From positions 1 to 41,876 of the forward strand of contig JANQMV010000024.1 in the NCBI GenBank assembly GCA_028279865.1: 41,876 bases of DNA. Reading direction: 5' to 3'. The position numbers were made by a program, and so were the translations under genes. Under the pieces are notes generated by a model. It saw nothing but the letters and a program-made list of their open reading frames with translations. It was not told the DNA's origin and did not search any database. Positions 1 to 41,876 of the stretch are shown here, one piece after another. The DNA is from Candidatus Altimarinota bacterium (GTDB taxonomy: Bacteria; Patescibacteriota; Gracilibacteria; JANQMV01). The stretch's first letter is position 1; the number at the start of each line of letters is the position of its first letter.

Positions 1-162
1 GTGATCAATAATATAAGAAGCTGACTCAGAAAGCCCACCTGACACATCCAAACCACCTTCTTCAAAGATATAGCTATTACTACTATCAGCACTTACCTGT
101 GTCACAGATAGAGGCATTCAGAAAATTAGAAAAGCCGAAATGAGTGAGAGAATTTTTTTCAA
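1..162 (-). CDS. Exported protein, 5' end only, with in-frame TGA in the signal peptide
   Basis: The minus strand reads a TTG at 160-162 followed by a textbook signal peptide start (KKILSLISAFLIF). A TGA stop at 118-120 follows, then an ATG at 115-117 and an open frame to the window edge. The part after the TGA (MPLSVTQVSA, then DSSNSYIFEEGG) looks like the end of a signal peptide with an AxA-like cleavage site followed by a mature N-terminus. Either translation starts at the ATG after the TGA and gives a poor export signal, or the gene is damaged, or the TGA is read through. A TAA in frame at 172-174 excludes a longer start. The mature start resembles repeat-rich surface proteins, but only about 30 residues are visible, so the function is unknown. 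Confidence 0.45.
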
Positions 163-243
163 TTGAAAAGCTTAATTTCAAATTATCGTATGATTATAGC
201 AAAAAAAACTCCAACTTTCAATGGAATTCCAATAAAAAAGCAA

Positions 244-270
244 AAAAGCCACTAAACGATAGTGGCTTTT
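244..270 (-). terminator. Rho-independent terminator hairpin
   Basis: A perfect 10-bp stem (244-253 with 261-270) around a 7-nt loop, with A-rich and T-rich flanks, lies just past the stop of the small minus-strand gene at 289-495. It would work in either direction and separates that gene from the left-edge gene. Confidence 0.7.
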
Positions 271-288
271 GGTAATGACTATTTGATT

Positions 289-495
289 CTAACCGTGTCC
301 TACATGATGAACAATGTCTCCGTCCTGATCAACAGAACACCATCCTTTTTCATCTATACCAAGACCTGTTTCTTGACAAATTGCAGCAATCTCTACTGGT
401 ACTTCACCAGCATTTTCTGGAGCTTGAGTGCTATCAGGTACTAATTCAATAGGTTGTGGACATTCTGCCTTTCCTTCTAGAAATCTTTTTGACAT
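289..495 (-). CDS. Small acidic hypothetical protein
   Basis: This encodes a 68-residue peptide starting at the ATG at 493-495. A longer frame opens from a TTG at 555, but its first 20 residues are low-complexity. The peptide begins MSKRFLEGKAE and has a proline- and glutamate-rich middle. Its C-terminal part contains two cysteines and an aspartate/histidine-rich end (DQDGDIVHHVGHG). No family was recognised. It ends in TAG, and a clean terminator lies 18 bases downstream, which supports a real transcribed gene. No ribosome binding site is visible, as for most genes here. Confidence 0.45.
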   Translation of the reverse strand: MSKRFLEGKAECPQPIELVPDSTQAPENAGEVPVEIAAICQETGLGIDEKGWCSVDQDGDIVHHVGHG

Positions 496-690
496 ATGTA
501 TATAAATGAAAATATAAAAACTAATTTGTAATTTTTTTATATTTATTTTGGACAATAATTATTGATTCTATTCGACAATTAATCAATACAAGAAAGGATT
601 GTATGTCTTTTTTTATTTACTTTAAAAGGTATTTATACTTATAATAATGTTGAACACTTTTCAACAACTTTTATTAATAATCTGCATTAA

Positions 691-1446
691 ATGAGCAACA
701 TTACTTCCGCACTTAAAAATCTCGACCTCACACCAAAACAAATTGAAGTTTACCTAACTCTCTTGCAGTATGGACAATGTACCGCCTCAACCCTCGCAAA
801 CAAACTAAGACTCAATAGAACAACACTCTATTCAATCCTCAAAGTCATGCAAGGCAGAGGACTTGTATCGAATTACAAAAAACAATCCGCCACTTTCTTC
901 AGCGCAATTTCACCTGACCTCATCCTTGAAAAAGCACGCAGAAAACTCAATGAAGCCCAAACCTACTTCAACCAAATCGAAACCATCATCCCCGAGCTAA
1001 AATCCATCGAACAACTCTACGCCAACAGCCCCAAACTCAAACTCTACGAAGGAGCTGCCGGAATCAAAACACTCTATTCAGAAACCCTTAAATCAAAAAA
1101 AATCCACGCCTTCATTCCTCTACACACCCTCCCCAAAGAACTTCACACCTTTCTAACCAAAGAATACATTGAGCTACGCAAAGAATACAAAAGCTTCACC
1201 TATGCCATGGTGGAAAACTCCCCCTTTGCCAAAAAATATCAAAAGAAAGATAAAGACTCTCATCGTGAAACAAAAATCATTCCTTATAAAAATGTTCCGC
1301 TTGATGCCGAAATTTCTTTATACGGAAAAAACAAGATTGCCATCATCTCTTTCACAGATGAACTTGTCGGCTTTAGCATTGAGAATCAAGCCATGTACAA
1401 CACCCTGCTTTCGGTTTTTAAAATCGTCTGGAATACGGTAAAGTAA
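691..1446 (+). CDS. TrmB-family winged-helix transcriptional regulator
   Basis: A 251-residue protein. Residues about 5-75 form a winged helix-turn-helix of the TrmB type: LDLTPKQIEVYLTLLQYG is the usual first helix, and TASTLANKLRLNRTTLYSIL covers the second and recognition helices. A helical linker (about 80-110) leads into a C-terminal effector domain that resembles the phospholipase-D-like fold region of TrmB relatives. TrmB proteins are mostly archaeal sugar-responsive regulators, but they also occur in candidate-phylum bacteria. The gene stands alone upstream of a repeat element and the phosphomannomutase. A role in sugar regulation is only inference. Start ATG, no Shine-Dalgarno; stop TAA. 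Confidence 0.8.
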   Translation: MSNITSALKNLDLTPKQIEVYLTLLQYGQCTASTLANKLRLNRTTLYSILKVMQGRGLVSNYKKQSATFFSAISPDLILEKARRKLNEAQTYFNQIETIIPELKSIEQLYANSPKLKLYEGAAGIKTLYSETLKSKKIHAFIPLHTLPKELHTFLTKEYIELRKEYKSFTYAMVENSPFAKKYQKKDKDSHRETKIIPYKNVPLDAEISLYGKNKIAIISFTDELVGFSIENQAMYNTLLSVFKIVWNTVK

Positions 1447-1551
1447 GGACAGCCTTGAGCTATGAGTTTTCTACTTTTACAAAAAAAGATAGAAAAGTTT
1501 AGAAGAAGAATAAAACAACTTTAATTGACTTGGAGCAGCAACCAAATAGTC

Positions 1552-1721
1552 GCGTCATTTCCACCGAAGCGATTTTATTCTTATTAATTCAACAATCTCA
1601 ATTATTATCTTGTTTGAGTTTAAGCCTAAGTGTAGTGGAGAAATCTACCTCCAGTTGACAAAGATTTCTCCACTACGTCCCGATTACGTAAACTCCATCG
1701 GGACTCCGGTCGAAACGACGC
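1552..1721. repeat. Dispersed palindromic element, family B, copy 1
   Basis: The element fills most of the 311-bp gap between the TrmB gene and the phosphomannomutase. Its outer ends form an inverted repeat (GCGTCATTTCCACCGAAG at the left; the complement of GACTCCGGTCGAAACGACGC at the right). A second inverted repeat is nested inside (GTAGTGGAGAAATCT at 1632-1646 with AGATTTCTCCACTAC at 1662-1676). The right half is closely matched at 11505-11561. No coding potential was seen. Confidence 0.8.
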
Positions 1722-1757
1722 AATTTAGAAATTTTATTTAATTTATACAACAAAATT

Positions 1758-3164
1758 ATGCTATTTGATCACATTTTTCGCGCCTATGACATCCGTGGAA
1801 TTTATCAGGAAGATTTAAATGAAGATACTGCGAGGTTAATTGGAAAAGGTTATGGAACTTATTTAATCAGAAATAATCCCCCCCCTAACTCCCCCTTGAA
1901 AAGGAGGAGAACCTTAGAAGTTGTTGTGGGAAGAGATAACCGTACGCATGGAGAAAGCCTGCAAGCGGCTTTGATTGAAGGAATTCGTTCGACAGGAATT
2001 AATGTAACAAATGTTGGTCTCGCCATCTCTCCCCTGCTCTACTTCTCAATCTGTGAGGGAGATTTTGACGGAGGAATTAATGTTACTGCCAGTCATAATC
2101 CGAAAGAATTCAATGGATTCAAATTACAAGGAAGAATGGCACATTCAATCTGTGGAGATAAAATTCAGGAGATCTTGAAGATTATCAAAAAAGAAGATTT
2201 TGAAGAATTTAAGGAAGAAGAAGGGACTCTTGCGGAAGGTAATTTCTTAACAGAATATGCAAATAAAATCAGCAGCATTGCTTCAATTGAGAATAAGCCG
2301 AAAATTGTAATTGATGCAGGAAACGGAGTTGCAGGCAAATTTGCTCCGGCACTTTTTGATTTGCTGGGGTGTGAAGTTGTTCCGCTGTATTGTGAATCAG
2401 ATGGGACATTTCCAAATCATCAGCCTGACCCGGAAGTTGAGGAAAATTTAAAGGATTTAAAAGCAAAAGTTTTGGCAGAAAAAGCTGACTTTGGGGTTGC
2501 CTTTGATGGAGACGGAGATCGTACGGGTATTGTAGATAGTGAAGGCAATCATTACCCGGCGGATTTATTAATTCTTCTCTTAGCCCGTGATATTCTAAGT
2601 CGTCATCCAAATACAAGTGTCGTCTATGATCTCAAAGCAACAGAAGTACTCAAAGAAGAAGTTATTAAATTTGGAGGTAAACCGGTTATGTCACCGACGG
2701 GACATTCTTTTGTAGAGGAATTAATGACAGAAACAGGCGCACTTCTCGGAGGGGAACTGAGTGGTCATATTTTTATTGCGGAGAATTACTATGGATTTGA
2801 TGATGCTTTCCTTGCTGCGGCAAAAATTTTGGAAATTATCACTAAATCTGGAAAGCCTCTCAAAGAACATCTTGCTGATTTACCACAGACGTATAACACT
2901 CCAGAAATTAAACTTGGTTGTGCGGAAGAACATAAGTTTAGAACTGTTGATAAAATCACAAAACATTTTGTAAATAAATACGAATGCCTAACGATTGACG
3001 GGGTACGAATTGATTTTGGTGAAGGTGCTTGGGGAATTTGCCGTGCTTCGAATACAAGCCCGAAGTTGACTCTTCGTTTCGAAGCAAAAAGTCCTGAAAG
3101 ATTAGAGAAAATTAAAGAGGAGGTTTTGGAGCATCTAAGAGGTTATGAGGAGATAGAGTTTTAA
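1758..3164 (+). CDS. Phosphomannomutase/phosphoglucomutase
   Basis: A 468-residue alpha-D-phosphohexomutase that interconverts hexose 6- and 1-phosphates (mannose or glucose), feeding nucleotide-sugar synthesis. Visible motifs are the N-terminal FRAYDIRG, the catalytic phosphoserine loop TASHNP (Ser112), the metal-binding loop DGDGDR (250-255), the sugar-binding loop GGELSGH (331-337) and a C-terminal phosphate-binding region. Length is normal for the family apart from an extra proline/arginine-rich stretch at residues about 40-52, where a dispersed C-rich repeat is read in frame (see 1878-1914). Start ATG, no Shine-Dalgarno; stop TAA. Substrate preference cannot be fixed from sequence alone. 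Confidence 0.93.
   Translation: MLFDHIFRAYDIRGIYQEDLNEDTARLIGKGYGTYLIRNNPPPNSPLKRRRTLEVVVGRDNRTHGESLQAALIEGIRSTGINVTNVGLAISPLLYFSICEGDFDGGINVTASHNPKEFNGFKLQGRMAHSICGDKIQEILKIIKKEDFEEFKEEEGTLAEGNFLTEYANKISSIASIENKPKIVIDAGNGVAGKFAPALFDLLGCEVVPLYCESDGTFPNHQPDPEVEENLKDLKAKVLAEKADFGVAFDGDGDRTGIVDSEGNHYPADLLILLLARDILSRHPNTSVVYDLKATEVLKEEVIKFGGKPVMSPTGHSFVEELMTETGALLGGELSGHIFIAENYYGFDDAFLAAAKILEIITKSGKPLKEHLADLPQTYNTPEIKLGCAEEHKFRTVDKITKHFVNKYECLTIDGVRIDFGEGAWGICRASNTSPKLTLRFEAKSPERLEKIKEEVLEHLRGYEEIEF
1878..1914. repeat. Family C C/G-run repeat inside the phosphomannomutase
   Basis: A run of eight C, a short TAACT spacer, five C, then a complementary GGAGGA arm. On the minus strand it resembles the intergenic copies at 17269-17300 and 31541-31581, which share the core GGGGGAGGTTAGGAGGGG type. 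It is translated as about 12 residues (NPPPNSPLKRRR) between the first helix and the strand ending VVVGRD, and it keeps the reading frame. Confidence 0.7.
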
Positions 3165-3236
3165 TAAATTACTTTACGTAACATGGATGATAAAGTTAAA
3201 AAATACATACTTTTGCTTAATAAATTAGATTAAAAC

Positions 3237-3512
3237 ATGGAAAATTTTGAACAAAGGATAGCTCAAGAAATAAGCGTAAAACACGGCTATGATTCAAATA
3301 AAACGTTTGAAAACAAACAAGGGTTTCAAGTTACTTGGTTTAATTCCGATTATAGGAACAAAAAACGTAATCCCGGTATTTATATAAGACTTTTCAAGCC
3401 TAACGGTGGGATGAAAGAGGAAAAATATTTTGAATTTGGACAAGAGGACGATGCGCAAAAACAATTGGATGATTATATTAATACTCTGAAAGCGTGGGAA
3501 AGTGTTGGCTAA
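3237..3512 (+). CDS. Hypothetical small soluble protein
   Basis: A 91-residue charged protein with no recognised family. It has an N-terminal helix (residues 1-16), a strand-rich middle with aromatic residues (FQVTWFNSDY, GIYIRLFKPNGG) and a C-terminal amphipathic helix. It is preceded by a 16-codon in-frame ORF (3183-3233, ending TAA) only three bases upstream. This could be a leader peptide, or a longer ancestral protein cut by a stop. Stop TAA. Confidence 0.55.
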   Translation: MENFEQRIAQEISVKHGYDSNKTFENKQGFQVTWFNSDYRNKKRNPGIYIRLFKPNGGMKEEKYFEFGQEDDAQKQLDDYINTLKAWESVG

Positions 3513-3611
3513 GCAAGACCTGTCTAAAAGACTGCCCCCACATTTAAAAAAGTTGAGATAAAATAAAAAATTTAATTTTTATTTTAATTTATTAAATAAT
3601 TTAAAAACCTT

Positions 3612-4298
3612 ATGAAGACAGCCTCTTTCTTTATTTCTCTCATTGCAATGCCAATCATTTTTAGTGGCTGTAGTCAAGAAATAGCGACATCGAATACCAG
3701 TCAAGATACAAATCAAAATTGTAGTTTAATTGCAAAAGAATTAAATAAACATAAAAGCAAAAATAAAGAATTGATAAAACAATTAAACAAAGCAAAAGCT
3801 TTGAATTCAGAAGCAAGCAATGAAATAAAAAAGAACAATATTCCAAAAAAGAAAATGGAAATTTATAGCTTAATTTCCTTTGAATATCCTGGTACATGGA
3901 GTGGTTTGAAATTACCGGAAAGAATGGAAGAAAACAAACTATCAGGACTACCGACAATATCAATTGCGCCTAAAAACATTGCTTACGGTGATATGAATTG
4001 GAGTCAAATCGACTTTTATTTTTCAATAAATGATATTTCTGAAAAATTATTAAAAGAATACAATCAAAGTGAATTTCAAGTTAGCTCCGAATTAATTGAT
4101 GGCATCCAAGCCAGTGTTGTAAACTTCCCTTTGGATGAAAGTAAAACTGCTTCAAAATCCAGGACAGGCGGTAAAAAATATTTTATTTCATTGCCTGGAA
4201 ATATAAAAACTCTAGTAATTTGGAAACAAGCTAGGACCACAGATGAATTCGAAAGTGAATTTGAAAATATTATTAATTCTATTAAATTCCACCATTAA
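3612..4298 (+). CDS. Putative lipoprotein with coiled-coil
   Basis: A 228-residue protein with a lipoprotein signal: hydrophobic residues 1-17, then a lipobox (FSGC) placing the lipidated cysteine at about residue 20. Residues about 35-80 are lysine-, asparagine- and glutamate-rich and likely coiled-coil. A globular C-terminal domain follows, beginning SFEYPGTWSG. The pattern lipobox, spacer and beta-rich domain resembles surface lipoproteins with PsbP-like domains, but no confident family match can be claimed. It stands alone on the plus strand. Stop TAA. Confidence 0.7.
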   Translation: MKTASFFISLIAMPIIFSGCSQEIATSNTSQDTNQNCSLIAKELNKHKSKNKELIKQLNKAKALNSEASNEIKKNNIPKKKMEIYSLISFEYPGTWSGLKLPERMEENKLSGLPTISIAPKNIAYGDMNWSQIDFYFSINDISEKLLKEYNQSEFQVSSELIDGIQASVVNFPLDESKTASKSRTGGKKYFISLPGNIKTLVIWKQARTTDEFESEFENIINSIKFHH

Positions 4299-4350
4299 TC
4301 AGTCCTTTATAGAGTATCAATTATATATTTAAGATCCTTTTTGCTGATTG

Positions 4351-4485
4351 ATGTGTTCTTCACCTCAATCTCCTATGCTTGAAGGTGAAAAACACCTTCA
4401 AGAGCAGAATATTGATATAACAATCCTCAAAAAACTGATTAAGAAATCCGTTGCTGAAATGAGGGAAAACTATCCTACAAAATAA
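4351..4485 (+). CDS. Possible 44-residue small protein
   Basis: A short open frame from ATG at 4351 to TAA at 4485 in the gap between the lipoprotein and the next gene. The peptide has a polar N-terminus (MCSSPQSPMLEGEK) and an amphipathic, lysine-rich helix (LKKLIKKSVAEMRENYPTK). No ribosome binding site or family is visible. A short inverted repeat within it (GAAGGTGaaaaaCACCTTC, about 4381-4399) could instead mean this is non-coding. Confidence 0.3.
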   Translation: MCSSPQSPMLEGEKHLQEQNIDITILKKLIKKSVAEMRENYPTK

Positions 4486-4499
4486 GAGTTAATTCTTAT

Positions 4500-4528
4500 T
4501 TGACATTTCTGGTTTTTTATTATATTTT
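4500..4528 (+). promoter_or_regulatory. Sigma70-type promoter
   Basis: TTGACA at 4500-4505 and TATTTT at 4523-4528 with a 17-bp spacer, about 35 bases upstream of the ATG at 4563. It would drive the two-gene unit 4563-6438. Confidence 0.5.
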
Positions 4529-4562
4529 GTTGTGCCAATTATTTGTATAACAGATATTAATT

Positions 4563-5189
4563 ATGACTGAGAAGCAAGATACTTTTGGAGAGATTGCACA
4601 AGTAACACCACTAAAAGCGGCAGAAACTCTTTCTGACTCAAGATTGTTTATGGATGAAACAGATCCAGTTGCAGGGCAATTCTCTGAGTCAATGAAAAAA
4701 TTAGATGAAGCTCTGCTTGAAGGAACGCAGGAACTGCAAGAAAAAGTTGCATTGATTTTTAAAGAAATGGAAATGAAGGTTTTTAAGCTACACCCTGCAA
4801 TTATGAAAAGATTAATTGAGGATTTAAATACTTTAGCTAAAAGTATTCGGACAGATGTGAATAAAAGCTTAAAACACCAACATGAAAATGGATATGAAAG
4901 GAAAACCCCTGGGATCTGCTGTGTTTTAGACGTAAATGAAGAACCCGTGACAGAAGCTGGGGCATTAGACAAACTTCCTAAGGGTTCTTATACAATAAAC
5001 GCACGTGTGAATTTTAAAGCAGATGCAATGAATAACGTTAAGAAGTGTTTTGCAAAATCCAGCTATCTTAAAAACAAAGTCGTTGAAGAACTTAGCAATT
5101 TGTTTGGTAGCTGTGAAGTTACAAATTTAAGAACTGATCAAGGTGATCGTGTAGATGCTGTTATTTTCACTTTTGATCTAAAAATATAA
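4563..5189 (+). CDS. Hypothetical protein paired with asparaginase-like gene
   Basis: A 208-residue protein with no recognised family. Residues 1-110 are acidic and mostly helical, including a region rich in E, Q and K likely to form a helical bundle or coiled coil. Residues about 115-208 look like an alpha/beta domain ending in a regular strand (VDAVIFTFDLKI). No signal peptide or membrane segment is present. Its stop is one base before the ATG of the GatD/asparaginase-like gene, so the two are almost certainly co-transcribed, and translational coupling is likely. A partner role for the asparaginase is inference only. Stop TAA. Confidence 0.65.
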   Translation: MTEKQDTFGEIAQVTPLKAAETLSDSRLFMDETDPVAGQFSESMKKLDEALLEGTQELQEKVALIFKEMEMKVFKLHPAIMKRLIEDLNTLAKSIRTDVNKSLKHQHENGYERKTPGICCVLDVNEEPVTEAGALDKLPKGSYTINARVNFKADAMNNVKKCFAKSSYLKNKVVEELSNLFGSCEVTNLRTDQGDRVDAVIFTFDLKI

Positions 5190-5190
5190 A

Positions 5191-6438
5191 ATGTTTCGAA
5201 GAAGAAAAGCAGAAGAGTACCCCACTGAAGAAAACATTTACGGTGATTTTGAAGACGTAACTAGCCCCGAATGGAGCTGGGATATTCTTGCAAAAATCTT
5301 AGAAAGCCAAAAAGCAACTAAGAAAAAAATCTTAGTGATTATTACAGGTGGAACAATTGCGATGAAAAAACAAAGAGGAAAAGAAGGACTAATGCCAGCT
5401 GAGACACCTGAAGAAATACTCGAAAGTATCCCAAAAAAAATCAGAGACTTGATTGAGATAGACGTTGAATATATCTCCAATGAAGACAGTGTTGATATTG
5501 AAAGCCCCGAAGTCTCTTTAATCAGTCAAAAAATCCTTGAGAAAAAGGACGAATACGACGGAATAGTTGTTACTCACGGAACAGACAGAATGTCAGAAAA
5601 TGCTTCTAAAGTCGCATTTATGACCAAAGGTATTGATAAAAGTGTAATCTTCACAGGAGCTATGAAGGGGGCAGATGAGATAAATTTTGATGGTCCAGAT
5701 AATCTTAAAAGGGCATTGCTTGCGTCATTACATCCTGACCTAAAAGGGGTCTATGTTGCAATGCACCAAAGATTAATGCTTGCGGTACGTTCAATGAAAA
5801 AATTTGGAGAAATTGATGCCTTCAGATCCATAGATTCAGAAGACTGCGGAAGGTTTAAGAAAATCTATAAACTAAACTTGAGTTACACAGGTACTCTTAA
5901 AGACACTGAACCTGAGTATTTTGAAGAATTCAAAAATATTGAAGGATGTATTCAGCCAATTGACATGACGGTACTTGAGGACAACTACAGCCTGAAAAAA
6001 GCTTTCAATTCAGCTCTGGAAGATGACAAAGTCAAATTTATCATCCTAAAAGGATATGGAGACGGCAATCTTTCTTCTCCAGAAAAAAAACCTTGGTTAT
6101 TTAATAAAATTAAAGAGTGCAAGGACGCAAATAAAGTCGTCCTAGTAACTTCAGATCTTGAGAAAAAGTCAGCGGAATCACAGTACAAAGGAGGACAGGC
6201 AGCTTTGGCAGTTGGAGCAATTCCGGCTAATCACATAAATAAAGCAGCCCTAAAAGCAAAAATCTATGCACTAGTAACAAAGCATCGTTATTCAAAAAAA
6301 GGCTTATCGGATAGGGAGGTAGCCCAAAAAGATATAGAGATATATAATGACTTGGTAATAAATTTTTTCAAACAACATGTAGGAGAAGACTGTAACCTTC
6401 CTTCTAAAAGATTGGAATACCAACTTTCTTATTCATAA
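5191..6438 (+). CDS. Asparaginase / GatD-like amidohydrolase
   Basis: A 415-residue cytoplasmic protein of the asparaginase/GatD family, which releases ammonia from asparagine or, in archaeal GatDE, from glutamine for tRNA-dependent amidation. Catalytic elements are visible: TGGTI at 52-56 (nucleophile Thr), HGTD at 129-132 (Thr/Asp pair) and a lysine at 203 or 204 after RSM. About 45 residues precede the core domain, which is longer than type I asparaginases and recalls the N-terminal addition of GatD. No gatE is present in the window, so true amidotransferase function is unproven. It is co-transcribed with the upstream unknown gene. Stop TAA. Confidence 0.75.
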   Translation: MFRRRKAEEYPTEENIYGDFEDVTSPEWSWDILAKILESQKATKKKILVIITGGTIAMKKQRGKEGLMPAETPEEILESIPKKIRDLIEIDVEYISNEDSVDIESPEVSLISQKILEKKDEYDGIVVTHGTDRMSENASKVAFMTKGIDKSVIFTGAMKGADEINFDGPDNLKRALLASLHPDLKGVYVAMHQRLMLAVRSMKKFGEIDAFRSIDSEDCGRFKKIYKLNLSYTGTLKDTEPEYFEEFKNIEGCIQPIDMTVLEDNYSLKKAFNSALEDDKVKFIILKGYGDGNLSSPEKKPWLFNKIKECKDANKVVLVTSDLEKKSAESQYKGGQAALAVGAIPANHINKAALKAKIYALVTKHRYSKKGLSDREVAQKDIEIYNDLVINFFKQHVGEDCNLPSKRLEYQLSYS

Positions 6439-6471
6439 AAAAAGAGACTCAATCTATCAAGTCTCTTTTTT
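6437..6471. terminator. Bidirectional terminator
   Basis: A 12-bp perfect stem (6438-6449 with 6460-6471), A-rich on the left and T-rich on the right. It sits between two convergent genes, the asparaginase-like gene and DHQ synthase II, and can stop transcription in both directions. Confidence 0.85.
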
Positions 6472-6488
6472 CAGATTATCGTTTATAT

Positions 6489-7511
6489 TTATCTTTCCTG
6501 GATTGTCTCCTTCACCTGAACTCCAAAATGCCGACCGGCTTCCTCCGTATAAGCCAAAACCTTATCACCCGGCTTAAGATGCGTAATCGAAAGCGGCTCA
6601 CCTTCCGGAGAAGTCAGGCGAATTGTTTCTGCGTTTTGCATAATCAGAGTTACTTCCCTCCCCTCCTTTGTCTTCGCCCGCACAAGCATCATCGGACGTT
6701 TTTCAATCTTATTACGACCGACAACAGCAACTTCTGTGTTCCCCTCTTTATCTACAACTAAAACTTCAGAACCTGATTTAAGCTCCATCATATACTGAGT
6801 CTTGTTATTCGGAATACGTACATAAGCATGTACCGCTCCGGCATTCACTCGAAATGGACGCGGATCACAGTAAGGCGATTCCACATTTTCATTGTAAACC
6901 AAGAACATCGCCGAAGAAGTATCGCCGGCTAAAATCCCCTTCCCCGGAGGAAGGATACTGCCTGTATCTACACAACAACGATCAGACATTGCCACAGGTT
7001 CGGTGCCAATAATTTCAGCCTCCACTAGTTCTAATTTCTCATTGTTAGATTCTCTAATCACCTTCGCGGTCTCTTTGATCTCTTGAAAATCATCCGTCTC
7101 AAGCAAAATTCCATCCGCCCCCTTTTCCATTGTCGTTAAAGCAATTTTTGCCTCCTCAGCAGATTTCACAGTCTGAATTAAGTTTGTTGTTTTAGAAATC
7201 AGATTTTCAAGCGGAATAATCGTCCAATCAGCTTGCCCTTCCTCTGTTTCTTTGTTTTGAATAATCACAGGTATTTTGCCACTCTCCGCAATAACTTTGT
7301 CTTCATCCTCTTTCCGGTTAATCTTCACGATCTTTACATCTTTACCCAAAATAAAATCACCATCCTCTGCAATCGTCTTAATTTTACTCAATTCATGCAC
7401 TTTCTGCGTGTCGCCTTTTTTTACTTGAACAGCATCCACACCACTTTCCAAAGCAGTCGTGATCAGCTTCTTATCAAAAGGATCCACCTTTACCCAAAAT
7501 ATTTTTTTCAT
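6489..7511 (-). CDS. 3-dehydroquinate synthase II (archaeal type)
   Basis: A 340-residue protein of the DHQ synthase II family (archaeal AroB', MJ1249 type). It shows the family's hallmark C-terminal half: AMSDRCCVDTGSILPPGKG, the PRPFRVNAGAVHAYV block and QNAETIRL, ending with RHFGVQVKE. Archaeal members use an aminodideoxyheptulosonate precursor and NAD to make 3-dehydroquinate, bypassing DAHP. A related enzyme (GriH) makes aminohydroxybenzoate. This is an unusual family for a bacterium, and no other shikimate gene is nearby. Start ATG; stop TAA. The family assignment is firm; the pathway role here is inferred. Confidence 0.88.
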   Translation of the reverse strand: MKKIFWVKVDPFDKKLITTALESGVDAVQVKKGDTQKVHELSKIKTIAEDGDFILGKDVKIVKINRKEDEDKVIAESGKIPVIIQNKETEEGQADWTIIPLENLISKTTNLIQTVKSAEEAKIALTTMEKGADGILLETDDFQEIKETAKVIRESNNEKLELVEAEIIGTEPVAMSDRCCVDTGSILPPGKGILAGDTSSAMFLVYNENVESPYCDPRPFRVNAGAVHAYVRIPNNKTQYMMELKSGSEVLVVDKEGNTEVAVVGRNKIEKRPMMLVRAKTKEGREVTLIMQNAETIRLTSPEGEPLSITHLKPGDKVLAYTEEAGRHFGVQVKETIQER

Positions 7512-7538
7512 AATTTATAAATAATTAAAGTCTTTAAG

Positions 7539-7615
7539 TCCCCCTTCGCAAGAGGGATACAGGGGGCTAAAGAGCAAAAGGGAAATAAGCCCTCCAATAC
7601 CCCTTTTTAAGGGAG
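7539..7615. repeat. Family C G/C-run repeats between DHQ synthase and ssb
   Basis: Two adjacent runs: CCCCCTTCGCAAGAGGG followed by GGGGGC, then a copy of the CCCT(n)AGGG type (CCCTCCAATACCCCTTTTTA then GGGAG) related to the elements at 1878, 17269 and 31541. The stretch is non-coding and lies upstream of the DHQ synthase start. Confidence 0.6.
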
Positions 7616-7629
7616 TAATTTATAATTTC

Positions 7630-8472
7630 CTAGAATGGTAAATCCTCCGGCTTGATTTCACTTTCATAATTAACTTCCGGAACATCCGGTGTCTGTGCAG
7701 AAGGCGCTGGTGGAGAATTTTGATCTGTATTCTGAACGACCGGAGTTGCTCCTGCCTCCATTTCTATATCAGAGTGAGGATGCCCCAAACTCGTCACGCT
7801 ATCGGCAATTAATTCGGTAGTATACTTTTTTACTCCATCGGGTGTGTCCCAACTGCGAGTTTGTAAACGTCCGGAAATATAAACTTTACGCCCTTTTGTC
7901 ACTTCATTTGCTACTTGCTCGGCAAGCTTCCCCCACACAACCACATTATGAAATTCCGTTCTTTCTTGCTGAGAACCATCTTGCCCTTTCCACTGTTCAT
8001 TAGTAGCAACACCGAAGCTACAAACAGAAGAACCGTTTGGAGTAGTACGAAGCTCCGGATCACGACACATATTGCCCAAGATTTCACCACGATTTAACCC
8101 CCCTCCGATTTCAGCCTCGTCATTTAGCGGTGCCAACGGATTTTTCGGATCAAGTAAAATCAAATCTTCCGCGATGATTTTTGTTTTATATTTTTTGTTA
8201 CCATCCTGATCTTCCCAGCTTTCAGTCTGAATTCTTCCTGCTAAATAAACCTGTTTTCCTTTTCTTAAATATTTTTGAGCCAAATCAGCAAGTCCTCTCC
8301 AAACCACAACATTATGAAATGCTGTAACAACTTGAGTTTGTCCTTCCAAATTAATGAATTTACTTTTGGTCATAAGATTTAAATCACCCACAGAAACGCC
8401 TGCAGGAGTTTGTCTAATATCAGGGTCTTGAGTAAGATGACCAATAATTTGTGCACGATTGAGACAGAGCAT
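7630..8472 (-). CDS. ssb: Single-stranded DNA-binding protein with two tandem OB folds
   Basis: A 280-residue SSB that protects ssDNA and recruits repair and replication proteins. Two complete OB folds lie in one chain: residues about 1-108 (LNRAQIIGHLTQDPDIRQTP, then FHNVVVWRGLADLAQKYLRKG) and about 125-230 (LNRGEILGNMCRDPELRTTP, then FHNVVVWGKLAEQV). A proline/glutamine-rich linker follows, with the acidic interaction tip PEDLPF at the end. Bacterial SSBs usually carry one OB fold and form tetramers. Two-fold chains forming dimers are known from Deinococcus-Thermus, so a dimer is expected here. Start ATG, stop TAG. Confidence 0.93.
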   Translation of the reverse strand: MLCLNRAQIIGHLTQDPDIRQTPAGVSVGDLNLMTKSKFINLEGQTQVVTAFHNVVVWRGLADLAQKYLRKGKQVYLAGRIQTESWEDQDGNKKYKTKIIAEDLILLDPKNPLAPLNDEAEIGGGLNRGEILGNMCRDPELRTTPNGSSVCSFGVATNEQWKGQDGSQQERTEFHNVVVWGKLAEQVANEVTKGRKVYISGRLQTRSWDTPDGVKKYTTELIADSVTSLGHPHSDIEMEAGATPVVQNTDQNSPPAPSAQTPDVPEVNYESEIKPEDLPF

Positions 8473-8522
8473 AGGATTAAAATTAGAAATTAAAAATGAA
8501 TAAAAATATAAAAACTACATTA

Positions 8523-10172
8523 TTAACGTAATAAAATCGCTTCACCCGCCATTCCGTCATCAAACCATTTTGTGGAAAAAACAGCATGGCTAAAAGTAGC
8601 AAGAAAATTAACCTCTTGAGTATCAATACCCAAAAGAGTTAGGAATGCCGAGACCTTATTTAAATTGAAATAGCTTGATTCCTCGCCTTCAAGAAACATA
8701 TTGTTTTTTGCCTCCTTATAAATCTCATTTTTAAATAAACTATCTCCGGAATGCTTGGCTAAGTTAAGATTTTCCTGAACCGCCGCCACACTTGTTCCAA
8801 GAAAAACTTTCTTATCCTTAATAGCATAAGCGAAACTAAAAGGAACATTCTCAATTTCAACGCTTTGAATTATGCTACCTTCAAAATCCGTTTTCACTTT
8901 TTTGACCTTATCATCATTTGCCAAAAGCTCTCTAACAACCGAACCATCCTTCAATGTCGTTTCCTTCTTTTCTACCTTATGCTCTTCACTCTGCAAATAA
9001 AACCCTTCAAGCATTTTTTGTAAAATTTGATCCGCTTCCTCCTCATCATCAATTTCTAAAATCAATTTAAATTGAGGCATAGGTAAAAATCTGACTTCAA
9101 AAGCATAAGCATTTTTCAACAATTCATAAATATCCTCTTCCAAAGAAACTTCCGTACCAAAATAATTAGCGACTCTTGCTCGCAACATTCCCTCAAGGAT
9201 AATTGCAAAATAAGGTGTCGCCTCATCCCAAACTTTCAAAATCTGCTTGAAAGATTCTTTTAAATTCGTACCTCCCAGATAAAATCCCAAATCATCCGCA
9301 TACACGTATTTATCCAAATCATTCTTAGTCACAACAGAACCTGTCGCCACCAGACCTTTTTTAAGAGATAAATAAGAGTTTAAACGCAAACCTTGATTAA
9401 TTCGCGTAAAACTAAGTCCGCCTTCTTTCAGATACTCTTTTAGCGGCCCCAGATAAATTTCGTACTGACTGAAGTCAATTTTTTGTAAATTAAAATAAAC
9501 CCTTCCTCCGCCTATTTTAGGCAAATTATTCTTAACCCTGTTATAATCTCCCAGATCATGCAAAAAAACTGACTGAGCTTGATTTAGATCGATTAACTTT
9601 TTCAATGCAGCACTTTCATTGGAACAAATCAGGTAACCGTACAAAAAGCTACAATCCACATTCAAACTCTGGCTAAATGAAAGGATTTCAAATTTTTTAT
9701 ATTTTTCTATTTTTAATTCTTCCCCTTGCACGCCTAAGCTACGCAAAAACTCCAGAGCCTTTCTCTGGTTATTATTTTCCAAGAAGAGATAATAGCTTTC
9801 CTCTTCGTTTTCTTCAGCTCCATTGTAAATGGCAAAAGCAGCTTTATTCCCCAACCAACCTTTTGCCTGACTTGCAAAATCAGTTAAATTTTTATTGAGA
9901 TATTGTTTTAAAAACGGATCAATAATATGTGTCCGAAAATCCTCATTTTCTTCAATAAACTTCGCCAGCTCCACGCTGGAAAACTCCGTCACAATCATTA
10001 CATTCTCCGCAGGTAAGATTTCATCGACATCTTTGGCTTCAGAAATTTGAAAATACAAAAAATAACCAATAAATGACAAAGTAAAAGCTCCTAAAAAAGC
10101 AAAAAACAAGGTAGTTATTTTTGTCTGAAAAAGTTTAATTTTCTGAATTTTTTTTGTAAGTTTTTTGACCAT
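8523..10172 (-). CDS. Membrane-anchored DUF3352-like protein
   Basis: A 549-residue protein with one N-terminal membrane helix (about residues 20-43, after a lysine-rich start) and a large extracytoplasmic part. The region beginning LPAENVMIVTEF, with alternating beta strands and a middle repeat (residues about 50-260, then 270-540), resembles the DUF3352 family of bacterial exported proteins of unknown role. The topology, with positive residues inside, predicts a cell-surface anchored protein. It lies 50 bases downstream of nothing obvious in common with ssb, so operon membership is unclear. Start ATG; stop TAA. Confidence 0.6.
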   Translation of the reverse strand: MVKKLTKKIQKIKLFQTKITTLFFAFLGAFTLSFIGYFLYFQISEAKDVDEILPAENVMIVTEFSSVELAKFIEENEDFRTHIIDPFLKQYLNKNLTDFASQAKGWLGNKAAFAIYNGAEENEEESYYLFLENNNQRKALEFLRSLGVQGEELKIEKYKKFEILSFSQSLNVDCSFLYGYLICSNESAALKKLIDLNQAQSVFLHDLGDYNRVKNNLPKIGGGRVYFNLQKIDFSQYEIYLGPLKEYLKEGGLSFTRINQGLRLNSYLSLKKGLVATGSVVTKNDLDKYVYADDLGFYLGGTNLKESFKQILKVWDEATPYFAIILEGMLRARVANYFGTEVSLEEDIYELLKNAYAFEVRFLPMPQFKLILEIDDEEEADQILQKMLEGFYLQSEEHKVEKKETTLKDGSVVRELLANDDKVKKVKTDFEGSIIQSVEIENVPFSFAYAIKDKKVFLGTSVAAVQENLNLAKHSGDSLFKNEIYKEAKNNMFLEGEESSYFNLNKVSAFLTLLGIDTQEVNFLATFSHAVFSTKWFDDGMAGEAILLR

Positions 10173-10243
10173 TTTAGGATAAATTTCAAGCTGTGCAAGT
10201 ATAGATTAGAATCATGAAAAATTCTATGTTTTTATTGATAATT

Positions 10244-10891
10244 CTATTCACTTAAATTACGTCTATGGTATAACGCAAACAAAATATCACGAAAATCCTC
10301 CATAATCATATCTAAATCCGGCTTAATCAGAACAGATTCTCTCAATTGCTCATCTAAAAGTTTATTATAAAAAACATCTAGAATAATTTTCTCAATCTTG
10401 CTTTTATTGATCTTGCCATCCAATCTCGCCCTCACAGCTGCCTCCACAGAGTCAGCCAGCATGACCAAAGTCTCTTCAACTGTACGCGGTCTGGGACCCG
10501 GATAGCGATTTTTCTTATTTTCATCCACACTTGGAGCAATTGAATTACCATGATGCGAAGCAATAATCGCCACAACTTCATCCGGCAAATTAAAAGCTCT
10601 GGCAATACGTACGCCTTTTTCAACATGATTTAAAATCGTCTCTTCTTGCAGTGAGAAAGTATTTTCATCCTGATTTTCAGCAAAAAATTCCGGAGAGGCA
10701 ATTTTACCCAAATCATGTAACTGTCCTCCCACAACCGCAAGCAAGGGATTTGCTTCTTTAAAACGAAAAGAAGCTTGCATTGCTAATTCACCGACAAGAA
10801 GACCATGATAATAAGTCCCGGGAGCTTTTTGTCTTAATTTTTTAAGAAGCGGATAATTAGGATCACGCAACTCAAGAAGATGATTATCCAT
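10244..10891 (-). CDS. Stand-alone PgpH-like HD phosphohydrolase
   Basis: A 215-residue HD-domain protein matching the cytoplasmic catalytic domain of the 7TM-HD family (PgpH), which hydrolyses cyclic di-AMP. Metal ligands are in place: H29 (GTYYHGL), H59-D60 (LHDLGK), H89 (NHVEKG), H113-H114 (SHHG) and D147 (LADSVEA). PgpH normally has an extracellular domain and seven membrane helices before this point. Here the ORF begins exactly at the soluble domain (LLELRDPNYPLLKKLR), and a TTTAGACTTTAG-type repeat sits just upstream. It is either a natural soluble form or the intact C-terminal half of a broken gene. Stop TAG. Confidence 0.8.
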   Translation of the reverse strand: MDNHLLELRDPNYPLLKKLRQKAPGTYYHGLLVGELAMQASFRFKEANPLLAVVGGQLHDLGKIASPEFFAENQDENTFSLQEETILNHVEKGVRIARAFNLPDEVVAIIASHHGNSIAPSVDENKKNRYPGPRPRTVEETLVMLADSVEAAVRARLDGKINKSKIEKIILDVFYNKLLDEQLRESVLIKPDLDMIMEDFRDILFALYHRRNLSE

Positions 10892-10894
10892 ATG

Positions 10895-10930
10895 GTAAGA
10901 CTTTAGACTTTAGGAATTAGACTTTAGAAA
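10895..10930. repeat. Short TTTAGACTTTAG direct repeat
   Basis: Three near-identical units of AGACTTTAG lie directly upstream of the HD gene start. They mark the point where the membrane part of a PgpH-type gene would be expected. Confidence 0.5.
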
Positions 10931-10978
10931 CAAAATTGCCCCGCTATCTTAGCTTATTTTTCCAAAACTAAGCAACAA

Positions 10979-11012
10979 AAAACTCCAAATCCTGCTTCAG
11001 AATTTGGAGTTT
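10979..11012 (-). terminator. rpsU terminator
   Basis: An 11-bp stem (AAACTCCAAAT at 10980-10990 with 11002-11012), followed on the minus strand by a T-rich stretch. It lies 33 bases past the rpsU stop. Confidence 0.8.
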
Positions 11013-11045
11013 CAATTTTCTCTACTCACAGCTCAAAGCTGTGTT

Positions 11046-11249
11046 TTAGTAGTACATTCTCTTTGCTTTTTCAGATCTGTGTCCTTCTCTTACTACAGCT
11101 GCTTCTCTTACTTTCTTTTTAGTCAATTTCTTCTGATGATAACGACCTTTTCTAACTTGAAGCAATAAGCGAGTTCCTTGTACCTGTTTCTTAAATCTGT
11201 TGATTAATTTGTCAACCGATTCATTTTCTTTTCTTACTGCATAAATCAA
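11046..11249 (-). CDS. rpsU: Ribosomal protein bS21
   Basis: A 67-residue basic protein of the small ribosomal subunit, bound near the anti-Shine-Dalgarno region of 16S rRNA. The start is TTG at 11247-11249: a strong AGGAGG lies 9 bases upstream, and the resulting N-terminus MIYAVRKENES fits bS21 better than the two-residue longer TTG start at 11253-11255. The C-terminal half is very rich in K and R. This is one of only three genes in the window with a clear Shine-Dalgarno. It has its own terminator, so it is probably monocistronic. Stop TAA. Confidence 0.92.
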   Translation of the reverse strand: MIYAVRKENESVDKLINRFKKQVQGTRLLLQVRKGRYHQKKLTKKKVREAAVVREGHRSEKAKRMYY

Positions 11250-11259
11250 GTGCAAACAC

Positions 11260-11267
11260 CTCCTCTC
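11260..11267 (-). promoter_or_regulatory. Strong Shine-Dalgarno of rpsU
   Basis: The minus strand reads GAGGAGGT just upstream of two TTG codons. The spacing decides the start at 11249. Most other genes here lack any such motif. Confidence 0.8.
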
Positions 11268-11386
11268 ATAAAAATGAGTTAAAAAATAAACTTTTTAGCA
11301 GGAGTATAGTATATTTTTTAACAGCTTTGTCAACGTGAAAAGACTTTTAGTAAAAAATTTTAGAAGGAAAAAAAGAGTAAAAAAAT

Positions 11387-11561
11387 GCGTCATTTCGACT
11401 GCAATAAGCATCCTATAAAATTAGAAAAAGCGCGAATGGAATGGAGAAATCTTTAAGTTGAAGTAAAACTAATATTGCAACTAGAATTTATTTTCAGAAT
11501 TTAAGATTTCTCCACTACGTCTCTCTACGTAAACTTCAAGAGACTTCGGTCGAAATGACGC
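11387..11561. repeat. Dispersed palindromic element, family B, copy 2
   Basis: It fills the 340-bp gap between rpsU and mutS. The left end is GCGTCATTTCGACTG and the right end is CTTCGGTCGAAATGACGC, an inverted pair. The inner part has ATGGAGAAATCTTT and AAGATTTCTCCACTACGT arms. The right 57 bases are closely similar to 1662-1721. No coding potential was seen. Confidence 0.8.
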
Positions 11562-11595
11562 GAATAGCAGTAAAATCTAATCCATAAATTCTTTT

Positions 11596-12972
11596 CTAAA
11601 TCTTCCTCCTCCATTCATCAATCTTCTGCAAAGCATCCAAAGGAGTCAACGCATTAACATTAAGCTCCTTAATTTCTTCTTCAACTAAACTTGGTTTGCT
11701 TATAACTTTTTCAACAATTTTTGTTTCTCCAAAAATCCCCAGCTGTTCTGCCTTTTGTGCGACTTTTCCCAGTTCTTCTTTCTCAAGTTTACCCAGAATT
11801 TCCTGAGCACGCCTGACTATTTCCTTCGGTAATCCGGAAAGTTTCGCAACTTCAATGCCGTAACTTTTATCAACACCGCCTTTGATTATTTGATGCAAAA
11901 AGACAACTCCATCCGTTTTTTCGATTACCGCCATTGAAAAATTTTCCGCTGAGTCCAAACCTTTTATTAAATCATTCAGCTCATGGTAATGTGTTGCGAA
12001 AATTGTGTTTGCTTTGGTCTTGTCATGTAAATATTCTGAAATTGCCCAAGCAATCGAAACCCCGTCATATGTTGAAGTTCCTCTCCCGACTTCGTCTAAA
12101 ATGATGAAACTGTTTTTCGTTGCGTTACTTAAAATATAGGCTGTCTCCTGCATTTCCACCATAAATGTAGATTGTCCTTCAGAAAGATTGTCACTTGCTC
12201 CGACTCTACAGAAGATTTGATCCACCGGAGACATTTCGACTGAATCTGCCGGTACGAAAGAACCGATTTGTGCCATGAGAATTATTAGGGCATTTTGGCG
12301 TAAGTAAGTTGATTTACCCGCCATGTTTGGTCCGGTGAGGAGGATAAATCTTTGATCATCTGCCATGTTTAAGTCATTCGGTACGAAGTCGTCAGTTAAT
12401 TTTTCCACCACCGGATGTCTTCCGTTTTTAATCCTGAGTTTCTTTTCTTCGCTTAATTTAGGTCTGCTAAATCTGTATTTATGTGCGATTTCCGCAAAGC
12501 TATTTAAAATATCCAAGATCGCAACTTGATCAGCAGTTTGCTGGATTTTTTTAATTTCATGCATGACCTTTTCTCTTAATTCCAGAAAAAGCTTATATTC
12601 AAGTTCTTTAATTTTTTCCTCCGCTCCCAAGACTTTGTCTTCGTATTCTTTTAATTTTGGAGTAATATAGCGCGCTGCGTTTACCAAGGTTTGTTTGGTT
12701 TTATATTCTTCGGGAACTTTCTCGATTTGGCTACGTGGGACTTCGATAAAATAGCCAAAGACATTATTAAACTTGATTTTTAGCGTTGAAATTCCAGTGA
12801 GTTTTTGTTGCTCAATCTGATATTCCACTAAAAAGTCTTTGCCTCCGTTGGCAATTTTCCTCAATTCATCAAGCTCGACATTATATCCATCTCGAATCAT
12901 CCCTCCGTCCATAATCGTCAAGGGAGCTTCGTCTGTCAGAGCCTGATCCAGTAAGTCTATTATTGCTTGCAT
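11596..12972 (-). CDS. mutS: MutS C-terminal half, lacking the mismatch-binding domains
   Basis: A 458-residue ORF that matches bacterial MutS1 from about E. coli residue 400 to the end. It holds the second part of the core/lever domain and clamp, then a complete ATPase: Walker A TGPNMAGKST (213-222), signature NLSEGQSTFMVEMQ (262-275), Walker B FIILDEVGRGTS (289-300) and ATHYHEL. The last helices (TPLDALQKIDEW) are present. Domain I with the Phe-x-Glu mismatch wedge, domain II and the first part of domain III are absent. An in-frame TAA about 35 bases upstream of the ATG rules out a simple extension, and the NYN gene occupies the expected space. It is either a remnant or a special short MutS. 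Stop TAG. Confidence 0.85.
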   Translation of the reverse strand: MQAIIDLLDQALTDEAPLTIMDGGMIRDGYNVELDELRKIANGGKDFLVEYQIEQQKLTGISTLKIKFNNVFGYFIEVPRSQIEKVPEEYKTKQTLVNAARYITPKLKEYEDKVLGAEEKIKELEYKLFLELREKVMHEIKKIQQTADQVAILDILNSFAEIAHKYRFSRPKLSEEKKLRIKNGRHPVVEKLTDDFVPNDLNMADDQRFILLTGPNMAGKSTYLRQNALIILMAQIGSFVPADSVEMSPVDQIFCRVGASDNLSEGQSTFMVEMQETAYILSNATKNSFIILDEVGRGTSTYDGVSIAWAISEYLHDKTKANTIFATHYHELNDLIKGLDSAENFSMAVIEKTDGVVFLHQIIKGGVDKSYGIEVAKLSGLPKEIVRRAQEILGKLEKEELGKVAQKAEQLGIFGETKIVEKVISKPSLVEEEIKELNVNALTPLDALQKIDEWRRKI

Positions 12973-13071
12973 CTTTTTAGTTTTATAACTGACGGTATAT
13001 TGACATTATAAAATATATTTGATAGAATAATTTCAGAATTTCCACGAAAAGCTCCCTTTAAGGTTTTGTCC

Positions 13072-13575
13072 TTACTGGGCTCTTTTTTTGTATTCTAATT
13101 TTTTCTTTAAGTTACTCATAAAATCCAAATGATTTGCTGCTGCCTTTTTTAGTAAAGCTGAATAACGTTTTACATTCGGAGCCAAAACTTTTTCTAACTT
13201 ATTCTTTTTATTCAAATGCCTTACCAAACAAGCAAAATCTCCATCTCCCGAAACAATAATTGCTTTGTCATAGTCTGAAAAATCGATCATTGCCTGTAAA
13301 ACAAGTTCTGCATCAACATTACCTTTTATAGTTCCGTTTGAGTATTTTAAAATTTCTTTGAAAACCAAAATAAAACCGGCTTTTTGAAGTGAGTTATATA
13401 AATCTTGATTTTCTTCAAGATAGCCAATAAAGAGGTAAGCAACTTCAACTTGATATTTCTCTTTTAAATAAACCCTAAACCTCCTCCAATCCAAGCTCCA
13501 GCCCTGTCTTTTAATTTCAAGGTTTACGTTTTGGCTGTCGATAAAAGCATAATTTTTAGAACACCCTCTAAGCAT
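13072..13575 (-). CDS. NYN-domain (PIN-like) putative ribonuclease
   Basis: A 167-residue protein of the NYN/LabA-like branch of the PIN nuclease fold. Typical acidic positions are visible: YAFIDSQNVNLE near the start, GNVDAELVLQAM in the middle and IIVSGDGDFACLVRHL further on. These form the expected metal-binding site for RNA cleavage. No partner domain is present. It lies between elp3 and the truncated mutS on the same strand, where the missing part of mutS would be. Start ATG; stop TAA. The RNA target is unknown. Confidence 0.8.
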   Translation of the reverse strand: MLRGCSKNYAFIDSQNVNLEIKRQGWSLDWRRFRVYLKEKYQVEVAYLFIGYLEENQDLYNSLQKAGFILVFKEILKYSNGTIKGNVDAELVLQAMIDFSDYDKAIIVSGDGDFACLVRHLNKKNKLEKVLAPNVKRYSALLKKAAANHLDFMSNLKKKLEYKKRAQ

Positions 13576-13697
13576 TTTTGTTGAAATATCTCTTTTTAAA
13601 AACCAAGCAGGATTCTAACATTTTTTATAAAAAGAGGAAAAACAAAAACTCCTTTCCAAAGAAAAGAGAAAGTAATCAGGCAAAAGAGCTTAAAAAG

Positions 13698-13741
13698 GGA
13701 AAAAGTGCCGTCAAAACATTTCTGAACATGACGACACCCCC
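13698..13741 (-). terminator. Terminator after elp3
   Basis: GTGCCGTC at 13705-13712 pairs with GACGACAC at 13730-13737 with one weak pair. On the minus strand a T-rich run follows. It lies about 90 bases past the elp3 stop. The rest of the 253-bp gap (13576-13830) is AT-rich with no convincing gene. Confidence 0.6.
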
Positions 13742-13830
13742 TTTTTTATGTTCAAATCAGCTTTCTCAAATAAAAAAGTAAATGTTGTAATCCCGCATGA
13801 GTGATTTTTCTAGTTTTTTTTTACAAATAA

Positions 13831-15483
13831 CTAAATCCCCTTCTGTATATAAGTTCCCACCAAATCATAACCATTCTTCCGATAATATTCCCTCACCCCC
13901 ACACCGGAAATCACCGAAATTTTAGACAAACCATATTCATCCTTCGTAATCCTCTCCGCCTCCGCCAAAAGCTTCCGACCAAAACCAAGATGCTGTACAC
14001 TCCCCTTTTGCCCAATCCCGGTTTGTTCACCATAAGTATGCACCTCACGAATAATCGCAGAATCATTCAGCTCCCGAATAAAATGCTTCCTTTTCTCAAA
14101 AATCTGAGAAGGAATCCTTAAGCGCAACATTGAAATCAATTTATTCTGCTTCACATCTTCATAACTCAAAAAAACCTCCTTACCCCCCGAAGCATCATAG
14201 TCTTTCCTAACTAATTTAACATCATTCACATCAAAAGACTTTGCACGGATTTCACGACAGCGAATACACTGACACTCCACACCTTCCTTCTTCATTTTGT
14301 CATGCAAAAGCTGACGCAAGTTGGAAATTTTTGAACCGGCAATAATTGACTCAGCCGGAATATCACGAATCACACGAATAATACGCACATAGGTCGGTAT
14401 ATCCTTTTTAATTTCCAAAAGTAGTTTTACAAGTTCTTTGTCGCTATAAGGCGTATAATCTCCTGCTCTCCACCATTTAGCAATTTCCGCAAATTCAGTC
14501 ACCACACACGGATAAATCTTGATCAAGTCCGGCTGAAAATCAGGCTTATTAAACAAATCCCGGAACATTTGCACATCCTTTTCAAAATCAGATCCCGGTA
14601 AATTTGGCATCATATGATAACAAACCTTAAAACCGGCATCTTTCATCAATTTCGTCGCCTGCACGGTTTGCTCAATCAAGTGTCCCCTTTTGTTTTTTTC
14701 CAAAACAGTGTTATCAGTACTCTGCACCCCCACCTCAATTTTCGTACAACCAAGTTTACGGAAACGAATCAGCTCCTTCTCATCCACATAATCCGGGCGC
14801 GTTTCAAGGGTAAGCCCCACACATCTATGCTGACTTTGTTCGTTAATTTTCTGAGCCTCGACAATTGACTGCCCTTTGGGAGCTTTGGCGTATTTTTCCT
14901 TCACCTGATAAAAATCTTTCCCCTTTTGCGTACGCATTTTTTCATTTAAATTGACCTTCGCATTTAATCCCTGAAAACATTTTTTCACAAAAGAGGTTTG
15001 ATATTGCGGAGAAAAGTAATTAAAAGTTCCCCCCATCACAATTAACTCAACCTTACCCGTATCATGACCGGTTAAAGATAAAGCATGGATACGATTAAGC
15101 ACTTGCTTATAAGGATTAAACTCATTCAAAACCGCCCGCATCACTGCCGGTTCATTACTCAAATATGACTTTGGCATTTCCTTTTCCGTCGGACAAAAGC
15201 TACACTCTCCCGGACAATCATACGGTTTGGTTAAAACAGCCACAGGCGCAATCCCCGAGAGTGTTCTAATCGAACGCTTACGAATTATTTTCTCTAACTT
15301 TTCACTAGCTTCAATCGTTCCGTTTTTCATCAATTCCTTATACCCTTCAATAATTTCCAGATTCGTTAAATGTGCAATTCCGTATTTCGAAGAAATTCTG
15401 TTTTTCAAAGCATGTAACTCTTTCGGAGAAGAAACATCCTCTGCTATCGCCGTTTTAACTAAGTCTGTAACCGCTTTGTTCAT
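13831..15483 (-). CDS. elp3: Elp3-family radical SAM / acetyltransferase (tRNA uridine modification)
   Basis: A 550-residue protein with the Elp3 two-domain plan. A radical SAM domain carries an Fe-S cluster motif at C90, C94 and C97 (CPGECSFC), and a C-terminal GNAT acetyltransferase domain spans about 405-550 (QHLGFGRKLLAEAERI, then SVISGVGVREYYRKNGY). Elp3 makes the carboxymethyl-type modification at wobble U34 of tRNA. Single-subunit Elp3 without other Elongator parts is typical of archaea and some bacteria. Its ATG overlaps the stop of the PIN toxin gene by the ATGA arrangement, so translation is probably coupled. Stop TAG. Confidence 0.9.
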   Translation of the reverse strand: MNKAVTDLVKTAIAEDVSSPKELHALKNRISSKYGIAHLTNLEIIEGYKELMKNGTIEASEKLEKIIRKRSIRTLSGIAPVAVLTKPYDCPGECSFCPTEKEMPKSYLSNEPAVMRAVLNEFNPYKQVLNRIHALSLTGHDTGKVELIVMGGTFNYFSPQYQTSFVKKCFQGLNAKVNLNEKMRTQKGKDFYQVKEKYAKAPKGQSIVEAQKINEQSQHRCVGLTLETRPDYVDEKELIRFRKLGCTKIEVGVQSTDNTVLEKNKRGHLIEQTVQATKLMKDAGFKVCYHMMPNLPGSDFEKDVQMFRDLFNKPDFQPDLIKIYPCVVTEFAEIAKWWRAGDYTPYSDKELVKLLLEIKKDIPTYVRIIRVIRDIPAESIIAGSKISNLRQLLHDKMKKEGVECQCIRCREIRAKSFDVNDVKLVRKDYDASGGKEVFLSYEDVKQNKLISMLRLRIPSQIFEKRKHFIRELNDSAIIREVHTYGEQTGIGQKGSVQHLGFGRKLLAEAERITKDEYGLSKISVISGVGVREYYRKNGYDLVGTYIQKGI

Positions 15484-15851
15484 ACCAAATTTTTCATCAA
15501 ATCCTTATCAAAAGAAAAAAGCTTGCCTTTCTCATTTTTATGCATCACTAAAAGAGACACATCGACAAAAGAAAGTTTTGTTTTTGTTTTCTGTAAAAAA
15601 AAGACAACTTCTTTGAGTTCTTCTTCATTCAAACGTTGAACTTCTATTTTTGGATTACTCACAATCCATGTCAGAGCCTCTTGAGCAATTTGAAGACTTT
15701 CTCTCAATATTAAAACCGTATAAATTTCCCCCAGAATATAATCATTCAAAATAATTTTTGAGGTCTCATTAATAATCTTTTTTGATTCTTCAAAATGCTG
15801 ATCTTCACGACGAAAATAGGCGATTAGCACGCAAGAGTCTAAAATAAGCAT
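15480..15851 (-). CDS. PIN-domain toxin (VapC-like ribonuclease)
   Basis: A 123-residue PIN-fold protein. The acidic site residues are visible: D5 (MLILDSCVLI), E42 (GEIY), D97 (SFVDVSLL) and D115 (FSFDKDL). PIN toxins cleave tRNA or rRNA and are neutralised by the product of the adjacent gene, here an AbrB-type protein. No Shine-Dalgarno precedes the ATG; instead four copies of an 11-bp repeat fill the whole antitoxin-toxin gap. It ends in TGA overlapping the elp3 ATG, one of only three TGA stops in the window. The next in-frame TAG is seven codons on. Confidence 0.8.
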   Translation of the reverse strand: MLILDSCVLIAYFRREDQHFEESKKIINETSKIILNDYILGEIYTVLILRESLQIAQEALTWIVSNPKIEVQRLNEEELKEVVFFLQKTKTKLSFVDVSLLVMHKNEKGKLFSFDKDLMKNLV

Positions 15852-15894
15852 AATAAAGGATTAATAAAGGATTAATAAAGGATTAATAAAGGAT
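15851..15894. repeat. Tandem repeat, 4 x 11 bp, between antitoxin and toxin
   Basis: Four perfect copies of TAATAAAGGAT, from 15851 to 15894. They supply the antitoxin stop codon and the whole 31-bp intergenic space, and they touch the toxin ATG. Gain or loss of a unit would change the spacing by 11 bases without altering either protein. Confidence 0.95.
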
Positions 15895-16152
15895 TTCATC
15901 TACTTTACTCGCAAGATTTTTTTCTTCATGATTTTTACTGTGAAAGTGAAAGTCTTCTTGTTGGTAATTTTTAGAAAAATTTACAACGATTTTTTCTTTC
16001 TTTTTATCAAGCTCTTCTTCAAGGGGTTTTATACAAATCTGATCATCATGTGTATAAATTTTCAAATAAGTTTTTTCTGTAATGTGAAATTTCTTGCGAA
16101 GATTTATCGGTATCACTACTTGTCCCTGTTTATTTACAGTTGCTATTTTCAT
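15883..16152 (-). CDS. AbrB/MazE-type antitoxin
   Basis: An 89-residue protein. Residues 1-45 form a SpoVT-AbrB swapped-hairpin DNA-binding domain (KIATVNKQGQVVIPINLRKK), and the C-terminal part is charged and probably disordered, as expected for toxin binding. The ATG at 16150-16152 is preferred over a TTG three codons upstream because it lies about 20 bases past the predicted transcription start and begins at the conserved domain. The gene immediately precedes the PIN gene, making a VapBC-like pair. Stop TAA, within the 11-bp repeat. Confidence 0.85.
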   Translation of the reverse strand: MKIATVNKQGQVVIPINLRKKFHITEKTYLKIYTHDDQICIKPLEEELDKKKEKIVVNFSKNYQQEDFHFHSKNHEEKNLASKVDEILY

Positions 16153-16172
16153 AAAATACAATTTTATTATTT

Positions 16173-16187
16173 CTACAAATATTGTAG
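16173..16187 (-). promoter_or_regulatory. Palindromic operator over the -10 box
   Basis: CTACAA-ATA-TTGTAG, perfect 6-bp arms with a 3-bp centre, overlapping the predicted -10 of the toxin-antitoxin promoter. Its position fits an autoregulatory site for the AbrB-type antitoxin; this is inference. Confidence 0.55.
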
Positions 16188-16208
16188 CAAATTTTTTATA
16201 AATGTCAA
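16181..16208 (-). promoter_or_regulatory. Promoter of the toxin-antitoxin pair
   Basis: On the minus strand TTGACA (16203-16208) and TACAAT (16181-16186) are spaced by 16 bp. The TGA of the -35 box is the stop codon of the upstream wecA-like gene, so the promoter is embedded in the end of that gene. Confidence 0.6.
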
Positions 16209-17242
16209 TTTTTTTCTCCTCTCCTCACCAGCCACCGCCCAATTACGACCATTAATACAAACATCAAAACAATTGCCGCAAATTTTCCTTTTGTCGTCAA
16301 AAACAAAGCCGAAATTCCAAACACCGCACAAATGAAATAAATAAAAACAAGTGCCTTTCTTTCAGTCAAACCAACCTCCAAAAGCCTGTGGTGAAAATGT
16401 TTTAAATCTCCCTTAAACGGAGACTTCCCTTCACGAATGCGGCGTAAGATTACCCAAGCCGCATCTAAAATCGGGAATCCCATTACCAAAAAAGCCGTCG
16501 CCACTTTTCCACCGGAAAAAATTCCAATCACAGCAAGCACAAAGCCCAAAAACATTGAGCCGGAGTCCCCCATTAAAATTTTGGGAGGATAGAAATCAAA
16601 AAGCCAAAAAGCAAAACAAATTGCTGCAAAGACAAAGCTGATAACCGCAATTTCCGGTTGATTAACAATTGGAGATAAACTTAAAAAACCAAGTGTCATT
16701 CCGCCAATCGTCGCAATTCCACTCGTCAAACCGGAAATACCATCCAGCCAATTCATCGTGTTAATCATCCCCATTACCCAAATAATCGTGAACAGATCTG
16801 CCAAAACAATCAAATGGTAAATCATCCCATTTATTTCAAAAGGTAACTGCCAAATATTTAAAACAAATTCCCCGCCAAAAGGATTGGTAATCACCTCAAT
16901 ACCAATTCCGGAAAAGATCAAAACAATCGCAACCACAAACTGCATAAACAGCCTGAAGATAGGCGAAAGTCCTTTTTTGTCATCCCAAAAACTCACCGCC
17001 ACCAAAACCGCCCCGGCTACCAAAAAGCCGATTAAATGTTTATCAATTGGTAAGAAAATCAAAAGAACCGTCGCAAAAACAAGATAAAGAATCACACCTC
17101 CGAAATAAGGAATTGGCTTCCTTGTTAATCCGTATTTTTCCGGTTTATCGAGAAGTCCCCATTTTGGGAAAAATTTTAAAGCTAATTTTGTTAAAATTAA
17201 CGTTAAGGCAAAAGCCGTGATTGTGGGAATGATTGTTGACAT
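16205..17242 (-). CDS. WecA/TagO-type undecaprenyl-phosphate sugar-1-phosphate transferase
   Basis: A 345-residue integral membrane protein with about ten hydrophobic helices, which transfers a sugar-1-phosphate from a UDP-sugar to undecaprenyl phosphate, starting cell-surface polymer synthesis. Family motifs: FWDDKKGLSP (first Asp pair), NTMNWLDGISGL, ILMGDSGSMFLG and the cytosolic FHHRLLEVGL. The HxHHR-type loop favours WecA/TagO over MraY, although MraY is a relative. It ends in TGA, with TAA three codons on. The antitoxin gene follows 52 bases downstream. Sugar donor unknown (GlcNAc is usual). Confidence 0.88.
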   Translation of the reverse strand: MSTIIPTITAFALTLILTKLALKFFPKWGLLDKPEKYGLTRKPIPYFGGVILYLVFATVLLIFLPIDKHLIGFLVAGAVLVAVSFWDDKKGLSPIFRLFMQFVVAIVLIFSGIGIEVITNPFGGEFVLNIWQLPFEINGMIYHLIVLADLFTIIWVMGMINTMNWLDGISGLTSGIATIGGMTLGFLSLSPIVNQPEIAVISFVFAAICFAFWLFDFYPPKILMGDSGSMFLGFVLAVIGIFSGGKVATAFLVMGFPILDAAWVILRRIREGKSPFKGDLKHFHHRLLEVGLTERKALVFIYFICAVFGISALFLTTKGKFAAIVLMFVLMVVIGRWLVRRGEKN

Positions 17243-17268
17243 AAGTTAAAACTTTAGTTTTGTGTTTA

Positions 17269-17300
17269 TCCCTACCCTTTTAGGGGAGGTTAGGAGGGGT
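17269..17300. repeat. Family C G/C-run repeat
   Basis: CCCTACCCTTTT followed by AGGGGAGGTTAGGAGGGG, a partly self-complementary element upstream of the wecA-like gene. It shares its core with 31541-31581 and, inverted, with the in-frame copy at 1878-1914. Confidence 0.75.
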
Positions 17301-17412
17301 AAGAATTACTTAAATTACAGTAAACGTCATGCATATTTAAGTCATTCTTCAAAAGAATACTTTCACCGAGTTATTTATATTTCTTCAGCTAAGACAAAAC
17401 ACCCCCCTTACT

Positions 17413-17620
17413 GTCATTCTCGGAATCCCGCTCCGCTAAAATATAATAAGTGCGGGATATCCGGGAATCTCTATTTCTTGTAATAAAATAAAACAAAATT
17501 AGCTTCTTTAGATCTGTGATAAATTATTCCTCCGAGGGATTCCAGATATTTTTTCTAATCTTTTTTATATGTTTTTTAATTGTAATTAGAATAAACCTGC
17601 CCGGAAAATTCTGGAATGAC
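17413..17620. repeat. Family A palindromic element (GTCATTC...GAATGAC)
   Basis: A 208-bp element with ends GTCATTCTCGGAATC and ATTCTGGAATGAC, and nested hairpins such as ATCCCGCTCCGC with GCGGGAT. It occupies half of the 419-bp gap between the wecA-like gene and ruvX, which otherwise shows no gene. Confidence 0.7.
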
Positions 17621-17661
17621 ATACTTTTTGTCAGCGAAATATTAAACATCTACAAGAATGA

Positions 17662-18069
17662 CTACTGCCTGTCCAAATAATTTTGTAAAATAATCTCTGC
17701 GGAAATTACATCTTTTTTTCCTTTTTGCTTCTTTTCTTTAATTTCTTGTAATTGCAAGTTTTTCGTCGCTTCCGCACTTGTCAAACGCTCATCTTCAAAC
17801 AAAACCTCAATTTCCAAATTCTCTTTTAGCCTAGCTCCGAAATTTTGGGTGTATTCCGTCTGATCTGAATCCTGTCCGTTAAGCATCTTCGGTAATCCAA
17901 TTAGAATCAAATCAATTTTTTCCTCTGTAATAATTTTTTGTAATGAATGCAGAACAGATTCAAATGATTTATTTTGAATTACATCTCTACCAAAAGCAAT
18001 CCCAAGGTTTGTATCCCCTACCGCGTAGCCGATTCTGGTTTTACCGTAATCCAGTGCTAAGATATTCAA
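17662..18069 (-). CDS. ruvX: Putative pre-16S rRNA nuclease / Holliday junction resolvase-like protein
   Basis: A 135-residue RNase H-fold protein of the YqgF/RuvX family, an essential bacterial nuclease that matures the 5' end of 16S rRNA. Motifs: ILALDYGKTRIGYAVG (first Asp), LILIGLPKMLNG and FEDERLTSAEA, with a final Asp near KDVISAEIIL. The TTG at 18067-18069 gives the usual N-terminus. A longer frame from TTG at 18090 would start inside the T-run of the rpsT terminator and is unlikely. It lies directly downstream of rpsT. Stop TAG. Confidence 0.88.
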   Translation of the reverse strand: MNILALDYGKTRIGYAVGDTNLGIAFGRDVIQNKSFESVLHSLQKIITEEKIDLILIGLPKMLNGQDSDQTEYTQNFGARLKENLEIEVLFEDERLTSAEATKNLQLQEIKEKKQKGKKDVISAEIILQNYLDRQ

Positions 18070-18087
18070 TCTTTCAAAATTAATAAA

Positions 18088-18109
18088 CAAAAACCCCGCA
18101 GAGCGGGGT
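18088..18109 (-). terminator. rpsT terminator
   Basis: CCCCGC-AGA-GCGGGG (18094-18108), a very stable 6-bp GC stem followed on the minus strand by TTTTTG. It lies 32 bases past the rpsT stop and 19 bases before the ruvX start. Confidence 0.85.
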
Positions 18110-18140
18110 CATTATATCTCAAAGATTGAATTTTTCAGAA

Positions 18141-18539
18141 TTATTTTTTTTCTTCAGTCTTCTTTGCTGTTGTTGTCTTTTTTGTCGTCTTTACGCTTGT
18201 TTTTTTTGTTGTCGTTTTAGCTTTTGCAGCAGGAGCTTTTTTCTTTGGTTCTGCTTTTTTTACTTCCTTTTTAGGTGCTGCGCTTCCTTGCAATTTTGCT
18301 AATGCTTTTGCCACTTTTGCCTTTTTATGAGCAGCATTATTTTTGTGGATAAGGTTTTTCTTTAGAGCAACGTCAATTGCAGAGTAAGTCTCGGGAAGAA
18401 TTTTCGCAGCTTTTTCAGCATCGGTTTCTTTCAAAACCTTCTTTACCATTGTCCTCATTCTCGTATTATAATGTTTATTTCTTTCATAAGCTTTTTTAGC
18501 TTGTATTACCCGTTTCTTAGCTGATTTAATAATTGGCAT
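18141..18539 (-). CDS. rpsT: Ribosomal protein bS20 with long basic tail
   Basis: A 132-residue protein. Residues 1-86 are a normal bS20 three-helix domain (MPIIKSAKKRVIQAKKAYER, then IHKNNAAHKKAKVAKAL), which binds 16S rRNA helices early in assembly. Residues about 87-132 add an unusual tail of Lys, Ala and Thr repeats (AKTTTKKTSVKTTKK type), about half again the usual 87-residue length. Such tails resemble nucleoid-protein tails and may come from slippage in a low-complexity tract. Start ATG; own terminator. Stop TAA. Confidence 0.92.
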   Translation of the reverse strand: MPIIKSAKKRVIQAKKAYERNKHYNTRMRTMVKKVLKETDAEKAAKILPETYSAIDVALKKNLIHKNNAAHKKAKVAKALAKLQGSAAPKKEVKKAEPKKKAPAAKAKTTTKKTSVKTTKKTTTAKKTEEKK

Positions 18540-18682
18540 GTCTTTGTGTAAATTACTTAAAAAATTAAAAGCAGAGAAAGTTTAGGGAATACCTTTCTAA
18601 AAGTCAAAAGTTTTTTTCCAAGACTCTGCCTCTTGTTATCAAATTTAAAAAATTTCCAATTCTCTAAAATTTAGAAACAAAT

Positions 18683-20188
18683 TTACCAGCATCTTTTAAC
18701 AATATAGGTTAATTTTGTTTCGCCATCTTGAGGAACAGAAACTTTAAACTCATAAGTGTACTCATCTTCTTTTGCAAAAGGGAGAGATGGTTTTAAAATA
18801 TCGATATCTGTGCCATAAGTGTGCTCAACTACTGTAATAGAAACATCCTCTGTTTTTCTGTTTTTCAAAAGGACTTCTTTTGTTTGCTCTTCACATCTTT
18901 TACCATAATCCAATACTTTTCCATCACGCTTTGTATTTGTCGTCTTTTTTTCAGCGACTAAGTCAAAAGCATTCCCGAGAAAAACCGACAAATCTTCGTT
19001 TTTTGGAGTATGGTCAATACTGTCTTCTCCAATAAATTGAAGCTGCCCTCCCGCGTCAGCCTTATACACTCTCAGTGTTCCTTTTGGTAGAGGGATACCA
19101 AGTCCCTGGTCTTCGGCATTTTTAAAATTAAGTACTGTCCTGACTTTGCGCCCTTTACGATCATCAAAAATAAATTCTTTTTCCACAGGAATTTTATTTG
19201 CCTTCAGTAGAGAAATTTGCTTGCTTGAATTACTTTTTAAATCTGTCTTACGACCAAGCGTGTACATATGATATTCAAACAAACTTTCTTCGGAGAAACC
19301 TGCTCCTTCTTCCTTTAAATCCATTACAGCACTCTCCAACGCAAAATCACCTCTCATCATTTGAGGAGGAGGAGAAACAGTGTTGACATCTCCTGCGACT
19401 AATTTTAATTGAGCCTGAGGGAAGGAAGTCCCCGATCTGTTACTCACGGTTGTCCAACCTTCCAAATTAATTTTATTATCATCTGCATTAACTTCCGCTA
19501 CATAATCAGCTTGCCAAGTCATGCCACCTGTAAGATAAGATGTTTTTGTCTGGTGTTCACCTGCTCTGTCAGTCCAAACAGTCCAAACTAAAGTCGGCTT
19601 GGTTAAAAGCCCTTCTTCCAATTTTTTGAAAGAAATTTTTTCTATATTCTTAAGCTGAATTACTCCTTCACTAGTTTCAAGCAAAACCCCATCCCTATGA
19701 CTCAACAACTTACCTGTATAAGATTTGCTTGCTTCACCCTCTTTAGCATCTATGGTAATTTCTTTATCAATATATTTTTCCAACATTTTTTGAGTAGAAA
19801 CCAGGTCATATTCGTAAGACTGTTCCACTACTTGTGTATCAGGGTCGTAAACATCTGTAAAAAGCACTGATTTCGCATTAATCTGGCTGGGAATATCAAT
19901 ATATTTCACCTCATTGTAACCTTTCTCAAGTTGAATAACTCTGTCCTCCTTTACTAAAGCTAAATTTTTGTTATAAACCGTAACCTCGGTAGATTCTTTT
20001 TTATCCGTTTCCGAAGCATTTGCAACTTGTAAAAACTGTTCAGGCTTCTCAACTGTAGTATGGTGAGAATAAGAAATAATTGAAGGTATTTTTTCTATGG
20101 ATTCTTCAGCTGTTCTTACAAAAACAGCTGCCAGAAAAAAAAGGCACAAAATAATTCCTGTTAAAAAATTTTTGCTGACTTTGTACAT
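18683..20188 (-). CDS. Exported DUF4139-domain protein
   Basis: A 501-residue protein with an N-terminal hydrophobic segment (residues about 8-26) that anchors or exports it. The rest shows the DUF4139 pattern: an early strand ESTEVTVYNKNLALVKEDR, a middle LTGGMTWQADYVAEVN, and a C-terminal beta region ending in FKVSVPQDGETKLTYIVK. Family members are beta-rich exported proteins of unknown function. It is separated from rpsT by 143 bases with no strong signal. Start ATG; stop TAA. Confidence 0.75.
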   Translation of the reverse strand: MYKVSKNFLTGIILCLFFLAAVFVRTAEESIEKIPSIISYSHHTTVEKPEQFLQVANASETDKKESTEVTVYNKNLALVKEDRVIQLEKGYNEVKYIDIPSQINAKSVLFTDVYDPDTQVVEQSYEYDLVSTQKMLEKYIDKEITIDAKEGEASKSYTGKLLSHRDGVLLETSEGVIQLKNIEKISFKKLEEGLLTKPTLVWTVWTDRAGEHQTKTSYLTGGMTWQADYVAEVNADDNKINLEGWTTVSNRSGTSFPQAQLKLVAGDVNTVSPPPQMMRGDFALESAVMDLKEEGAGFSEESLFEYHMYTLGRKTDLKSNSSKQISLLKANKIPVEKEFIFDDRKGRKVRTVLNFKNAEDQGLGIPLPKGTLRVYKADAGGQLQFIGEDSIDHTPKNEDLSVFLGNAFDLVAEKKTTNTKRDGKVLDYGKRCEEQTKEVLLKNRKTEDVSITVVEHTYGTDIDILKPSLPFAKEDEYTYEFKVSVPQDGETKLTYIVKRCW

Positions 20189-20255
20189 AGTTTTATTTTT
20201 TAAAGAGTAAAAATTTTTTGTTTAACTTTAATCAATACCAAAAATAAAAGGCAGC

Positions 20256-20477
20256 TTAAGGATTTGAAGGTTTTACTTCTTTTTTTACTGAATTTTTCTT
20301 TCTTGAATCTGTTTTATAAAAACCTCCGCCTTTGAGAATAATTGTTGGCGTAGAAAGGAGTTTTTTTGTTTTCTTAGAAGTACATTTCAAACAGTCTACT
20401 TCTCCGGTTTTTTGAAGGGAAAGCAATTTTTCAAACTCATGTCCGCACTCCTCGCATTTGAAATCGTATTTCGGCAT
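20256..20477 (-). CDS. FmdB-type zinc ribbon protein
   Basis: A 73-residue protein. Residues 1-45 form a zinc ribbon (MPKYDFKCEECGHEFEKL with C8-x2-C11, then CLKC), typical of the small FmdB family whose role is thought to be regulatory but is untested. A glycine-rich ILKGGGFY stretch and a lysine-rich tail follow, matching family members. Start ATG; stop TAA. Confidence 0.85.
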   Translation of the reverse strand: MPKYDFKCEECGHEFEKLLSLQKTGEVDCLKCTSKKTKKLLSTPTIILKGGGFYKTDSRKKNSVKKEVKPSNP

Positions 20478-20669
20478 TTATATTTAGGCTAAGATAAAGA
20501 AACCTTGAGTATTTTATTCTTTTTAAGAAAAAAATAAAGACCTCTTATTTTTTTTCATCTAAACCTATCTTATCTCCCGTATAAATTAGTTTATCTGTCA
20601 AAGGATTTTCCACAAAAAACATAGACATTTAAAAGATTATTTGCTAGAATTATCGGAAATAAAAAAGAG

Positions 20670-20697
20670 TTGATAATTTGTAAAAAGTAACTAGAAT
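20670..20697 (+). promoter_or_regulatory. Promoter of the sortase gene
   Basis: TTGATA at 20670-20675 and TAGAAT at 20692-20697 with a 16-bp spacer, 32 bases before the sortase ATG. Confidence 0.5.
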
Positions 20698-20729
20698 GTG
20701 GTACTTGCTAAAATTCTAAACTGAAAGAA

Positions 20730-21662
20730 ATGACAAAATACCTTACACCAGAAATTGAACCAAATGAATTGGGTCTAAAACTCAAAAGTAAGGCTATTTT
20801 TGATGAGTTAAAGAAACCGGATAGACAAGAGAAAACTGAACAAAGTTTAAAAGAAGAAAAAAAAGGCAAACTCGCTGAAAAAAAGAAAATTGTCATCCAT
20901 GCAAAGAAGGAACAAAAAGCTGAAGCTAAAAAAGAAAAAATTACAAAAAAAACCCCAAGTAAAACACAACAAATCATCGATTTTGTTCTACTCAGTGGAA
21001 TTATTTTTGTCGTTATTTTTTTAGCAGTCAATTTTACTGCCTACAAGGAAATTACTTTAAACTACTTATATCCGGAGAGAAAAGCTGAGCAATCTGAAAA
21101 TCTGACAAAAGCTGTTGGTCCTAAAAAAATTGAGCAAATTTTAGTTTCTGTAGATAATAGCAAAAAGCATATCAAAAAAACTTTTCCCAGCTTGGATTTA
21201 AATATTACTCCGCCTGACAATAGAATTGTCATTCCTAAAATTGGAAAAAACATTCCAATTGTTGAAATGGATGCAGAAAATTTAAAAGGAGAAAACTGGA
21301 AAGAATTAGAAGATCAAATTCAGGATGGATTACGCAACGGGGTAGTTCACTACCCGGGCACCGCCGTTCCGGGTCAAGTCGGCAATGTTTTTGTAACAGG
21401 ACATTCTTCCTATTATCCTTGGGATAAAGGTAACTATAAAGAAGTTTTCGCCCTTCTTCCTGAACTTGAAGTTGATGACCTCTATTACGTTTTTTACAAT
21501 CAAAAAAAATATACCTACCGCATTCGTGAAAAAAAAGAAGTATACCCTGATAATGTAGATGTACTCAACCAACCAAGTGAAGAAAAAATTAGCACGCTCA
21601 TGACTTGCGTTCCTGTAGGAACAGCGTTAAGAAGATTGATTATTGTGGCTGAGGAGGTTTAG
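20730..21662 (+). CDS. Sortase (class D/E-like)
   Basis: A 310-residue membrane-anchored transpeptidase that attaches or crosslinks surface proteins. A long lysine- and glutamate-rich cytoplasmic region (1-80) precedes one membrane helix (about 82-101), a linker and the sortase beta barrel (about 160-310). The catalytic triad is visible: H225 (TGHSSY), C293 (TCVPVGT) and R301 or R302 (RRLIIVAEE). The charged cytoplasmic tail is unusually long. No sorted substrate with a recognisable LPxTG-type motif is seen in the window. Start ATG; stop TAG. Confidence 0.9.
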   Translation: MTKYLTPEIEPNELGLKLKSKAIFDELKKPDRQEKTEQSLKEEKKGKLAEKKKIVIHAKKEQKAEAKKEKITKKTPSKTQQIIDFVLLSGIIFVVIFLAVNFTAYKEITLNYLYPERKAEQSENLTKAVGPKKIEQILVSVDNSKKHIKKTFPSLDLNITPPDNRIVIPKIGKNIPIVEMDAENLKGENWKELEDQIQDGLRNGVVHYPGTAVPGQVGNVFVTGHSSYYPWDKGNYKEVFALLPELEVDDLYYVFYNQKKYTYRIREKKEVYPDNVDVLNQPSEEKISTLMTCVPVGTALRRLIIVAEEV

Positions 21663-21666
21663 TAAA

Positions 21667-22476
21667 CTAAATGATTTCTATTAAATCTTCTAATACTGGA
21701 TTTTTTCTCATCAAGTTAAAAACCTGCTGTTTTAATTCCTTTAGCTCTTTTGAATGAATTTGAAAATTTCTTTGTCGATTACCTTCCTTTTTCTGATGCC
21801 TCCTTTGTCTATAAAACCTAAATTGTCTATAAAGTAACTTTTGAATCCTTTCTCTAAATTCATGTTGAACCTCAGCTCTCTCCCAAAATTCTGTTAGTTT
21901 TTTTATTTTAGTGTCGACTCCACGCACCTTTTTTAAGGACCATTTTCTCATTTCTTCTTTTTCAGAATCAAGATCAAAGTTGCTTCTTGTTTTTGTATTG
22001 GAAAATGTCTCTTCTAAAGAAATCGAGAAGCTTTGTAACAATTTTCTATGCAGATTTAAAAACTGCTCTGGATTTTCCTCCAAAGAAGCATCTTCTAATA
22101 TCCTTTTAATGTTTTTTAGTTGTAATATTTTTTCTCTTACAATTCTTCCTGAAGCTAGTTTTGAAAGATAATCTTTCAAATACAATAAGTCTCTTTTTGG
22201 GTCAGACTGACTAATCTTGAAAGGATATTCTTCCTCAATTTTACCCGTTGAATCACAACCGACACTATCAAAACGCTGCTCTATAAAATCTTTCGTTCTT
22301 CTCTTTTGCTCTCTGTTCCATTTTTTCTTAGGAGACTGCTGATTTTGTTTTCTTTTTCTTTTTCTTTTTTTAGTAAAATCAGGATTTTTACAAGCAAAAG
22401 ATTTTCCAAAATGTTCCGTATTGTTTCTTCCTAGTAATTTAGGAGAAAGTATTTTTTCATTCAAAGAGTTCGGCAT
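21667..22476 (-). CDS. Highly basic hypothetical protein
   Basis: A 269-residue protein rich in K, R, E and Q with no membrane segment. It has a strongly basic stretch at 35-60 (KKRKRKRKQNQQ), a probable helical central part and a second basic cluster (RQFRFYRQRRHQKKEGNRQR) near 225. The shape suggests a nucleic-acid-binding or secreted protein, but no family was recognised. It is convergent with the sortase gene, with stops only five bases apart, and divergent from dnaX. Stop TAG. Confidence 0.6.
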   Translation of the reverse strand: MPNSLNEKILSPKLLGRNNTEHFGKSFACKNPDFTKKRKRKRKQNQQSPKKKWNREQKRRTKDFIEQRFDSVGCDSTGKIEEEYPFKISQSDPKRDLLYLKDYLSKLASGRIVREKILQLKNIKRILEDASLEENPEQFLNLHRKLLQSFSISLEETFSNTKTRSNFDLDSEKEEMRKWSLKKVRGVDTKIKKLTEFWERAEVQHEFRERIQKLLYRQFRFYRQRRHQKKEGNRQRNFQIHSKELKELKQQVFNLMRKNPVLEDLIEII

Positions 22477-22619
22477 TTATTGAAATTAATAAAGTCAAAA
22501 TTAACAAAAAAGGAGAAAATTTTCTTATACTTCTTCGCTTTTGTCAAATCTTTTAGAATTGACCCTCTATTACTAAGCAGCTAAAATTCAATTGATCATT
22601 CTTAAAAAGAAATGCCTTA

Positions 22620-24185
22620 ATGTCATTATACTTAAAATACCGACCGCAAGATTTTGCAAATTTAATCGGACAAGATTACATCAGGCAAACAATCCTGAAC
22701 TCAATCCAAAAAGGCACGATTTCACATGCTTACCTCTTTTGTGGTACCAGAGGTACGGGAAAAACCTCAACAGCACGCATCTTGGCAAAATCAATCAATT
22801 GCCAAAACCTTGGAGAAACAGGAGAACCTTGCGGTGTATGTATTATTTGTAAAGCTATCAATGAAAACAAACTCGTAGACTTAATCGAAATCGACGCCGC
22901 CAGCAACCGAGGAATTGATGAAATTCGCGAATTAAAGGAAAATATCCAATTTGCACCTTCCCAAAGCAAAAAGAAAATTTATATTATTGATGAGGTACAC
23001 ATGCTCACCAAGGAAGCATTTAATGCCTTACTCAAAACACTGGAAGAACCACCCGAGCACGCCTACTTCATCTTAGCAACAACCGAAGTACACAAAATTC
23101 CCGAAACAATCATTTCTCGCTGTCAGCGTTTTAATTTTAGAAAAATTAAAACTGAAGATATCGTTGATCGTTTGAAATATATTGCTGATGGAGAAGGCTT
23201 TACTTTTGAAGAAAATGCATTGGAGTTAATTGCCAAACAAGCAAACGGAGGTCTGCGAGATGCGATTGGTCTCATGGAACAAATGGCATCGGAAGGGGAA
23301 CTCAAGTTTGACTTTATCAGCCAAAACTTGGGACTAGTCGGAGAAGAGCATGTTGATACTTTTTTTGAAAGTTTGGTTGCAAAATCTACCGCAGAAGCCT
23401 TGGAAAAAATTAATAAATTAGTTGAAAGCAGTTATAACCTTGCAGAATTTAATCGCGAATTTATTGAGTTCCTAAGAGACAAAATGCTGGATCAAGTAAA
23501 CTCCAATCAAAGCGTAGAAGAAATTATTAAAATTATTGAAATCTTTAGCCAAGCAGGAATAGAGCTAAAAAACACCGTTGTTCCTCAGCTACCTTTGGAA
23601 ATCGCTGTTATTAAAGTCTGTGAAGTAAGTGAAGGAAAAATCAGTCCTCCGAAAGAAAATAAAGAAAAAGACAAAAAAGGATTCTTCGGATTCGGTGGAG
23701 ATAGCAAGCCCAAAGAAAAGAAAGATGAAAGTGAAATAAAGGCAGCAGAACAGAAACAAGAAACAGAGGCAGAAACTTCTATACCTGAAGAAAAAGAGCA
23801 AGAAAAAGATAGTGCCGTGATAGAAATTCCGGAATTTAGTTTGGATTCTGTGAAAAAAAATTGGCAGAAAATCATCGATGGAATTCCAACAGCCTTTGTA
23901 AAAATGTCTTTTAAAGCCTCTTCACCGATAAAAACCACAGAAAGCACCTTGTTTATCGGACTACAAAGCAAGTTTCATAAAGATAAGCTCTCTGACATGA
24001 GCAATAAAAACGAGATTTTAATTGCACTTGAAAAAATTTTTGAACAACCAATCAACCTTGAAATCCAAGACTTGGAAGTAAAATTAGAACCTACCATTAC
24101 TGCCACAAAAACTCAAAAATCAAAAGAAGACAAAGCCCCTTCCCTAAATGAAATTGCAGAAGAAGTCTTTACATTTATTGATTAA
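22620..24185 (+). CDS. dnaX: DNA polymerase III subunit gamma/tau
   Basis: A 521-residue clamp-loader ATPase. Motifs: Walker A GTRGTGKTS (42-50), the zinc-binding cysteines C61, C71, C74 and C77, Walker B DEVH (124-127), LLKTLEEPP and the sensor/arginine finger ISRCQRF. Domain III follows to about residue 330. A charged linker of K, E and Q (330-400) leads to a small C-terminal domain resembling a shortened tau. It is the first gene of a plus-strand run dnaX-cyclo-ligase-glyA. Start ATG, no Shine-Dalgarno; stop TAA. Confidence 0.95.
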   Translation: MSLYLKYRPQDFANLIGQDYIRQTILNSIQKGTISHAYLFCGTRGTGKTSTARILAKSINCQNLGETGEPCGVCIICKAINENKLVDLIEIDAASNRGIDEIRELKENIQFAPSQSKKKIYIIDEVHMLTKEAFNALLKTLEEPPEHAYFILATTEVHKIPETIISRCQRFNFRKIKTEDIVDRLKYIADGEGFTFEENALELIAKQANGGLRDAIGLMEQMASEGELKFDFISQNLGLVGEEHVDTFFESLVAKSTAEALEKINKLVESSYNLAEFNREFIEFLRDKMLDQVNSNQSVEEIIKIIEIFSQAGIELKNTVVPQLPLEIAVIKVCEVSEGKISPPKENKEKDKKGFFGFGGDSKPKEKKDESEIKAAEQKQETEAETSIPEEKEQEKDSAVIEIPEFSLDSVKKNWQKIIDGIPTAFVKMSFKASSPIKTTESTLFIGLQSKFHKDKLSDMSNKNEILIALEKIFEQPINLEIQDLEVKLEPTITATKTQKSKEDKAPSLNEIAEEVFTFID

Positions 24186-24191
24186 AAATAA

Positions 24192-24752
24192 ATGAAGTCA
24201 AATATTCGTAAAAGATTTACGCTTATTAGGGACTCTTTTAGTAAAAAAGAGCGCTTAAGCCTGAGTCAATTAATTCAAAACAAGCTTCTTTCATTGGAAG
24301 ATTATATTAACTCAAAAACAGTCCTTTTATATTCGTCCTTCAAATCTGAGGTGAATACCGAAAAACTGATTAAAAGAAGTGTTGAAAAGAAAACAACACT
24401 TTTGCCACTGACAATTTCTGAAAAAAAAACAATTACCCCCTGCGCAATAAACAATCTGCATCATGATACCGCAAACGGCTTTTCCGGTATTTTAGAGCCA
24501 AAAAAGTATTGCAAAGCATATGAAAAAGAAAAGATTGATTTGGTTGTTGTTCCCGGTGTCGCTTTTGGTCTCAAAGGGGAAAGACTTGGTTATGGAGGAG
24601 GATATTACGACCGTTTTCTCAAAGGTTACAAAGGCAAAATAATCGGCATATGTTTTGAAAAACAATTAACAGATCTAATTAAGCCAGAGAAACACGATGT
24701 TTTAATGCACAAAATTGTGACGGAAAAAAGGATTATAAAATGCCAAAAATAA
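24192..24752 (+). CDS. 5-formyltetrahydrofolate cyclo-ligase
   Basis: A 186-residue enzyme that converts 5-formyl-THF to 5,10-methenyl-THF with ATP. Family motifs: an N-terminal Arg/Lys-rich helix, VVVPGVAFGLKGERLGYGGG (the hallmark loop) and YYDRFL, followed by ICFEKQ. Length is normal. It starts six bases after dnaX and sits 77 bases before glyA, whose product also makes 5-formyl-THF as a side product, so the two share one-carbon metabolism. Stop TAA. Confidence 0.93.
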   Translation: MKSNIRKRFTLIRDSFSKKERLSLSQLIQNKLLSLEDYINSKTVLLYSSFKSEVNTEKLIKRSVEKKTTLLPLTISEKKTITPCAINNLHHDTANGFSGILEPKKYCKAYEKEKIDLVVVPGVAFGLKGERLGYGGGYYDRFLKGYKGKIIGICFEKQLTDLIKPEKHDVLMHKIVTEKRIIKCQK

Positions 24753-24789
24753 ATTTGATTTTGACCAAATCAAATATAAGCACTATTCT
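24753..24789 (+). promoter_or_regulatory. Promoter with palindrome, upstream of glyA
   Basis: TTGACC (24761-24766) and TATTCT (24784-24789) are spaced by 17 bp. A 9-bp inverted repeat, ATTTGATTT (24753-24761) with AAATCAAAT (24767-24775), overlaps the -35 box. It could be an operator or a weak terminator hairpin for the upstream gene. Confidence 0.45.
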
Positions 24790-24829
24790 AAAATTGCTTT
24801 AATATTATTCTTTAACTCTCCTCTTTAAT

Positions 24830-26098
24830 ATGGATTATAATAAACACTTTGAACTATTGAAAAAGACAGATCCAGATATTTATAATGCTCTGATTGGTGA
24901 AGAAAGACGCGAAAAAAATGGAATTGAGCTTATCCCTTCAGAAAATTATACTTACCCTGAAGTATTTGTTACAAATGGTTCAGTTTTAACAAACAAATAC
25001 GCAGAAGGATATCCGGGAAGGCGTTATTACGGGGGACAAAAATACACTGATATAGTAGAAAGTCTTGCAATTGAAAGGGCTAAGAAACTATTCAAATGTG
25101 AACATGCAAACGTTCAGCCTCTTTCAGGATCTCCAATGAATCAAGCAACATATTTAGCTTTCTTGAAACCGGGAGATACCGTCCTTGGCATGGATCTTTC
25201 ACACGGAGGGCACCTAACTCATGGGCATCCTGTCTCTCACATGGGTAAAATATTTAACTTCGTTCGTTATAAAACCCATCCTAACGAAAAAGGACGAATT
25301 GATTTTGACGAACTAATGAAAGTGGCAAAAGAGACCAAACCTAAAATTGTTCTTTGTGGTTACACATCTTATCCACGTGATTACGACTACTCTGATTTCA
25401 AAAAAGTTGCAGATGAAGTCGGTGCAATTACCATGGCTGATGTTTCACATATTGGAGGTTTGATCGCAGGTGGTGTGATGCGTAATCCATTTGACTACGG
25501 TTTTGATATTGTTACCACCACAACACACAAAAGTTTAAGAGGTCCACGCGGAGGAATGATACTATGTAAAAAAGAATTTGCTGATATTATTGACAAATCT
25601 GTCTTTCCCGGCTTACAAGGAGGACCGCACATGAACACAATCTCAGCAATTGCTGTTACTCTTGAAAAAGCGTTACAACCGGAATTTAAGGAATATACAG
25701 CACAAATTTTACGCAATGCTAAAGCTCTGGCTGAAACATTAATGAAAAATGGAGCAAAGCTAATTACAGACGGAACAGATAATCATATGATGGTAATGGA
25801 TACAACGGCAAGCTTTGGCTTAGGTGGAACAGAGTCTGAAAATGTTCTAGATGAGGTTGAAATCACTACAAACAAACAAGTTATTCCTGATGATCCTAAC
25901 CCACCACTCAGACCAAGTGGTATTCGTCTTGGTACACCTTGTGCAACAACCCGGGGAATGAAAGAAGATGAAATGAAACAAATTGGTAAATGGATGACCG
26001 ACGTATTAAAAAGCCCTGAAGACAAGGAATTAAAAGCTAAAGTTAAAACTGAGCTCGAAGAGCTATGTAAAGATTTTCCGGTACCGGGAATTGACTAA
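24830..26098 (+). CDS. glyA: Serine hydroxymethyltransferase
   Basis: A 422-residue PLP enzyme interconverting serine and glycine with tetrahydrofolate. Motifs: LIPSENYTYPEV, the N-terminal region NKYAEGYPGRRYYGGQ, the PLP region ADVSHIGGLIAGG, the PLP-lysine TTTTHKSLRGPRGG and the C-terminal RLGTPCATTRGM. Length is normal for bacteria. It forms a folate unit with the upstream cyclo-ligase. Start ATG; stop TAA, with a strong terminator 22 bases on. Confidence 0.97.
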   Translation: MDYNKHFELLKKTDPDIYNALIGEERREKNGIELIPSENYTYPEVFVTNGSVLTNKYAEGYPGRRYYGGQKYTDIVESLAIERAKKLFKCEHANVQPLSGSPMNQATYLAFLKPGDTVLGMDLSHGGHLTHGHPVSHMGKIFNFVRYKTHPNEKGRIDFDELMKVAKETKPKIVLCGYTSYPRDYDYSDFKKVADEVGAITMADVSHIGGLIAGGVMRNPFDYGFDIVTTTTHKSLRGPRGGMILCKKEFADIIDKSVFPGLQGGPHMNTISAIAVTLEKALQPEFKEYTAQILRNAKALAETLMKNGAKLITDGTDNHMMVMDTTASFGLGGTESENVLDEVEITTNKQVIPDDPNPPLRPSGIRLGTPCATTRGMKEDEMKQIGKWMTDVLKSPEDKELKAKVKTELEELCKDFPVPGID

Positions 26099-26119
26099 TT
26101 GATAAATTCAAAGAACAGA

Positions 26120-26152
26120 AAGAAGCACTTTTAATTAATAAAAGTGCTTCTT
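26120..26152. terminator. Bidirectional terminator after glyA
   Basis: A perfect 13-bp stem AAGAAGCACTTTT (26120-26132) with AAAAGTGCTTCTT (26140-26152), then TATTTTT. It separates convergent glyA and the MgtC/DUF4010 gene. Confidence 0.9.
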
Positions 26153-26156
26153 ATTT

Positions 26157-27398
26157 TTAAATAAAAAACAAAACACTCGCCCCGACTCCAAAGATTAATA
26201 AAAAAGCAGCAACACTTGCTCTAAAGAGTTTTTTTGAACCAAATATCGCAATAATTGCAATTTTAACCAAAGTATTCACCATCACAGCAAGTAAAATTGT
26301 CGCCACACCTGTCCGCATTGTAACATCACCAATTTTGACTAACTTTGCAATAGTAAGAGTAATCGCATCAGTGTCAGCAAGTCCGGAAACAGCAGCTGTT
26401 GTATACAAACCTATATCACCTAAAAATTGAGGAATAAGTTTTCCCGCAGCCATAATAAAGACAAAGAAAGCCCCAAACTTTAAAGCTTCAAAAAGGGAAA
26501 AAGGTTGAGATATTTCCGGTTCATTTTTAACATTCAGATTTTTCTTTTTATAAAATAGTGCAAAGAAACCAAGTCCCCCTGCCATAAATCCCATTGAAGC
26601 AAGTGGTAAAAAAATTGCAGGAGTCATCTGCGGATGAACCACAAATACTTCTAAAATCACCCTGAAAAACATCAACATATTTGCAAATAAAATCCCGGCC
26701 ACGAAAGGAGCAACATTTAATTTTGCATGATTTGACTCATCAGACAGAGTACTGGTCACAGCTGTCGAACTAGCAAGTCCGCCAATCAAACCGGTAAACA
26801 CAATACTCTTTTTGCTACCGACAATTTTTCCTAAGAAAAAAGCAATAAAACGGATTGCTGCTACAAAAATCACCATCAACCAAACATGGTAAGGGTTAAA
26901 AATTTCCCATTGATCCAGATAAGTGTTCGGTAATAAAGGCAGAATAATTGCCGAAATAATCATGAATTTTAAAATTGCAAACAGCTCCCTTTGCTCAAAG
27001 TTTTTCGCAAGTTTATGCAGAGCATGTCTCAAAGCAAGAATACCCGTGAATAAAATTGCAACCGCAATCGCCGATATTAACATATCTTTTACAACCAAAA
27101 CTCCAACTAAGAAACTTGCAAAGCCGGAAAATTCAGTTGTAAGTCCGTTTTTAGTATCATTCAAAGAGCAAACCGTATGACTGATTGTAATCAGTGCAAA
27201 TGCCATTAAAGCAACTAAAATCGTAAAGTTATCTGAAATCATAGAAGAAATAGCACCAAGCGCTCCTAACATCGCAAAAGTACGCACTCCCCCAAAAAAG
27301 CCATATTTACCACTATCCTGCATTCGCATCTCGCGTTCAAGCCCAATTAAAGCAGCCAAGCCGGTTGCGGTTAAAATAAGTAATATAGGATTTGTCAT
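26157..27398 (-). CDS. MgtC/SapB and DUF4010 membrane protein
   Basis: A 413-residue protein with about eleven predicted membrane helices. Residues 1-130 match the MgtC/SapB domain (ATGLAALIGLEREMR, then GVRTFAMLGALGA, conserved Asp/Arg features), and residues about 180-410 match DUF4010 (GLIGGLASSTAVTSTL, then SGLADTDAITLTIAKL). This arrangement is common in many bacteria. MgtC alone is linked to survival at low magnesium and to membrane potential, but the role of the fused form is unknown. Start ATG; stop TAA. Confidence 0.88.
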   Translation of the reverse strand: MTNPILLILTATGLAALIGLEREMRMQDSGKYGFFGGVRTFAMLGALGAISSMISDNFTILVALMAFALITISHTVCSLNDTKNGLTTEFSGFASFLVGVLVVKDMLISAIAVAILFTGILALRHALHKLAKNFEQRELFAILKFMIISAIILPLLPNTYLDQWEIFNPYHVWLMVIFVAAIRFIAFFLGKIVGSKKSIVFTGLIGGLASSTAVTSTLSDESNHAKLNVAPFVAGILFANMLMFFRVILEVFVVHPQMTPAIFLPLASMGFMAGGLGFFALFYKKKNLNVKNEPEISQPFSLFEALKFGAFFVFIMAAGKLIPQFLGDIGLYTTAAVSGLADTDAITLTIAKLVKIGDVTMRTGVATILLAVMVNTLVKIAIIAIFGSKKLFRASVAAFLLIFGVGASVLFFI

Positions 27399-27519
27399 GT
27401 TCGTTTTATTATTTTTATATTTTGTACAAAGACTTATTTTCTGATAAAATCAGTGCATTTTAGAGCAAAATCAGATTAACATTTTTTAGTTAAAAAAAAC
27501 AAATTTTTCCCAAGAAACC

Positions 27520-28041
27520 ATGAAAATAGAAAAGCATTTTTTCAAATCAAAAAAGTTTTTATTAAAATTGATTTTTCTGATTTATCTAATTCTTTTAACA
27601 AAAATAATCCTCTTTAAATATCCCCTTCATACTCTAAGTGAAGCCTATCAAACAAATAGTTTTGAAATGATTCAACAGAGACTTAAAACAGCAAACTTCA
27701 TACCCTTCCAAACCATTGAAAACTATCTCAGGCATTTTTTTTCTTTAAAAGTTGCGCAAATAAATATTTTTGCCAATATTTTTGCCTTCTTACCTTTGGG
27801 TTTCTTCGCACCGATTATTTTAAAAAAGTTCAACAAAACTTTAAAAGTTTTGACATTGGCAATATTAGTTTCACTTTTTTATGAGTCTATACAGCTACTT
27901 TTTGGAATTGGCACATTTGACGTTGATGATTTAATTTTAAATACTTTTGGAGCTCTTTTAGGTTTTATTCTTTTTAAAACAGCAGTATCTCTCAAAAAAA
28001 AGTTTAAAAAATTAAACTCTTCTCAAAAAGAGAAGAACTAA
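27520..28041 (+). CDS. VanZ-like membrane protein
   Basis: A 173-residue protein with four predicted membrane helices and the VanZ-family layout: an N-terminal helix, the motif TANFIPFQTIENYL, NIFANIFAFLPLGFF and the signature FYESIQLLFGIGTFDVDDLILNTFGALLGF. VanZ-like proteins are of poorly known function; some give low-level glycopeptide resistance. It converges on the uvrD-like gene with a six-base gap. A short stem, TCTTCTC-aaaaa-GAGAAGA (28018-28036), could act as a terminator. Stop TAA. Confidence 0.88.
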   Translation: MKIEKHFFKSKKFLLKLIFLIYLILLTKIILFKYPLHTLSEAYQTNSFEMIQQRLKTANFIPFQTIENYLRHFFSLKVAQINIFANIFAFLPLGFFAPIILKKFNKTLKVLTLAILVSLFYESIQLLFGIGTFDVDDLILNTFGALLGFILFKTAVSLKKKFKKLNSSQKEKN

Positions 28042-28047
28042 AACTCA

Positions 28048-31000
28048 TTAAACGACAGAGTCAGGACAAATTTTTCGATAATCACAAAACTGGCAAATCA
28101 TACTCCCGGGAGTAGCATTAAAATCACCCGCTTTAATTTTATCAATTACATCCCAAATTTCTTGTTTAGCTTCATTCAGGGTTTTTTCAGATCGCTCTGC
28201 TGATATTTTTTGATTATCTTTCAAAAAGTACAAGCTAAACAGGGTTGATTCCATCTTCATAAAATCTCTGGTCGCAATCGCATACAAAGAAAGCTGCAAA
28301 TCTTTTTTCATTCCTTTCTGTACATACGGACTAAGTTGTCCCGTTTTATAGTCAATCACCTCAAAAGTTCCATCGGGAAGCTTATCTATACGATCAATAC
28401 GACCGTTAATCATCACGTATTCTCCCTCTTCATTATAGAGTTTAATACGAAATGCTTCTTCAATTTTTTCCGGTATGATCCAATTTTTTTCATTAGAGTG
28501 ATAAAACTGCCTCAAGATCTCTTCAGCATTTTTGTAATAATCTTGCTCTTCTGATGAATCTCGATAACCGCTTGATTTCCAATTTTTCTTCAAATAAAGC
28601 TTTAGAGCTTCAAAACTGGGAATTTGCTTTTTCTTTTTTATTTCACGATAGAAGTCTTTGAGTGCGTCATGAACCGCCGAACCGAAATTTGCAGCCACTC
28701 CCGGTTCTGAAGGAATTCTAAGCAAGTAACGATAATGGTAGAACTTGGGACAACGCTTAAATGTATTAATTTGCGTGTAAGAAAGATAGTTATTAAATAA
28801 GTTCTCCGGTTTTTTTTCTTGTGATGGTGTGGATTTTTTAACTGTAAACTTTGACTCCAAATCGTCTAAAATTGCTGCATTCTGTTCAAATTTTCTAAAT
28901 TCAATTTGGGGATTTTCTATAATTTCATCTAAAAACGAAGAAGATTTCCACTTCCTCGTCCCACTGTTATAAGTTTCTGAATAAGACAAATAGAGGTTTT
29001 CTTTAGCACGTGTAATTGCAACGTAAAAAAGCCTACGCTCCTCTTCTGTGTGAAATTCTTCCGAGATATTTATTTCTTTGACCAACTCATCCGCCAGTAC
29101 AATCGCCTCTCGCCTATTGATCGAAGGAAACTTATTGTGCACTAGGGCAGGCACAAAAACAGTTTTAAATTCTAAACCTTTTGAAGCATGAATCGTCATG
29201 ATCTTTACAGCATCTTCATCGTTGGATTCTGCTGTTTTAGGGTTATCACCAGCCTCAATCTGAACTTTTAAATAATCAATAAAAGGTAAAACTGTCTTCT
29301 TTTCGTTTTGTTTTTCAAAGGTAGCAATTCTCTGAAAAAATTCATTCACATTTCCACTAAACAATTGACAAACTGATATTCCTTGCTTTTGAGCTATCTG
29401 ATTTAAATGGTTTTCAAAGTTCACTTCTTTCAAAAAATCCCAAAGCAATTGTCCCACAGACATAGTCTGGGATTTTTCGATGTAGTTGTGGAGAAGGTTA
29501 ATAAAGTCGTTTAAAAGTAAACTTGTCTTTCTAGCTTGTCCAGAATCTATACTTTGCTTATTGCCTAAACTTCCCAAACCTTGAGGTTCAGACTCCGGAC
29601 TTTTTCTTGCTGCGCTCGAAGCCGGAATGACGGACTCTTTTTTACTTTCAACTTTTAATTTTTCACTTTCAAAATTCTCACCCCCCTCTACATCTCCCTT
29701 CGCTTCGCTTCTGGGAACTGTATCTCTCGCAACTCGCGGCTCTAGGTTAACAGCTTGTTCTCCAAACATATCAAGAGTCTCACTCCCCTTTTGTTCCTTG
29801 CGTAATAACTGGAGATATTTAAAGAGAGAAAGGTTCTTCTTGCGAGCTTCTTGTAAATATGTAACTAAATCGATTTGCGCGAATTTAAAATAACGACTTT
29901 GCATCAAGGCAAACAAATCAATGTCATCACTTGGATTAGCTAAAACCGTCAAAAAACTTATCAGATCTTTCACCTCCGGCTGAAGAAAAAGTCCTCGATT
30001 ACCTATAAATTGATAAGGAATTCCCTTACGATCAAGTTCTCCCAGGAAAATATCAGCACTGGCACGATTACGCACTAAAATTGCAATATCTGAATAGTTC
30101 TTAGTTGGTAGTTGGTGGTTATTAGTTAAATTGGTCGTCATTCTGGCTTGTCCAGAATCTGCACCTTTCTTACTGCCTAAATCTCCCAAACCTTGAGGCT
30201 CAGATTCCGGACTTTTTCTTGCTTCGCTCGAAGCCGGAATGACGGACTCTTTTTTGTTATGATTTGTCATTCGTAATTCATCGTTCGTAATCGAAAGAAT
30301 TTCTTCAGTAATCCGGTCTGCTTCGCTTAAATCATCCTGAAACTGCCAAACTTGTATTTTATTATTCTCAACGGTTCCTTTGGCAGAGAGTTTTTTATTG
30401 ATGTTTAATTTAGTCTCAAGTCGATTTGGATTATTATTTTGAATACTTGCATAAGCCAAATCCAAAATATTTTGAGAAGATCGATAGTTCTCATTTAAAA
30501 CAAAGTTTTTTGAATCCGGATAATTCTCTTCAAATTGAAGAATATTGGAAAGTGACGCACCTCTGAATTTATAAATCGCCTGATCGTCATCTCCTACAAC
30601 CATCAAATTATTGTGTTCATTCGCCAGCATTTCCACAAGCTTATTTTGTGCAAAATTCGTATCCTGAAATTCATCCACCATAATGTACTGATAAAGCTTT
30701 TGGTACTCAGCCAGAATATTTGGACGCCTGCGAAATAAATCCAAGACAAGATAAATTAGCCCGCCAAAATCAATTTTACTTTCTTTGAGCAAAAGATCTT
30801 CGTAGATTTGATAAGCCTGTGCCAACTCTTTTTCCTTTTTGACAATTAAGTTAGCCTGACTTTGAAATTCTACAATAGGAGGTTCTTTTTTACTTTTTCG
30901 TTTCTTTTTTGCTTCTTTTTGTTCCCATTCCGCTGTTAATTCATTGCAAATTTTTTCAACGCTCAAACTTCTTGCATACTTTAAATAAATTTCGGGAGAA

Positions 31001-31464
31001 ATGTCCTCTTCTTTCAAACGTGAGAAATGTGAGCTTAGATTAGCAATAAATTTGGTAGGATTGCCAAGAGGGCGAAAATAATCGAGTTTAAGTTCAAGCA
31101 GATTTTCCCGCAGAAAAATCCAAGCAGCCACCTGATCCATTAATTTGAAGTCAGGGTCAATTCCCATTTCAATTCCTGCTTCAGCGAGGATTTCCTTACA
31201 AAAAGCATGAAAGGTTCTTATTTTCACTTCTCCAAATCCCAGTGGCATCGCAAGATCAATTCGCTCTTGCATTTCTGCAGCAGCTTTCTCTGTAAAAGTC
31301 AGAGCCAAAATATTCTCCGGTAGACACTTTTTCTTCTCAATAAGTTGAATCACTCTCTGCGTAATCACGCGTGTCTTCCCCGTCCCTGCTCCTGCAATAA
31401 TAATTGCACTCCCTTCTTCATGCTCGACGGCAGCTGCCTGTGCTGGATTAAGTTGAAATTCCAT
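28048..31464 (-). CDS. UvrD/PcrA-type helicase fused to AddB-like nuclease
   Basis: A 1138-residue protein. Residues about 1-820 form an SF1A helicase: Walker A AGAGTGKTRV (24-33), DEFQDTN (motif II), GDDDQAIYKFRGA (motif III), and later TIHASKGLEFKTVFVP and VAITRAKENLYLSYSE. Residues about 880-1138 form a RecB/AddB-type nuclease with VIDYKTG (D1038, K1040). Four cysteines are placed as in an AddB Fe-S staple: one near residue 908 in FKRCPKF, and C1124, C1127 and C1133 near the end. It probably acts in break repair or processive resection. Residues about 390-460 and 570-650 contain in-frame repeat insertions (see repeats). Start ATG; stop TAA. Confidence 0.9.
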   Translation of the reverse strand: MEFQLNPAQAAAVEHEEGSAIIIAGAGTGKTRVITQRVIQLIEKKKCLPENILALTFTEKAAAEMQERIDLAMPLGFGEVKIRTFHAFCKEILAEAGIEMGIDPDFKLMDQVAAWIFLRENLLELKLDYFRPLGNPTKFIANLSSHFSRLKEEDISPEIYLKYARSLSVEKICNELTAEWEQKEAKKKRKSKKEPPIVEFQSQANLIVKKEKELAQAYQIYEDLLLKESKIDFGGLIYLVLDLFRRRPNILAEYQKLYQYIMVDEFQDTNFAQNKLVEMLANEHNNLMVVGDDDQAIYKFRGASLSNILQFEENYPDSKNFVLNENYRSSQNILDLAYASIQNNNPNRLETKLNINKKLSAKGTVENNKIQVWQFQDDLSEADRITEEILSITNDELRMTNHNKKESVIPASSEARKSPESEPQGLGDLGSKKGADSGQARMTTNLTNNHQLPTKNYSDIAILVRNRASADIFLGELDRKGIPYQFIGNRGLFLQPEVKDLISFLTVLANPSDDIDLFALMQSRYFKFAQIDLVTYLQEARKKNLSLFKYLQLLRKEQKGSETLDMFGEQAVNLEPRVARDTVPRSEAKGDVEGGENFESEKLKVESKKESVIPASSAARKSPESEPQGLGSLGNKQSIDSGQARKTSLLLNDFINLLHNYIEKSQTMSVGQLLWDFLKEVNFENHLNQIAQKQGISVCQLFSGNVNEFFQRIATFEKQNEKKTVLPFIDYLKVQIEAGDNPKTAESNDEDAVKIMTIHASKGLEFKTVFVPALVHNKFPSINRREAIVLADELVKEINISEEFHTEEERRLFYVAITRAKENLYLSYSETYNSGTRKWKSSSFLDEIIENPQIEFRKFEQNAAILDDLESKFTVKKSTPSQEKKPENLFNNYLSYTQINTFKRCPKFYHYRYLLRIPSEPGVAANFGSAVHDALKDFYREIKKKKQIPSFEALKLYLKKNWKSSGYRDSSEEQDYYKNAEEILRQFYHSNEKNWIIPEKIEEAFRIKLYNEEGEYVMINGRIDRIDKLPDGTFEVIDYKTGQLSPYVQKGMKKDLQLSLYAIATRDFMKMESTLFSLYFLKDNQKISAERSEKTLNEAKQEIWDVIDKIKAGDFNATPGSMICQFCDYRKICPDSVV
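29525..29643. repeat. Family A element, in frame in the helicase gene, copy 2
   Basis: A 119-bp element about 90 percent identical to 30137-30255 (12 mismatches counted by eye) and in the same reading frame. The hairpin CTAGCTTGTCCAGAAT-like left end and a right end GGAATGAC make the family A palindrome. It encodes helicase residues 608-647 with a start ESVIPASSAARK. Confidence 0.9.
29641..29743. repeat. Additional short repeats in the second helicase insertion
   Basis: Two low-complexity pieces flank the family A copy: a TTTACTTTCAACTTTTAATT stretch read as SEKLKVESKK, and a CTCCCTTCGCTTCGCTTCTGGGA hairpin read as PRSEAKGDVEGGE. Both are unlike helicase sequence and look like further dispersed repeats nested in one loop. 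Confidence 0.55.
30101..30129. repeat. TAGTTGGTAGTTGGTGG-type repeat in the first helicase insertion
   Basis: A short repeat with TTAGTTGG twice, read as NNHQLPTKNY on the minus strand, placed directly next to family A copy 1. It is typical of simple dispersed repeats, not of helicase sequence. Confidence 0.45.
30137..30255. repeat. Family A element, in frame in the helicase gene, copy 1
   Basis: A 119-bp element with ends GTCATTCTGG and CCGGAATGAC (inner stem ATTCTGG-CTTGT-CCAGAAT). It encodes helicase residues 404-443 (starting ESVIPASSEARK) in a loop between the 2A-domain segment EEILSIT and the strand DIAILVRN. Copy 2 lies exactly 612 bp (204 codons) away in the same frame. Confidence 0.9.
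30260..30291. repeat. CGTAATTCATCGTTCGTAAT-type short repeat in the first helicase insertion
   Basis: A simple repeat read as TNDELRMTNH, placed on the other side of family A copy 1. It is a second low-complexity module in the same loop. Confidence 0.45.
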
Positions 31465-31478
31465 GAAGTTATATCAGA

Positions 31479-31525
31479 CAGCTAAAGCAATCCGTTCAAA
31501 TTCTTCTGAACAACATGCTTTAGCT
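31479..31525. repeat. Family D palindromic element (CAGCTAAAGC...GCTTTAGCT)
   Basis: CAGCTAAAGC at the left and GAAC-x2-CATGCTTTAGCT at the right form an inverted repeat. The same ends occur inside queA at 36126-36162. Here the element is intergenic, 14 bases upstream of the helicase ATG. Confidence 0.75.
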
Positions 31526-31540
31526 CTTTATTTACAGTCC

Positions 31541-31581
31541 TTCCCCTTTTCCCGCAGTGCGGGGGAGGTTAGGAGGGGGGA
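31541..31581. repeat. Family C G/C-run repeat
   Basis: TTCCCCTTTTCCCGCA then TGCGGGGGAGGTTAGGAGGG. An intergenic copy of the element found in frame in the phosphomannomutase and at 17269-17300. Confidence 0.75.
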
Positions 31582-31674
31582 AATGCTTTAGTTGAAAAAC
31601 CCCTCTTCAACGTAATTGTACTCCAATCCCCAAAATTGATACAGATAGGTTAAAAACAAAAGAAAGGAAAAGAC

Positions 31675-31911
31675 TTGACATTTTTTAATTATTATTGCAA
31701 AATATGGATACTTTGAGATAACCATAATTTTTATGCGTTATCTCAAGATGTTCTTTTACAAGAAGGCTAATATAACTCTCCGGTTTATATGCAGCTCTTA
31801 AGGACAGTAAGGTTTAGTGTCTTTAAGTGCTGTATATAATAATAAACGTTGGTAACTTTCGCTCATTTATTAATGATGCAAAAAGTTGCTGACCAACTTA
31901 AGGAGGCAATC
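31675..31911 (+). promoter_or_regulatory. Structured 5' leader with promoter-like element
   Basis: TTGACA at 31675 with only a weak -10 is followed by three inverted repeats. Stem 1: TTGAGATAACCATAA with TTATGcGTTATCTCAA (31713-31746). Stem 2: 20 bases, ATATGCAGCTCTTAAGGACA with 31818-31837, with one mismatch and two G-T pairs. Stem 3: GTTGGT (31848-31853) with ACCAAC (31892-31897), just before a strong Shine-Dalgarno (TAAGGAGGC at 31899). It could be a cis-regulatory RNA; no known class was recognised. Confidence 0.5.
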
Positions 31912-32277
31912 ATGAAGAAAAAAGTATTTATCTGCACGATCATTTTTTTGGTTCTATCTGTTGGCATGACTTACGTTGTATTTAACAATGAAGATCCTAC
32001 CGCCATTCAAGGCTGGAACTGGGCAGAATACACTAAGGCAGACCTCGTAGGAGAGACGTCTTCTAATGGTATTCTCACCCTGTCAGCGTATGAACCCGAA
32101 ACTGAACTTTTGCCCAGAATCAATAACTGGTGGTTAAACTTCTCAATGGATATGGGAGATTTCTACAAAAGGAATCCCAAGATTTACGCATTCTACGTGC
32201 TGCTCCTGGCTCTCTCTGTTTCTCTCACCTTCACTTTTGAATGGGAGCGTGTACGGGTAAAAATTTTTGTACGCTAA
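31912..32277 (+). CDS. Small two-helix membrane protein
   Basis: A 121-residue protein starting at ATG 31912, which has a TAAGGAGGC Shine-Dalgarno 5 bases upstream, a rare feature in this window. A longer frame from 31849 lacks support. It has an N-terminal membrane helix (residues 5-24), a polar central part (WNWAEYTKAD) with tryptophans, a second membrane helix (about 94-110) and a basic end (WERVRVKIFVR). No family was recognised. The long structured leader and its own promoter suggest regulated expression. Stop TAA; a GGGG/CCCC stem lies at about 32283-32306. Confidence 0.6.
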   Translation: MKKKVFICTIIFLVLSVGMTYVVFNNEDPTAIQGWNWAEYTKADLVGETSSNGILTLSAYEPETELLPRINNWWLNFSMDMGDFYKRNPKIYAFYVLLLALSVSLTFTFEWERVRVKIFVR

Positions 32278-32387
32278 CCGAAAGGGGTACGCAGTTTGTG
32301 CCCCCCCAAAAAAGACTTTTTCATTAACACATATTAGCCTTCTTCTCTTTCAAAAATATTTCCTAAGCATAGAAGTAAAAACCTCTT

Positions 32388-32410
32388 CAGCCTAAAAAGG
32401 CTGTTTTTTT
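32388..32410 (+). terminator. Terminator hairpin
   Basis: CAGCC-taaaaa-GGCTG (32388-32403) followed by seven Ts. It would end transcripts from the small membrane-protein gene. The remainder of the 233-bp gap to 32511 holds nothing else I can name. Confidence 0.7.
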
Positions 32411-32510
32411 GGTTTAACACAATTAAAATTTCACAACAAGCCCAAAAGACTTTACAAATCAGATATATTTCTATAAAAAAGAGAACCTCAAATTAAAAAT
32501 AAAAATATAT

Positions 32511-32822
32511 ATGTACGAAAGCAAGCAACTTAATGGAGCAGAATCACTCCCGAACACAAGTCAAAAATACAAAGAAGCAGAAGTAGTGGGTATTTTAAAT
32601 CCCAATGAAAATGGTGATCTTGCAGCTTCAGATATTCTTCAATTTCATGGACAAATTTATCAAATTTATTACTACACCAAAAATCAAATAGAAATCTTGG
32701 AAGACATAGTAGAAAAAAGCGGTTATTTAAAAGCCAGATTAAAAATTATTTATCAGGGAATTTCACCACAGTTTGAAGTAATTGAAATTTTAGAAAAAGA
32801 AAAAACTACTACTGCAATATAG
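32511..32822 (+). CDS. Hypothetical soluble protein
   Basis: A 103-residue acidic protein with alternating strand and helix, without signal peptide or membrane segment. The middle (FHGQIYQIYYYTKNQIEILEDIVEK) is aromatic and strand-like. No family was recognised. It stops 32 bases before the end of the convergent thioredoxin-like gene. Start ATG without Shine-Dalgarno; stop TAG. Confidence 0.55.
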   Translation: MYESKQLNGAESLPNTSQKYKEAEVVGILNPNENGDLAASDILQFHGQIYQIYYYTKNQIEILEDIVEKSGYLKARLKIIYQGISPQFEVIEILEKEKTTTAI

Positions 32823-32854
32823 GAGCTTTTTGTTTATGAAAATCTCTCCAAAAA

Positions 32855-33442
32855 CTACTCAGTAACTTCTTTAATCGCCGCATCAATTAGAAGAAAAATA
32901 TCTTCATACGAACTACCTGATTTCACAACCTCGCCATTTATCGCAAAAGTAGGAGTACCCCGAAGTCCCATTTGCAAAGCTCTTTGTAAGTCCGATTTTA
33001 CTATATCTGCCGTCTCTTGGTTATCCACACAAGTATTAAAAGCCTCTGTATCCAGAGCTAAATTAATCGCATGTTTTTTCAGATTTTTTGTATCAAGCTG
33101 ATCTTGAAATCTATAAACATACTTCACATATTTCCAAAAAGCCCCCTGTTTCCCTGCACACTCAGCCGCAACAGCAGCTCCAAAAGCATGAGGATGAATA
33201 CTTTCCAGCGGAAAATGATGAAAGCTAATTTTGATTTGATCCTCATAATTTTCCAATAAAACATCCGTAAAGTTACTCGCTCGCGAACAAGCAGGACACT
33301 CAATATCCGAATAAATTTGAACATCTACCTTTGACTCAGAATTACCTAAATATTCTTTATTAACAGGTTGATCAGCAGAATTATCACATGCTGTTAAAAA
33401 AATAACAAAAGCAAAAAGCGGAAGAATAAATTTTAATTTCAT
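32855..33442 (-). CDS. DsbA-like thioredoxin lipoprotein
   Basis: A 195-residue extracytoplasmic thiol oxidoreductase of the DsbA/thioredoxin-4 type. A lipoprotein signal with lipobox FLTAC places the lipidated cysteine at 19. The active site is CPAC (C49, C52), preceded by IYSDIE, and the cis-proline loop is GTPTFAI. Length and fold match the family. It probably oxidises exported proteins. Start ATG, separated by 32 bases from the cdaR-like gene upstream. Stop TAG. Confidence 0.9.
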   Translation of the reverse strand: MKLKFILPLFAFVIFLTACDNSADQPVNKEYLGNSESKVDVQIYSDIECPACSRASNFTDVLLENYEDQIKISFHHFPLESIHPHAFGAAVAAECAGKQGAFWKYVKYVYRFQDQLDTKNLKKHAINLALDTEAFNTCVDNQETADIVKSDLQRALQMGLRGTPTFAINGEVVKSGSSYEDIFLLIDAAIKEVTE

Positions 33443-33474
33443 GATGTTTTTTTTGTTAAGAATAAAAGTTTTAT

Positions 33475-34398
33475 TTAATCATCAATTTTATCAACCTCGA
33501 TTGTCACAAGCACACTGGAAGTTTCCTGAGTGTTGATACCTGCAGGCAAAATCAGCTCCATACGCTTTAAAGTATTGTGATCAAGACTGGTTATGTCAAT
33601 CGGTTTTGTTTCTATATAATCAATCTTTTTTAAATCTCTTGTATTTCCCTGAATAACAACAGTAGAAGGTGAAACCAAAACTTTATTGATAAAATAATTG
33701 GCGGATTCAAGATCACCAACCAAATTTGCACGTACTCCCACTGTTTTATATTTTTGAATCTGGATCACCGGAATTGTCACCGCCACAGAAGGCGGAACAA
33801 TTTGTAAATTTCTGATTTGATTTTGATTCTCATCATAAGCAAAAAGGCTGATCTCAGACCTAATATCAGTCATCTCCAACCCCTTTAAGGTTACTTCCGC
33901 TTTTACCTCGGTCGCCCTCTCAATCAAGTTTTTCGGACCTTGCACTTCCACTTCAGTGAGCTCATAAAGAGGATCTTGCGCCTCAAAGTTTTCTGCCGCA
34001 TTCCCTTTGATTTCAACAGAAACATTCAGCGTTTTGGAAGTGATTTCTTCAATATTAATTGTCGTATTATTCGGTTCAATTTTAACAACTTTAACTTTTG
34101 GATTTTTTGATGTCACCTGAATCGGAACATTATGCTCCCCGGAATTTAATCCTTTTAAATCAATGTAAGCCTCAAAATCATTCACAGACAAATCTACGTA
34201 CGTTTCCTGCGAAGCTTCCAATTTCAACTCAACCGTACCCAAACTGTTTGCAAGGGTTAAATTTTCTGCGATGTTAAATGGTTTTATGGTGACAGGTTCT
34301 TGAAATGGTTTGATATTGTTTTTCAAAGAAACAACTCCCGCCCAAAAGATAATCGCAAGTAATAAAGCCGAAAATTTGAGTCCTACATTTTTTAACAT
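33475..34398 (-). CDS. cdaR: YbbR-domain regulator of diadenylate cyclase (CdaR-like)
   Basis: A 307-residue protein with an N-terminal membrane helix (about 6-27) and several YbbR domains outside the cell. The strands NLTLANSLGTVELKLEA, VDLSVNDFEAYIDLKGLNSG and PSTVVIQGNTRDLKKIDYIET fit the repeated YbbR pattern. In Firmicutes such a protein binds and modulates CdaA. The cdaA gene is just upstream with 18 bases between, so the two form one operon. Start ATG; stop TAA. Confidence 0.85.
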   Translation of the reverse strand: MLKNVGLKFSALLLAIIFWAGVVSLKNNIKPFQEPVTIKPFNIAENLTLANSLGTVELKLEASQETYVDLSVNDFEAYIDLKGLNSGEHNVPIQVTSKNPKVKVVKIEPNNTTINIEEITSKTLNVSVEIKGNAAENFEAQDPLYELTEVEVQGPKNLIERATEVKAEVTLKGLEMTDIRSEISLFAYDENQNQIRNLQIVPPSVAVTIPVIQIQKYKTVGVRANLVGDLESANYFINKVLVSPSTVVIQGNTRDLKKIDYIETKPIDITSLDHNTLKRMELILPAGINTQETSSVLVTIEVDKIDD

Positions 34399-34416
34399 AA
34401 TCAGCTAAAATTATTT

Positions 34417-35298
34417 TTAATTACTCTTAACTTTGTTTTTTAATAATCTTTTAATTTTTGTTCCTCTTTTTTGTCCGATTAAAATTGACTCTAAGATACT
34501 CTCTAATCGATCAGAAGATATATTTCTCTGAATTAACCCTTCTTTAACAAAAGAAATTTCTCCGCGTTCTTCCGAAACAACGACTACAAGCGCATCCGTA
34601 AGCTCTGAAAGACCTAAGGCTGACTTATGCCTTGTGCCAAATAAATAATCATAAGTCTTATGTGAAATAGGCAAAACACAACCTCCGGCAAAGAGTTTAT
34701 CTCCTTTGATAATCACAGCTCCATCATGTAAGGGAGATTTAGGAAAAAATATATTCAAAAGCAGTTCCTTGGAAGCTTTTGCCTTCAGAATCACCCCTGT
34801 TTCAGCATATTCAAGTAAGCTGACCTGCCTTTCAATAACAATCAAAGCTCCGTGTTTTTTACGCGCTAAGATTTCGGTTGCCTTCACAATATTTTTGATT
34901 ATTCCTTTTATACCCGTTTCGTCCAAGGAAGAAGTAAAAAGCTGGGCTTGTCCCAAACGCTCAAGTCCACGACGTAACTCCTGCTGAAAAACAATTGGCA
35001 CCGCTACAATCAGCATTGTCAAAAAGCTGTTCAATAAAGTAGTCAAAGCATCGAGTTCAAAAATTTGACTAATCGCAAAAGCAAATCCCAAAATCGCAAA
35101 ACCAATCAAGATATTTATCGCACGAGTACCTTTGAGCCACTTGAGAATGACATAAAAAAAGATCGTAATCAGTAAAATATCAAGAAGAACTTTCGGTAAG
35201 GAATAGTCAGAAAGACGAATATTTTCCAAAAAAATACTCGCTTGATTCGTCAAAAGAGAGATAAAATCAGAAATAATTTGATTAAGGAATTGTACCAT
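34417..35298 (-). CDS. cdaA: Diadenylate cyclase (CdaA type)
   Basis: A 293-residue membrane protein with three N-terminal membrane helices (residues about 38-105) and a DisA_N cyclase domain (about 115-260) that makes cyclic di-AMP from two ATP. The substrate motif DGA is at 192-194 (SPLHDGAVII). The second motif is RHK (223-225, in GTRHKSALGL) where RHR is usual, a conservative Arg-to-Lys change. The PgpH-like HD protein at 10244 could degrade the product. First gene of the cdaA-cdaR pair. Start ATG; stop TAA. Confidence 0.93.
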   Translation of the reverse strand: MVQFLNQIISDFISLLTNQASIFLENIRLSDYSLPKVLLDILLITIFFYVILKWLKGTRAINILIGFAILGFAFAISQIFELDALTTLLNSFLTMLIVAVPIVFQQELRRGLERLGQAQLFTSSLDETGIKGIIKNIVKATEILARKKHGALIVIERQVSLLEYAETGVILKAKASKELLLNIFFPKSPLHDGAVIIKGDKLFAGGCVLPISHKTYDYLFGTRHKSALGLSELTDALVVVVSEERGEISFVKEGLIQRNISSDRLESILESILIGQKRGTKIKRLLKNKVKSN

Positions 35299-35359
35299 TG
35301 ATCGATCAGACTTTAAGCCATGGAATTCTAAACTTTCACATAATGATAGTCAATTCACT

Positions 35360-36469
35360 TTATTTAATTAACATTGCATCACCAAAACTAAAAAAACGGT
35401 ATTCCAAATCGACCGCTTTTCTGTAGGCTTCAAAGACAAATTCCTTCCCTGCCAAAGCACTCACAAGCATAAGCAGAGTACTTTTGGGCAAATGAAAATT
35501 CGTCAACAAAGCATCCACAATTTTAAAATCATAAGGAGGATAAATAAAAATATCCGTCTCCCCTTTTTGCGCGATTAAATTTCCATTTTGATCCAAAGAA
35601 CTCTCCAAAACACGCATAGAAGTTGTCCCTACTGCAAGCACTTTTTTGCCTGCTTTTTTAACCGTCTTAATTTTATCAACCAAAACTTGGCTGATTTCAT
35701 ATTTTTCAGAATGCATTTCATGTTCTTCAATCTGATCAGCTTTAACCGGTAGAAATGTTCCCAAACCAACATCCAAACGTACAAAACCCAGCTCAACTCC
35801 TTTTTGTTTCAATTTATTCAGATATTTTTCCGTAAAATGTAATCCTGCTGTCGGAGCCGCAACAGAACCAAGTTTATCGCTATAAACGGTTTGATAACGC
35901 TCTTTTTCTTCTAATTTTTCTTTGATATAAGGAGGCAAAGGCATTTCTCCTTGTTCATCTAAAAACGGATAAATATTTGACTGATTAAATTGAATTAAAC
36001 GTGTTCCATCTTTATTAATTTTTAAAACTTTACCTGAAAATTCCGGGCTGAATTTAATTTCAACACCTTCTTTTAATTTTTTACCCGGTTTAACTAAACA
36101 CTCCCAAGCCACACCTTCTTGCAGGCAGCTAAAGCTGTCTGTTGAACGGCATGCTTTAGCTTCCCGATGAAAGTGCTGCTTTTGTTTGAGCTCTTTTTCA
36201 GCCTTAGAAACTTCTTTCAGGAGAAAAACTTCCACCTTTTTAGCATAATTTCTGATTTCACCAAAAAGACGCGCCGGTAAAACACGCGAATTATTCATCA
36301 CAAGTAAATCTCCCGGATCAAGATAAGCGATCAGATTTTCAAAAAGATCATCATGAATCACATGATCTTTTTTGTTTAGAACCATCAACCTTGAAGCCGT
36401 TCGCTCTTTCAAGGGTTTTTGAGCAATCAGTTTCTCAGTTAAATGATAATCAAAATCAGCTAATTTCAT
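35360..36469 (-). CDS. queA: S-adenosylmethionine:tRNA ribosyltransferase-isomerase
   Basis: A 369-residue enzyme that adds the epoxycyclopentanediol ring of queuosine in tRNA wobble position. Motifs: the start FDYHLTEKLIAQKPL, DLLVMNNSRVLPARLFG, the AAPTAGLHFTEKYL core, VGTTSMRVLESS and the end YRFFSFGDAMLI. Residues about 88-119 (ELKQKQHFHREAKACRSTDS region) are extra relative to the family. They correspond to a dispersed palindromic repeat read in frame (36126-36162) within a region that is a loop in the family. Start ATG; stop TAA. Confidence 0.95.
   Translation of the reverse strand: MKLADFDYHLTEKLIAQKPLKERTASRLMVLNKKDHVIHDDLFENLIAYLDPGDLLVMNNSRVLPARLFGEIRNYAKKVEVFLLKEVSKAEKELKQKQHFHREAKACRSTDSFSCLQEGVAWECLVKPGKKLKEGVEIKFSPEFSGKVLKINKDGTRLIQFNQSNIYPFLDEQGEMPLPPYIKEKLEEKERYQTVYSDKLGSVAAPTAGLHFTEKYLNKLKQKGVELGFVRLDVGLGTFLPVKADQIEEHEMHSEKYEISQVLVDKIKTVKKAGKKVLAVGTTSMRVLESSLDQNGNLIAQKGETDIFIYPPYDFKIVDALLTNFHLPKSTLLMLVSALAGKEFVFEAYRKAVDLEYRFFSFGDAMLIK
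36126..36162. repeat. Family D element, in frame inside queA
   Basis: CAGCTAAAGC ... GAAC-x2-CATGCTTTAGCT, the same ends as in 31479-31525. It is read as REAKACRSTDSFSCLQ in QueA. The frame stays open through it. Confidence 0.75.
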
Positions 36470-36501
36470 TTATTAAAATTACAAAATACCACAACTCGTT
36501 C

Positions 36502-36544
36502 GCATCATTTCGACCCCATTCGACGTTCCTCAGGGCAGGCTACA
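36502..36544. repeat. Partial family B-like element
   Basis: GCATCATTTCGACCCCATT, similar to the outer end of family B, followed by a CTCAGGGCAGGCTACACG stretch. It lies in the 320-bp gap between queA and the S-layer gene; only one end is present. Confidence 0.45.
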
Positions 36545-36660
36545 CGATTTTGTAGTTAGAATTAATTTATGTCAATTCTTTCCTTACTGGAAATAAAACC
36601 TGAATGAAGAGGAAAGATCTTAAAACCACATACAATCCAAGCTCAACTACTGAAAAGTTT

Positions 36661-36777
36661 GTCATCCTGAACGAATCCCGCTTGCGGGAATAGTGAAGGA
36701 TCTCAACCACTACCTGCAGATAATTCTTGCAATCAACAAGAGATTCTTCATCGTTGCACCCCCCTTCTCAGAATGAC
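36661..36777. repeat. Family A-like element (GTCATCC...GAATGAC)
   Basis: GTCATCCTGAACGAATCCCG with an inner CCCGCTTGCGGG hairpin, and the right end CTCAGAATGAC. An inverted pair around 117 bp, in the gap just past the S-layer gene stop. Confidence 0.65.
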
Positions 36778-36789
36778 ACAACTGTTTTA

Positions 36790-37821
36790 TCATTCCCCTT
36801 CTCCTTCCCCTGCTAAATATTCTTCACATTGTGCAATCAAAGAATCAGCTTGGTCTTTAATCAGTCTTGCAACTTTCTGGACATCATTGTTAAATTCCCA
36901 CGCATTTGTCGCTGTAACTTTTGTTGTATTAGCAAGCTCTATCGCTCCTTGGCAATTTGATTGCTGTACAATCATACGATAAGCGTCAATTAGTTGTTTG
37001 ATTGACTCGGCTAATTTGATCGCACTTTGTATCGTAGGTTTGTTTGCCTCGTTTTTATCCACATTTAGAGCTTGGTTTGAAAAATCATAAGCAATGTCTG
37101 CGGCATTGTAGGCATCATCATACTCCCTTACGTTCAGTAAATTCATGGCAGAGGCTACTTGTAGTTCCGCTTGTTCAAGTAAAAACTTACTACTGTTTTG
37201 CTTTTTTAAGGCAATCAATAAATACATAATATCTGCCACTTCCCCACGAGTCAATTCCTTGGAAGGTTCTAGTTTTGCCTCTCCGGTAAAGCGGATTAAG
37301 CCTGTTTCCTGAGCGAAATTTAGATATGGAAAATACCATGCATCTTTATCCGCATCTAAAAAAGTTTGATCTGAAGTCGCATAATTACTAACATCAACAT
37401 TATTCGCAATTAAAAGCATTTTGAGAAGTTCTACTTTATTTACAGAACGAGCAGGAGCAAAAGTTCCATCAGGATTTCCTTTCACTATGCCAATTTCTTT
37501 CGCTTTCATGATAAATTTGGCAAACCAAACATCTTTTTGAACATCAGAAAATTCAGACTCTCCCTCTAGTTCCGGTGACTCTATGCTTGATCCTTGAAGA
37601 ATAATTTTGAGAACCTCGGCTCGATTAATCGTATTATCAGGTTTAAAAGTCCCATCGTCATATCCTCCAATTACTTCGGAACCTTTGAGATACTCAACTG
37701 CAACATAATGCTTGTGAGTTTCGGGAACATCAACAAAAGTAGCAGCGGAGGCTACAGATGGAATTATCAGAGCTGTAATTAAGAGCGAAAACAAAACCGA
37801 TTTTATGTTTTTATTTTGCAT
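36790..37821 (-). CDS. S-layer homology (SLH) domain protein
   Basis: A 343-residue exported protein. Signal peptide residues 1-25 (ending SVASAA). Three SLH domains at about 28-75, 90-140 and 152-205 (TFVDVPETHKHYVAVEYLKG, then INRAEVLKIIL and WYFPYLNFAQETGL) would bind a cell-wall polymer. A C-terminal helical part (about 215-330) follows, ending in an acidic EGEGE tail. It probably forms part of the surface layer. It ends in TGA immediately followed by TAA, one of three TGA stops here. Confidence 0.9.
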   Translation of the reverse strand: MQNKNIKSVLFSLLITALIIPSVASAATFVDVPETHKHYVAVEYLKGSEVIGGYDDGTFKPDNTINRAEVLKIILQGSSIESPELEGESEFSDVQKDVWFAKFIMKAKEIGIVKGNPDGTFAPARSVNKVELLKMLLIANNVDVSNYATSDQTFLDADKDAWYFPYLNFAQETGLIRFTGEAKLEPSKELTRGEVADIMYLLIALKKQNSSKFLLEQAELQVASAMNLLNVREYDDAYNAADIAYDFSNQALNVDKNEANKPTIQSAIKLAESIKQLIDAYRMIVQQSNCQGAIELANTTKVTATNAWEFNNDVQKVARLIKDQADSLIAQCEEYLAGEGEGE

Positions 37822-37910
37822 GGTTTTTTAGTTAAGTTTTATTTTTACACAATATGAGTTCATTTTAGCTATTTTTAAAATAAAAAACTAACCAAAAGCA
37901 GTGAATTTTA

Positions 37911-37939
37911 TTGACAAAACAAGCCTAATGTAATATAAA
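37911..37939 (+). promoter_or_regulatory. Consensus-like sigma70 promoter
   Basis: TTGACA (37911-37916) and TATAAA (37934-37939) with a 17-bp spacer, the best promoter match in the window. Transcription would start near 37946, leaving a leader of about 255 nt before the ATG at 38201. Confidence 0.7.
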
Positions 37940-37945
37940 TATATT

Positions 37946-38200
37946 AGCATTTCTTCTGTATGATTTTCCTTCATGTATAAAATGATCTGAGCGGAAAAGC
38001 ATCGAAGACAGATCTTTAAAAATTAGATGATTATTACTAGCTAAGTTGATTTCATAGAGCAAGTTTATAATTGCCAATTTTGGGAATAGTCTCTAATGTT
38101 CTTGAGATTGGTAATTATAAACTTTAAACCTTTAATAAAAATGGATTTACGCCCCTACGGGATTTTTTTTTACCACTAATTCAAAGAAAGGACTTCAACC
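37946..38200 (+). promoter_or_regulatory. Long structured 5' leader
   Basis: Outer stem of 18 bp: AAGTTTATAATTGCCAAT (38061-38078) with ATTGGTAATTATAAACTT (38107-38124), one G-T pair. An inner AGTCTC/GAGATT stem lies inside its loop. A short CCC/GGG element with a run of Ts follows (about 38151-38170), then AAGGA (38188-38192) 8 bases before the ATG. The design resembles an attenuated or riboregulated leader, but no known class is recognised. Confidence 0.45.
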
Positions 38201-38737
38201 ATGAAAAAAACCCGATTTTTTTTGACCATGACAGCACTTTTTCTTTTAATTTTCAGCTCTGCCTACGCAGACACCGTCCTTGAGCAGAGGACAGTAGGCA
38301 GTAAAGTATTTACGCTCTCTTTCGGATCCGTAACACCTCCTGCAACAATCCCGGAAACAGACATGTATGGTGGAACCCCCATCACACTCAGTACGGAGTT
38401 GAAAAATGCCCCGGTCATGAAAGGGGGAAAAAGTTTTGTTCTCAAATCCGCCTGCTCTGCCCACGTGAGAGGATTTTATGCAAAAATCCCTACCGACCAG
38501 CAAGTGTATTACCAGGCACAAAACTTCACTAGGGACATCACCTATATCAACGATCATCCGACCATTGACTTGGTTACATGTAAAATGGAGACAGGAGAGG
38601 CACTCTACGTAGACACGAATTGCAATGCACAATTCTTCGTTATCACCTTCAAATACGGCAACGGAGAAAAGAAATACGCAGTCCTCTACAACGGCAAGCC
38701 TCCAAGGTTTAATGGCAATAATTTTGAAATCCAATAA
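38201..38737 (+). CDS. Small secreted protein with structured leader
   Basis: A 178-residue exported protein. Signal peptide residues 1-23 (MKKTRFFLTMTALFLLIFSS, then AYA). The mature part is beta-rich and has four cysteines, which may form disulphides outside the cell. No family was recognised. It is preceded by a consensus-like promoter, a long structured leader and an AAGGA Shine-Dalgarno, and ends at a strong terminator. Its base composition is visibly more GC-rich than neighbouring genes, hinting at transfer. Start ATG; stop TAA. Confidence 0.7.
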   Translation: MKKTRFFLTMTALFLLIFSSAYADTVLEQRTVGSKVFTLSFGSVTPPATIPETDMYGGTPITLSTELKNAPVMKGGKSFVLKSACSAHVRGFYAKIPTDQQVYYQAQNFTRDITYINDHPTIDLVTCKMETGEALYVDTNCNAQFFVITFKYGNGEKKYAVLYNGKPPRFNGNNFEIQ

Positions 38738-38764
38738 CCTAAACAATAATCATCTTCTTCCCAA

Positions 38765-38799
38765 AAAGGGCATGACCATCACTATCGGTCATGCCCTTT
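38765..38799. terminator. Strong bidirectional terminator
   Basis: A perfect 13-bp stem AAAGGGCATGACC (38765-38777) with GGTCATGCCCTTT (38787-38799). It separates the secreted-protein gene from convergent proS. Confidence 0.9.
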
Positions 38800-38820
38800 C
38801 TCACATATACATCTTTTTAA

Positions 38821-40254
38821 TTAATACGCCTTGGCAAATAGTCCGATTTGAGTCGCATCTTTTTTACAGTAAATGCACTCCCCTTTTGCCTGACCTGCAT
38901 AAGCGAAGGGTAAACAGCGAATCGTCGCCTTTGTTTCCGCTTGAATTTTTGCTTCGCAATCACCATCACCACACCAACCGGCTTTGATAAAACCGGGATT
39001 TTCTTTGATAATTTTTTTAAATTTCTCGTAATCAAAAACTTCATGCGTGTTCTTTTGTTGAAATTCAAGGGCTTTTTCATACATATTTTTTTGAATATCC
39101 AACATTAAAAAAGTAACCGTACTAGCAACTTTTCCAAGTAAAATAGATTTCTTTTCCCCTGTATCTCTTCTGGCAACTACCACCTCATCTTTCGCCAAAT
39201 CGCGTGGTCCGACCTCTATACGCACCGGCACACCCTTAAGTTCCCATTCATTAAATTTAAACCCCGGTGTCTTTTCTGTTCGATCATCAAGTTCAACTCT
39301 AATCCCTGCCTCTTTTAGCTCAGCCTCCATTTTCAAACATTCCTTTCTCACCAATTCCTCCTCTTCCGGTGTTCGAAAAATTGGCACAATCACAGCTTGA
39401 ATAGGAGCAATTTTTGGTGGGATCTTCAGTCCGCCATCGTCTCCATGCACGACAATTAAAGTCCCGACAATACGAGTGGAAAGCCCCCATGATGTTTGCC
39501 AAGGCAACTGCTGTTTTTCATTTTCATCAGTGAATTCAATTCCAAAAGTCTTGGCAAAACCTTGTCCAAGCTGGTGAGATGTTCCGGCTTGAATAGCTTT
39601 GCCGTCCTTGGCCAAAGCTTCTGTCGTCGTTGTATATTTTGCTCCCGGAAATTTTTCCGCTTCGGATTTCGTACCGGTTATGACAGGAATTGCCAAATCT
39701 TCTTTATCCAAATCCTGATACATTTCCAAACAGCTAATTGTCCATTCATCCGCCTCAGCTTCGGTTGCATGAACAGTGTGACCTTCTTGCCAAAGAAACT
39801 CGGTTGTCCGTAAAAAAGGACGTGTTCTTTTTTCCCAGCGTACTACATTAGCCCATTGATTCACCAAAAGTGGTAAATCACGATAAGATTTGATCCAGTT
39901 TGAATAAGCATCGTACATGATTGTTTCACTTGTTGGTCGCACATAGAGTTTCTCACCCAGTTCTTTTTCTCCGACATGTGTGATCGTGACAAGCTCCGGT
40001 GCAAATCCGTCGACATGTTCTTCTTCTTTTTTAATAAAACTTTCCGGTATGAATAGAGGAAAATAAGCATTTTTTACACCCTTTGCTTTGATTCGATCAT
40101 CAAGCGCTCTTTGAATATTTTCCCATAAAGCAAAGCCATAAGGTTTGATAATCATACAACCTTTCACTGCTGAATAGTCAGCCAAATCTGCTCTTGCAAT
40201 AATATCCAGATACCATTTTGAAAAATCTTCTTTTTGTGGTGTTATTTTCGCCAT
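38821..40254 (-). CDS. proS: Prolyl-tRNA synthetase, archaeal/eukaryotic type
   Basis: A 477-residue class II synthetase that charges tRNA-Pro. Motifs: VKGCMIIKPYGFALWENIQR (motif 1 area), VRPTSETIMYDAYSNWIKSY, the motif 2 core RWEKRTRPFLRTTEFLWQEG, and a class II motif 3 (GTLIVVHGDDGG). A C-terminal zinc-like domain (CGDGDCE, then CIYCKK) is typical of the archaeal/eukaryal form and not of the long bacterial type with an editing insert. This form is common in several bacterial lineages. Start ATG; stop TAA. Confidence 0.95.
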   Translation of the reverse strand: MAKITPQKEDFSKWYLDIIARADLADYSAVKGCMIIKPYGFALWENIQRALDDRIKAKGVKNAYFPLFIPESFIKKEEEHVDGFAPELVTITHVGEKELGEKLYVRPTSETIMYDAYSNWIKSYRDLPLLVNQWANVVRWEKRTRPFLRTTEFLWQEGHTVHATEAEADEWTISCLEMYQDLDKEDLAIPVITGTKSEAEKFPGAKYTTTTEALAKDGKAIQAGTSHQLGQGFAKTFGIEFTDENEKQQLPWQTSWGLSTRIVGTLIVVHGDDGGLKIPPKIAPIQAVIVPIFRTPEEEELVRKECLKMEAELKEAGIRVELDDRTEKTPGFKFNEWELKGVPVRIEVGPRDLAKDEVVVARRDTGEKKSILLGKVASTVTFLMLDIQKNMYEKALEFQQKNTHEVFDYEKFKKIIKENPGFIKAGWCGDGDCEAKIQAETKATIRCLPFAYAGQAKGECIYCKKDATQIGLFAKAY

Positions 40255-40428
40255 AATTTTATTTTGATAAAATATTTATTCAAAGTTTTGCCGTGCTATT
40301 TTATGCTTTTTGGCTTTAGATTGCAAACAACCTTTTTTCACTCAAAATTCAAAAAACTTGACTCAGATTCATTTTTATAATTAAATATCAAACAGTATTA
40401 CATATTATTTTTTTAATTTATCTTCCTC

Positions 40429-40656
40429 ATGACCATTACGAACATTCAAACAAAAATGTATTCACAAAAAAAATTATCAAGAGAAAACCTATTGATTTTT
40501 AACGGACCCAAAATCCCAGAAATTGGTGAAGCCGCTAGTTTGGCTTTAGAAGAAGATATGTTAGGACAGAGAACTGAAGAGGTTACAAGTGACGATCCTG
40601 CTGTGCTAGAAATACTTGCCCATCAAAAAGACTGCGTTAGAGATTTAGAAATATAA
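40429..40656 (+). CDS. Small acidic hypothetical protein
   Basis: A 75-residue protein with a polar N-terminus and a C-terminal acidic helix (EAASLALEEDMLGQRTEEV). No membrane segment and no family recognised. It is supported by a clean hairpin terminator 16 bases past the stop. Start ATG; stop TAA. Confidence 0.5.
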   Translation: MTITNIQTKMYSQKKLSRENLLIFNGPKIPEIGEAASLALEEDMLGQRTEEVTSDDPAVLEILAHQKDCVRDLEI

Positions 40657-40672
40657 TAAATTAAACATTTCC

Positions 40673-40705
40673 AAAAAAGCCATACTAAAGCAATGTGGCT
40701 TTTTT
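40673..40705. terminator. Bidirectional terminator
   Basis: AAAAAAGCCA (40673-40682) with TGGCTTTTTT (40696-40705), between two convergent small genes. Confidence 0.8.
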
Positions 40706-40720
40706 ATTTCATAAAAATTT

Positions 40721-41056
40721 TTACTCCGGATCTTGCTGATTTAACTCTTCAATTTTATTTTGAATAAAGGTCTTGACTGAAAATGGTTCAGGAAAATCCA
40801 ACTTTGGAGATTTCTCATAAGAAGTACTGCTCTCAAGCAAAATATGGTAAGCATAATATTGATGACAGTCTTTAAATTCTGAAAGGAGCTTCTTAGCAAA
40901 TTCTGAAGGGATATTAAAGAAAATCTCTCCCCAGTTCTCTCCCTTTTTAGCTATGATCAGATCGTTCAATTTTTCTTTTAAAACAAATAGCTCTTTGCCA
41001 AATCTTTCCCACTCTGCCTCAGGTGATTCCTCAGAAACTTCTGGTATTTGTTCCAA
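40721..41056 (-). CDS. Hypothetical protein downstream of the PAP2-like gene
   Basis: An open frame of up to 130 residues. Its upstream part overlaps the end of the PAP2-like gene by 53 bases, so the start given here is the TTG at 41054-41056, four bases past that stop. The residue string is acidic and helical (EVSEESPEAEWERFGKELF), without signal peptide or recognised family. Coupled expression with the membrane gene is likely from the spacing. Stop TAA. The start is uncertain. Confidence 0.4.
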   Translation of the reverse strand: MEQIPEVSEESPEAEWERFGKELFVLKEKLNDLIIAKKGENWGEIFFNIPSEFAKKLLSEFKDCHQYYAYHILLESSTSYEKSPKLDFPEPFSVKTFIQNKIEELNQQDPE

Positions 41057-41060
41057 AAAC

Positions 41061-41471
41061 TTAGAAATGAAAAAAGAAATAAGCCACAGAAGTTCCCAAG
41101 ACGATACCCGCAAACATTTGCAAATAAGTATGTCCCAGCCTTTCGTCCAACTTTTTCTCTGATTGCAAAGTATTCAGAACCTTGGCGTGCTTCCCTGCCT
41201 GCCAACGTAAACTCACCGCATCGTAAAGAACAATAATCGCCAAAACCATCGCAATCGCAAACTCAACCGATCCCAGACCGGAGACAAAATAAACAACTGT
41301 CGCCAAAGAACTAACTAAGCTGGAATGCCCGCTCGGCATACCTCCCGAATGTAAAAATGTTCTTAGTGAAAGCTTTTTTTGCTGAACCGAAGTAATCACC
41401 ACCTTCAAACTTTCGGCTAGAAACAAAGCAACAAGCGGGATTAAAAACGGAAAATCATGTACAATTTGCAT
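41061..41471 (-). CDS. Divergent PAP2 (DUF212/YuiD) membrane protein
   Basis: A 136-residue membrane protein of the divergent PAP2 family: FLAESLKVV, then the conserved SGGMPSGHSSLVSSLAT and the later DAVSLRWQAGKHAKVLN and LGHTYLQMFAGIVLG. The family is related to phosphatidic acid phosphatases, but whether it is a phosphatase is not established. Four membrane helices are predicted. Start ATG; stop TAA. Confidence 0.88.
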   Translation of the reverse strand: MQIVHDFPFLIPLVALFLAESLKVVITSVQQKKLSLRTFLHSGGMPSGHSSLVSSLATVVYFVSGLGSVEFAIAMVLAIIVLYDAVSLRWQAGKHAKVLNTLQSEKKLDERLGHTYLQMFAGIVLGTSVAYFFFHF

Positions 41472-41537
41472 AGTTTTTTTATTTAAAACAACAAACTGAT
41501 TTTAGCGATTAAGCTTTTCTAGGTCAATATCCCCCAC

Positions 41538-41573
41538 CGACGAAGGCGACGTTACGTAACGTCGCCTTCGTCG
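41538..41573. repeat. 36-bp perfect palindrome
   Basis: CGACGAAGGCGACGTTAC joined directly to its reverse complement, with no spacer, centred between 41555 and 41556. It is GC-rich in an AT-rich gap and has no T-run, so it is not a simple terminator. It adjoins the family A element at 41579. Confidence 0.95.
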
Positions 41574-41578
41574 CTAGT

Positions 41579-41702
41579 GTCATCCTGAGCATAATCGAAG
41601 GATTCCTTTACACAAGTTAATATTCAAATAACTTAGTATAGCCATATTGAATTCTGTAAAACCCAAAATTTAGGCTACAGATTCCAGACAAGCTGGAATG
41701 AC
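41579..41702. repeat. Family A element (GTCATCC...GGAATGAC)
   Basis: GTCATCCTGAGCATAATCGA at the left and ATTCCAGACAAGCTGGAATG plus AC at the right (inner stem ATTCCAG-ACAAG-CTGGAAT). It fills the space between the palindrome and hrcA. No CIRCE element was seen here. Confidence 0.7.
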
Positions 41703-41777
41703 ATTCTTCTTTCTCTTCCCTTTTATAATCAAATCCTTTAAAATCAATCTGTCAATAAATCATTCATCAAGACCAAA

Positions 41778-41876
41778 ATGATTGATCGCCATATCAAAAT
41801 TATTCAGGCAATTGTTGATAGTTTTACCGAAACAGCACTTCCTGTAGGTTCAAAATTTTTGGTAGAAAAATACGAA
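41778..41876 (+). CDS. hrcA: Heat-inducible transcription repressor HrcA, N-terminus only
   Basis: The first 33 residues run off the right edge. The start MIDRHIKIIQAIVDSFTETA and PVGSKFLVEKYE match the N-terminal winged helix of HrcA, which represses chaperone genes from CIRCE sites. The gene is probably followed outside the window by grpE and dnaK (inference). Start ATG. Confidence 0.8.
   Translation, partial: MIDRHIKIIQAIVDSFTETALPVGSKFLVEKYE

Follow-up and report, generated by a model that had tools for sequence, protein, structure and literature searches.

Palindromic repeats that colonize genes in frame came to notice first in Rickettsia and then in REP-rich bacteria belonging to several phyla. 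Rickettsia palindromic elements (RPEs), as portrayed in two papers that cite the original reports, are palindromic repeats inserted in frame in unrelated genes and also found between genes, adding tens of residues to the host proteins (PMC3733652, PMC10969869, citing Ogata et al., 2000, 2002). REPs carrying a CGTC tag have been grouped into families CGTC-1 to CGTC-4, which include dRS3 of Neisseria and the Rickettsia elements RPE-4 and RPE-6 (Di Nocera, De Gregorio and Rocco, 2013, PMC3733652). These units have at one end the unpaired CGTC tag or its TGTC and CCTC variants, a stem of 8-9 bp with complementary AT at the first two positions, a loop of 4-5 nt and a short unpaired tail that is mostly CCA; head-to-head dimers predominate and no transposase gene is associated with them (PMC3733652). 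They have been described in Proteobacteria, Chlorobi, Bacteroidetes, Spirochaetes and Thermotogae, and intragenic copies occur in repair genes, including UvrD/REP helicases and uvrA or uvrB genes with two insertions (PMC3733652). Clusters of intragenic REPs are known from R. conorii, Thauera and Opitutus terrae, with double insertions in a single repair gene (uvrA or uvrB), and those of Thauera and R. conorii encode 43-82 residues (PMC3733652). Among the papers searched, none reported REP elements in Patescibacteria or the candidate phyla radiation.

The case described here lies in a stretch of 41,876 nucleotides (the window) from a small genome, probably of the Patescibacteria. A long ORF on the minus strand encodes a helicase with Pfam matches above cut-offs to UvrD-helicase, UvrD_C and PDDEXK_1 (Table 1), and its helicase and nuclease motif residues show no variation across the alignment. 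As the first-pass annotation had reported, two copies of a 119-nt sequence stand in this ORF as a direct repeat, 90% identical, spaced 612 bp apart and at an identical codon offset. The repeat is thus real, but the palindromic unit is shorter than the 119 bp then given to it: GTC...GAC spans 107 bp, and the last 12 bp, GGACTCTTTTTT, are a common flank. The encoded peptide was said not to be conserved, and 9 of the 12 differences between the copies are indeed nonsynonymous and 3 synonymous (pN/pS 0.91, a ratio resting on these few changes). A six-frame check over the 119 bp found one stop-free frame in each copy, the one in use, and the element strand folds more stably than all shuffles (z -5.2 and -3.7 for the two copies). 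TGA is used as a stop in 27 genes of a 441-kb sample; in the class relatives G023, G033 and G057 (L073, L079, L068) ORFs are much longer with TGA read as glycine (code 25). This stop usage, together with the named helicase homologs, points to class Gracilibacteria as the probable place of the genome within the Patescibacteria. Elsewhere in the window (11596-12972), a MutS-like ORF of 458 aa seems to be without its N-terminal half, and an NYN-domain-like ORF lies directly upstream of it.

Table 1. Coordinates of the helicase gene, its repeats and related features (positions refer to the window unless prefixed by an L number).
Feature	Position	Strand	Basis or remark
Host gene, UvrD/Rep-type helicase with C-terminal PD-(D/E)XK nuclease domain, 1138 aa	28048..31464	-	Pfam
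Repeat block copy A, 119 bp, encoding KKESVIPASSAARKSPESEPQGLGSLGNKQSIDSGQARK	29525..29643	-	direct repeat, frame analysis
Repeat block copy B, 119 bp, encoding KKESVIPASSEARKSPESEPQGLGDLGSKKGADSGQARM	30137..30255	-	direct repeat, frame analysis
Head-to-head REP dimer in copy A, 107 bp	29525..29631	.	covariance model arms 29525-29555 (+) and 29583-29631 (-)
Head-to-head REP dimer in copy B, 107 bp	30137..30243	.	covariance model arms 30137-30167 (+) and 30195-30243 (-)
12-bp flank GGACTCTTTTTT outside palindrome, copy A	29632..29643	.	
12-bp flank GGACTCTTTTTT outside palindrome, copy B	30244..30255	.	
Composite island 1, in frame: ITNDELRMTNHNKK - REP dimer - TTNLTNNHQLPTKNY, ~aa 392-457	30094..30291	-	absent in 17 homologs; pLDDT
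Composite island 2, in frame: NLEPRVARDTVPRSEAKGDVEGGENFESEKLKVES - REP dimer, ~aa 564-646	29525..29775	-	absent in 17 homologs; pLDDT
Single intergenic arm, GTCATTC family	41672..41702	-	covariance model, 44.3 bits
RAYT genes, each with its own hairpin pair	L063:1375-1938, L064:1258-1806, L065:1489-1986, L066:1288-1788		
Second element ending in GGTTCAAGTCAGAGACATTGAACC	L250-L261; L244:18232-18390; L249:7959-8117; L245:14072-14193		all detected copies genic, sense
Second element ending in GGTTCAAGTCAGAGACATTGAACC	L248:7-193, 5455-5587, 6505-6637, 13391-13455		all detected copies genic, sense

The element comprises two arms set head to head, each composed of GTC, the hairpin ATTCYGG-loop-CCRGAAT and a CT tail (unit consensus GTCATTCYGG-loop-CCRGAATCT), with NNAACC following the tail. 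The stem is 7 bp long, its position 2 an invariant T-A and its position 1 kept as A-T in 17 of 30 arms. Covariation within the stem supports the hairpin: across these 30 arms 91.9% of cells are paired, double changes number 20 versus 5.1 in shuffled arms, the exchanges are of the kinds C-G/U-A and G-C/C-G, and every slid register scores worse. Loops measure 5 nt in most arms and 14-31 nt in others; both helicase dimers combine a low-end arm (+) with a 5-nt loop and a high-end arm (-) with a 23-nt loop, the latter encoding SVIPASS(E/A)ARKSPES. A covariance model recovers 60 arms from the genome at E<=1 (47 at E<0.01), of which 52 carry GTC, as TGTC in 27 and CGTC in 14, and the consensus pattern with at most 3 mismatches has 31 matches, versus 0 for its reversed control. 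Pairs lying within 110 bp of each other are head to head in 15 instances and never TT or HT, and no consistent target-site duplication was found at these 15 dimers (0-4 nt). Family copies had also been placed between genes elsewhere in the window, where the model finds one further arm; genome-wide, many copies lie outside the helicase, mostly in intergenic DNA and also in at least seven other genes. Among 58 other genomes of the class only 2 have any arm match, and the 22 arms of the relative G018 include none in an ORF of at least 110 aa. Other CGTC-like repeats are present at L065 about 2101-2210, L006:1348 and L045:1744 (GTCATTCCGAGCGCAG..., GTCATTCCCGCGAAGGCGGGAATC, GTCATTCCAGACTTGATCTGGAATC), so several repeat families coexist.

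Eight long genes hold 12 of the arms (four in the helicase, two in PyrK and one each in PriA, RsmF, TrpCF, PBP1C, a LamG protein and an unassigned 481-aa protein), and 48 of the 60 fall outside confidently assigned genes. Since ORFs occupy about 82% of the 441-kb sample, genes hold far fewer copies than their share, a depletion that would be expected if insertions into genes were mostly lost. Where the arm and gene share a strand, all loci read the inner half of the arm in the same frame, and arms on the strand opposite to the gene likewise have one common frame, except in PBP1C, whose arm is a weak match in a different frame; since the other frames are often closed, this regularity is weak evidence. 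The same element peptides are present in unrelated proteins. The earlier description of a repeat family that colonizes genes as RPEs do is upheld, neither of the outcomes set to refute it having appeared, but its 'keeping a frame open' is better understood as survivorship, for one of six frames is open and the genic insertions that remain are those using it.

The helicase inserts do add loop sequence that has no counterpart in the family, as first proposed, but they are of about 66 and 82 aa and not of about 40, because further repeat-like pieces flank the element. They are missing from eight orthologs of the same class and from nine named homologs that are more distant (among them Dojkabacteria, Doudnabacteria and Berkelbacteria); loop 1 has 87 residues here versus 26-56 in these 17 homologs, and loop 2 has 110 versus 16-42. 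The closest genomes in this comparison are of the same class, and the named homologs came from a contig search with the helicase alignment, a query with the single helicase having given no match. Some homologs have moderately longer loops at these sites that are unrelated in sequence, and the sites thus tolerate length change. A search of 288 class genomes for the element peptide found it in its own genome only. In an AlphaFold model both inserts score a pLDDT of about 25-28 and lack secondary structure between better-scored helices, with pLDDT below 50 at aa 399-454 (island 1) and 563-643 (island 2). This supports predicted disorder of the inserts; their detailed position is not supported, the model being weak overall (mean pLDDT 58.8, pTM 0.35, 7 sequences).

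Both helicase inserts are composite islands (66-82 aa) in which the REP dimer is joined by other pieces: one also carries NDELRMTN and LTNNHQLPTKNY, the other NLEPRVARD...GDVEGG and SEKLKVES. Self-comparison of the 441-kb sample shows that island pieces are found again in further genes and, in part, between genes. Similar stop-free islands are found in at least 18 genes, including PriA, RecG, UvrA, UvrC, RsmF, MurC, MurD, TrpCF, PyrK, PrmC, ArgS and IleRS, with modules stacked in PriA (2 islands), RsmF, MurC, MurD, RecG, TrpCF (2), PrmC and ArgS. Their contents include CGTC-like arms, CCCCCT...AGGGGG modules, a GGTTCAA...TTGAACC palindrome and short AT-rich modules. Alignments to PDB structures break at the islands of PriA, RsmF, PyrK, MurD, MurC and TrpCF. 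Eleven islands contain no stop in 667 codons (product of per-island shuffle probabilities ~1e-17), a count with some circularity in it, since the islands had been sought within ORFs. Two other ORFs of the window may be mentioned, a phosphomannomutase-like one (1758-3164) containing NNPPPNSPLKRRRT, possibly a small CCCCCT-type island, and a QueA-like one (35360-36469) in which an additional KAEKELKQKQHFHREAKACRSTDSFSCLQEG stretch may be another island.

All detected copies of a second element lie in genes. The palindrome GGTTCAAGTCNGAGANNTTGAACC occurs 12 times (control 0), all 12 in long ORFs and in sense orientation, at sites in IleRS, UvrC (2), TrpCF, RecG, PriA (2), anthranilate synthase I, a GHMP kinase, UvrA (2 adjacent) and one unassigned protein. 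It forms the end of a longer element that also contains CCCCCTT...GGGGG and further hairpins, and a profile of this element finds 7 copies in the 441-kb sample, each of them in a gene and in sense orientation; hosts of the GGTTCAAGTCAGAGACATTGAACC-ending element include MurD, besides UvrC, UvrA, RecG, PriA, TrpCF, anthranilate synthase I and IleRS. A search of 287 other class genomes did not find the element in full, and the matches there were limited to 21-54 nt. Sense frames are open in each copy and an antisense frame in only one, so the orientation can be survivorship. Survivorship does not explain the missing intergenic copies, given that REP arms are mostly intergenic, and selection acting after blind insertion would be expected to spare more of them; blind insertion alone into DNA that is 82% coding would put ~14 islands all in genes with a probability of 0.82^14 ~0.06, which is not improbable. 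It is conceivable, and we propose it tentatively, that some repeat lineages are specialized for life in coding sequence, namely that this multi-hairpin element (~125-190 bp), gene-only and sense, helps to build composite islands that lengthen housekeeping and repair proteins.

For the GTCATTC family we consider it most probable that a short, non-autonomous hairpin repeat inserts neutrally or selfishly and is filtered for an open frame and a tolerant loop, with no conserved function of the peptide. The element, two CGTC/TGTC-tagged hairpins head to head around a spacer, encodes no transposition protein; some activity would copy and insert it, and insertions that break genes would then be removed, genic ones surviving only where they are in frame, stop-free and in a tolerant loop. 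That it moves as a discrete mobile unit is something we infer, as the dimers have no consistent target-site duplication and no mobilizing enzyme is linked to them. In the helicase, the element would have entered an already length-variable loop in the one stop-free orientation and frame, leaving the gene open and giving the protein a loop that is predicted to be disordered and that it presumably tolerates. The 12-bp flank suggests that one copy derives from the other and, since the spacer too is common to both, the second copy was most likely derived from the first. The same loops also take up other repeat modules, and composite in-frame islands, recurring in at least 18 genes, are the outcome.

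Mobilization of these REPs by RAYTs (Y1 REP-associated tyrosine transposases) encoded in the genome is unlikely. Four distinct RAYTs score above the NCBIfam cut-off, but each gene is flanked by its own, different hairpins and none by GTCATTC arms, and G018 has its arms with no Y1_Tnp match; for these reasons no role is assigned to the RAYTs. CGTC REPs without transposase association were also reported by Di Nocera et al. (PMC3733652). A hairpin at window position 41539-41574, GACGAAGGCGACGTTACGTAACGTCGCCTTCGTC, is similar to those adjoining the RAYT of L063. We also doubt that selection maintains the inserts as a functional extension of the helicase, perhaps in the form of a disordered loop that binds a partner. 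REPs do recur in replication and repair genes in the literature (PMC3733652), and islands here are found in UvrA, UvrC, RecG and PriA as well as in the UvrD-type helicase, but the preponderance of nonsynonymous changes between the copies, the sharing of peptides among unrelated proteins and the absence of the inserts from all homologs examined argue against such a function. Intragenic duplication only, in which one ancestral insert was copied within the helicase gene with no mobile history, would account for the common spacer and flank, yet it explains the second copy and not the first, and for the family as a whole it is refuted by the arms and half-elements in seven other genes and at dozens of intergenic sites; we give it very little credence. 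Hardly any weight falls to removal of the islands before or during translation, as intron-like or bypass elements. Hairpins abound in the islands, and the confinement of the second family to genes is striking, but every island examined lacks stops and preserves the frame, as removal would not require, and the window matches no Rfam family.

In-frame colonization is seen here with many hits in replication and excision-repair genes and with several families stacked per loop, and it provides natural experiments, open to counting, in how disordered loops are added to proteins. It raises the question of why repeats have settled in the same repair genes across unrelated phyla, and it carries a warning for annotation that such peptides are repeat DNA and not domains. 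Like the RAYT/REP system (REPtron), the genome has hairpin pairs as short non-autonomous repeats and it encodes RAYTs; unlike the GTAG type, the tag is GTC and no link to the RAYTs was found, their flanks holding other hairpins. With CGTC REPs the family shares an unpaired CGTC/TGTC tag (41 of 60 arms), an AT-first stem, a 5-nt loop in most arms, head-to-head dimers with variable spacers, some units in genes, DNA repair genes among them, and the absence of a dedicated transposase (RAYTs being the type searched), whereas its stem of 7 bp rather than 8-9, its CT rather than CCA tail, its many loops of 14-31 nt and a lineage outside the reported phyla set it apart. From its sequence features it is accordingly classed as CGTC-like, on tag, dimer geometry and lack of a transposase, and not placed in CGTC families 1-4, from which its stem length and tail differ. 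The parallel with RPEs, compared by description, is apt, RPE-4 and RPE-6 being CGTC-tagged REPs themselves (PMC3733652); in-frame insertion in unrelated genes, with further arms elsewhere, is common to both, and the joining of several unrelated repeat modules in one loop is particular to the present case. The clusters of R. conorii, Thauera and Opitutus terrae resemble the helicase in double insertion into one repair gene and, in Thauera and R. conorii, in encoded length, but they are described as clusters of REPs, whereas the islands here mix CGTC-like arms with other modules. Gene-resident REPs were thus already on record; what appears to be new is the composite mosaic, together with the gene-only family and the probable patescibacterial setting.
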